Below are positions 1 to 35,541 of a stretch of DNA of 35,541 nucleotides, one piece after another. The position numbers were made by a program, and so were the translations under genes. A model generated the notes under the pieces. That model made no database searches. It was not told where the DNA came from and saw only the letters and a list, made by a program, of their open reading frames with translations. Within the stretch, counting starts at the first letter, position 1. The number at the start of each line of letters is the position of its first letter. Origin of the DNA: an uncultured Clostridia bacterium (lineage in GTDB: Bacteria; Bacillota; Clostridia; Oscillospirales; Acutalibacteraceae); the NCBI GenBank assembly GCA_944384995.1, contig CALWVN010000020.1:1-35541 (forward strand). Reading direction: 5' to 3'.

Positions 1-1
1 C

Positions 2-77
2 AGGGGTATAGCTCAGTTGGTAGAGCAGCGGTCTCCAAAACCGCGTGCCGAGGGTTCAAGTCCTTCTGCCCCTGCCA
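2..77 (+). tRNA. tRNA-Trp (anticodon CCA)
   Basis: All four arms can be folded. The acceptor AGGGGTA pairs with TGCCCCT, the D-arm contains AGCTCAGTTGGTAGAGC, and the anticodon stem GCGGT/ACCGC closes the loop CTCCAAA, which gives anticodon CCA for tryptophan. The T-arm GAGGG-TTCAAGT-CCTTC is normal. The discriminator is G and the CCA end is encoded. A terminator hairpin follows within 10 bases, so this is the last or only tRNA of its transcript. Confidence 0.97.
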
Positions 78-85
78 AAAACAAG

Positions 86-114
86 AAGAGTCGCAGTTTG
101 CGGCTCTTTTTGTT
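86..114 (+). terminator. Terminator after tRNA-Trp
   Basis: AAGAGTCGCA (86-95) pairs with TGCGGCTCTT (99-108), with one G-T wobble, around a GTT loop. A T-rich tail follows. An A-rich stretch upstream would let it act on the other strand too. Confidence 0.85.
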
Positions 115-150
115 TTTGTTGTAGAAGAAAAGGACTTGAAGCCGTGAGGG

Positions 151-191
151 TTTTGGCTGAAAACAATTCGGTGAATTGTTTTCAGCCAAAA
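151..191. repeat. Long palindrome downstream of tRNA-Trp
   Basis: The arm TTTTGGCTGAAAACAATTC (151-169) is perfectly complementary to GAATTGTTTTCAGCCAAAA (173-191), with only GGT between them. The core AACAATTCGGTGAATTGTT resembles the palindrome at 26198-26224 with paired changes. Just upstream, AAGGACTTGAA (130-140) is the reverse complement of the tRNA T-arm at 55-65. The rest of 192-338 holds a smaller inverted repeat, GTATACGC-GCTT-GCGTATAC, and no gene. Confidence 0.85.
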
Positions 192-338
192 GCGCGAGGC
201 AGGAAGGGCGAAATTGCATCGGAATTTGACCGCTGGAGCAAACTCCAAAATAAAAAGGTACTATATCTCCGAAATGGTATACGCGCTTGCGTATACGCAC
301 GAGCGAAGAATCGGGTACACTCCTATTGGGTGATATTA

Positions 339-581
339 ATGGGAGTAAAAGATACTGTTGTACGCAGGATTCAAGAACTCTGCGCGCAGAAAGACCTTGC
401 TTACAATGCTTTAGCGGTTCAGGCGGGTGTCACGCCGTCTACCGTTTACAGCCTGATGGACGCAAGCCGCCGTGATGTTTCCATCGTAACGATAAAGAAG
501 CTCTGCGACGGCTTCGGCATCACGCTCGGGGAATTCTTTTCCACATCGGAATTCGATGCGCTCGAGCAGGAGATCCAATGA
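339..581 (+). CDS. Small XRE-family DNA-binding protein
   Basis: This 80-aa protein is almost entirely a helix-turn-helix domain of the Cro/CI (XRE) type. The core segment is LAVQAGVTPSTVYSLMD (about residues 26-42), followed by VTIKKLCDGFGITLGEFF, the usual pattern in one-domain repressors. The ATG at 339 was chosen because the domain begins right after it and GGGTGAT lies 5-6 bases upstream; a GTG three codons earlier is also possible. Its stop overlaps the comF start (ATGA), so the two genes should be translationally coupled. The target genes are unknown. It could regulate its own operon, but I see no clear operator. Confidence 0.85.
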   Translation: MGVKDTVVRRIQELCAQKDLAYNALAVQAGVTPSTVYSLMDASRRDVSIVTIKKLCDGFGITLGEFFSTSEFDALEQEIQ

Positions 582-1354
582 GTCTCGCCGAAAAGCTGTC
601 AGTCGCCGCCGACCGCCTTTTGTGTGCGTTCTTCCCGCGGCGCTGTGTATATTGCGGCAGGCTGATCGTGCCCGAACATACGGTCTGCGAGGATTGCGCA
701 GCAAATCTGCCGCGCATTGCGGCGCCTGTCTGTTTCTTTTGCGGCTGCGCGAAAGCGGACTGTACCTGCAAGCAGAAAAAATTGAAATTTGACGCGGTCT
801 GCGCGCCGTTTTATTATGAAAAAGCGATCGAGCGCGCGGTGCACCGCTTCAAATTTGAAGACAAGGATTTTCTTGCCCGCCCGTTCGCGCAGGAGATCGC
901 GTCGGCCGTACATCTCAATTTTGCACAGCAGCCGTTTGATGTTGTAACGTTTATCCCGTTTACCAAGCGGCAGGCGCGCTCGCGTTCTTTTAATCCAAGC
1001 GAGCTTTTGGCGTGCGAGACGGCAAAATCGCTGGAACTTCCCTGTGCGCCGCTATTGGAAAAACTGTTCGAGACCGAAACCCAGCACCACCTGTCGCAAA
1101 CAGCGCGCACGGGCAATGTGTTCGGCGTGTATGAAGTGAAAGACGCAGCCGCCGTGCAGGGCAAGCATATTCTGCTGGTGGATGACATCAAAACCACAGG
1201 CGCGACGCTTTCGGAGTGCGCTAAAGTATTGAAGCTTGCAGGCGCTTCGTCCGTGTATGCCGCCGTGTTCGCTGTAGCAAAAAAGAAAAAAGGTAAAACG
1301 GCGTATGAGAACAGCGGGAACGGGGAGAATACGGGCAGTGGCAAAGGGCTTTGA
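578..1354 (+). CDS. comF: ComF family phosphoribosyltransferase-like protein
   Basis: This 258-aa protein has the ComF/GntX layout. An N-terminal cysteine cluster (CVYCGR, CEDC, CFFCGCAKADCTC, about residues 23-65) probably binds zinc. The C-terminal phosphoribosyltransferase domain carries the PRPP-binding motif LLVDDIKTTGAT near residue 205 and the segment RSFNPSELLA. Relatives take part in DNA uptake during natural competence; the enzymatic activity of the family is unclear. The start overlaps the stop of the upstream XRE gene by four bases. The tail is lysine-rich and then low in complexity (KKKKGK, GNGENTGSGKG). No competence machinery is visible nearby, so a role in transformation is inferred from the family only. 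Confidence 0.9.
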   Translation: MSLAEKLSVAADRLLCAFFPRRCVYCGRLIVPEHTVCEDCAANLPRIAAPVCFFCGCAKADCTCKQKKLKFDAVCAPFYYEKAIERAVHRFKFEDKDFLARPFAQEIASAVHLNFAQQPFDVVTFIPFTKRQARSRSFNPSELLACETAKSLELPCAPLLEKLFETETQHHLSQTARTGNVFGVYEVKDAAAVQGKHILLVDDIKTTGATLSECAKVLKLAGASSVYAAVFAVAKKKKGKTAYENSGNGENTGSGKGL

Positions 1355-1402
1355 TGTTTGGCCGATTTTCGCCGAAAAAACGATCAAAAACACGCAATAT
1401 GC

Positions 1403-1431
1403 TTGACAAACCGCACCTTTGCTGGTATCCT
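1403..1431 (+). promoter_or_regulatory. Promoter of the T-box/valS transcript
   Basis: TTGACA (1403-1408), a 17-base spacer and TATCCT (1426-1431). It lies just upstream of the T-box leader. Confidence 0.75.
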
Positions 1432-1449
1432 ATTTGCAATATATAAAAC

Positions 1450-1690
1450 GCTTTGACGAAGAATAAGACGGTGTGCATCCGTACAGAGAACTGCCGGTCG
1501 GTGCAAGGCAGGGGGAGAGCCGTCTGCGTCGCTTCCGAGTGGTTTTGCCGAACGCGCGTTTGTGCTTTTAAGCAAAAACGGTCCCCGCCGTTATCGGGCT
1601 ATGAGTGGCCGCCGAAAGCGGCAAGGTGAGTGGTACCGCGGATTTTTCGCCTCACACGGGCTTCTGCCCGCGTGGGGCGCTTTTGATTTA
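1450..1690 (+). promoter_or_regulatory. T-box leader controlling valS
   Basis: The conserved T-box sequence GGTGAGTGGTACCGCGG lies at 1625-1641. Its TGGT (1631-1634) would pair with an uncharged ACCA tRNA end, as expected for tRNA-Val. Upstream, AGACGG (1466-1471) pairs with CCGTCT (1520-1525) in stem I, and a GTC valine codon at 1528-1530 is the likely specifier. A competing terminator follows: CGCCTCACACGGGC (1648-1661) pairs with GCCCGCGTGGGGCG (1666-1679), then a short T-run. When tRNA-Val is uncharged the antiterminator should form and valS is transcribed. The specifier assignment is a manual fold. Confidence 0.9.
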
Positions 1691-1714
1691 TATTGTTATA
1701 CGAAGGAGACACCA

Positions 1715-4351
1715 ATGCGCAAAGAACTGGAAAAACAGTATAATCCCAAAAATGTCGAGGATCGCACCTATCAGATGTGGCTCGACAAAAACTATTTCCA
1801 CGCCAAGCGCGAGGCGGGCAAAAAGACCTATACCATCGTGATCCCGCCACCCAACATCACGGGGCAACTGCACATGGGGCATGCGCTGGATAATACGCTG
1901 CAGGATATTCTCATCCGCTATCACCGTATGGCGGGGTACGATACGCTTTGGGTGCCCGGCACAGACCATGCCTCTATTGCGACCGAGGCGAAGATCGTCG
2001 AAGCGATGAAAAAAGAGGGCCTTACCAAAGAACAGCTCGGGCGCGAAAAGTTTTTGGAGCGCGCTTGGGCTTGGAAAAAGCAGTACGGCGGACGCATCAT
2101 CGAGCAGCTTAAGAAGCTCGGTTCCTCGTGCGATTGGGAGCGCGAACGCTTCACGCTCGACGAGGGCTGCAGCAAGGCGGTCAATGAGGTGTTCTGCAAC
2201 CTCTATGAAAAGGGGCTCATTTACCGCGGCGAGCGCATCATCAACTGGTGCCCGCACTGCCTGACGTCGATTTCCGATGCCGAGGTCGAATATGAGGAGC
2301 AGGCAGGCCATTTCTGGCATCTGCGCTATCCCTTTAAGGACGGTAGCGGCTACTTGGAGCTTGCCACCACGCGCCCCGAAACGCTCTTGGGCGATACGGC
2401 GGTCGCCGTGAACCCGAAGGATGAGCGCTACCGCGACGCCGTCGGCAAAACGCTGATCTTGCCGCTGGTGCATCGTGAGATCCCCGTCGTCGCCGACGAC
2501 TATGTGGAAATGGATTTCGGGACGGGCGTTGTGAAGATCACGCCTGCGCACGACCCGAATGACTTTGAGGTCGGGCTGCGCCATAACCTTCCTGTCATCA
2601 ATGTCTTGACGGATGATGCGAAGATTACCGACGACTATCCCGCCTATGCCGGGATGGACCGCTACGAAGCGCGCAAAGCGATCGTCCGTGACCTCGAAGC
2701 GGAAGGGGCGCTTGTGGAGATCGAGGACTACAGCCACAATGTCGGCACCTGCTACCGCTGCGGCACGACGGTCGAACCGCGCGTGTCCAAGCAGTGGTTT
2801 GTCAAAATGAAACCCCTCGCGGGTCCTGCCATTGATGCGGTCAAAAACGGCGATACGAAATTCGTACCGCAGCGGTTCGAAAAGGTTTATTTCCATTGGC
2901 TGGAAAATATCCGCGACTGGTGCATTTCCCGTCAGCTCTGGTGGGGGCACCGCATCCCCGCGTGGTACTGCGCCGACTGCGGCGAGATCACGGTCTCGCG
3001 CACCGCGCCCGCCGCTTGCGCGCACTGCGGCGGCACGCACCTGGAGCAGGACTCCGATACGCTGGATACCTGGTTCTCCTCCGCACTGTGGCCGTTCTCG
3101 ACGCTCGGCTGGCCCGAACAGACCGAGGACTACAAGCATTATTATCCCACCAACACGCTCGTGACGGGCTATGATATCATCCCGTTCTGGGTCATGCGCA
3201 TGATGTTCTCCGGGCTCGAGCAAACAGGGCGGGTGCCGTTTGACACCGTGCTCATCCACGGGCTTGTGCGGGACGCACAGGGCAGAAAAATGTCGAAGTC
3301 CTTGGGCAACGGCATCGATCCGCTGGAGGTCATCGATCAATACGGCGCAGATGCGCTGCGCTTTACGCTTGCGACGGGCAACAGCCCCGGAAACGACATG
3401 CGTTTTTCGGATACGCGCGTGGAGGCGAGCCGTAACTTTGCAAACAAGATCTGGAACGCCGCGCGCTTCATCCTGATGAATTTGTCCGATGATGAGCCTG
3501 CGCCGCACATTCCCGAAGACCTTGCGCTGGAGGACAAATGGATTTTAAGCCGCTTCAACACACTCGCCGAGGGTGTCACGGATGCGCTTGAAAAGTACGA
3601 GCTGGGCATGGCGGTGCAGAAACTTTACGACTTCATCTGGGATGTGTTCTGCGACTGGTATATCGAGATCGCCAAGATCCGCTTGAACGGCTCAAGCGAA
3701 GCGGCAAAGCAGACCGTTAAAGCGGTGCTCGTGTATGTGATGTCCAATACGCTTAAACTCCTGCATCCGTTCATGCCGTTTATCACGGAAGAAATCTGGC
3801 AGGCGCTGCCGCACACGGGCGAAAGCATCATGATCTCCGAATGGGTCAAGGCCGACGACGCGCTGCGCTTTTCCGCGGAAGAGGAGGAGATGGAGCGCAT
3901 CATGACCGCCATCAAGGCGGTGCGCAACCGCCGTGCGGAAATGAATGTCGCGCCTTCGAAAAAAGCCAAGGTGTTTATCGAGACTGCCTATGCCGATACG
4001 TTTGCGAAGGGCAAGGTGTTTTTTGAGCGTCTGGCGTCTGCAAGCGAGGTCGAGGTCGGCGCGAAGTTCGACGGTTTGGACGATGCGGTTTCCATCATCA
4101 CCGAAAGCGCCCGCATGTATATCCCGATGGCTGAGCTTGTGGATTTCCAAGCGGAGATCGCACGGCTGCAAAAGGAAAAAGCAGGTGTCCAAAAGGAACT
4201 GTCTATGGTGAACGGCAAGCTTTCTAACGAAAACTTTGTTGCAAAAGCACCCGCCGCCGTCGTTGAAGGGCAGCGGCAGGCAAAAGCGCGACTGGAGGAA
4301 AAGCTTGCACTGTTAGATGAGAGTCTGCAAAACCTCGAAAAGCGCAGATGA
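1715..4351 (+). CDS. valS: Valyl-tRNA synthetase
   Basis: A cytosolic class I synthetase of 878 aa that charges tRNA-Val with valine. The HIGH-type motif [13 protein letters not shown] lies near residues 44-56 and KMSKS near residue 527. Between them is the editing insertion ([28 protein letters not shown]) that removes mischarged threonine. The anticodon-binding domain follows. The last 65 residues form the coiled-coil arm typical of bacterial ValRS ([17 protein letters not shown]). The ATG at 1715 follows AAGGAG by 7 bases; the reading frame is open further upstream, but that stretch is the T-box leader. Length is normal. The folC gene often found after valS is absent here. Confidence 0.98.
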
Positions 4352-4506
4352 CCGCCGGCGGGCAGCCGCAGGCCGAGCGCGTGTGTTTCTTGCGGAATTC
4401 TTAAGAAATATCCCGAAAATTTAACTAAAATTAAGTTTTTCGTTTATGGTTTTGTAATTCGGGGGACATACAATAATAGGCGAATCTAATGAGGAGGTCG
4501 CCGTTT

Positions 4507-5334
4507 ATGAATCTGCTGGTCACATTGGATTCCAATTATGTTTATCCGCTGTGCGTGATGCTGCACTCGCTGGTGCAAACGCACCCGCGCGTTTCGTTTG
4601 ATGTGTATGTGGCGTATGCGCATCTTACCGACAGTGATTTTAAAACCATCGGCGATGCGCTGGAAGGCAGCGGCAGCCGCGTGATCGGCATCCGTGTACC
4701 GGACACGCTGTTCGACGGCGCACCGCACTCCAAGCGACTGACAAAGGCGGCGTATTACCGTCTGTTCGCATCGGAATATCTGCCCAAAACGGTGGACCGT
4801 GTGCTGTATATTGATCCGGATACACTCTTTTTGAAGGATATTTCCGACTTTTACAACATTGATTTCGGCGATGCGTTTTACGCAGGGTGTACGCACAACA
4901 ATCTGTTTTATCATGTCCTGAACGTTCTGCGACTGCATCTGCCGTCAAATTCCGTGTACTTAAACTCGGGCGTCCTGATGATCAATGTGCAGGCGCTGCG
5001 TTCGTTCTTTTCGCCGAACGAAGTGTTCCGTTATATTGAAAAGAAAGGCGCATTTTTGTTCTTTGCCGATCAGGATGTGCTCAACGCCTTGTATTACGAC
5101 CGCATCCTTGCGCTGGATGCAGGCTATTATAATTTGGACGAGCCATGCTTTAAGCGGATGGTAAAGCGGGTCGGTGAATCGGCGGCGCATGATTTCGTGC
5201 GAGAGAATACATGTATTCTGCATTATGACGGTAAATACAAGCCGTGGAAGGCGGATTACAAGGGCAACCTCGGGACATATTATCCTGTATGGGCGCGCAA
5301 AGGGGAAAGATCTTGGGTGAAAGCGGGGCTGTAA
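4507..5334 (+). CDS. Glycosyltransferase family 8 protein
   Basis: This 275-aa protein matches GT8 transferases, which use nucleotide-sugars, often UDP-galactose or UDP-glucose, to extend surface glycans. It opens with MNLLVTLDSNYVYPLCVMLHSL. The metal-binding DxD motif is in YIDPDTLFLKD (about residues 100-110). SVYLNSGVLMINVQALR and the late HYDGKYKPWK motif are typical of the family. The start at 4507 follows AGGAGG (4492-4497); an ATG at 4489 lies upstream of that site and is unlikely. TACAAT at 4469-4474 could be a -10 box, but no good -35 is visible. The acceptor is unknown. The next gene follows after 6 bases, so the two are probably cotranscribed. Confidence 0.9.
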   Translation: MNLLVTLDSNYVYPLCVMLHSLVQTHPRVSFDVYVAYAHLTDSDFKTIGDALEGSGSRVIGIRVPDTLFDGAPHSKRLTKAAYYRLFASEYLPKTVDRVLYIDPDTLFLKDISDFYNIDFGDAFYAGCTHNNLFYHVLNVLRLHLPSNSVYLNSGVLMINVQALRSFFSPNEVFRYIEKKGAFLFFADQDVLNALYYDRILALDAGYYNLDEPCFKRMVKRVGESAAHDFVRENTCILHYDGKYKPWKADYKGNLGTYYPVWARKGERSWVKAGL

Positions 5335-5340
5335 GAGGTC

Positions 5341-6066
5341 GTGAAGGAACGGGAAGGTACAACCAAATCACACGCGGCACGGCTGCGAAAAATATTGCCC
5401 ATCTTGCTGCCGATCGTGATTTTGATCGGTATTTCGGCGGCGCTGTATGCGACGTTCGGACGGGAACTGCTCACCATGGTCAAGGAGCCACAGATCTTCA
5501 AGGCGTGGCTTGATGGCTTCGGTGCGTGGGGCGAGGTGGTTTTTGTCTTCCTGCGTATCACGCAGGTCGCGTTCAAATATCTGCCCTCCGAACCGTTTGA
5601 GGTCGCATCCGGCTACGCCTTCGGCGTTTGGGGCGGGCTTTTTTGGTGTACCGTCGGCACACAGATCGGCAGCGTGATCGTTTTGCTGCTGACCCGTAAA
5701 TTCGGGATGCGTTTTGTCGCACGTTTTATTGATCCCGAGCGCCTGACGGGCTTTTCCTTTCTTAAGCAGAAAACGCGCCGCCGCACGCTCCTGTTCATCA
5801 TTTATCTGATCCCCGGTGCGCCGAAAGACATTTTGACCTATTTTGTGGGCTTAACGGATATCCGCCTTTCGGAATACCTGATCATCTCGACCGTGGCGCG
5901 CATCCCTTCCATCATCACATCCACGATCTGCGGCGCGTATTTCGGGCAGAAAAATTATCTTGCGGCGATTTTGGTTTACGGCGTAACGCTTTTGATGACG
6001 GGGGCGGGCGTGGTGCTGTACCGGTATATCCAGAAAAAGCAGACCGCCGCGGCGAACGTCGATTGA
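5341..6066 (+). CDS. TVP38/TMEM64 (VTT domain) membrane protein
   Basis: A 241-aa integral membrane protein with about six hydrophobic segments, beginning with LPILLPIVILIGISAALYA near residue 20. The SNARE-associated/VTT core is visible as SEPFEVASGYAFGVWGG and IPGAPKDILTYFVGLTDI, which holds the conserved proline and aspartate of DedA-like proteins. Some relatives transport or flip lipids or polyprenyl phosphates; the substrate here is not known. The start is GTG with AGAGG unusually close upstream, so a later start is possible. A polar glutamine/lysine tail ends the protein. The promoter of the RNase P RNA overlaps its stop codon. Confidence 0.88.
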   Translation: MKEREGTTKSHAARLRKILPILLPIVILIGISAALYATFGRELLTMVKEPQIFKAWLDGFGAWGEVVFVFLRITQVAFKYLPSEPFEVASGYAFGVWGGLFWCTVGTQIGSVIVLLLTRKFGMRFVARFIDPERLTGFSFLKQKTRRRTLLFIIYLIPGAPKDILTYFVGLTDIRLSEYLIISTVARIPSIITSTICGAYFGQKNYLAAILVYGVTLLMTGAGVVLYRYIQKKQTAAANVD

Positions 6067-6091
6067 CAACCGCCGGGATTTATACTAAAAT
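6063..6091 (+). promoter_or_regulatory. Promoter of rnpB
   Basis: TTGACA (6063-6068), a 17-base spacer and TAAAAT (6086-6091), ending 6 bases before the mature RNA. The -35 box overlaps the stop codon of the preceding gene. Confidence 0.9.
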
Positions 6092-6097
6092 ACATTT

Positions 6098-6427
6098 GTG
6101 AGTAGGCTGAGCAATTGCGCACGCGCAAGCGTGTGAGGAAAGTCCGAGCATCATACAGCAGGGTAACGGCTAACAGCCGCCGAGGGCGACCTTAGGGAAA
6201 GTGCATAGAGAGATACCGCCGCTTTTTGCGGTAAGGGTGGAAAGGCGAGGTAAGAGCTCACCGGCGTGCAGGTAACTGTACGGCCAAGTAAACCCTACCC
6301 GATGCAACATCGACCGAAGTTGTCAGCTGGGCAGATACTTCGACGGATGGCTTCAGCGTATCGGCAACGGTGCGCGCAGATAGATAATTGCTTTCAACGA
6401 CAGAACTCGGCTTACAGGCCTACTCAC
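6098..6427 (+). ncRNA. rnpB: RNase P RNA (class A-like)
   Basis: The catalytic RNA that trims tRNA 5' ends. The terminal P1 helix is GTGAGTAGG (6098-6106) with CCTACTCAC (6419-6427). Conserved elements appear in order: GAGGAAAGTCCGAGC near the 5' end, then GGTAAGGGTGGAAAGGCG, GGTAAGAGCTCACC, CAAGTAAACCC, and the 3' block GACAGAACTCGGCTTA. The order and spacing resemble the ancestral class A form rather than the Bacillus class B form. The ends were set from the P1 pairing. A T-rich stretch follows directly and may end transcription. Confidence 0.96.
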
Positions 6428-6468
6428 ATTTTCTTTTGCGCCTCATACAATGCTATGGGGTGATTTTA

Positions 6469-6804
6469 ATGTTGGAGACCTTTTTCGGCGCGGTTTTCGT
6501 GGGGCTAATGGTGTTCGGGCTGTTGGCGCTGTGCTACGCGATCATGCTCAAGGTGATGCTCCCCAAGCGCAAATACGGGTATTACATAGTGATTCCGGCG
6601 CGGCGGTGTGACAACGATGTGACCGCCGCAGCGTATGCCGCGCGCATGAAAATGCATCTCATCGGCGACGAAGCCTACGGCAGCGTGGTGGTGCTCGACT
6701 GCGGCATGGAGGAAAAGCAGCGCTTGAACTGCCTGAACGTCTGCCGCGAGACGAACGGTATATACCTCTGCGATCTCAAGGAATTCGAGGAACTGACAAA
6801 ATGA
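6469..6804 (+). CDS. Small membrane protein of unknown function
   Basis: A 111-aa protein that I do not recognise. Residues 4-30 are strongly hydrophobic (ETFFGAVFVGLMVFGLLALCYAIMLKVML), giving one N-terminal membrane span. A basic stretch (PKRKYG) follows, so the C-terminal 75 residues are probably cytoplasmic. That part includes YYIVIPARRCDNDVTAAAYAARMKMH and SVVVLDCGMEEKQRLN, and looks like a small alpha/beta fold. The start is ATG 6469 after GGGGTGAT. Its stop overlaps the recD2 start by four bases, which suggests coupled translation. The link with recD2 may be only operon convenience. Confidence 0.75.
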   Translation: MLETFFGAVFVGLMVFGLLALCYAIMLKVMLPKRKYGYYIVIPARRCDNDVTAAAYAARMKMHLIGDEAYGSVVVLDCGMEEKQRLNCLNVCRETNGIYLCDLKEFEELTK

Positions 6805-9014
6805 GCGAGGAACAGACTGCGGAACGGCTGAACGGTACGGTGGAGGACATCCGCTTTCGCAATGAACAAAACGGATATACGGTGCTGGAGATCGGCTGTG
6901 ACGACGAGCTCGTCACGGCCGTCGGCACATTTTCCGATATCTCCGTCGGTGAAACGGTGCGCCTTTCCGGCGCGTGGGTCTATCACCCGACGTTCGGGCG
7001 GCAGTTCAAGGTCGAAGCGTTCGAGCGCGAAATGCCTGCGACTGCCGAGCAGCTTTACAATTACCTTGCCGCGGGCGCGGTCAAGGGGATCGGCCCCGCG
7101 ACTGCGGAAAAGATCGTTAAAAAATTCGGCGAGCAGACCTTTGATATTCTCGAAAACGAGCCGGAAAGACTTGCGACGATTAAGGGTATATCCATTGATA
7201 AAGCGAAAAAGATCCAGGAAAACTTCAAAAAGCAGTTCGCCGTGCGCAGCGTCATGCTCGCACTCGAAGGCTACGGCATGTCCCCGCGGGAATGTATCGC
7301 CGCCTATGATGCGTTCGGCTCGAACGCCGTGGCGCGCATCCTCGAAAATCCGTTTGCGCTCTGCAACGGGGAAACCGGGATCGGCTTTGAGCGCGCCGAA
7401 ACGATCGCTGCCGCGCTCCCGAACCCGCCCGCGTCACATTTGCGCGTGCAGGCGGGGATCGTACATATCGTGCGCCAAAATCTTTACTCCAACGGCCATA
7501 CCTGCATCCCGCGCGAAAAGCTCTTGTCTATCGCCGCGGCGTATCTTGAAACCAATACGGACACCATAGATATCCAGCTTGACGCGCTCGTAGAAGCACA
7601 CACCCTCGTGCAGCGCGAGCTCGGCGGACGGGAATTTATCTTTTTAACGAGCGCTTATAACGACGAAAAGACCATCAGCGACCGCATCAAAATTTTGCTG
7701 CGCTTCCCGCCGCCGCAGTCTGAAACGCTGGAGCAGGACATCGCCGACATTGAGCGCGAAAACGGTATTTCCTATGCCGAAACCCAGCGCGAAGCCATCC
7801 GCACGGCGGTCGAACGCGGGCTTCTGATCCTTACGGGCGGCCCCGGCACGGGCAAAACGACCGCACTTAAAGGTATTTTGCAGCTGTTTGAACGGCAGGG
7901 CTTGGACATTGCGCTTGCCGCCCCTACGGGCCGTGCCGCAAAGCGCATGACGGAGCTTACCGGCCGCGATGCAAAAACCATGCACCGCCTTTTGGAAGTC
8001 GAGTGGGACGAGCATGACAACCCTGTATTCAAACGCGGACTTCGCAACCCGCTTGAATGCGAGGTTCTTATTCTCGACGAGCTTTCCATGGTGGATATCC
8101 ACCTGTTTGCAAGCCTTTTGCAAGCCTTACCGTTCGGCTGCCGCTTGATTATGGTCGGCGACGCCGACCAGCTCCCGCCCGTGGGCGCGGGGAATGTGCT
8201 CGCGGATCTGATCGGCAGCGGGCTTTTGCCTGTGGTCTGCCTGACCGAGGTGTTCCGTCAGGCGATGGACAGCCTCATCGTCACAAACGCCCACCGCATC
8301 GTCGGCGGCGACATGCCTGTTTTAGACCGTAAGGACGGCGACTTTTTCCTATTAGAGCGAACGAATCCTTATGCGGCGGCAAAGACGGTCTCGGATCTTG
8401 TTTCCAAGCGTCTGCCGCAGGCGTACGGACTTTCTCCGACGGAGGACATCCAGGTGCTCTGTCCCTCCAAAAAAGGCGAGGTCGGCACGGTGCACCTCAA
8501 CACGCTTTTGCAGAACAGTGTCAACCCGCCGGACGAGAAAAAAGCGGAGCTTACGGTCGGCTTCCGTACCTTCCGCACGGGCGATAAGGTTATGCAGACA
8601 AAAAATAACTACGACGTGATTTGGGAAAAAGCGGACGGTGAAACGGGCGAGGGGATTTTCAACGGCGACATCGGCGTGATCGAGCAGATCGACCCGCGCG
8701 CCGAGACTGCACGCATCCGTTTTGACGACCGCACCGTGGTTGCCGCGAAGGAACAGCTTGTTGAAATGGAGCTTGCGTACGCTGTCACGGTGCACAAAAG
8801 CCAGGGCAGCGAATTTTCGGCGGTCATCATTCCCGTCGTTTCGGTGCTGCCGAATCTCTGCTACCGCAATTTGCTGTATACCGCTGTCACGCGCGCCAAA
8901 AAACTGCTGATCTTAGTCGGTACCGCCGAAGAGGTGGAAAAAATGGTGCGCAACGACAAAAAAACACGGCGGTATTCCGCACTGCAATATTTCCTGCACG
9001 ACGAGGTGCAGTAA
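6801..9014 (+). CDS. recD2: RecD2-type ATP-dependent DNA helicase
   Basis: A 737-aa SF1B 5'-3' helicase of the RecD2/YrrC group, which works without RecBC in Firmicutes and is tied to mismatch repair and replication stress. The N-terminal OB-like region (LNGTVEDIRFRNEQNGYTVLEI) is followed by helix-hairpin-helix segments (GAVKGIGPATAEKIVKKFG, LATIKGISIDKAKKIQ). The helicase core has Walker A GGPGTGKTT near residue 350, Walker B VLILDELSMVD, GDADQLPPVGAGNVL, and the late motif AYAVTVHKSQGSEF followed by LLYTAVTRAKKLL. The start overlaps the upstream stop (ATGA). Length and motif set are complete. Confidence 0.96.
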   Translation: MSEEQTAERLNGTVEDIRFRNEQNGYTVLEIGCDDELVTAVGTFSDISVGETVRLSGAWVYHPTFGRQFKVEAFEREMPATAEQLYNYLAAGAVKGIGPATAEKIVKKFGEQTFDILENEPERLATIKGISIDKAKKIQENFKKQFAVRSVMLALEGYGMSPRECIAAYDAFGSNAVARILENPFALCNGETGIGFERAETIAAALPNPPASHLRVQAGIVHIVRQNLYSNGHTCIPREKLLSIAAAYLETNTDTIDIQLDALVEAHTLVQRELGGREFIFLTSAYNDEKTISDRIKILLRFPPPQSETLEQDIADIERENGISYAETQREAIRTAVERGLLILTGGPGTGKTTALKGILQLFERQGLDIALAAPTGRAAKRMTELTGRDAKTMHRLLEVEWDEHDNPVFKRGLRNPLECEVLILDELSMVDIHLFASLLQALPFGCRLIMVGDADQLPPVGAGNVLADLIGSGLLPVVCLTEVFRQAMDSLIVTNAHRIVGGDMPVLDRKDGDFFLLERTNPYAAAKTVSDLVSKRLPQAYGLSPTEDIQVLCPSKKGEVGTVHLNTLLQNSVNPPDEKKAELTVGFRTFRTGDKVMQTKNNYDVIWEKADGETGEGIFNGDIGVIEQIDPRAETARIRFDDRTVVAAKEQLVEMELAYAVTVHKSQGSEFSAVIIPVVSVLPNLCYRNLLYTAVTRAKKLLILVGTAEEVEKMVRNDKKTRRYSALQYFLHDEVQ

Positions 9015-9026
9015 GGGGAGAAACCT

Positions 9027-11087
9027 ATGCGTGAAGTCCTACCGCTGATGCAAAATTGGGCATTTTGCTTCGGAGATATGCCGAGCGAAACGGATGCGGC
9101 GGCTTGGGAATCCGTATGTCTGCCGCATACGTGGAACAATTTAGACGGGCAGGACGGCGGCGGGGACTACCGCCGCGGCAAAGGCTTCTATCGCCGCACG
9201 TTGTCCATTCAAAAGGACGAGCAAAAGCAATATTTCGTCGAATTTTTAGGCGTCAGTTCCGTTGCGGATGTGTACTTAAACGGCACGCACCTCGGGCAGC
9301 ACCGCGGGGGCTACACCCGTTTTCGCTTTGAATTGACAGATCACCTGCGCACAGGCGAAAACACCCTGCTTGTGTGCGCGGACAATTCACCGTTTCCTGA
9401 CGTGATCCCGCTTACGGCGGATTTCACCTTTTTCGGCGGCATCTACCGAGAGGTCAATCTGATCGTCACAGAGCGTTCGCATTTTGAACTGCTGGATTTC
9501 GGCTCTGACGGCGTCCGGCTTTCTTACCCGAACACTTCGGAAGTCCGTGCATGTGCGGCGCTTTCCGTGGCTGCCAAGGTGTGTTCCGATACGCCTGAAG
9601 CCTGTACGGTGCGCGTGCAGGTGCTCTCTCCCGCGCCGTTTACACCTTGCGCAGGGGTAGAGCATCCCGATTTTACGCCGCCGGAATCCGCGCCGCAAAT
9701 TGTCGCTGAGGCGCAGCTCCCCGTACAAGGCGGCAAAGCCGAAGGGATGCTGTCGATTTCGTCACCGCATTTGTGGAACGGCAGGCGCGACCCGTATCTG
9801 TACCGCGTCGTCTGCATGTTGTATCGTGGCGCCACCGCCGTGGACGAGGTGCAAAAGGATATCGGCTTCCGCTATATTCGGATCCATCCGCGCAAGGGCT
9901 TTTTCTTGAACGGTGCATCCTATCCGCTGCGCGGTGTGAACCGCCATCAGGATCGTGAAAATAGGGGCTGGGCGATCACGGAAAACGAGCACGATGAGGA
10001 TTTTGCACTCCTCTATGAAATGGGCGCAAATGCTGTTCGGCTGGCGCATTACCCGCACCATCCGCATTTTTACGATCTTTGTGACCGTTACGGGCTGCCT
10101 GTTTGGGCGGAAATTCCCTTTGTCGATCACATCGGCGGCTGCGGCATCTCTCCGCTGCCTACGGACAAAGCCATTGATCCCTCTGTTACAGACCGTCAGC
10201 TCGCAAACGCCAAGCAGCAGCTTACGGAACTCATTTTGCAGCAGGGGCACAGACCCTCGATTTTTTGCTGGAGTATGGCAAATGAGGTCATGCGCGAATA
10301 TAAGGGTACGGCTGCAAAGATGCTGGAAACGCTTGACGCACTTGCAAAAGAGCTTGACCCGACGCGCTATACGGCGCTCGCCACGAATCACTATGTCGGC
10401 GAAAAATGGAAAAGCGACATCAAGGGCTGCAACATTTATCCCGGCTGGTATTGGGGCAGTGCGCGGCAGTTCCCGGCGCAAAGCAGCGCGCATGTGCGTG
10501 CGAACCGCTTCCGCGGCGTCGCGGTTTCGGAATACGGCGCAGGCTCGAATGTCTCCCATCACACCGAAACGCCGCAGCAGCCGAAAAACACCGTGTGTGA
10601 TTTCCATCCCGAGGAGTGGGCGAACATCGTCCATGAGCACGCGCTCCGATACTTTATGTCCAAGCGCGCCAAAAAGCTGTGGGGCACGTTCGTATGGAAT
10701 ATGTTTGACTTTGCCATTGACAGCCGCAATGAAGGCGGTATTCCCGGTAGGAACGACAAAGGCCTTGTGACCTATGACCGCCGCACCAAAAAGGACGCAT
10801 ATTTCCTGTATCGGGCGTATTGGCGGACGCTGCCCGTGGCGTATATCACCTCGCGCCGCTTTACCGAACGCCGTCAGGAAACGATTTGTGTCAAGGTGTA
10901 TTCCAACGCGAATGCGGTCACCCTTTTCTGCAACGGCGTGCAGATCGCCGAAAGAAAGGCGTCGCAATGCCGTCAGGCGCATGTGTTCCTGTTTCAAAAT
11001 GTGCTGCTGCAAGCGGGCGAAAATACCGTGACCGCGCGCGGCGATAACGGCGCGGAGGATACCGTCGCCTGGCATTTGGAGAAGTAA
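9027..11087 (+). CDS. Glycoside hydrolase family 2 protein (beta-galactosidase type)
   Basis: A 686-aa GH2 enzyme that probably cleaves terminal beta-galactosides or beta-glucuronides. It has the N-terminal jelly-roll domain (CLPHTWNNLDGQDGGGDYRRGKG), an Ig-like domain and a TIM barrel. The motif GFFLNGASYPLRGVNRHQD opens the barrel. The acid/base glutamate lies in WSMANEVMREY (about residue 422), and the likely nucleophile is the glutamate in VSEYGAGSNVSHH (about 503). A short C-terminal beta domain follows. No signal peptide is seen, so it should act in the cytoplasm on imported oligosaccharides. AAGGGGAG precedes the ATG. The exact substrate cannot be read from the sequence. Confidence 0.92.
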   Translation: MREVLPLMQNWAFCFGDMPSETDAAAWESVCLPHTWNNLDGQDGGGDYRRGKGFYRRTLSIQKDEQKQYFVEFLGVSSVADVYLNGTHLGQHRGGYTRFRFELTDHLRTGENTLLVCADNSPFPDVIPLTADFTFFGGIYREVNLIVTERSHFELLDFGSDGVRLSYPNTSEVRACAALSVAAKVCSDTPEACTVRVQVLSPAPFTPCAGVEHPDFTPPESAPQIVAEAQLPVQGGKAEGMLSISSPHLWNGRRDPYLYRVVCMLYRGATAVDEVQKDIGFRYIRIHPRKGFFLNGASYPLRGVNRHQDRENRGWAITENEHDEDFALLYEMGANAVRLAHYPHHPHFYDLCDRYGLPVWAEIPFVDHIGGCGISPLPTDKAIDPSVTDRQLANAKQQLTELILQQGHRPSIFCWSMANEVMREYKGTAAKMLETLDALAKELDPTRYTALATNHYVGEKWKSDIKGCNIYPGWYWGSARQFPAQSSAHVRANRFRGVAVSEYGAGSNVSHHTETPQQPKNTVCDFHPEEWANIVHEHALRYFMSKRAKKLWGTFVWNMFDFAIDSRNEGGIPGRNDKGLVTYDRRTKKDAYFLYRAYWRTLPVAYITSRRFTERRQETICVKVYSNANAVTLFCNGVQIAERKASQCRQAHVFLFQNVLLQAGENTVTARGDNGAEDTVAWHLEK

Positions 11088-11096
11088 GAAAAAGCC

Positions 11097-11125
11097 TTGA
11101 CAACGTTTTTTCGTTCTGCTACAAT
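11097..11125 (+). promoter_or_regulatory. Promoter of the ABC-F leader
   Basis: TTGACA (11097-11102), an exact 17-base spacer and TACAAT (11120-11125). It drives a leader of about 210 bases before the ABC-F gene. Confidence 0.88.
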
Positions 11126-11156
11126 ACCCACGAAGTAAAACAAGGGAGATGAAAGG

Positions 11157-11177
11157 ATGCGCAATTTTTCCTGCTGA
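11157..11177 (+). CDS. Six-residue leader peptide (uORF) of the ABC-F gene
   Basis: ATG CGC AAT TTT TCC TGC TGA encodes MRNFSC. AAGGGAG (11142-11148) sits 8 bases before the ATG, a well-placed ribosome site. The 3' half of the uORF (11164-11174, ATTTTTCCTGC) is perfectly complementary to GCAGGAAAAAT at 11230-11240. A ribosome stalled on the uORF would therefore stop that helix forming. This is the usual arrangement for antibiotic-sensing attenuators; that it works so here is inference. Confidence 0.7.
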   Translation: MRNFSC

Positions 11178-11324
11178 ATGTCCGGCACGCGACTTGCGGG
11201 TATATGCCCGTGGTTCGGTGTGCTTTGTCGCAGGAAAAATGTCGTGTCCGCCCGTGTGAAAGCGGGAACTTGCCCCTTTGTGCGCAATTTCGGGCCGCAG
11301 ACTTTTGCCTGCGGCCCGATTTTT
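11164..11324 (+). promoter_or_regulatory. Candidate ribosome-mediated attenuator before the ABC-F gene
   Basis: Two stable structures can be seen. The first pairs 11164-11174 with 11230-11240 (11 bp). The second is an intrinsic terminator, CGGGCCGCAG (11291-11300) with CTGCGGCCCG (11309-11318), followed by ATTTTT. Its end is only 17 bases before the ABC-F ATG. TGCGCAATTT occurs both in the uORF (11158-11167) and just before the terminator (11281-11290). Translation of the uORF probably decides between termination and readthrough. The antiterminator pairing itself was not established by eye. Confidence 0.75.
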
Positions 11325-11341
11325 CGTGAAAGGGGATCTTT

Positions 11342-12835
11342 ATGTCTCAAATCGATGTGCGCCATCTGACTTTTTCCTATGACGGCGCGCTCACACCTGT
11401 ATTTTCCGACGTATCTTTTCGACTGGATACCGATTGGCGGCTCGGCTTTGTCGGGCGCAACGGCCGCGGGAAAACCACCTTTTTAAAGCTGCTGACAGGT
11501 GAATTGCCTGCGGGAAACGCGATCCAAAGCAGCGTACCGTTTGCGCGCTTCCCGATCGATGTGCCTGACCCGAATTGTTCGGTCAGCGAATTATATACCC
11601 TCGTGCCCGGTGCGGAAATGTGGGAACTCGAGCGTGAGCTGCGGCTGCTCGGGCTTATAGAGGATGCGCTCGAACGTCCCTATGCTTCGCTTTCCGGCGG
11701 GGAGCGCACCAAGGTGCAGATCGCGCTGTTGTTCCTGCACGAGGGCAGCTTTTGCCTGCTCGACGAGCCGACCAATCACTTGGACCGCGCCGCGCGGGAA
11801 AAGCTTGGTGCATATCTGCGCAGCAAAAAGGGCTTTATTCTGGTTTCGCACGACCGCGCGCTGCTGGATCGTTGTACTGACCACACGCTTGCGATCAACA
11901 AAACCGGTATCGAGGTGCAGAAGGGCAGCTTTTCGGTATGGTTTGCCCAAAAGGAACAGCGAGACCGCCGAGAAGCTGCGGAAAACGAAAAACTCACGCA
12001 CGAGATCGCGCGGCTCCACGACGCCGCCCGCCGCGCCGCAGGATGGTCGGCGCAGGTGGAAAAGAGCAAAAAGGGGACACGCAATTCCGGCGTGCGCCCC
12101 GACCGCGGCTATATCGGGCACAAGTCCGCCAAAATGATGCAGCGTGCGAAGTCGATCGAAAACCGAAAATCTGCGGCGGCGCAGGAAAAAGCCGCGCTGC
12201 TGCACGATGTGGAGACCGCAGAAGCACTGCGGCTGCATGTGCTGCCGTTCCCGAAAACACGCTTGGCAGAATTTGACCGCGTTGCCGTGCAATTCAGCGA
12301 ACGCCCCATATGTGCGCCTGTACGCTTTTCGGTGATGCGCGGCGACAAGATCGCCTTGGAGGGCGGAAACGGCGCGGGAAAGAGCAGCCTTCTCAAACTC
12401 CTGCTTGGTGAAAACATCCCGCACACGGGCAACGTTTTTGTTCCCGAGGGTTTGAAGATCGCCTATCTCCCGCAGGAAAGCGAGGGACTGTCTGGTACGC
12501 TGCCCGATTATATCGCCGCTGTCGGTGCGGACGAAACGCTTTGCAAGACCATTTTGCGCAAACTTGATTTTTCTCGAGAGCAATTCTCTGTCCGCCTTGA
12601 AAATGCCTCTGCGGGGCAGAAAAAGAAAGTACAGCTTGCCGCCTGTCTGTCGTTGCCCGCGCATTTGTTCATTTTGGACGAGCCACTCAATTACATTGAT
12701 ATCTGGTCGCGCATGCAGCTGGAAACGCTGTTTCGCGAAAGCGAAGCGACCGTGCTGTTTGTCGAACACGATGCGGCATTTTGTTCTGCGGTCGCCACCG
12801 AAACGATTCGCCTGACGCCGCCCGCAAAAACCTGA
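11342..12835 (+). CDS. ABC-F ribosomal protection-type protein (Lsa/Vga-like)
   Basis: This 497-aa protein has two ATPase domains and no membrane spans. Domain 1 has GRNGRGKTT (residues 38-46), LSGGERTKVQIALLFL and LLDEPTNHLD. Domain 2 has GGNGAGKSS (near 340), ASAGQKKKVQLA and FILDEPLNYIDIWSRMQLE. The linker contains GWSAQVEKSKKGTRNSG and GYIGHKSAKMMQRAKSIENR, which I recognise from Lsa-type ABC-F proteins. Those bind the ribosomal E site and displace lincosamide, streptogramin A or pleuromutilin drugs. The EPLN variant in the second domain is also typical of that group. The leader attenuator supports antibiotic-induced expression. Actual resistance is inferred, not shown. Confidence 0.93.
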   Translation: MSQIDVRHLTFSYDGALTPVFSDVSFRLDTDWRLGFVGRNGRGKTTFLKLLTGELPAGNAIQSSVPFARFPIDVPDPNCSVSELYTLVPGAEMWELERELRLLGLIEDALERPYASLSGGERTKVQIALLFLHEGSFCLLDEPTNHLDRAAREKLGAYLRSKKGFILVSHDRALLDRCTDHTLAINKTGIEVQKGSFSVWFAQKEQRDRREAAENEKLTHEIARLHDAARRAAGWSAQVEKSKKGTRNSGVRPDRGYIGHKSAKMMQRAKSIENRKSAAAQEKAALLHDVETAEALRLHVLPFPKTRLAEFDRVAVQFSERPICAPVRFSVMRGDKIALEGGNGAGKSSLLKLLLGENIPHTGNVFVPEGLKIAYLPQESEGLSGTLPDYIAAVGADETLCKTILRKLDFSREQFSVRLENASAGQKKKVQLAACLSLPAHLFILDEPLNYIDIWSRMQLETLFRESEATVLFVEHDAAFCSAVATETIRLTPPAKT

Positions 12836-12854
12836 AAAACCTGTGCGAAAACGG

Positions 12855-12883
12855 TTGCCCGAATGTAAGAAATATGATACAAT
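12855..12883 (+). promoter_or_regulatory. Promoter before the DivIVA-like gene
   Basis: TTGCCC (12855-12860), a 17-base spacer and TACAAT (12878-12883). It lies 45 bases before the ATG and probably serves the following three genes. Confidence 0.75.
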
Positions 12884-12928
12884 ATCTTGAAAAATAATGG
12901 CATGAAATACATATAAGGGGATAGGCAT

Positions 12929-13669
12929 ATGGACTCCGAAAGAATTTTCAAAACCTGCATTTTCGGCGGATTTAAACGCGAGGATGTTTTGCAATATGTC
13001 GGGGAGCTGCAGGCGGAGATCGCCTCGCTTTCCGAGGAACTGCAAAAAAAATCCGACGAGCTTTCGGCGCTTTCTGCGAAAGTGGGCGAGCTCGAAGCTT
13101 TGTGCGAAGCAGGCGAGCAGGCCAAGCAGCAGCTTGCCGTAACAACGGGCGCGCTGGAAACGGCGCAGCAGCAAAACACAGCGCTGCAAGCGGAAAACGA
13201 AGACTTGCGCACGCAGCTTTCGGGGCTGGATGACGAAAAGCGGAAGATGGAGGAAAAGGCACAGGAGCTTCGTGCAACACAGGCGCAGCTTGGTGCGGCG
13301 TTTTTGGATGCGCGCAAATATTCCGACGAGATCGTGAACGCTGCGAACCAAAGGGCGAATGAGACGCAGGCGGACGCCGCGCAAAGCATCCGCGAGCAGG
13401 CGAGCGAGATTGCGCGTCTTTCCTCGGATGTGGATGCCATTTCCGCTACGCTTTCCCGGTCGGTCGAGGATCTGCATGCGCAGATCTCCGCGCTGTCTGC
13501 AAAGCTTTCCAAGGCGGCGCAGGCGCTTTCTGTCCGCCGCGATGCGGAAAAATTCCTGCCCGACGTGTCCATGCATATTTCCCCGGAGATCAGTGAAGCG
13601 CTTTCCGAAACAGAACAGGAAAAAGGCGAGCAGAATATCTATCGCTTCGGTGCTTCGAAAGAGGGGTAA
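12929..13669 (+). CDS. DivIVA-like coiled-coil protein
   Basis: A 246-aa protein whose N-terminus (FKTCIFGGFKREDVLQYVGEL, residues 6-26) resembles the membrane-curvature-binding start of DivIVA/GpsB proteins. Residues 27-135 form a long glutamate/glutamine/alanine-rich coiled coil. A second helical part (ARKYSDEIVNAANQRANETQADAAQ) matches the DivIVA region that usually carries LIxxA repeats. Such proteins mark the poles or septum and recruit partners. ATAAGGGG precedes the ATG. The short C-terminal tail (EKFLPDVSMHIS to the end) is less structured. The fumarase-like gene starts 3 bases after its stop, so they share a transcript. The partner is unknown. Confidence 0.8.
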   Translation: MDSERIFKTCIFGGFKREDVLQYVGELQAEIASLSEELQKKSDELSALSAKVGELEALCEAGEQAKQQLAVTTGALETAQQQNTALQAENEDLRTQLSGLDDEKRKMEEKAQELRATQAQLGAAFLDARKYSDEIVNAANQRANETQADAAQSIREQASEIARLSSDVDAISATLSRSVEDLHAQISALSAKLSKAAQALSVRRDAEKFLPDVSMHISPEISEALSETEQEKGEQNIYRFGASKEG

Positions 13670-13672
13670 ACG

Positions 13673-14200
13673 TTGCGCGAATATCATATCACCACCGACG
13701 AGATCAAAGTATACGCACCGCAGCTTTCAGCCGGCGATACCGTGTATTTAAGCGGCACGGTCTATACCTCGCGCGATGCGGCGCATAAGCGAATTGCGGC
13801 GCTGCTTGAAAAAGGCGAGCCGACGCCGTACCCCATTGCGGGCTCGGTGATCTATTATGCGGGCCCTACGCCCACGCCGCCGGGTCTTGCCATAGGCTCC
13901 TGCGGGCCGACAACCTCCGGCAGGATGGACGTCTACACCCCTGCGCTTTTGGATCTCGGGCTTGCCGCTATGGTCGGCAAAGGGCCGAGAAGTAAGGCGG
14001 TCTGCGATGCGATCGTGCGCAACGGCGCGGTGTATTTCTGCGCCGTAGGGGGCGCGGGAGCGCTCGCGAGCAAATGCATCACAAGCTGTGAGGTCATCGC
14101 ATTTGAAGACCTGGGCTGCGAGTCCGTCAAAAAACTGACCTTTTCCGATTTCCCGCTGACCGTGGTGATCGACGCGAACGGCGGCAACCTGTTTATTTAA
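13673..14200 (+). CDS. Fe-S fumarate/tartrate hydratase beta-type subunit
   Basis: A 175-aa protein matching the beta subunit, or C-terminal domain, of class I Fe-S hydro-lyases such as fumarase (fumarate to malate) and L-tartrate dehydratase. Diagnostic segments are LSGTVYTSRDAAHKRI, YYAGPTPTPPG, SCGPTTSGRMDVYTPALLDLGL, VGKGPRSKAV and CAVGGAGAL, ending with DFPLTVVIDANGGNLF. The usual DLGxEA motif reads DLGCESVKKL here. The start is TTG after GAGGGG. The alpha subunit, which holds the Fe-S cluster, normally lies directly upstream; here that place is taken by the DivIVA-like gene. The alpha subunit must be elsewhere, or this protein works alone. Confidence 0.9.
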   Translation: MREYHITTDEIKVYAPQLSAGDTVYLSGTVYTSRDAAHKRIAALLEKGEPTPYPIAGSVIYYAGPTPTPPGLAIGSCGPTTSGRMDVYTPALLDLGLAAMVGKGPRSKAVCDAIVRNGAVYFCAVGGAGALASKCITSCEVIAFEDLGCESVKKLTFSDFPLTVVIDANGGNLFI

Positions 14201-14218
14201 ACGCCTTTGGAGAAATTT

Positions 14219-16609
14219 ATGGATTACAACGCATTTATACAACTGCGCCGCGAGATCATTGAAAACGAATTCCGGCGCATGAACGATATGCAGAAAAAAG
14301 CGGTCTTTCAGGTGAACGGGCCGCTTTTAATTCTGGCCGGCGCGGGCAGCGGCAAAACGACGGTGCTCGTCAACCGCATTGCGAACCTCATCCGCTTCGG
14401 CGATGCGTACAACTCCGACTTTTCGGAGCGCACGCCCGACGAGCACGATATGGAGCTGATGCGCCGTTACCTTGCGGGCGATCACACCGTCTACCCGCAA
14501 ATCGCGGACGTGCTTTCCGTGAACGCGCCGAAGCCGTGGCAGATTTTGGCGATCACCTTTACCAACAAAGCGGCGAACGAGCTGAAAGAACGCCTGGCGG
14601 CGATGCTCGGCGAGGATTCGGTGGATCTGTGGGCGAGCACCTTCCATTCCGCCTGTGTGCGCATTTTGCGTCGCAACGCGGACAAGCTTGGGTTTACCAA
14701 CCGTTTTACGATCTATGACACCGACGACAGCCGCCGTGTGATGAAGGAATGTCAGCGCTTATTGGATATTGAAGACCGCTTCCTGCCGCACAAAATGATC
14801 CTTTCCGAAATCAGCCGTGCGAAAGATGCGCTCGTCACGCCTGAGGAATTTTTGAAATCGGCGGGGGTGGATGTGCGGCTTCGAAAGATCGGCGAATGCT
14901 ACGCAAAATACCAGCAGCTTCTTAAAAACGCCGACGCGATGGATTTTGACGACCTGATCTTCCAAACGGTTCGCCTTTTGGAGGAAAACGAGGATGTGGC
15001 CGAGCATTACAGAAGGCAGTTCCGCTATGTGATGGTGGATGAGTATCAGGATACCAACCACGCGCAGTATCGCCTGACGGGGCTGTTGGCGGACGGCTGC
15101 CGCAATATCTGCGTCGTCGGCGACGACGACCAGAGCATTTACCGCTTCCGCGGCGCAACGATCGAGAATATCTTGAGCTTTGAAACACGTTACCCGGACG
15201 CGGCTGTCATCCGCTTGGAACAGAATTACCGTTCTACGCAGAATATTCTGGACGCCGCCAACGCCGTGATCGCAAATAACAGCCAGCGCAAGGGGAAGAA
15301 CCTCTGGACGGCGAACGGCGCGGGTGAAAAGATCACGCTCGAAACGACGGAGGATGAAACCGCCGAAGCGGCGTTTATCGCCGAAAAGATCACGGATTCC
15401 GTCGCGGGCGGGCGGCGCTTTGCCGACCACGCGGTGCTTTATCGTATGAACGCGATGTCGGGCCCTATCGAGCGTGCGCTCGTCAAAAACGCCATTCCCT
15501 ACCGCATCATCGGCGGGCATAAATTCTATGACCGCATGGAGATCCGTGATGCGCTGGCATACCTGTCCGTTGTCAACAATCCGTCGGACCGCGTACGCTT
15601 GCAACGCATCATCAACGTCCCCAAGCGCGGCATCGGCGACACCACCGTGCAGCGTGCCAACGAGATCGCCGACCTGCTCGGCGTGCCGCTGTTTGAGGTC
15701 TTTAAGACCGCCGACGAATATGACGTCCTAAAGCGCGCGGCGGGCAAGCTCAAGGATTTTGCCGCAATGATGGAACGCCTGTCTGCGCTTGCACAGGAAG
15801 CACAGCCTGCGGAGGTCTTGAGCCGCGTGCTGGAGGAGACCGCGTATGTCGAATATTTGCGTACGGAACCCGAAAAATTCGATGACCGCGTGCAGAACTT
15901 AAATGAGCTTTCCGCAACGCTTGTGCGCTTTACGGAGGAAAACCCCGAGGGCACGCTGGGCGACTATCTTGAGGAAGTCGCACTTCTTACGGATATCGAC
16001 AATTACAATGCGGATTCCGACACGGTCGTTCTGATGACCCTGCACGCCGCAAAGGGCTTGGAATTCCCGGTTGTGTTTATCCCGGGAATGGAAGAGGGGG
16101 TATTCCCCGGGCAGCAAAGCATGTTCATTGATTCCGAAGTTGAGGAGGAGCGCCGTCTTGCCTACGTCGGCATTACGCGCGCGAAAGAGGAGCTCTATTT
16201 GACGCATGCGAAATCCCGCATGATCTATGGTTCGACCAACTACTACCGCCCGTCGCGCTTTGTGTCCGAGATCCCCGAAAAGCTGTTGGAGATCCACCGC
16301 CAAATCGGCTTCCGCGAGCGCGCAGGGCTTGCGGGCGGCAGCAGTTTTTCGTTCGGGAAAGGGGCTTTGCCGCATACGCAGCACACAACAGCGGTCAACC
16401 GCGGCTTTTCAAAGCCTGCCGCGACCGCCGGCAATCGTGCACCGCTGCCGGAGCTTAAACCCGGCGACACGGTGGAGCATAAGGCGTTCGGCACCGGTGT
16501 AGTCGCAAGCTGCCGCCCCATGGGCAACGATGTGCTTTTAGAGATCGCGTTCCAAAAGGTCGGCACGAAAAAGCTCATGGCGCGCATGGCGAATTTGAAA
16601 AAAGTATGA
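14219..16609 (+). CDS. pcrA: PcrA/UvrD-type DNA helicase
   Basis: A 796-aa SF1A 3'-5' helicase used in repair and in clearing proteins from DNA. It has Walker A GAGSGKTT (near residues 41-48), ITFTNKAANELKERL, DFDDLIF, MVDEYQDTNHAQY (DEYQD box), VVGDDDQSIYRFRGA and LEQNYRST. Further on come LMTLHAAKGLEFPVVFIPGMEEG and YVGITRAKEELYL. The end (LKPGDTVEHKAFGTGVV) is the Tudor-like tail that binds RNA polymerase in PcrA. About 45 residues are inserted after motif I (FGDAYNSDFSERTPDEHD), which I associate with clostridial homologues. ATG 14219 follows TTTGGAG; a TTG at 14207 overlaps that site and is unlikely. Confidence 0.97.
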   Translation: MDYNAFIQLRREIIENEFRRMNDMQKKAVFQVNGPLLILAGAGSGKTTVLVNRIANLIRFGDAYNSDFSERTPDEHDMELMRRYLAGDHTVYPQIADVLSVNAPKPWQILAITFTNKAANELKERLAAMLGEDSVDLWASTFHSACVRILRRNADKLGFTNRFTIYDTDDSRRVMKECQRLLDIEDRFLPHKMILSEISRAKDALVTPEEFLKSAGVDVRLRKIGECYAKYQQLLKNADAMDFDDLIFQTVRLLEENEDVAEHYRRQFRYVMVDEYQDTNHAQYRLTGLLADGCRNICVVGDDDQSIYRFRGATIENILSFETRYPDAAVIRLEQNYRSTQNILDAANAVIANNSQRKGKNLWTANGAGEKITLETTEDETAEAAFIAEKITDSVAGGRRFADHAVLYRMNAMSGPIERALVKNAIPYRIIGGHKFYDRMEIRDALAYLSVVNNPSDRVRLQRIINVPKRGIGDTTVQRANEIADLLGVPLFEVFKTADEYDVLKRAAGKLKDFAAMMERLSALAQEAQPAEVLSRVLEETAYVEYLRTEPEKFDDRVQNLNELSATLVRFTEENPEGTLGDYLEEVALLTDIDNYNADSDTVVLMTLHAAKGLEFPVVFIPGMEEGVFPGQQSMFIDSEVEEERRLAYVGITRAKEELYLTHAKSRMIYGSTNYYRPSRFVSEIPEKLLEIHRQIGFRERAGLAGGSSFSFGKGALPHTQHTTAVNRGFSKPAATAGNRAPLPELKPGDTVEHKAFGTGVVASCRPMGNDVLLEIAFQKVGTKKLMARMANLKKV

Positions 16610-16613
16610 TTGA

Positions 16614-16651
16614 AAAAGGACTCCGTTCGCATTGCAAACGGAGTCCTTTTT
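16614..16651. terminator. Two-way terminator between pcrA and the malic enzyme gene
   Basis: AAAAGGACTCCGTT (16614-16627) pairs with AAACGGAGTCCTTTT, with an 8-base loop. T-runs on both strands serve the convergent genes on either side. Confidence 0.92.
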
Positions 16652-16669
16652 ATATCCATTTTTATGCGC

Positions 16670-17842
16670 TCAGATCCGCGCTGCACCGCTTTCCCGTGCC
16701 GCTTTTGCCACGGCTTCGGCGACGGTCTTGCCGACGCGCTCGTCAAACGCCTTCGGCAAAATATAATCGGCGCTCAGCTCCTCGTCGGAAACGAGTGAGG
16801 CAATCGCCTGCGCGGCGGCGACCTTCATCTCCTCGTTGATGTCCCGTGCACGGCAGTCGAGTGTCCCGCGGAAAATGCCGGGGAACGCCAACACATTATT
16901 GATCTGGTTCGGGAAGTCGCTTCTGCCCGTGCCGACCACCGCCGCGCCCGCCGCTTTCGCAAGGTCGGGCATGATCTCGGGCACGGGGTTCGCCATCGGC
17001 AGCACAATTGCACCCTTGTTCATCGAGCGTACCATGTCTTCTGTCACAATGCCCGGTGCGGAAACGCCGATGAAAATGTCCGCGCCGACCATCGCGTCTC
17101 GGAGCGTTCCGGTTTTCTTTTGGCGGTTCGTTATGCGCGCCATTTCCGCCTGCGCGGGATTCAGACGCTCGTCGCCCTCGCAGACGATGCCTTTGGAATT
17201 GCAAAGCAGGACTTCTCCGACGCCCTGTTTCATCAAAAGCTTCGCAATGGCGATACCCGCAGCCCCTGCGCCGCTGAACACGGCGGTGCAGTCCGAAAGC
17301 CTCTTGCCGACCACGCGCAGTGCGTTGAGCACCGCCGCGAGCACGACCACCGCCGTGCCGTGCTGGTCGTCGTGGAAGATCGGGATGTCGGTTTTCTCCT
17401 TGAGCTTCCGTTCGATCTCAAAGCAGCGCGGCGCAGCGATGTCCTCCAAATTCACACCGCCGAACGACCCCGCAAGCAGGGCGATGCAGTTGACGATCTC
17501 GTCCACATCCTTCGACCGCACGCAAAGCGGGATCGCGTCCACCCCGCCGAATTCCTTGAATAATACGCATTTGCCCTCCATCACGGGCATGCCCGCTTCG
17601 GGACCGATGTCCCCGAGCCCCAAAACGGCGGTGCCGTCGGTCACGACCGCCACCGTGTTCCAGCGGCGCGTCAGCTCGTAGGATTTGTCGACATCCTTTT
17701 GAATTTCCAAACACGGCTGCGCAACACCCGGCGTGTAAGCGAGCGAAAGCGCATCTTTGTTATCTACCTTGGCGCGGGCAGTCACTTCGATCTTGCCCTT
17801 CCATTGGTAGTGCAGCTTTAACGATTCGGTTTTGTAGTCCAT
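16670..17842 (-). CDS. NAD(P)-dependent malic enzyme
   Basis: A 390-aa short-form malic enzyme that converts malate to pyruvate, CO2 and NAD(P)H. The catalytic tyrosine lies in SLAYTPGVAQ (Y36) and the catalytic lysine in MEGKCVLFKEFGG (K91). The metal site is in NLEDIAAPRCFEIE. FHDDQHGTAVV (156-166) and the dinucleotide motif FSGAGAAGIAIAKLL (189-203) complete the core. MANPVPEIMPDLA and GTGRSDFPNQINNVLAFPG are further family marks. It is the last gene of a minus-strand run, 24 bases after glpK. Paired with glycerol kinase it could feed pyruvate, but the link is circumstantial. Cofactor preference cannot be decided. Confidence 0.95.
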   Translation of the reverse strand: MDYKTESLKLHYQWKGKIEVTARAKVDNKDALSLAYTPGVAQPCLEIQKDVDKSYELTRRWNTVAVVTDGTAVLGLGDIGPEAGMPVMEGKCVLFKEFGGVDAIPLCVRSKDVDEIVNCIALLAGSFGGVNLEDIAAPRCFEIERKLKEKTDIPIFHDDQHGTAVVVLAAVLNALRVVGKRLSDCTAVFSGAGAAGIAIAKLLMKQGVGEVLLCNSKGIVCEGDERLNPAQAEMARITNRQKKTGTLRDAMVGADIFIGVSAPGIVTEDMVRSMNKGAIVLPMANPVPEIMPDLAKAAGAAVVGTGRSDFPNQINNVLAFPGIFRGTLDCRARDINEEMKVAAAQAIASLVSDEELSADYILPKAFDERVGKTVAEAVAKAARESGAARI

Positions 17843-17866
17843 GCTTTTTCGTTCCTTTGCTTGAGT

Positions 17867-19381
17867 TTAGTGTTCAATCCAGTCGCGCGAGCGTTCCACC
17901 GCACGCAGCCAGCCCTTGTAAAGGCGGTCACGCTCTTCCAAGATCATCTTCGGTTCAAAAATGCGGTCCACCTTGCGGATCTTTTCAATTTCCGCTTTGC
18001 TTTCCCAAAAGCCGACCGCAAGCCCCGCTAAGTAGGCGGCGCCAAGCGCCGTCGTCTCGACCACAACGGGGCGATTGACCTTGGTGCGGATGAGGTTTGC
18101 CTGGATCTGCATCATGATGTCGCTGACAGAAGCGCCGCCGTCCACGCGAAGCTCCGAAAGCGCAATACCCGAATCCGCTTTCATCGCTTCCAGCAGATCC
18201 GTCATCTGATAGGCGATGGCTTCAAGCACCGCGCGCGCGATATGCTCGCATTTGACGCCGCGCGTGAGCCCCACGATCGTCCCGCGCGCGTACATATCCC
18301 AGTACGGCGCGCCGAGCCCCGTAAAGGCGGGGACAAAGTAGATGCCATTGGCGTCCTCCACGCTTTCGGCAAGCTCGTCGCAGCGGTGCGCCGTGTCAAT
18401 GAGCCGCAGATCGTCGCGCAGCCATTTGATGACCGAGCCCGCGTTGAACGCCGAGCCTTCGATCGCGTATTCCACCTCATCGCCGATGCCCCATGCCACG
18501 CCTGTAACAAGGTTGTTTTTGGAGTCAACGCGCTCTTTCCCTGTGTTCATCAGTAAGAAGCAGCCCGTGCCGTAAGTGTTCTTCGCCTGGCCCGCTTCAA
18601 AGCAGCCCTGCCCGAACAGCGCGGCGGGCTGGTCGCCGATCGCCCCGGCAATGGGTACGCCGACAATGTCCTCAAAGCCCAAAAGCCCGGGCGCGACCTC
18701 GCCGTAAACGGCGCTGGAGGGGACGGGCGTGGGCAGGATGCTCATCGGGATATCCAGCGCTTTACACAGGTGTTCGTCCCAGCAGAGCTTATCCACGTCA
18801 AACAGCATTGTGCGTGAGGCGTTGGAATAGTCGGTGATATGTACCTTGCCGCCTGTCAGGTTCCAAATGAGCCACGTTTCCACCGTACCGAACAAAAGCT
18901 GCCCCGCATCGGCAAGAATGCGCGCGCCGGGTACATTGTCGAGGATCCATTTGATCTTGGTCGCGGAAAAGTACGCGTCCACCACAAGCCCCGTGTGCGC
19001 CTTGATGTATGCGGTCAGTTCCTTATCCTTTTTGATCTCCTCGCACATGTCGGCGGTGCGGCGGCACTGCCAAACGATGGCGTTGTAAACAGGCTTGCCC
19101 GTGCCTTTGTCCCACAAAATCGTGGTTTCCCGCTGGTTGGTGATGCCGATGGAGGCAATATCCGAGGTGAAGATGCGGTTTGCGGTGATGACCTCGGTGA
19201 CCGCCTGAAACTGCGAATAAAGGATCTCCATCGCGTTGTGTTCCACCCAGCCGGGCTGCGGATAGATCTGGTTGAACTCGTGTTGCGCTTTTGCCACGAT
19301 GTTGCCGCGATGGTCAAACAAAATGGCGCGGGAGCTGGTCGTGCCCTGATCGAGCGCGAGCACATATTTTGCCTTGGACAA
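17867..19381 (-). CDS. glpK: Glycerol kinase
   Basis: A 504-aa FGGY-family kinase that phosphorylates glycerol to glycerol-3-phosphate. The start [18 protein letters not shown] contains the phosphate-binding [77 protein letters not shown] and the late [12 protein letters not shown] are standard GlpK segments. TTG 19381 was chosen because GAGGTG lies 7 bases upstream and the protein then matches the usual length of about 500; the frame is open for 27 more codons upstream without family resemblance. No glycerol facilitator or glycerol-3-phosphate dehydrogenase is next to it. Confidence 0.96.
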
Positions 19382-19418
19382 AACAAACACCTCGTTTTCC
19401 CGTTGAAAATGCAGTAGC

Positions 19419-20984
19419 TTATTTGCCGTCGTTTTTGTGCGCGCGTTCCACACGCGCGTCATCTATGAGATTGTGAAGGCCCTGCCAATGCAGCACGCGG
19501 CGGTTGAACCACAGGGACTGCGCCGCACCGCGCAGCTTGCCCGGCAGCGCTTGTTTAAGCGTTGCGTAATGCACATGGTAGACATTGAGCAAATCAAAGT
19601 ATTCCGGCAAGCCCGACTCAAACCGTTCGTAGCTTCGATCCTCCGGCGCGGACCAGGCGGCTTCCGCGATTGCGCCGAGCCGCGGGAAGGTGCGGTGATC
19701 CGCTGTTTTTTGATCGGGGACATACTCTGTCCAAAGCGGTGCTTCTACTCCAAGGATGTTTTCCGAAATGCCCGGTTCATATTCGTATGCACGCTTTAGA
19801 TCGACCCAACCATAGGGGAAATCCAAATAATAGGGGAAGGCGGAGGAATTGATCATCTTCCGCCCGGCTTCGAGCTCGCGGCGAACGATCCCGTTTTCCT
19901 CATTTGCGCCGCACATCTGCCAAACGATGTCGCGGTCCAGGCGCTCGGTGCTTTCCACACCGTCATAATTCCACATGATCGGCGTAAAACCGTGCTCCTT
20001 CACATAGCGCGCTACGCGGCTCATGAAATATTGCTGCAACTGTTCTTCGTTTTGAAGCCCCTTCGTGCGGATCACGTCTTGGCAATGCGGACAGCGCTTC
20101 CAGCGCATCTTGACCGCCTCGTCACCGCCGAGGTGGATGTATTTGTCGGGGAACAGCTCAAAAAGCTCATTTAGCACATCAAATACAAAGCGGTACGTAG
20201 ACTCTTTTCCTGCACAAAGGATATCGTGTTTTACGCCCCAATGCGTGGCGACCTTGAGCTTGCGCGAAAAGCACGAAAGCTCGGGGTAGCAGGCGATGGC
20301 GGCGACGCAGTGCCCGGGAATGTCGAATTCGGGGATGACCTTTATAAAGCGGCGGTGGCAGTAGTCCACGATCTCGCGCACGTCTTCTTTCGTGTAAAAG
20401 CCGCTTTCAGGCTTTACGCCGAAATTCGTATGACTGCGGCGTGAACCGATTTCCGTAAGCAACGGATATTTGTCGATCTGCACACGCCAGCCCTGATCCT
20501 CCGTCAAATGCCAGTGGAAGCGGTTGAGCTTGTGCAGCGCCATCAGATCGATGATGCGCTTGATCTCTTTAACGCTTTGGAAATATCTGCCGGAATCGAG
20601 CATGAACCCGCGATATGAAAAGCGGGGTTTGTCGTCGATATAGAGGTCGGGCACAACGCCGTTTCCCTGCAAAAGCAGCTGCTTTAAGGTCTGAAGCCCG
20701 TAAAACAATCCGTTTTCGGCGCGTGCATAAATATATATGCACCCGTCGCGCGAGACGAGCCGATAGCCTTCATCGCAGTCCGGCTCATCCGTCAGCTCCA
20801 AGCGGATGGTGTTTTCGGTGGCTTCGGGATCGCGGTGAATGCGGATGTCGAATTGCTTTTTTACGAAATTGCGAAATTCGTCGATAAACGCCGCTTTGGT
20901 AATGGTGGTGTCCTCATCCAGCGTAAAGCGCGTCTTGCCGCCGGTGATGATCATCTCGTTCGGCTGCGGAACAATATTGAACAT
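19419..20984 (-). CDS. Family 20 glycoside hydrolase (beta-N-acetylhexosaminidase)
   Basis: A 521-aa GH20 enzyme that removes terminal GlcNAc or GalNAc, for example from mucin or host glycans. An N-terminal GH20b-type domain (residues 1-120) is followed by the catalytic barrel: [43 protein letters not shown] and [10 protein letters not shown]. The catalytic Asp-Glu pair is in HLGGDEAVK (about residue 283). TPIMWNYDG and [12 protein letters not shown] near the end line the active site. No signal peptide, so it is probably cytoplasmic. ATG 20984 follows GGGGGGAT. It heads the minus-strand operon with glpK 37 bases downstream. Confidence 0.94.
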
Positions 20985-21033
20985 AACATCCCCCCAAAAG
21001 CGGAATTTTGTGACATCTGTAAGAATTTCTTTT

Positions 21034-21062
21034 ATTATAGCAAACCCTGCATAAAATAACAA
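21034..21062 (-). promoter_or_regulatory. Promoter of the GH20 operon
   Basis: Read on the minus strand: TTGTTA (21062-21057), a 17-base spacer and TATAAT (21039-21034). It is back to back with the SRP RNA promoter. Confidence 0.85.
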
Positions 21063-21118
21063 CAGAAAAAACACAATCCCTGTATAAATTCACAAAGGAA
21101 AAACCTTTGCAATACCTC

Positions 21119-21147
21119 TTGCTTTTCGAAGGGTTTCATAGTATAAT
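21119..21147 (+). promoter_or_regulatory. Promoter of the SRP RNA gene
   Basis: TTGCTT (21119-21124), a 17-base spacer and TATAAT (21142-21147), ending 5 bases before the RNA. Confidence 0.88.
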
Positions 21148-21152
21148 AAATC

Positions 21153-21291
21153 TACCTTAATTGGGTCGTGTGCCGTGTGGGTCCTGTGCGACAGCGCTCC
21201 GTGAACCATGTCAGGCGGGGAACCGAGCAGCATTAAGCGGTCAGCCTGTGCGCCGCAGATCGCCTGCACGGTGCATGACCGAGTTAAGGTA
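21153..21291 (+). ncRNA. ffs: Signal recognition particle RNA (small type)
   Basis: The RNA scaffold of SRP, which delivers membrane proteins with Ffh. The conserved domain IV is clear: TGAACCATGTCAGG, a CGG-GGAA-CCG apical hairpin, then AGCAGCATTAAGCGG. In Bacillus the apical stem reads TCC-GGAA-GGA, so the stem changed by compensating substitutions while the GGAA loop stayed. The ends TACCTTAA (21153-21160) and TTAAGGTA (21284-21291) pair, followed by TTTTTA. At about 139 bases it lacks a full Alu domain. Its place before dnaX is conserved in Firmicutes. Confidence 0.93.
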
Positions 21292-21324
21292 TTTTTATGT
21301 TTTTCTTTTTTTAGGAGGTACGCT

Positions 21325-23022
21325 GTGTATCAGGTGCTTTACCGCAAGTGGCGGCCGAAAACCTTTGCCGACGTGGTCGGACAGCCGGCTGTTACCGCGT
21401 CGCTTATGGGCGCGGTCAAAAGCGGCAGGCTGTCGCATGCCTATCTGTTTACAGGCTCGCGTGGCACGGGTAAGACCTCCTGTGCGAAGATCCTCGCCAA
21501 AGCGGTCAACTGTGAGCATCCCGTGGACGGCAACCCCTGCAACGAATGTGCGACCTGCCGCGGCATCGACGCAGGCACGATTCTGGATGTCATTGAGATC
21601 GACGCCGCCTCCAACAACGGCGTGGACAATATCCGCGACCTGCGCGAGGAAGCGAATTATACGCCCGCCAACGCGAAATACCGCGTGTATATCATCGACG
21701 AAGTGCACATGCTCTCCGTCGGCGCGTTCAACGCGCTTTTGAAAACACTCGAAGAACCGCCCGAGCATGTCAAATTTATTTTGGCAACGACCGAAGTCCA
21801 TAAGCTGCCCGCTACGATCCTATCGCGCTGCCAGCGGTTCGATTTCAAACGCATCGAGCCGCGTGACATAGCAAGCAGGCTTCTGTATGTCGCAGGGCAG
21901 GAGAATATCCCGCTTACAGAAGACGGCGCTATGCTCATCGCCCGTGTGGCGGACGGCGCCATGCGCGATGCGCTTTCGCTTTTAGACCGCTGCGCTGCGT
22001 ATGAGGGCGAGATCACCGAGGCTGTTGTCAGCGACGCAGCAGGGCTTGCCGGGCGCGAACATCTATTTCGTTTGACGGAGGGCATTGCAGACCGCGACGG
22101 CGCGCAGGTGATCGAGCTTTTGGACGAGCTTTACAACAATGCGTGCAGCATGGATCGTCTGCTTTTGGATCTGCTTGCGCATTTCCGCAATCTCATGCTC
22201 GCGCGCAGCGTCCCGAACTACGGCGAGCTGATCGTCTGTCAGAAAAGTGAGCTTGCGGCCATCCGCGCACAGGCGGAACGTTTTTCGCTTGCACGTATTT
22301 TGAACGCCATGGATGTTTTGCAGGATGCGGCGGGGAAGCTCAAGGGCGGCGCGAATGCCCGCACAGCGGCGGAAATGGTCCTGCTGCGCCTTGCCGACCC
22401 GAGCTTGGATACCGACGTCCGCGCCCTTACCGCCCGCATTGCGGAGCTCGAACGCCGTTTGGATACGGGCGCGTTTGCAAGCCCTGAAAAGGCGGCGTCT
22501 GAAACACACTCCGCGCCGCAGCCGGCAGAGCCCGAGCCGCCGCAAGCGGAATCTCCTGCCCCCGAAAAGGCGGAAGCCCCTGCCACGCAGGTGCCGAAAG
22601 CGCCGGAAGCAACGCGCGCGGAACCACAAGCGGCGCCACCCGCTTCTCCTACCGAGAGCCCTGTGCCCGCAAAGGCATCCACACCGACGGATACACCGTT
22701 CCAAAAGTGGAGCGAGGCGCTCGAACGCCTTTCTGCCATCGACCGTCCGCTTGTACCGCATATGCGCGGTTCGTCGGCGGTTGAACGCGGCGATCTGCTG
22801 CTCATCCAAAGCAACAACCCGCTGCTTGAGCAGTTTTTACAGACCGGCTCGCACGCGAACTGCATCATGCGCGCCGTGTATGATGTGACGGGGAAAAAAT
22901 ATCGAATCGGCATTTTCCATGCGCCGCGTGCTGCCGCTGCACCCGCCGCACCGAAAAAAGACCCGCTGGAAAATCTCCTGAGCCGTGCGCAGACGCTTGG
23001 TGTGGAGGTCATCGACCAATAA
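21325..23022 (+). CDS. dnaX: DNA polymerase III subunits gamma/tau
   Basis: A 565-aa clamp-loader ATPase. It has YQVLYRKWRPKTFADVVGQ at the start, Walker A GSRGTGKTS near residue 44, a zinc-binding cysteine set (CEHPVDGNPCNECATC), IIDEVHMLSVGAFNALLKTLEEPP, and the sensor region FILATTEVHKLPATILSRCQRFDF. Domain III follows to about residue 370. A long proline/alanine/glutamate-rich linker (about 400-475) leads to a C-terminal domain that resembles the tau part contacting the polymerase. GTG 21325 follows AGGAGG by 6 bases. The gene starts 34 bases after the SRP RNA. I saw no strong frameshift signal for a separate gamma form. Confidence 0.97.
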   Translation: MYQVLYRKWRPKTFADVVGQPAVTASLMGAVKSGRLSHAYLFTGSRGTGKTSCAKILAKAVNCEHPVDGNPCNECATCRGIDAGTILDVIEIDAASNNGVDNIRDLREEANYTPANAKYRVYIIDEVHMLSVGAFNALLKTLEEPPEHVKFILATTEVHKLPATILSRCQRFDFKRIEPRDIASRLLYVAGQENIPLTEDGAMLIARVADGAMRDALSLLDRCAAYEGEITEAVVSDAAGLAGREHLFRLTEGIADRDGAQVIELLDELYNNACSMDRLLLDLLAHFRNLMLARSVPNYGELIVCQKSELAAIRAQAERFSLARILNAMDVLQDAAGKLKGGANARTAAEMVLLRLADPSLDTDVRALTARIAELERRLDTGAFASPEKAASETHSAPQPAEPEPPQAESPAPEKAEAPATQVPKAPEATRAEPQAAPPASPTESPVPAKASTPTDTPFQKWSEALERLSAIDRPLVPHMRGSSAVERGDLLLIQSNNPLLEQFLQTGSHANCIMRAVYDVTGKKYRIGIFHAPRAAAAPAAPKKDPLENLLSRAQTLGVEVIDQ

Positions 23023-23048
23023 ACAAATCCTAAAAAGGAGAAACGTAA

Positions 23049-23396
23049 ATGAAAGCAAGAATTCCGAACCAGGGCCCGACGGGCGGCAACATGATGAAAA
23101 AATTGCAGGAAATGCAGGCAAATATGGAAGCGCTGCAGGGCGAGCTTGCCGTAGCGGAGTATTCCGCAAGCGCGGGCGGCGGCGCGGTGGACGTGACCGT
23201 CAACGGCTCGCATGAGGTCAAAGCCATCCATATCAAGCCCGAGGTCATGGATCCGGAAGAGCCGGATATGCTCGAAGACCTGCTGCTTGCGGCGATCAAC
23301 GAAGCCATGCGCAAGGCGGATGAGACCGCTGAACGCGAAATGGGCAAGATCACGGGCGGACTTTCCGGCATGCCGGGCATGGGCGGGCTGCTTTGA
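23049..23396 (+). CDS. YbaB/EbfC family nucleoid-associated protein
   Basis: A 115-aa DNA-binding protein of the YbaB/EbfC family, which forms a dimer with a tweezer shape and is nearly always between dnaX and recR. Visible marks are GGNMMKKLQEMQANMEALQGELA, GGGAVDVTVNGSHEVKAIHIKPEVMDPEEPDMLEDLLLAAINEA, and a glycine/methionine-rich tail (GGLSGMPGMGGLL). AAAAAGGAGAAACG precedes the ATG. Its stop TGA overlaps the recR ATG by one base, so translation of the two is coupled. Confidence 0.95.
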   Translation: MKARIPNQGPTGGNMMKKLQEMQANMEALQGELAVAEYSASAGGGAVDVTVNGSHEVKAIHIKPEVMDPEEPDMLEDLLLAAINEAMRKADETAEREMGKITGGLSGMPGMGGLL

Positions 23397-23995
23397 TGTC
23401 GTATTCCATTCCCGTCTTAGATGAACTGATCGATGAGTTCCGCAAAATGCCCTCCGTCGGGCAGAAGTCGGCAGAGCGCATGGCGTTTTATGTGCTGGGG
23501 CTGACCGACGACGAGGCAAATCGGCTGCAAAACGCCATCGGCAATGCACACGAAAAGATCCATCGCTGTAAGGTCTGCTGCAACCTGACCGAAACCGAGG
23601 TCTGCTCGATCTGCCAAAGCGCAGAGCGCGACCGCACAACCGTCTGCGTGGTCGAAAGCCCGCGCGACGTACTCGCATTCGAGCGCACGCATGAGTACCA
23701 CGGGCTTTACCATGTGCTGCACGGGGCGATCTCGCCGATGAATTCGGTGGGCCCCGATGACCTGACCGTCAAAGAGCTGCTTGCCCGCTTGCAGGACGAC
23801 GCCGTGGAAGAGGTCATCATGGCGACCAACCCCACCGTCGAGGGCGAGGCGACCGCCATGTACATAAGCAGGCTCTTAAAGCCGCTGGGCGTGAAAGTGA
23901 CGCGCCTTGCCTACGGTATCCCCGTCGGTGCGGATCTTGAATACGCCGATGAGGTCACCCTTACCCGTGCGCTTGCGGGCAGAAGCCTGCTGTAA
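23396..23995 (+). CDS. recR: Recombination mediator protein RecR
   Basis: A 199-aa protein that, with RecO and RecF, loads RecA at gaps. Order: N-terminal helix-hairpin-helix (LIDEFRKMPSVGQKSAERMAFYVL), zinc finger CKVCCNLTETEVCSIC, Toprim domain (TTVCVVESPRDVLAFERT, EEVIMATNPTVEGEATAMYI) and the C-terminal Walker B-like TRLAYGIPVGADLEYADEVTLTRAL. All expected cysteines are present and the length is standard. No separate strong ribosome site is visible, which fits the TGATG overlap with ybaB. Confidence 0.97.
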   Translation: MSYSIPVLDELIDEFRKMPSVGQKSAERMAFYVLGLTDDEANRLQNAIGNAHEKIHRCKVCCNLTETEVCSICQSAERDRTTVCVVESPRDVLAFERTHEYHGLYHVLHGAISPMNSVGPDDLTVKELLARLQDDAVEEVIMATNPTVEGEATAMYISRLLKPLGVKVTRLAYGIPVGADLEYADEVTLTRALAGRSLL

Positions 23996-24009
23996 AAAGG
24001 AGCATATAT

Positions 24010-24606
24010 ATGCATACTTCTAAACTCTCGCGTGACGAGGCGTTCGCGCTGCTTTTACAATACAACAAAGCGCCTTTCCATATCCGCCATGCCCTCACGG
24101 TAGAAGCTGTGATGACATGGTTTGCAAATACGCTCGGGGTTCCCGACGAGGCGGAGTATTGGGGCATCGTCGGGCTTCTGCACGATATTGATTTTGAGCA
24201 GTATCCCGACGAACACTGCCAAAAAGCACCTGAATTATTGCGTGCCGGCGGTGCAGGGGAGGATATGATCTATTCCGTCTGTTCGCACGGCTACGGCATA
24301 TGTTCGGACTGCGAGCCGAAAGACGAACTGGAAAAAGTCCTGTTCGCTGCGGACGAATTGACCGGGCTCATCTGGTCGGCGGCGCTTATGCGTCCGTCCA
24401 AAAGCGTGCAGGATATGGAGCTGAAAAGCTTAAAAAAGAAATATAGGGATAAAAAATTCGCCGCAGGCTGCTCGCGTGAGATCATCGCAACGGGCGCCGA
24501 ACGGCTCGGCTGGACGCTCGACGAGCTTTTGGAAAAAACGCTCGAAGCCATGCGCGCGAGTGAAGTGCAGATCGAAGAACGCTTCGCCGCATACGAGCAG
24601 GCGTAA
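24010..24606 (+). CDS. HD-domain hydrolase
   Basis: A 198-aa protein of the HD metal-dependent phosphohydrolase superfamily. The first histidine is in [13 protein letters not shown] (about residues 22-34), the HD pair in [20 protein letters not shown] (about 56-75), and the last aspartate in [18 protein letters not shown]. These proteins usually cleave phosphate from nucleotides; the substrate here is unknown. AAAAAGGAG precedes the ATG. It lies 14 bases after recR and 43 bases before smpB, so it is probably part of the same transcript, but no functional tie to either is evident. Confidence 0.88.
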
Positions 24607-24649
24607 CGCAGAACGGACAAAATACAACGCAGGGCAGGTGACCGAACGA

Positions 24650-25123
24650 ATGGCAAATGCACAAAACAACGCGCCCAAAACGGTGGCGCAAAATAAAAAA
24701 GCCCTGCACGATTATTTTGTGCTGGAGTCGTACGAAGCGGGCATCGAGCTTTGCGGCACGGAGGTCAAAAGCGTGCGTGCGGGGCGCATCAACCTAAAGG
24801 ATGCGTGGTGCAGCATCGTCGAGGGCGAGATGTTCGTCAACGGCATGCACATCAGCCCCTACGACCACGGCAATATTTTCAACCGCGACCCGCTGCGCGT
24901 GCGAAAGCTCCTCATGCACAAGCGCGAGATCATGCGCCTTTTTGGCACGACCAAGCAGCAGGGGCTGACGCTCATCCCACTCTCTGTGTATTTCAAAAAA
25001 GGGCGCGCCAAGGTGCAGGTCGGGCTTTGCAAGGGCAAAAAGCTCTATGACAAGCGCGACGTTGCCGCCAAAAAGGAAGCCGACCGCCGCATCGAGCGCG
25101 AAATGAAGGAACGCTCGCGTTGA
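24650..25123 (+). CDS. smpB: SsrA-binding protein SmpB
   Basis: A 157-aa protein that binds tmRNA and brings it to stalled ribosomes. It shows [101 protein letters not shown] and a basic C-terminal helix ([17 protein letters not shown]) that enters the mRNA channel. ATG 24650 follows AGGTGA; a GTG four codons earlier overlaps that site and is unlikely. The tmRNA gene lies about 630 bases downstream with one unknown gene between. Confidence 0.97.
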
Positions 25124-25146
25124 AGATACCGAAAGGATGAAACTGT

Positions 25147-25572
25147 ATGCAGGGAAAAGCGTCGGATATCATTCGACAAAAGCTGATCGATAACGGTGGG
25201 TCTGTGCAAATATTCTCTTTGCGCGGCAATCCGATTTATGTAACGTTATCGGCTGACCGTCAACATTTTGATTCTCCGCAGCTGCCGCCGCGGAAAAACG
25301 AAAGTTTTGCGATTTTTGACTGCGTGACGGATCTGCTGGATCAAACCGGCGGCAAAGCTCGCAAAGGAAACGGCAGAAATCATAAACTCGGTGAAGCAGG
25401 CTGCGAGACAGACACCGTTGTAGGTTATATCGGTATGACCTATGACGGACATCGAATCGGCGAATCGGTGCTCGACCCTGTTTTTGCAGTCGCGGCAATC
25501 ATGGATTGGGCAGGGATTGTGCACAACAAGAGAGGGTTTATTAAATATACCGCCGCCTATAAGAACGGATAA
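25147..25572 (+). CDS. Hypothetical protein between smpB and tmRNA
   Basis: A 141-aa soluble protein that I do not recognise. AAAGGATG lies before the ATG, so it looks expressed. The first half (IIRQKLIDNGGSVQIFSLRGNPIYVTLSADRQ) looks like a small winged-helix or beta-rich domain. The second half has a possible metal or nucleic-acid site: GNGRNHKLGEAGCETDTVVGYIGMTYDGHRIGESVLDPVFAVAAIMDWAGIVHN. Histidine, cysteine and aspartate residues are spaced as in some small nucleases, but the match is too loose to name. Base composition is less GC-rich than in smpB. The gene may have entered recently between smpB and the tmRNA gene. Confidence 0.65.
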   Translation: MQGKASDIIRQKLIDNGGSVQIFSLRGNPIYVTLSADRQHFDSPQLPPRKNESFAIFDCVTDLLDQTGGKARKGNGRNHKLGEAGCETDTVVGYIGMTYDGHRIGESVLDPVFAVAAIMDWAGIVHNKRGFIKYTAAYKNG

Positions 25573-25615
25573 ATCCGTATTGGGGAAAGTTAGGCGTATT
25601 GCAGAAAAATCCCGC

Positions 25616-25690
25616 TTGCAAAACGTAAGGTTTGTGGTACAATAATAACCTCACGACACTCTAAAGAAAGCAAAGCTTTCAAGAGTGTCG
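25616..25690 (+). other. Promoter followed at once by a long hairpin
   Basis: TTGCAA (25616-25621), 16 bases, TACAAT (25638-25643). Starting 10 bases later, CGACACTCT (25654-25662) pairs with AGAGTGTCG (25682-25690), and inside it GAAAGC pairs with GCTTTC. A transcript from this promoter would begin inside or just before the hairpin. No ORF follows. It could be a small RNA, a palindromic repeat, or a remnant. This accounts for most of the gap before the tmRNA. Confidence 0.55.
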
Positions 25691-25739
25691 GAGAACATTG
25701 TATCATACCTGCCTCACACTTGCGCGTTCGGCGATATGG

Positions 25740-25745
25740 TATAAT
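25740..25745 (+). promoter_or_regulatory. -10 box of the tmRNA gene
   Basis: TATAAT ends 8 bases before the mature tmRNA. The -35 is weak: TTGCGC lies only 14 bases upstream and CACTTG fits the normal 17-base spacing. Confidence 0.7.
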
Positions 25746-25753
25746 ACTCCCAC

Positions 25754-26107
25754 GGGGATGAAAGGATTTCGACGGGGATGCTGCACCGTGGTAAGCGAGC
25801 AGCGGTGGGGTACCGCTTAAAACAGCCTCAGTTTATGAAAATAAACGACAAAGATCAAAAAGTACTTCTTGCTGCTTAATTAGCGGCAAGCGTTCCTCCC
25901 GGAGCACCGCGGCCGGGGCAGGGGCGTCATCAGCGGTAAATGTGCACGGGCAAGCGCCTCGTAACCCGTCACACACAACGAGGCTACCGAAGCAAGTTGC
26001 CAGCCGTACGGTGGCTTTCTAAGGGAACCTTTAACGCACGGCTACGCTCGTAGAAAGCTGCGGGAACGCGTTTTCGGACGCGGGTTCGACTCCCGCCATC
26101 TCCACCA
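25754..26107 (+). ncRNA. ssrA: Transfer-messenger RNA (tmRNA)
   Basis: tmRNA rescues stalled ribosomes and tags the unfinished peptide. The acceptor GGGGATG (25754-25760) pairs with CATCTCC (26097-26103), followed by ACCA. The T-arm GGACGCGGGTTCGACTCCCGCC is at the 3' end. The tag frame reads NDKDQKVLLAA then TAA (25844-25879) and ends in the LAA-type degradation signal. The codon before N, where translation should resume, reads ATA rather than the common GCA, so the exact resume point is uncertain. Length 354 bases is usual. Confidence 0.95.
26088..26107 (+). repeat. Direct repeat copy 1 (tmRNA 3' end, likely attachment site)
   Basis: GACTCCCGCCATCTCCACCA forms the end of the tmRNA gene and recurs exactly at 26237-26256. 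The 3' ends of tmRNA genes are well-known integration targets for tyrosine recombinases. Confidence 0.8.
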
Positions 26108-26110
26108 AGC

Positions 26111-26145
26111 GACCCCGCCCCGCCGTCTCCCGGCGGGGCGGGGTC
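26111..26145 (+). terminator. GC-rich hairpin after tmRNA
   Basis: GACCCCGCCCCGCC (26111-26124) pairs perfectly with GGCGGGGCGGGGTC (26132-26145) around a 7-base loop. The tail GGTTTG is poor in T, but the 14-bp GC stem should still stop RNA polymerase. Confidence 0.8.
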
Positions 26146-26197
26146 GGTTTGTGCTCTGAGGGTGCGGAGTCGAACAGGACGGCGCGCCGCAGCGCGC

Positions 26198-26224
26198 GAC
26201 CAACAGTCCAGTGGACTGTTGGTC
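26198..26224. repeat. Near-perfect 27-base palindrome after tmRNA
   Basis: GACCAACAGTCCA (26198-26210) and TGGACTGTTGGTC (26212-26224) are exact complements around one G. GGAGTCGAAC at 26166-26175 is the reverse complement of the tmRNA T-arm (26084-26093). The core AACAGTCCAGTGGACTGTT matches the palindrome after tRNA-Trp (161-179) at 14 of 19 positions, and the differences keep the stem paired. Confidence 0.85.
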
Positions 26225-26236
26225 AGTCCGCGGGCA

Positions 26237-26256
26237 GACTCCCGCCATCTCCACCA
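26237..26256 (+). repeat. Direct repeat copy 2 (detached tmRNA 3' end)
   Basis: An exact 20-base copy of the tmRNA terminus, 149 bases downstream of copy 1. CGGG stands just before both copies. It looks like an attachment-site duplicate left by a small or mostly deleted insertion. I did not see a third copy within the window. Confidence 0.8.
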
Positions 26257-26345
26257 GCGGCAAAAGGGTATAAACCGATATGACATGTAAGTGGTTATTT
26301 CTATATAACATTTGGCGATTCTATAATTCTATTATGATTAAAATG

Positions 26346-26380
26346 GGTCGGGCAAAGTTGACAATCGACTTTGCCCGACC
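26346..26380 (-). terminator. Terminator of the minus-strand module
   Basis: GGTCGGGCAAAGTTG (26346-26360) pairs with CGACTTTGCCCGACC (26366-26380), including one wobble, around a 5-base loop. On the minus strand ATTTT follows shortly after. It lies 25 bases beyond the stop of the 484-aa gene. The stretch 26257-26345 is AT-rich and I see nothing else in it. Confidence 0.8.
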
Positions 26381-26405
26381 TGTTGTCTTTACCTTTTCAA
26401 TCGCC

Positions 26406-27860
26406 TTATGAGTTTACAGTATCATAAAATTCAGGGTAATCGGCAAGATATACGTCGTAATTAGTATCTATAACTACTCGAATGTTTATTTCTGGACTTG
26501 TGTATAATTCTGTTTTTTCATAGCTAATCCCGTTATATGTAAATGCTGCATATGTTGCCGTGGTTTGATGTTCTTCTACTTTATTCCAGCGATTTAGGAT
26601 TTCATCCATATTCGTTATTGCGCCCGGCAGAGTTTCTAAATAAAGAAGGATAGGACGCATCATATATTCGTATCCATGATTTTTTCCGTTCCGAGACAAG
26701 AAATTCAAAATAACTTGATTATCATCAAAACTAGGTAATATTACGAATGTTTCATCATCAGAAACATGATATGGTATAAGTCCGTCTGCATTGAGGTCTA
26801 TCGTATCACTTGTAACCGGCAGCCCGGACGCTTTATATACATCCCGGTATTCATCCAAAGTCATTATAAAATCAGATAATTTATGCTTTGTCAGTTCGCG
26901 CTCGTCCGCTTGTTGAATCATGGATAGCTGTTCTTCGGTTGCTAATGAATACTTGCCGATTTTTATTACGTTTCCTTTGGAATCAAATTGGGGTGCGCCA
27001 TCATTAATACTCCATAATTCTCCCCAGATAGAAATATCGTAACTTAGCGGCTTTTCTTCAACCGTACTTTTTAATTTCACTGTGTTGTTATTGCTTTCGT
27101 CTATCTCATAGACTTTTTCATCATATATACCGTCTGATTTTATACTCCAAACCCGCATCTCTTCGCCTTGGTCAGACACAAATGTCTGACCTTGCAATTT
27201 CTCGTTCATTTCTTTCGCTTCCCGTGTAGAACGGTTTGTAACGATCTGATGGACTGAGAAAAAAGCTGCAATTCCCAAAATTACGCAAAGCAGAACGATA
27301 AATAGGGGAGACCTTACAATTTCCTTAAATGATTTTCTCGGCATTTTTGAAATGCCGGTTCCTGTTTTGTGAGACTGCTTTTCTCTGATTGTAATATTCT
27401 CCCACAAATCATTTACAAAATCCACAAGCGCTGCATCTGTTATCGGTTGAATCGTACCGTGTGCAATCAGCTTTTTAATATCGTCCGCATATTTTTCAGG
27501 AACATTGTTACCCGACCATAAAATGCGAAATTTGCAATTTCTGCAATAGCTCAAATCATACTTTGCAAACGCGCTGTCTATTGCAGTATAGGGTTCGCCC
27601 TCGGCGATTTCAGCAATATAATATTTATCCTTTCCCGGTTTCTTGATCCATACCAAATCGCCGGGATTCAGTGCAGATATATATTTTTTGGCACTGTCAT
27701 AATCCGAATCGGATTCGTCGGTTTCTTTGTTCGGCATCGAACCGATGCCGATGACCTGCCGCCGGAGACAAAAAACAAATTTTTCCTGTGATAACGCTAT
27801 GTCTTCGTTTCCCGCTCTGCTATCCTCAAGATTCATACAATAAACTGCTCGCTTTTCCAT
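26406..27860 (-). CDS. Membrane-anchored protein with a PUA/EVE-like N-terminal domain
   Basis: A 484-aa protein in three parts. Residues 1-150 share a domain with the neighbouring 175-aa protein: CMNLEDSRAGNED, FCLRRQVIGIG, LNPGDLVWIKKP, KYYIAEIAEGEP. I associate this pattern (CMNL, IGxG, GDLVW) with PUA/EVE-like readers found near restriction and defence genes. Residues 184-208 form one membrane span (SPLFIVLLCVILGIAAFFSVHQ), preceded by lysine/arginine-rich KMPRKSFKE, so the N-domain is probably cytoplasmic. Residues 209-484 would be outside and match nothing I know. AGGAGG lies 7 bases before ATG 27860. The gene is AT-rich against the surrounding chromosome, a sign of transfer. The function is unknown. 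Confidence 0.75.
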   Translation of the reverse strand: MEKRAVYCMNLEDSRAGNEDIALSQEKFVFCLRRQVIGIGSMPNKETDESDSDYDSAKKYISALNPGDLVWIKKPGKDKYYIAEIAEGEPYTAIDSAFAKYDLSYCRNCKFRILWSGNNVPEKYADDIKKLIAHGTIQPITDAALVDFVNDLWENITIREKQSHKTGTGISKMPRKSFKEIVRSPLFIVLLCVILGIAAFFSVHQIVTNRSTREAKEMNEKLQGQTFVSDQGEEMRVWSIKSDGIYDEKVYEIDESNNNTVKLKSTVEEKPLSYDISIWGELWSINDGAPQFDSKGNVIKIGKYSLATEEQLSMIQQADERELTKHKLSDFIMTLDEYRDVYKASGLPVTSDTIDLNADGLIPYHVSDDETFVILPSFDDNQVILNFLSRNGKNHGYEYMMRPILLYLETLPGAITNMDEILNRWNKVEEHQTTATYAAFTYNGISYEKTELYTSPEINIRVVIDTNYDVYLADYPEFYDTVNS

Positions 27861-27963
27861 GTGAAAACCTCCTATATTCTCATAGTTTATCAGACGCTTA
27901 CCCATTCTATTGTTATTATAGTGATAAAACTTCTTAAAAGAAAAAATGCAAACTACAGAGGTT

Positions 27964-28491
27964 CTATTTTTGGCAACCATTTGTATCTGCAGCCGATTCC
28001 AATTTCTTAAATAGTTCAATCGTTGCCCGTATGGTGTCCCCGCGGGAGGTATCATGCATTCGTTCCAGTGTGTGAACAGCCCTTATGCGTTTTCGACACA
28101 GCGCGCCGGACAGTTCATGCTCATCTACGGCATAATATGTTCCCCTACGGTATGCACAGATGTCAAACTTTTTTAGGCTGTTGCAGATCCCGGGAGTGTC
28201 ATCGGTGATTTTAACCAAGTAATATTCATTTGTCACAGGGGACTTTACCCAAACAAGATCACCCGCTCCCATGTTCTGTAAATTGTTCCTTGCCGCACGA
28301 TACCCAATGCTACCGTCATATTCCAGATCCGCTTTTTCTTTGTACGCATTCCATGTATTTACTACATCAGAAATACCCCAACCGATTGCTACCAAGCCCT
28401 TTTCTAGGCAAAGCTGAAATTTAAGCGCCTTGTCATGGTTGCGTTTCGAGCCGCCTCGATTATCCTTTAGGTTCATGCACCAAACGCGCAT
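27964..28491 (-). CDS. PUA/EVE-like single-domain protein
   Basis: A 175-aa soluble protein: MRVWCMNLKDNRGGSKRN, ALKFQLCLEKGLVAIGWGIS, YRAARNNLQNMGAGDLVWVKSP, EYYLVKITDDTPG. These segments align in order with the first 110 residues of the next gene, so the two are paralogues. The AIGWG and GDLVW pattern resembles domains that recognise modified bases in some restriction-type proteins; I infer this from the motif, not from a search. The ATG at 28491 follows GAGGGGG by 8 bases; an earlier ATG at 28512 precedes that site. It is transcribed away from the XRE gene, 103 bases before the 484-aa gene, and probably forms an operon with it. Confidence 0.75.
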   Translation of the reverse strand: MRVWCMNLKDNRGGSKRNHDKALKFQLCLEKGLVAIGWGISDVVNTWNAYKEKADLEYDGSIGYRAARNNLQNMGAGDLVWVKSPVTNEYYLVKITDDTPGICNSLKKFDICAYRRGTYYAVDEHELSGALCRKRIRAVHTLERMHDTSRGDTIRATIELFKKLESAADTNGCQK

Positions 28492-28572
28492 TTCGGTTTC
28501 CCCCTCATACAAGATTTGTGTTTCAATATTTGGCTTTTGTGATTATGCATCAGACAGAAAAGAGTATGTTCT

Positions 28573-28603
28573 CAAATATTGTCCTATTACAGGACGATAT
28601 TTG
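28573..28603. promoter_or_regulatory. Operator-like inverted repeat A
   Basis: CAAATATTGTCCT (28573-28585) pairs with AGGACGATATTTG (28591-28603), one T-G wobble, 5-base centre ATTAC. The core TTGTCCTATTACAGGACGA is related to repeat B at 28625-28649. It lies between divergent genes. Confidence 0.75.
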
Positions 28604-28624
28604 CTCGCCGCCATGTTACCATGA

Positions 28625-28649
28625 ATTTTGTCTTATGTCAAGACAAAAT
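28625..28649. promoter_or_regulatory. Operator-like inverted repeat B overlapping a promoter
   Basis: ATTTTGTCTT (28625-28634) pairs perfectly with AAGACAAAAT (28640-28649), centre ATGTC. Its core TTGTCTTATGTCAAGACAA matches repeat A at 14 of 19 positions, and one pair of changes keeps the symmetry (C-G versus T-A). It ends on the TATAAT (28649-28654) just upstream of the XRE gene, so bound repressor would block that promoter. Confidence 0.78.
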
Positions 28650-28669
28650 ATAATAAGGGTGGCTGAAAC

Positions 28670-28930
28670 TTGGCAAGGATCATAGATGGCGAAGCCATGA
28701 ATCTTATCGGCGATAATGTAAAAAAATACCGCAAAATGCGGCGCATGAGCCAGCAAAAGCTGTCCAACCGTTTGGAGCTTTTAGGGGTGTATGTTTGCAG
28801 AGGATCGGTTTCCCGAATTGAGGACAAATCCCGCACGGTGACCGATATTGAGCTTTGTGCGATCGCAAAGGCGCTGGATATTTCGGTTTCGGAGCTGCTG
28901 AACGGCAATCCTTTCGATGAAGAGGAATAG
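28670..28930 (+). CDS. XRE-family transcriptional regulator
   Basis: An 86-aa one-domain regulator. The helix-turn-helix is clear: IGDNVKKYRKMRRMSQQKLSNRLELLGVYVCRGSVSRIEDKSRTVTDIELCAIAKALDISVSELL. This resembles YozG/immR-type repressors. The start is probably TTG 28670 (AAGGGTGG upstream); ATG 28697 would remove nine residues. TATAAT lies 15 bases before the start. Two related inverted repeats lie between it and the divergent 175-aa gene, so autorepression and control of the paired minus-strand genes is likely. Base composition is closer to the chromosome than the neighbouring AT-rich genes. Confidence 0.85.
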   Translation: MARIIDGEAMNLIGDNVKKYRKMRRMSQQKLSNRLELLGVYVCRGSVSRIEDKSRTVTDIELCAIAKALDISVSELLNGNPFDEEE

Positions 28931-28955
28931 ATGCGCGTCATAAGCTCGAAAAAAG

Positions 28956-28998
28956 CAGGGGCGACGCGGTACGGTTTGACGGTTATAAGCCGCCCCTG
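28956..28998 (+). terminator. Inverted repeat after the XRE gene
   Basis: CAGGGGCG (28956-28963) pairs with CGCCCCTG (28991-28998) across a 27-base loop. There is no T-run. It may assist termination of the XRE transcript, but the long loop makes this weak. Confidence 0.4.
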
Positions 28999-29028
28999 AT
29001 CTACAGGAAAACGCCCCTCAAATCATAC

Positions 29029-29061
29029 AAAAAAGACCGATGTTAAGCATCGGTCTTTTTT
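29029..29061. terminator. Two-way intrinsic terminator
   Basis: AGACCGATG (29034-29042) pairs with CATCGGTCT (29048-29056), with A-run before and T-run after, so it works on both strands. It separates the XRE module from the transporter operon. Confidence 0.92.
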
Positions 29062-29153
29062 GTCGGTGTGCCGTACCCGTCGGAACGAATATATAGCTTG
29101 ACCAAGCAACATTTTTTGAGAAAATGCTCTCCTTTATTGCAGATCGCACGAAT

Positions 29154-29172
29154 TTTATGCAATTGGCATAAA
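29154..29172. promoter_or_regulatory. Operator-like inverted repeat upstream of the transporter
   Basis: TTTATGC (29154-29160), AATTG, GCATAAA (29166-29172). It lies 32 bases upstream of the -35 box, a typical place for an activator or repressor of a sugar operon. No regulator gene sits beside it. The rest of 29062-29204 shows no gene. Confidence 0.45.
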
Positions 29173-29204
29173 TTATATACTTCACTTTTCTTTTGTTGTG
29201 CATA

Positions 29205-29234
29205 TTGACAGATAACGCCCGGCAAATATATGAT
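29205..29234 (+). promoter_or_regulatory. Promoter of the transporter operon
   Basis: TTGACA (29205-29210), an 18-base spacer and TATGAT (29229-29234), 35 bases before the start codon. Confidence 0.75.
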
Positions 29235-29269
29235 ATACATATGTGCAAACCAAGAACGGAGGAACGCCT

Positions 29270-31417
29270 GTGAATGTGCTGAAAGAGGGCAAGACACTTG
29301 CGGTGAATGTCATCAAAGACGTGGTTGGACATTGGAAAACGCCGGGTGGAAAAAATCAGGTTTCTTACAAAGAAATTTTAAACCTCGGGCTTGGTGGCAT
29401 GGGGCAGCAGTTTGTGCTGGCGCTGACGGGTTATTTTGGTTTGTCTGTCGGCAATACGCTGATTGGCTCGACCATCGGCATCACGCCCATGCACATCCAG
29501 TATATGTCCATGATCCAAACCGTTCTGAATATTTTCTTTGCGATTTTACGCAGCAAGATCGTGGACAATACGCGCACGCGCTGGGGCCGTTTCCGTCCGT
29601 ATATCGCTATAATGGGGATTCCGATCACCGTTTTGGCAGTGGTTTACCTTTTTCTGCCTGTTCCAACGCTGCCCTACACGCAAAAGCTGTATTTGACCTT
29701 TTTTGTTACGGTGGCGATTGCCATGATACAGCCGATGTTTACGGATACATACAGTGAATTGCAGACAGTCATTTCCTCTAATTCGCAGGAACGCTCCAAG
29801 ATCATTGCCATCAACAGCATCATATATTCCATGGCGCCTACGCTCACCGGCCTATTCGTTCCCATGCTCGCCGCAAAATTCGGCGGATATACAAACATCA
29901 ATACTTATCGCTATGTTCTTGTACCTGTGGCTGTTTTAGGCGTGGGAATGAACCTGTTTACCGCCTTTGGCTGCAAAGAACGCATTGTGACCTCTAAAAA
30001 CTATACACCGCGTGTACATGTTGTTGAAGGCTGTTTGCAAATCTACCGCAATAAACACTGGTGGCTGCGCACCGTTGCGGGCTGGATTGGCTTTCTGGAA
30101 TCTGCCTGCGGCGTGATTTTCAGTTGGATGTTCATCTACGGCACACAGGATATGACCATGTATGGTTTGCTCAACACGGTCAACGGTACTGCGGCGGGGC
30201 TTGCCATGTTTTCCGCGCCGTTTTTACTGAAGCGTTTGGGGAATCGAAAGCTGCTGCTGTGGCACAACGGGCTGAATATCGTTTTTGTCACCTGCATGCT
30301 GCTGACCTATAAAACGCCGTATCTGTTCTTTATTTTCAATTATCTCAACAGCTTTGTCAATTCGCTTTCTATTGTATACAATAATGTCATGCATGCGGAG
30401 GTCAAGGATTATCAGCAGTATATCAGCGGCAAACGCATGGACTTTATGTTCGGCACGGCGGGGCTCATCGGTTTGCCGATCACGCTTTCAACGGGTCTTG
30501 TGATCCCATATGTGTATGAGCTTTTGGGCGTGACTACAAACTATGATATTTTGTTTGATCCTCAGATCCGCAACTCGTTTTTCGCCGTTATGTGCGCCAT
30601 GTCTATTATCGGTGCGGTCATTAACCTTATCCCGTTCTTCTTTTACAGCCTTTCCGTGGAAAAGCATCGGAATATCGTCAAGGCGCTGGAATACAGGGCG
30701 CTGTTCGATGATTACGCGGACGGCTGCTTAACGGACGACCGCATTTTGGAAACTATGGAAGGGATCGAAGAGACGTATGCTTTCCTGGATGCGCCGTACC
30801 CTGATCTGGAAGCGCTGAAAAAGGGTGTGCGCGCCGCGCGCGGAAAAGCGGCAAGACGTGCTGCAAAGCAAGCACTGCGGCAGGCAAAACAGCTTTTGAC
30901 GGAAAAGGACGCGGCGGTATATCTGACCGATGAACTCAACAAGTTTGAAAAGCCCGAAATGCAGATGAAACTCGTGTTTGCAAAAGAACTTGCCGATGTG
31001 GATGTGCACCAACTGTCTCAAACAGACATATCTGTCCTACGTGACGCACAGGCGCTTCCCGCTTCCGAAAAAGCGGAAAAACGGCGGCGCAGATATGCGA
31101 TCCGCCAGGCAAAAAAATGCTTGAAAATGGCAAAAAGGATCCGTAAAAATTATCCGAATGGCGTAGAGACCCCCGACGAGACCAAACTGCATACAGCATT
31201 GGATATGTCTGCTGAAACCAAAGCGGAGGATCGCGCCCGCAGGCAGGCAATTCGTGCGGCGGAAAAAGAGCTGGAACTTTACCACCGTACCTTGAAACCG
31301 TATCTGAATGCAAAAGAGCTTGTACGGGAATATGAGATCAGCAAAACCTTGCTGCCGGATATGCAAAAACGGTATCGGGAGCTTACCGCCCCAAATGCGG
31401 CCGGCGTGCAGGCGTGA
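29270..31417 (+). CDS. GPH/MFS-type sugar symporter with a long helical tail
   Basis: A 715-aa membrane transporter. Residues 30-480 contain about twelve hydrophobic spans with GPH/MelB-like marks: SKIVDNTRTRWGRFRPYIAIMG in the first cytoplasmic loop, and MHAEVKDYQQYISGKRMDFMFGTAGLIGLPI late in the domain. Such proteins carry glycosides or drugs with Na+ or H+. The remaining 230 residues are cytoplasmic, rich in Ala, Lys and Arg, and repeat a helical motif three times (RRAAKQALRQAKQL, RRYAIRQAKKCLKMAKR, RRQAIRAAEKELEL). Family members usually end near residue 450-480. GTG 29270 follows GGAGG; ATG 29243 has no ribosome site. A lipoprotein gene follows in the same operon. Confidence 0.85.
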   Translation: MNVLKEGKTLAVNVIKDVVGHWKTPGGKNQVSYKEILNLGLGGMGQQFVLALTGYFGLSVGNTLIGSTIGITPMHIQYMSMIQTVLNIFFAILRSKIVDNTRTRWGRFRPYIAIMGIPITVLAVVYLFLPVPTLPYTQKLYLTFFVTVAIAMIQPMFTDTYSELQTVISSNSQERSKIIAINSIIYSMAPTLTGLFVPMLAAKFGGYTNINTYRYVLVPVAVLGVGMNLFTAFGCKERIVTSKNYTPRVHVVEGCLQIYRNKHWWLRTVAGWIGFLESACGVIFSWMFIYGTQDMTMYGLLNTVNGTAAGLAMFSAPFLLKRLGNRKLLLWHNGLNIVFVTCMLLTYKTPYLFFIFNYLNSFVNSLSIVYNNVMHAEVKDYQQYISGKRMDFMFGTAGLIGLPITLSTGLVIPYVYELLGVTTNYDILFDPQIRNSFFAVMCAMSIIGAVINLIPFFFYSLSVEKHRNIVKALEYRALFDDYADGCLTDDRILETMEGIEETYAFLDAPYPDLEALKKGVRAARGKAARRAAKQALRQAKQLLTEKDAAVYLTDELNKFEKPEMQMKLVFAKELADVDVHQLSQTDISVLRDAQALPASEKAEKRRRRYAIRQAKKCLKMAKRIRKNYPNGVETPDETKLHTALDMSAETKAEDRARRQAIRAAEKELELYHRTLKPYLNAKELVREYEISKTLLPDMQKRYRELTAPNAAGVQA

Positions 31418-31431
31418 AAGGAGAGAGAAGC

Positions 31432-32292
31432 ATGCAAAAAAGCATAAGGCTTATCGGTGTGGTTTTGTGTGTTGCAGTTATGGCATCCGCCTTTTTCGGC
31501 TGCGGTGCGAACCTTTCCGAAGCGGATGTGCAAACCGTTTTAGAAACGGCACTGCAAAATTCTCTTTCGGCAGACCTGTTTTATTGGAAGGAGACCGATA
31601 ATCGGGACGATGTCAGCCGGTACAGCCAAGCAAATGTTCTGTCTGATATTGACAGCAAGACCTACACACCGCTTGTGGACGAAAACGGCAATTATACAAC
31701 TTTACGCATACAGGTTCTTCAGCAAGAGAACGGAAACACCGTCTATCAAAGCGTGTGCGGGGAATCCTCCGGCGTAGAAGAGGGCGATGAGGTCCGCAGC
31801 TATTTGTTTGAAACGACCGCGGACAGCAGGGGCGAGACCGTTCAAACCAAAACCCCCATGACTGCGGCGGAATATTACGAAAGCGCGCAGTTCCAACCAT
31901 ACGGCTTGCAGTCCAAGCTGCAAGTGTTGGCTGGGCTTACGGCTGACGATATGGACTTTTCCGGGGACGGCTGCGAAATCTCCAAACGGGGCAACGTCGT
32001 GCAGCTTCAGTTCCTCGTCCGTGACAGCTTTTTAGAGCGCTATGAGGCGCAATACGGCGAGCCGTCACTGTTTGAGGGCGCCAAGCGAGTGCTCATTGAG
32101 ATCGCTTATGAGAAAATATCACAGATCGTTGTGTATGTTGATGAAACCATTGCGGGCAGTTCCATGCATGTGGAAACAGAAGCATACAACTTCCAGCTTG
32201 TGTATCTCGGCCCCAAATTCGATGTCCCGCATTACAACGAGACGAATTCCGCAGGCGAAGCGGTTTGGAAAGATAAACCGAGCGCCGCATAA
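31432..32292 (+). CDS. Predicted lipoprotein of unknown function
   Basis: A 286-aa exported protein. The start KKSIRL-type basic region (MQKSIRLIGVVLCVAVMASAFFGC) with a cysteine at residue 24 is a lipoprotein signal; the box FFGC is slightly unusual at the third position before Cys. The mature part is acidic and hydrophilic with no domain I recognise. It has repeated aromatic/Val-rich strands (VYQSVCGESSGVEEGDEVRSYLFETTAD) and the late motif KISQIVVYVDETIAGSSMHVETEAYNFQLVYL. GGAGAGAGA precedes the ATG, 14 bases after the transporter stop. It may assist the transporter at the cell surface, but this is only inferred from the shared operon. Confidence 0.8.
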   Translation: MQKSIRLIGVVLCVAVMASAFFGCGANLSEADVQTVLETALQNSLSADLFYWKETDNRDDVSRYSQANVLSDIDSKTYTPLVDENGNYTTLRIQVLQQENGNTVYQSVCGESSGVEEGDEVRSYLFETTADSRGETVQTKTPMTAAEYYESAQFQPYGLQSKLQVLAGLTADDMDFSGDGCEISKRGNVVQLQFLVRDSFLERYEAQYGEPSLFEGAKRVLIEIAYEKISQIVVYVDETIAGSSMHVETEAYNFQLVYLGPKFDVPHYNETNSAGEAVWKDKPSAA

Positions 32293-32313
32293 ACGGGATA
32301 ATATTGGCAAAAA

Positions 32314-32356
32314 CGTGCCGCAAAGCCGAGTATTTCGAGCTTTACGGCACGCTTTT
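32314..32356. terminator. Two-way terminator between convergent genes
   Basis: CGTGCCG (32314-32320) pairs with CGGCACG (32345-32351); AAAGC/GCTTT and CGA/TCG extend the stem inside. A T-run follows on each strand, serving the lipoprotein gene and the minus-strand MazG-like gene. Confidence 0.85.
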
Positions 32357-32365
32357 ATACCTTCG

Positions 32366-32680
32366 TTATGTATCGTCTACACTTTTAAGGAACAGCCTTT
32401 TTTCAAACCCGCCTTTTTTTGCGGCCTTCTCCGCCTTGATTTTCAGTACGTCCGAAAGCGTACTGCCCTGCGCCTGTGCCAGTGCATCTATAACCTCCAG
32501 TATGTCGGCAAGCTCCTCTAAATCTGCGCTGTCCAAATATTCTCCGACTTCCTCACAAAGCTTTTTCTTCAGCGCCGTTTGGAACTGTGTTTCGTCCAAT
32601 ACGGAAAAACAGGCGGTTTGACCGTTTGCTTTTATGATTTCGGGAATGCGGTCCCGAACCAGTTTGTTATAGGGTTTCAT
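32366..32680 (-). CDS. MazG-superfamily NTP pyrophosphohydrolase-like protein
   Basis: A 104-aa all-alpha protein: MKPYNKLVRDRIPEIIKANG at the start, then KKKLCEEVGEYLDSADLEELADILEVIDALAQAQG. The EExxE...ExxD pattern (EEVGEYLD, EELADILEVID) is the metal site of all-alpha NTP pyrophosphohydrolases that remove odd nucleotides. The start at 32680 has GGGAGGG upstream; the open frame extends further but is not family-like. Its first 14 bases overlap the end of the phosphatase gene upstream, so the two are translated together. Confidence 0.85.
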   Translation of the reverse strand: MKPYNKLVRDRIPEIIKANGQTACFSVLDETQFQTALKKKLCEEVGEYLDSADLEELADILEVIDALAQAQGSTLSDVLKIKAEKAAKKGGFEKRLFLKSVDDT

Positions 32681-33155
32681 GGCTTGTTCCCTCCCGCAAA
32701 ATCCATTGCAGAAGCCCTGCGCAGCCGTCGTAAATATCACGGTATGCCGTTTCGAAGTCGCCCGAATACCACGGGTCGGCTACATCTCCGCCGCGTTCTG
32801 TAAAATCCATAAGCTTACGGATCCTGTTCTGCGGATCGCCGCCGAAAATGCGAGTCATATTACGGATGTTTGCGCGATCCATTCCGATGAAGAGATCATA
32901 TTTTTCGTAGTCGTCTTTTTGAAGCTGCACGGCGCGTTTTCCCTCACAGGAAAGCCCATGCTTTTGAAGCTCGCGCTTGGCAGGGGGATAAACGGGATTG
33001 CCGACGCCGTTCCAAATCTCCTCTGTGCTTGTGGCAGCGGATGCGATCTCAAACTCGTTCGAAAGCCCCTTTTGCCGCACGATATCCTTTAAAATAAACT
33101 CCGCCATCGGCGAGCGGCAAATATTGCCGTGGCAGATGAATAGTATTTTTATCAT
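32667..33155 (-). CDS. Low-molecular-weight protein tyrosine phosphatase
   Basis: A 162-aa phosphatase with the signature loop VLFICHGNICRSPMAEF near the N-terminus (C8 nucleophile, R14) and the general-acid aspartate in VADPWYSGDFETAY near residue 127. This fold is shared by arsenate reductases, but the DPW motif and the CxGNxCRS loop favour protein tyrosine phosphatase. In Firmicutes such enzymes can act on protein phosphotyrosine or arginine phosphate. GAAGGG lies 11 bases before the ATG. It lies just before the integrative element and is probably the first chromosomal gene beyond it. Confidence 0.93.
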   Translation of the reverse strand: MIKILFICHGNICRSPMAEFILKDIVRQKGLSNEFEIASAATSTEEIWNGVGNPVYPPAKRELQKHGLSCEGKRAVQLQKDDYEKYDLFIGMDRANIRNMTRIFGGDPQNRIRKLMDFTERGGDVADPWYSGDFETAYRDIYDGCAGLLQWILREGTSHETL

Positions 33156-33254
33156 ATCTTATATATCCCTTCATAAGCCTTCAAACCTTGATATTACGGG
33201 CTTTCCGGCGCTTTTTTCAGTTTTTCTGTTTTGCCCCAAACCTACGCTATTCTT

Positions 33255-33276
33255 CGTAAATCTACGCAGATTTACG
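33255..33276. repeat. Palindrome near the element end
   Basis: CGTAAATCT (33255-33263), ACGC, AGATTTACG (33268-33276). A perfect 9-bp inverted repeat beside the tandem repeats; it may be part of the recombination region. Confidence 0.7.
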
Positions 33277-33282
33277 GGCAAA

Positions 33283-33305
33283 TGGTGTAGTAAGTGGTGT
33301 AGTAA
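33283..33305. repeat. Tandem 12-base repeats, possible integrase arm sites
   Basis: TGGTGTAGTAA occurs at 33283-33293 and again at 33295-33305, period 12. Tn916 integrase binds short direct repeats near the element ends with its N-terminal domain; these are candidates for the same role. Confidence 0.6.
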
Positions 33306-33316
33306 CTCGGTGCGTT

Positions 33317-34516
33317 TTAACCTGATTTTCTCCGCTTTTCCGGCGTACCAATATTCTTGAAATCAATGATTTTCGCCATCTGTTCCGCCGCCCGGTCATA
33401 GCTGGCGTGGGTGTAGACATTCAGTGTTACTCCCACATCAGAGTGTCCCATCACATACTGCAAGGTTTTTATATCCATACCAGCGTTTGCCATATTCGTA
33501 CAAAAAGTATGGCGGAACACATGGGGCGTGATATGCGGCAACGGCTTATCCGGGTACAGCCTCTTATACTTTTTCATCGCCCAGCGCATTTCATTTTCGA
33601 TATGTAACGCTACCTTGGGCTTGTCGTCTTTATCCAGCAGCAGAAAGCCGCTGTACCCGTCTACAATGATTTCCGTCTTTATCTTCTTGCGGCGTTCAAG
33701 GATATTGTTCAGACTTTGATAGACTTCCTCTGTCATTGGAATAAAACGGCAGCCACACTCCGTTTTGGTTTTCTCGACATAATACTTTCCGCCCCGTTCC
33801 CGGACAAGCTGGTGGTCTACCCGGATTCGCCGGTTTTCAAAATCCAAATCACTTTTTGTAAGGCCGCAAAACTCACTGACACGCATACCCGTTCCCAGCA
33901 GCACGACAAATTCATCATAATACTTGGTGTAGGTTTTGTCCTCCCGGATAAAGCCCATCCAAATCTCCTGCTGTTCCTCCGTCATGGCAATCCGCTTCTG
34001 TGAGTCATTGGGAACCACGTCCACTAATTTGAAATCGAAGGGATTTCGGCGGATAATATCCTCGTTGTATGCCATCTGAAAAGCGGGTTTCACAACGCCC
34101 CTGACGCTTGTAATGGTGCTGTACCCTTTCCCATCACTGTGGAGCTTCATAATCCACTTTTGCGCGTCTGATACCTTAATATCCCTTATCTGCCGGTAGC
34201 CAAAATCTTCTCTCTTAATCAGGTTCAGAACAAAATTGTAACCGACTTTGGTATTGTAGCGCACGCCCTGTTTCAAGCTGATATAGCGTTCCACAAGGGC
34301 AACCACGGTTGCCTTTCCAGCAGCATAGTCAATCCCTTCATTAAGCTGCTTCTGGATTGCTTTTTCCTTTTCCCGCAGTTCCTTCAAATCAGAGGAATAG
34401 ATGGTCTGCCGTTTGCCTCGAATGTCTGTATAGCGGTACTGATAAATCAGGTCTTTTCTCTGGCTCTCTCCTGTCCGCAGGATTCTTCCTTTATGGTCTT
34501 TGCGTTTCTCGGACAT
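33317..34516 (-). CDS. int: Tn916-type tyrosine integrase
   Basis: A 399-aa tyrosine recombinase that inserts and excises the element. The N-terminal arm-binding domain (MSEKRKDHKGRILRTGESQRKDLIYQYRY) closely follows Tn916 Int. A SAM-like core-binding domain covers about residues 70-160. The catalytic set is complete: R212 in GTGMRVSEF, K251 in KTKTECG, H332 and R335 in HVFRHTFC, H358 in MGHSD, and nucleophile Y368 in LNVYTHAS. ATG 34516 follows AAAGGAG by 7 bases and matches the Tn916 start; a TTG two codons earlier is not needed. The gene should be functional. Confidence 0.96.
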   Translation of the reverse strand: MSEKRKDHKGRILRTGESQRKDLIYQYRYTDIRGKRQTIYSSDLKELREKEKAIQKQLNEGIDYAAGKATVVALVERYISLKQGVRYNTKVGYNFVLNLIKREDFGYRQIRDIKVSDAQKWIMKLHSDGKGYSTITSVRGVVKPAFQMAYNEDIIRRNPFDFKLVDVVPNDSQKRIAMTEEQQEIWMGFIREDKTYTKYYDEFVVLLGTGMRVSEFCGLTKSDLDFENRRIRVDHQLVRERGGKYYVEKTKTECGCRFIPMTEEVYQSLNNILERRKKIKTEIIVDGYSGFLLLDKDDKPKVALHIENEMRWAMKKYKRLYPDKPLPHITPHVFRHTFCTNMANAGMDIKTLQYVMGHSDVGVTLNVYTHASYDRAAEQMAKIIDFKNIGTPEKRRKSG

Positions 34517-34547
34517 TGTCAAACTCCTTTCCGTGATGGAAAGAGCC

Positions 34548-34578
34548 TTGATATGACATAATTATTGTATCATATCAA
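34548..34578. repeat. Inverted repeat between int and xis
   Basis: TTGATATGA (34548-34556) pairs with TCATATCAA (34570-34578). Outer pieces (GATGG near 34536 and CCATC near 34594) pair too, giving a large imperfect hairpin. It may regulate int relative to xis or serve as a recombinase/Xis site. It contains ATACAAT on the minus strand, a possible -10 for int. Confidence 0.6.
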
Positions 34579-34601
34579 AGGCCGTTTTCCCATCACAAAT
34601 T

Positions 34602-34796
34602 TCAAATGGAATGCTCCTGCTCAATGTATTGGTCGAACAGGCGGCGTTTTATCAACCGCTTGTTTCCTACCCACAAAACGAACCGGCAATTCTGTTCACT
34701 GGTTAGATCACGCAGTTTATTGATACCAATTCCCGAATACGCCGCAGCTTCTTCTAAGGTCAAATTACTCTTTTCCCAAATCGGGACTTCTTTCAT
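34602..34796 (-). CDS. xis: Excisionase (Tn916 Xis-like)
   Basis: A 64-aa basic winged-helix protein that directs the integrase toward excision. The sequence VPIWEKSNLTLEEAAAYSGIGINKLRDLT and WVGNKRLIKRRLFDQYIEQ follow the Tn916 Xis layout. ATG 34796 follows AAAGGAG by 7 bases; the longer open frame upstream overlaps the ATPase gene and is not family-like. It starts 14 bases after the stop of the ATPase gene. Confidence 0.92.
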   Translation of the reverse strand: MKEVPIWEKSNLTLEEAAAYSGIGINKLRDLTSEQNCRFVLWVGNKRLIKRRLFDQYIEQEHSI

Positions 34797-34810
34797 AGGC
34801 AATACTCCTT

Positions 34811-35541
34811 TCAGTCGGTAATCAGTTTCTTCATGCTCTCCATTTTCCGCTGCGCGGTTTCCTGCCGGAAGTTGTCGCCGGTAAAGCGTACCGGGACGCA
34901 CATGGAAAGCAGGCGGTCATAAATCCGGGAATGGGCGGTGTCCTCCGGGTTCCGCAGGTCGTCCAGCGTGAGGTTGGTCGTGACGATCAGCGGCTTGCCG
35001 CTGCGGTAACGGCTGTCAATCACATTGAAAACCTGTTCCAGCCCGTACTCGGTGCCGCGCTCCATGCCGAAGTCGTCAAGGATAAGCAGCGGATAGCGGC
35101 AAAGGCGGGAAATGTACTCGTTGCGCCCCTCAAAGCTGGCGGCAAGGTCATTGAGGATAAGGGCAAAGTTCGTCATGTGGACGGGGATTTCTTTCTCCAT
35201 GAGGGCGTTTGCGATACAGCCCGCAAGGTAGCTTTTCCCGGTTCCCACGCCGCCCCAGAACAGGCAGCCGATATTGTCGGCTCGCATATCCTCCCAATGC
35301 TCCACATACCGGCGGGCAATCCCGGCCTGCGGGTTCCTGCCGTTGTCGTTCTCAAAAGTCCAGTCCCGCATGGTGGGGTCGGTAAAGCCCCGGCGTTTCA
35401 GTTCCTCCACGGTGTCAAGGTGCCTGCGCCGCTTCTCGGCGGCCTCCCGTTCCTCGCGGGCGGCTCTCTGGCAGTCGCACTCTGCCGGGTGGCGGTCGCG
35501 CCCGAAGATAGCGGCCTTATCCGGCGCAAAATAGGCTTCTT
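34811..35541 (-). CDS. DnaC/IstB-like ATP-binding protein (partial at the 5' end)
   Basis: An AAA+ ATPase of the DnaC/IstB helicase-loader type. The visible part starts before residue EAYFAPDKAAIFGRDRHPAECDCQ, runs through a charged linker (REEREAAEKRRR) and MRDWTFENDNG, and has Walker A FWGGVGTGKSYLAG and Walker B LLILDDFGMERG, then VTTNLTLDDL and a box with RIYDRL. The frame stays open to the window edge with no start that fits, so the N-terminus lies outside. A GTG at 35410 is internal. This protein probably loads a helicase for replication of the excised element. It is more GC-rich than int. Confidence 0.88.
   Translation of the reverse strand, partial: EAYFAPDKAAIFGRDRHPAECDCQRAAREEREAAEKRRRHLDTVEELKRRGFTDPTMRDWTFENDNGRNPQAGIARRYVEHWEDMRADNIGCLFWGGVGTGKSYLAGCIANALMEKEIPVHMTNFALILNDLAASFEGRNEYISRLCRYPLLILDDFGMERGTEYGLEQVFNVIDSRYRSGKPLIVTTNLTLDDLRNPEDTAHSRIYDRLLSMCVPVRFTGDNFRQETAQRKMESMKKLITD

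Follow-up and report, generated by a model that had tools for sequence, protein, structure and literature searches.

The window, by which we mean the whole 35,541-nucleotide stretch of DNA analysed, comes from an uncultured bacterium, probably of a gut habitat, whose genome assembly is 86% complete. Beyond a tmRNA gene lie two minus-strand genes, A and B, which face a plus-strand repressor gene. A basic ORF script supplied the gene calls; the upstream starts given in the initial ORF list were corrected to ATG 27860 for A and ATG 28491 for B, and the TTG start of the repressor gene is supported by MARIIDG-like codons at that point in orthologues. The features are as follows.

25754..26107, plus strand: tmRNA gene, integration site
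26237..26256, plus strand: att-like scar, an exact second copy of the tmRNA 3' 20-mer
26346..26380, no strand assigned: candidate terminator hairpin downstream of A, with 16-nt arms
26406..27860, minus strand: gene A, 484 aa, with a predicted cytosolic reader-like domain, a single membrane helix and an outer domain
26409..27251, minus strand: A residues 204-484, predicted extracytoplasmic domain (fold without assignment, low pLDDT)
27252..27308, minus strand: A residues 185-203, lone transmembrane helix (hydropathy 2.79; six K/R before, four after)
27366..27860, minus strand: A residues 1-165, putative EVE/YTH-like reader domain (PDC-S02 E 1.7e-12; best Foldseek matches YTH; alignment A4)
27964..28491, minus strand: gene B, 175 aa, soluble, a putative EVE/YTH-like reader domain on its own, with GIGW retained
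28579..28597, no strand assigned: predicted operator O2, TTGTCCTATTACAGGACGA, in inverted repeat 28573-28603, 49 nt from O1
28613..28641, minus strand: predicted B-A promoter (TTGACA, 17 nt, extended TAACAT)
28628..28646, no strand assigned: predicted operator O1, TTGTCTTATGTCAAGACAA, in inverted repeat 28625-28649, including the -35 box of the B-A promoter
28670..28930, plus strand: XRE (HTH_3) repressor gene, TTG start

The initial annotation described the gene pair as AT-rich and as lying just after a tmRNA scar, and both statements hold. The GC content is 38.7% for A and 46.0% for B, against 56.0% for window positions 1-25700, and 100 shuffles, scored at up to three mismatches, give a mean count of 0.00 for the duplicate of the tmRNA 3' 20-mer. 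The same scar is present in genomes G880, G868 and G878, none of which has a match to the domain shared by A and B, and we therefore rejected tmRNA integration as a proven origin of the module.

How are A and B controlled? The repressor contains an HTH_3 domain (PF01381, 25.1 bits, cut-off 23) and, as first described, faces A and B across twin operators. With one mismatch allowed, the operator core TTGTCYT-N5-ARGACRA occurs within the window only at O1 and O2, a number reached in none of 100 shuffles, and XRE orthologues from other genera also carry it in their upstream regions. The core, TTGTCTTGACATARGACAA, was derived in this analysis; the portion of the literature covered by a search not directed at the motif holds no description of it. 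The B-A promoter is supported mainly by its position within O1, since its pattern has two sites in the stretch against 1.2 expected and is equalled by another 10-of-12 pair in the window. Each of the five nearest XRE orthologues (60-72% identical) keeps O1 with the embedded TTGACA and the second site 49 nt away, and the strict operator pattern is present in 11 of 30 loci of the window XRE family. Footprinting across these orthologues leads us to infer strongly that the XRE protein represses B-A through O1 and O2. We propose that it binds both O1, located at the B-A -35 box and in front of the XRE gene, and O2 at a distance of 49 nt, and that binding would repress B-A and probably the XRE gene itself; a signal would then lift repression, and B and A would be produced.

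Other small XRE repressors with divergent partners likewise have HTH_3 domains and twin palindromic operators over a divergent promoter; what differs here is the cargo, a reader pair. The five closest orthologues have the same operators but face different genes. Another XRE type, of 68 aa, faces four relatives of A, and at these loci an operator-like site lies within predicted promoters that score 10-12 of 12. Such comparisons mark the XRE as a portable switch. At other loci the same XRE types stand opposite unrelated genes, which led us to drop the earlier use of the opposing XRE gene as an indicator of defence: because the orthologues drive unrelated genes, the regulation is uninformative on that point.

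What kind of proteins does the switch control? B and residues 1-165 of A are paralogous (33% over 123 residues, BLASTP E 3e-16), and CMNL, IGxG and GDLVW are present in both, which bears out the initial annotation of a common N-terminal domain in the two minus-strand proteins. This domain is also that of PDC-S02 (PADLOC phage defence candidate, singleton 02), the profile of which matches A (E 1.7e-12), B (E 1.5e-18) and, with these two, all 11 members of A3. The matches stop at position 165 (A) and 145 (B) of a 299-position profile. Full-length PDC-S02-like proteins have a second half in which, by eye, an E...QxK motif can be read as in Mrr-type PD-(D/E)xK nucleases, and which in four proteins tested gave no Pfam nuclease match; in contrast, B lacks a second half, and in A its place is taken by a membrane helix and an outer domain. 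The profile also matches four McrB-like ORFs in three genomes (L021, L022, L023 and L026), ahead of the GTPase; L021 resembles McrB by phmmer (3e-87), as L022 does by NCBIfam (3e-90). Unlike these McrB-type GTPases of type IV restriction, the window module has neither GTPase nor nuclease, and nuclease families sought in A, B and the scanned window neighbours were not found.

By predicted fold, the common domain appears to be remotely EVE/YTH-like. The 21 best PDB chains for the A model in Foldseek are YTH domains of yeast MRB1 and Mmi1 (best E 6.3e-3), and the B model (pLDDT 90.8) matches 2gbs, which we take to be an EVE protein, the EVE-HNH nuclease VcaM4I and YTH domains (best E 5e-2). EVE and YTH domains, both of the PUA superfamily, are thus the best fold matches of both models, but the assignment is a remote one because neither model has a PDB match with E below 0.001 and a Pfam search of 22 domain members, at E up to 10, returned no EVE, YTH or PUA match. 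The PUA/EVE-like label of the initial annotation is accordingly retained for the predicted fold and not as a sequence family: unlike EVE and YTH, the A/B domain family has no sequence-profile match in Pfam. Pfam searches with A, L005, L024, L034 and L037 gave no matches or weak ones under the cut-off, and no Pfam or NCBIfam family was found for the first half of PDC-S02. Searches of solved-structure sequences (with A2, A4, A5, L011 and the A outer domain) gave nothing or isolated weak matches (best E 0.002), which we take as chance. The Trp of the GIGW motif, presumably equivalent to the YTH cage Trp, is present in 21 of the 22 rows of alignment A4, B included; in A it is Ser, and L024, outside this alignment, also lacks the Trp. 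PMC7641849 gives YTH as the nearest relative of EVE, and its main text contains no occurrence of "transmembrane", "signal peptide", "secreted" or "extracellular".

A extends beyond the reader domain with one membrane helix and then a C-terminal part of about 280 residues; the initial annotation, though right about the shared domain, had overlooked both. The positive-inside rule predicts an N-in topology. No relative of the outer domain was found in Pfam (0 families) or among solved-structure sequences, and no NCBIfam model came close to cut-off. Eight genes with this reader-helix-outer-domain layout (hereafter reader-TM) were found, all eight with a single membrane helix that is richer in K/R before than after; L038, one of them, has a frameshifted start. 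Their outer domains fall into three sets, and while the reader domain is conserved (46% between A and L005), the outer domains differ. In 68 genomes of the family, a sample that excludes the L005 and L024 genomes, the outer domain of the L005/L024 type occurs in none; the L037 type occurs in two, both already known, with one weak additional match in one of them. The common domain is carried by 4 of 39 genomes of the genus, this one counted, with differing neighbours, a pattern that fits mobility of the module. Homologues are mostly single and scattered, and the tandem A-B pair was seen in this genome only among the relatives examined, yet a divergent XRE gene stands at five of the seven testable reader-TM loci (L049 and L041 have none). 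L009 was rejected as a relative (E 4e-4), as the alignment runs over a membrane helix in a zinc-ribbon-like protein.

Readers of modified bases from the EVE/YTH group are known to target nucleases and GTPases, or to act as RNA regulators within the cell. We propose, as a tentative reading that may well prove wrong, that the locus is a portable XRE-repressed cassette whose cargo is a two-gene operon of soluble B and membrane-anchored A, both EVE/YTH-like and hence modified-base-reader-like. Once produced, A would span the membrane, the reader domain facing the cytosol and the 280-residue domain facing outward. The reader domain would recognise a base modification in nucleic acid that most likely belongs to a phage or other mobile element; as A lacks the conserved Trp, reading would likely be by, or jointly with, B, and it would be coupled to the membrane or surface rather than to a nuclease. 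A more specific and rather unlikely form of this proposal is that A belongs to a novel class of membrane-spanning sensors for modified nucleic acid, in which a cytosolic EVE/YTH-like reader is joined by one helix to exchangeable outer domains and carried as portable-XRE cargo. Foreign modified nucleic acid would then elicit an inside-to-outside signal (a surface change or a membrane effect), and A and B would form a reader/partner pair with one pocket lost. A recurring layout of this kind, with a reader at the inner membrane face, an outer domain and control by a repressor, would connect the sensing of modified nucleic acid with the cell surface. It also supplies a testable fold hypothesis for the first half of PDC-S02.

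Alternatively, the exported part of A may be what works, in the envelope or in gut interaction, within a switchable surface-protein cassette in which the reader-like domain is only a cytosolic regulator or tether. Among the best 30 of 51 listed matches to the 68-aa XRE, 16 of 19 divergent partners are classed as membrane-bound or exported. The corresponding count is 15 of 74 in a background of head-to-head genes drawn from the window plus as many as 21 longer loci, mostly but not wholly of the same family (Fisher 4e-7); without the two reader-TM loci the figure for the divergent partners within the same best 30 is 14 of 17 (3e-6). The class is defined by a hydropathy threshold of 1.8, which overlooks some lipoproteins (L127). 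One better-scoring match lacked a locus; within the 30 loci the XRE was not located in six (L105, L116, L120, L122, L123 and L126, with 12 or fewer identities) and only partially in L117 and L118, and the strict operator pattern was present in nine, missing L104 (G017), where the sites were read by eye. Genes for a CHAP protein, a DUF6591 lipoprotein and a further exported protein stand opposite three of the window XRE's five nearest orthologues, and at L035 a stand-alone reader overlaps a BspA-type LRR surface gene. Such footprinted switches, with exchangeable and often exported cargo, suggest that these Clostridia have a layer of control over their surface proteins. However, in the window XRE family overall the excess of exported partners is weak (8 of 20, p 0.08) and the cargo includes a SLOG-type protein (L139), and the conservation of the reader domain while outer domains differ suggests that the reader matters. 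We regard a purely surface role as possible but somewhat unlikely.

The proposal of a cassette with a modified-base-reader-like cargo also has to be weighed against an anti-phage abortive-infection system, in which infection would relieve XRE repression, B and A would sense modified phage nucleic acid, and A would damage the membrane. The common domain is shared with PDC-S02 and McrB-type proteins, the best PADLOC matches of the XRE are restriction-modification control proteins (E 1.6e-8; its HTH profiles are general), and the distribution is patchy. At L052, a full-length PDC-S02-like gene adjoins DUF499/HEPN_Swt1 and SNF2/NOV_C genes; an NYN/LOTUS gene lies close to L034, a DUF559 ORF in L049 matches mREase_II (PADLOC, 3.3e-7), and one phage record holds a full-length PDC-S02-like homologue. 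Searches of plasmids and phages for relatives of A or B gave no match, and a search of viral contigs with A2 gave 26 stretches, none of them confirmed. Against an abortive-infection role, a PADLOC scan of ten neighbours, three from the window and seven from five relatives, returned one match, named neighbours are mostly metabolic or transport genes, and the XRE cargo is general. A, with its one helix and large outer domain, does not resemble the known multi-helix membrane-killing effectors. We consider this system unlikely. The initial annotation had tied the domain to restriction and defence genes and proposed a regulated defence or sensing module: the PDC-S02 and McrB associations support the former where nine of ten neighbours do not, and of the latter the regulation and patchiness stand, while "defence" loses ground to the lack of a nuclease in A, B and the scanned window neighbours and to the general XRE cargo.

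A toxin-antitoxin-like unit, with the XRE as antitoxin and repressor and A or B as toxin, would fit the divergent arrangement with operators in a common promoter region and the weak antitoxin HTH profiles under the cut-off (TIGR03070 E 0.0015), and EVE domains are reported within TA-like operons (PMC7641849). Yet the HTH genes pair with unrelated partners, and L049 and L041 lack a divergent XRE, which a strict toxin-antitoxin pair would not permit; we judge it improbable. Finally, the matches of A and B to the PDC-S02 profile are confined to its first half, as in a decayed gene remnant with its second half lost, but such decay is very improbable given the long open frames, promoters at or near consensus, and a reader-helix-outer-domain layout that recurs in eight genes.

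How is the locus built? Three genes and two palindromic operators lie in the window as follows:

26406 to 27860, minus strand: gene A, 484 aa
27964 to 28491, minus strand: gene B, 175 aa
28579 to 28597: operator O2
28628 to 28646: operator O1
28670 to 28930, plus strand: XRE (HTH_3) regulator gene

A and B form an operon-like arrangement with a 103-bp gap, and B and the XRE gene are divergent, with 178 bp between them. The N-terminal parts of A and B are paralogous (123 residues at 33% identity, E 3e-16), which bears out the initial annotation of two minus-strand genes with a common N-terminal domain opposite an XRE regulator. Used as queries against their own genome (86% complete), A and B each match themselves and one another, and nothing more. 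A Pfam scan of both at E 1 gave no fitting family, and four weak NCBIfam matches of A, all far under cut-off, fall on its helix region. The sole named family is the PADLOC phage defence candidate PDC-S02 (E 1.7e-12 for A, 1.5e-18 for B). The matches of A and B are confined to the first half of the profile, which would fit the unlikely rival reading of a decayed PDC-S02 gene. The profile matches 11 of 11 members of the family alignment, A and B counted.

What does the shared domain resemble? An AlphaFold2 model of A, built with 10 other sequences including B, has a fairly confident domain at residues 1–165 (two blocks of ten at 54), a poor outer part and a mean pLDDT of 55.7. Its top 21 PDB chains, with probabilities of 0.84–1.00 and a best E of 6.3e-3, are YTH domains throughout and come from the yeast proteins MRB1 and Mmi1. 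The B model (21 other sequences in the alignment) reaches pLDDT 90.8, and its leading PDB hits are the EVE protein 2gbs (E 0.05), the restriction endonuclease VcaM4I and YTH domains, with unrelated chains interspersed from rank 9. VcaM4I is described as an EVE-HNH protein in PMC7897488. With E allowed up to 10, the Pfam EVE, YTH and PUA profiles hit none of the 22 members of the family. Of the PUA/EVE-like domain first suggested, the models retain an EVE/YTH-like fold whose match is remote but consistent. Among models of viral proteins, an uncharacterised 336-aa phage protein is a good match (E 5.7e-6). The Asp of the GDLVW motif is conserved in all 22 aligned domains. The Trp of the GIGW motif, presumably the YTH cage Trp, is present in 21 of them, the exception being A, which has Ser; L024, a relative outside this alignment, likewise lacks it. 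We propose that the domain is a reader that would bind a modified base and, given the altered pocket of A, that B would be the likelier binder.

Four kinds of relatives were found. The first, a reader followed by one helix and an outer domain (reader-TM), comprises A, L005, L024, L033, L034, L037, L038 and L049. The second, the stand-alone reader, comprises B, L020/L039, L035 and L028, with a stop within the L028 match. The third is PDC-S02-like with a second half (L010–L015, L052, L058–L060), which by eye resembles the E...QxK spacing of Mrr nucleases. In the fourth, a related domain precedes a McrB-type GTPase, so assigned by phmmer to McrB entries for L021 (3e-87), by NCBIfam for L022 (3e-90) and by eye for L023 and L026. 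Counting the window's own genome, carriers number 4 of 39 genomes in the genus, 8 of 398 in the family and 2 of 391 in a class sample; the PDC-S02 profile matches 15 of 295 in the order and 0 of 14 control genomes. Because other carriers include Candidatus Howiella intestinavium and a sheep omasum genome, the host, an uncultured clostridium, is probably gut-dwelling. The record of Clostridioides phage pCD1602_4 also holds a PDC-S02-like homologue of full length (CP069348.1:119560-120444; 32.9% over 306 aa). At L035:3528-7618, the stand-alone reader gene shares a 4-nt overlap with the start of a gene for a 1207-aa BspA-type LRR surface protein. At L038/L047 (two matches, genome G017) the start of the reader-TM gene is out of frame with the remainder, a mutational or assembly frameshift.

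All eight reader-TM proteins have one hydrophobic helix, with 6–8 K/R in the 20 residues before it versus 1–4 in the 20 after; from this excess, a cytosolic reader is the most likely orientation. Three sets of outer domains can be told apart, namely the L037 set (n=5), L005/L024 (39% identical) and that of A. Profile comparison between these sets gave no overall relation (probabilities 1.1, 5.4 and 0.2), although with few sequences in each a distant one may have been missed, and the outer parts of A and the L005 set share a single membrane-adjacent stretch of 23 residues (E 0.0072). Between A and L005, the readers share 46% identity. Judged by sequence, then, the reader is conserved and the outer part variable.

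The twin operators described between XRE and B are real features: in the five closest XRE orthologues, from other genera (L134–L138, 60–72% identical), O1 is kept as TTGTCTTGACATARGACAA, except that L136 and L137 differ at its first base. All five also have a second site 49 nt further, as O2 lies 49 nt from O1 (second sites detected by regular expression in L134 and L135 and read from the sequence in L136–L138). The chance of the core pattern in a comparable stretch is about 6e-6, and the strict pattern occurs in 11 of 30 loci of the window-XRE survey. The candidate B-A promoter, TTGACA-17-TAACAT with TG preceding the second hexamer, has its −35 within O1; two such sites were found in the stretch with 1.2 expected, and it ties with another 10/12 pair, so that its support is its position. 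The embedded TTGACA belongs to the best promoter toward the divergent side in L134, L135, L137 and L138 (11–12/12); in L136 and the window the script picked a different pair (10/12). The reader-TM genes of L033, L034, L037 and L038/L047 face another XRE, of 68 aa, with sites like TATCCCATWWTGGTATA and promoters matching at 10–12/12. In L024 and L005, alike palindrome-like sites, ACATAATGTGGATTATGT and AACGTAATGTAGATTATGT, lie immediately upstream of the reader-TM gene, and L024 has a second copy past a recombinase gene.

Are these switches dedicated to readers? The gene divergent from the XRE encodes a CHAP protein in L134, a DUF6591 lipoprotein in L135, a 95-aa ORF in L136, an exported protein in L138 and SLOG-type proteins in L139 and L141 (L141 by likeness); none was called in L137. 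Since partners differ among loci, both XRE types are portable switches, with reader proteins as one cargo among others. Among L133–L141, TTGTCTTGACATARGACAA-type switches upstream of XRE stand opposite unrelated genes in several genera. In the 68-aa XRE survey (the best 30 of 51 matches listed, with loci; XRE not located in 6), the strict operator pattern occurs in 9 of 30 loci. Its divergent partners are membrane or exported proteins in 16 of 19 cases, whereas among head-to-head genes taken from the window plus at most 21 further loci 15 of 74 are (Fisher 4e-7, or 3e-6 once the two reader-TM loci are left out); for the window XRE family the figure is 8 of 20 (p 0.08). The first proportion favours the rival reading of a plain surface-protein cassette; the excess in the window XRE family is weak. 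The predicted co-occurrence with XRE holds in part: an XRE faces reader-TM genes in 5 of 8 loci (via B in the window), does not do so in L049 and L041, and L005 is contig-truncated, and the same XRE types face unrelated genes. This pattern speaks against the rival reading of a toxin-antitoxin unit, an unlikely one.

One repressor, two operators and one promoter, with two reader-like proteins, one anchored N-in, are evident or strongly indicated. Very probably the XRE acts at the two operators on a single promoter for B and A; what lifts its repression, and what then happens at the surface, is guesswork. An abortive-infection system is a further, less likely rival, and most neighbours surveyed for defence genes speak against it. 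A Pfam scan of 10 genes adjoining L033, L034, L037 and L049 gave mostly metabolic or transport families, with an NYN/LOTUS gene beside L034, NYN being a nuclease-type domain, and a DUF559 gene beside L049 (L049:7024-7425; on the strand opposite to the reader-TM gene and about 570 bp upstream of it). PADLOC against 10 neighbours, three from the window, matched that DUF559 ORF (mREase_II 3.3e-7) and none of the remaining nine. In L052, an Acidobacteria record, the PDC-S02-like gene adjoins SNF2/NOV_C helicase and DUF499/HEPN_Swt1 genes. Among EVE contexts, PMC7641849 describes an operon in which DUF499 accompanies a nuclease-fused protein. EVE/YTH domains occur with nucleases, GTPases and RNA factors, and one McrB-type GTPase carries a membrane domain like FtsB (PMC7641849, PMC11090510). 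Unlike these systems, the reader here sits on a single helix with an outer domain, an arrangement absent from the literature searched, including passages of both papers; this is absence, not proof. Of 39 PDC-S02-carrying Pseudomonas aeruginosa strains, 59.0% were phage-resistant (PMC10855318), and the passages on the family give lists and counts, with no mechanism.

Finally, did the module arrive through the tmRNA gene? The 3′ 20 nt of that gene recur 149 bp further on, and the repeat is also present in genome G880, where the region is 97.5% identical, a different gene occupies the position and similarity returns from window 32591. An ORF of genome G868 that encodes a serine-recombinase zinc ribbon (PF13408) extends into the repeat region. 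The tmRNA site is an integration hot spot; of the proposed scar just before the module, the repeat was found, and arrival of the module through the site is unsupported. Window 33317–35539, with a Tn916-type tyrosine integrase (PF02920, PF00589), then a DnaC-like ORF (by eye) and the contig end, forms one edge of another mobile element. Between smpB and tmRNA, a 141-aa ORF (window 25147–25572) has no match in Pfam, NCBIfam or PADLOC. At L041:787-6048, genes for a tyrosine recombinase, a reader-TM protein, a small TM protein, an RCC1-repeat protein and a further small protein, in which IGW and GD motifs occur, stand in a row.
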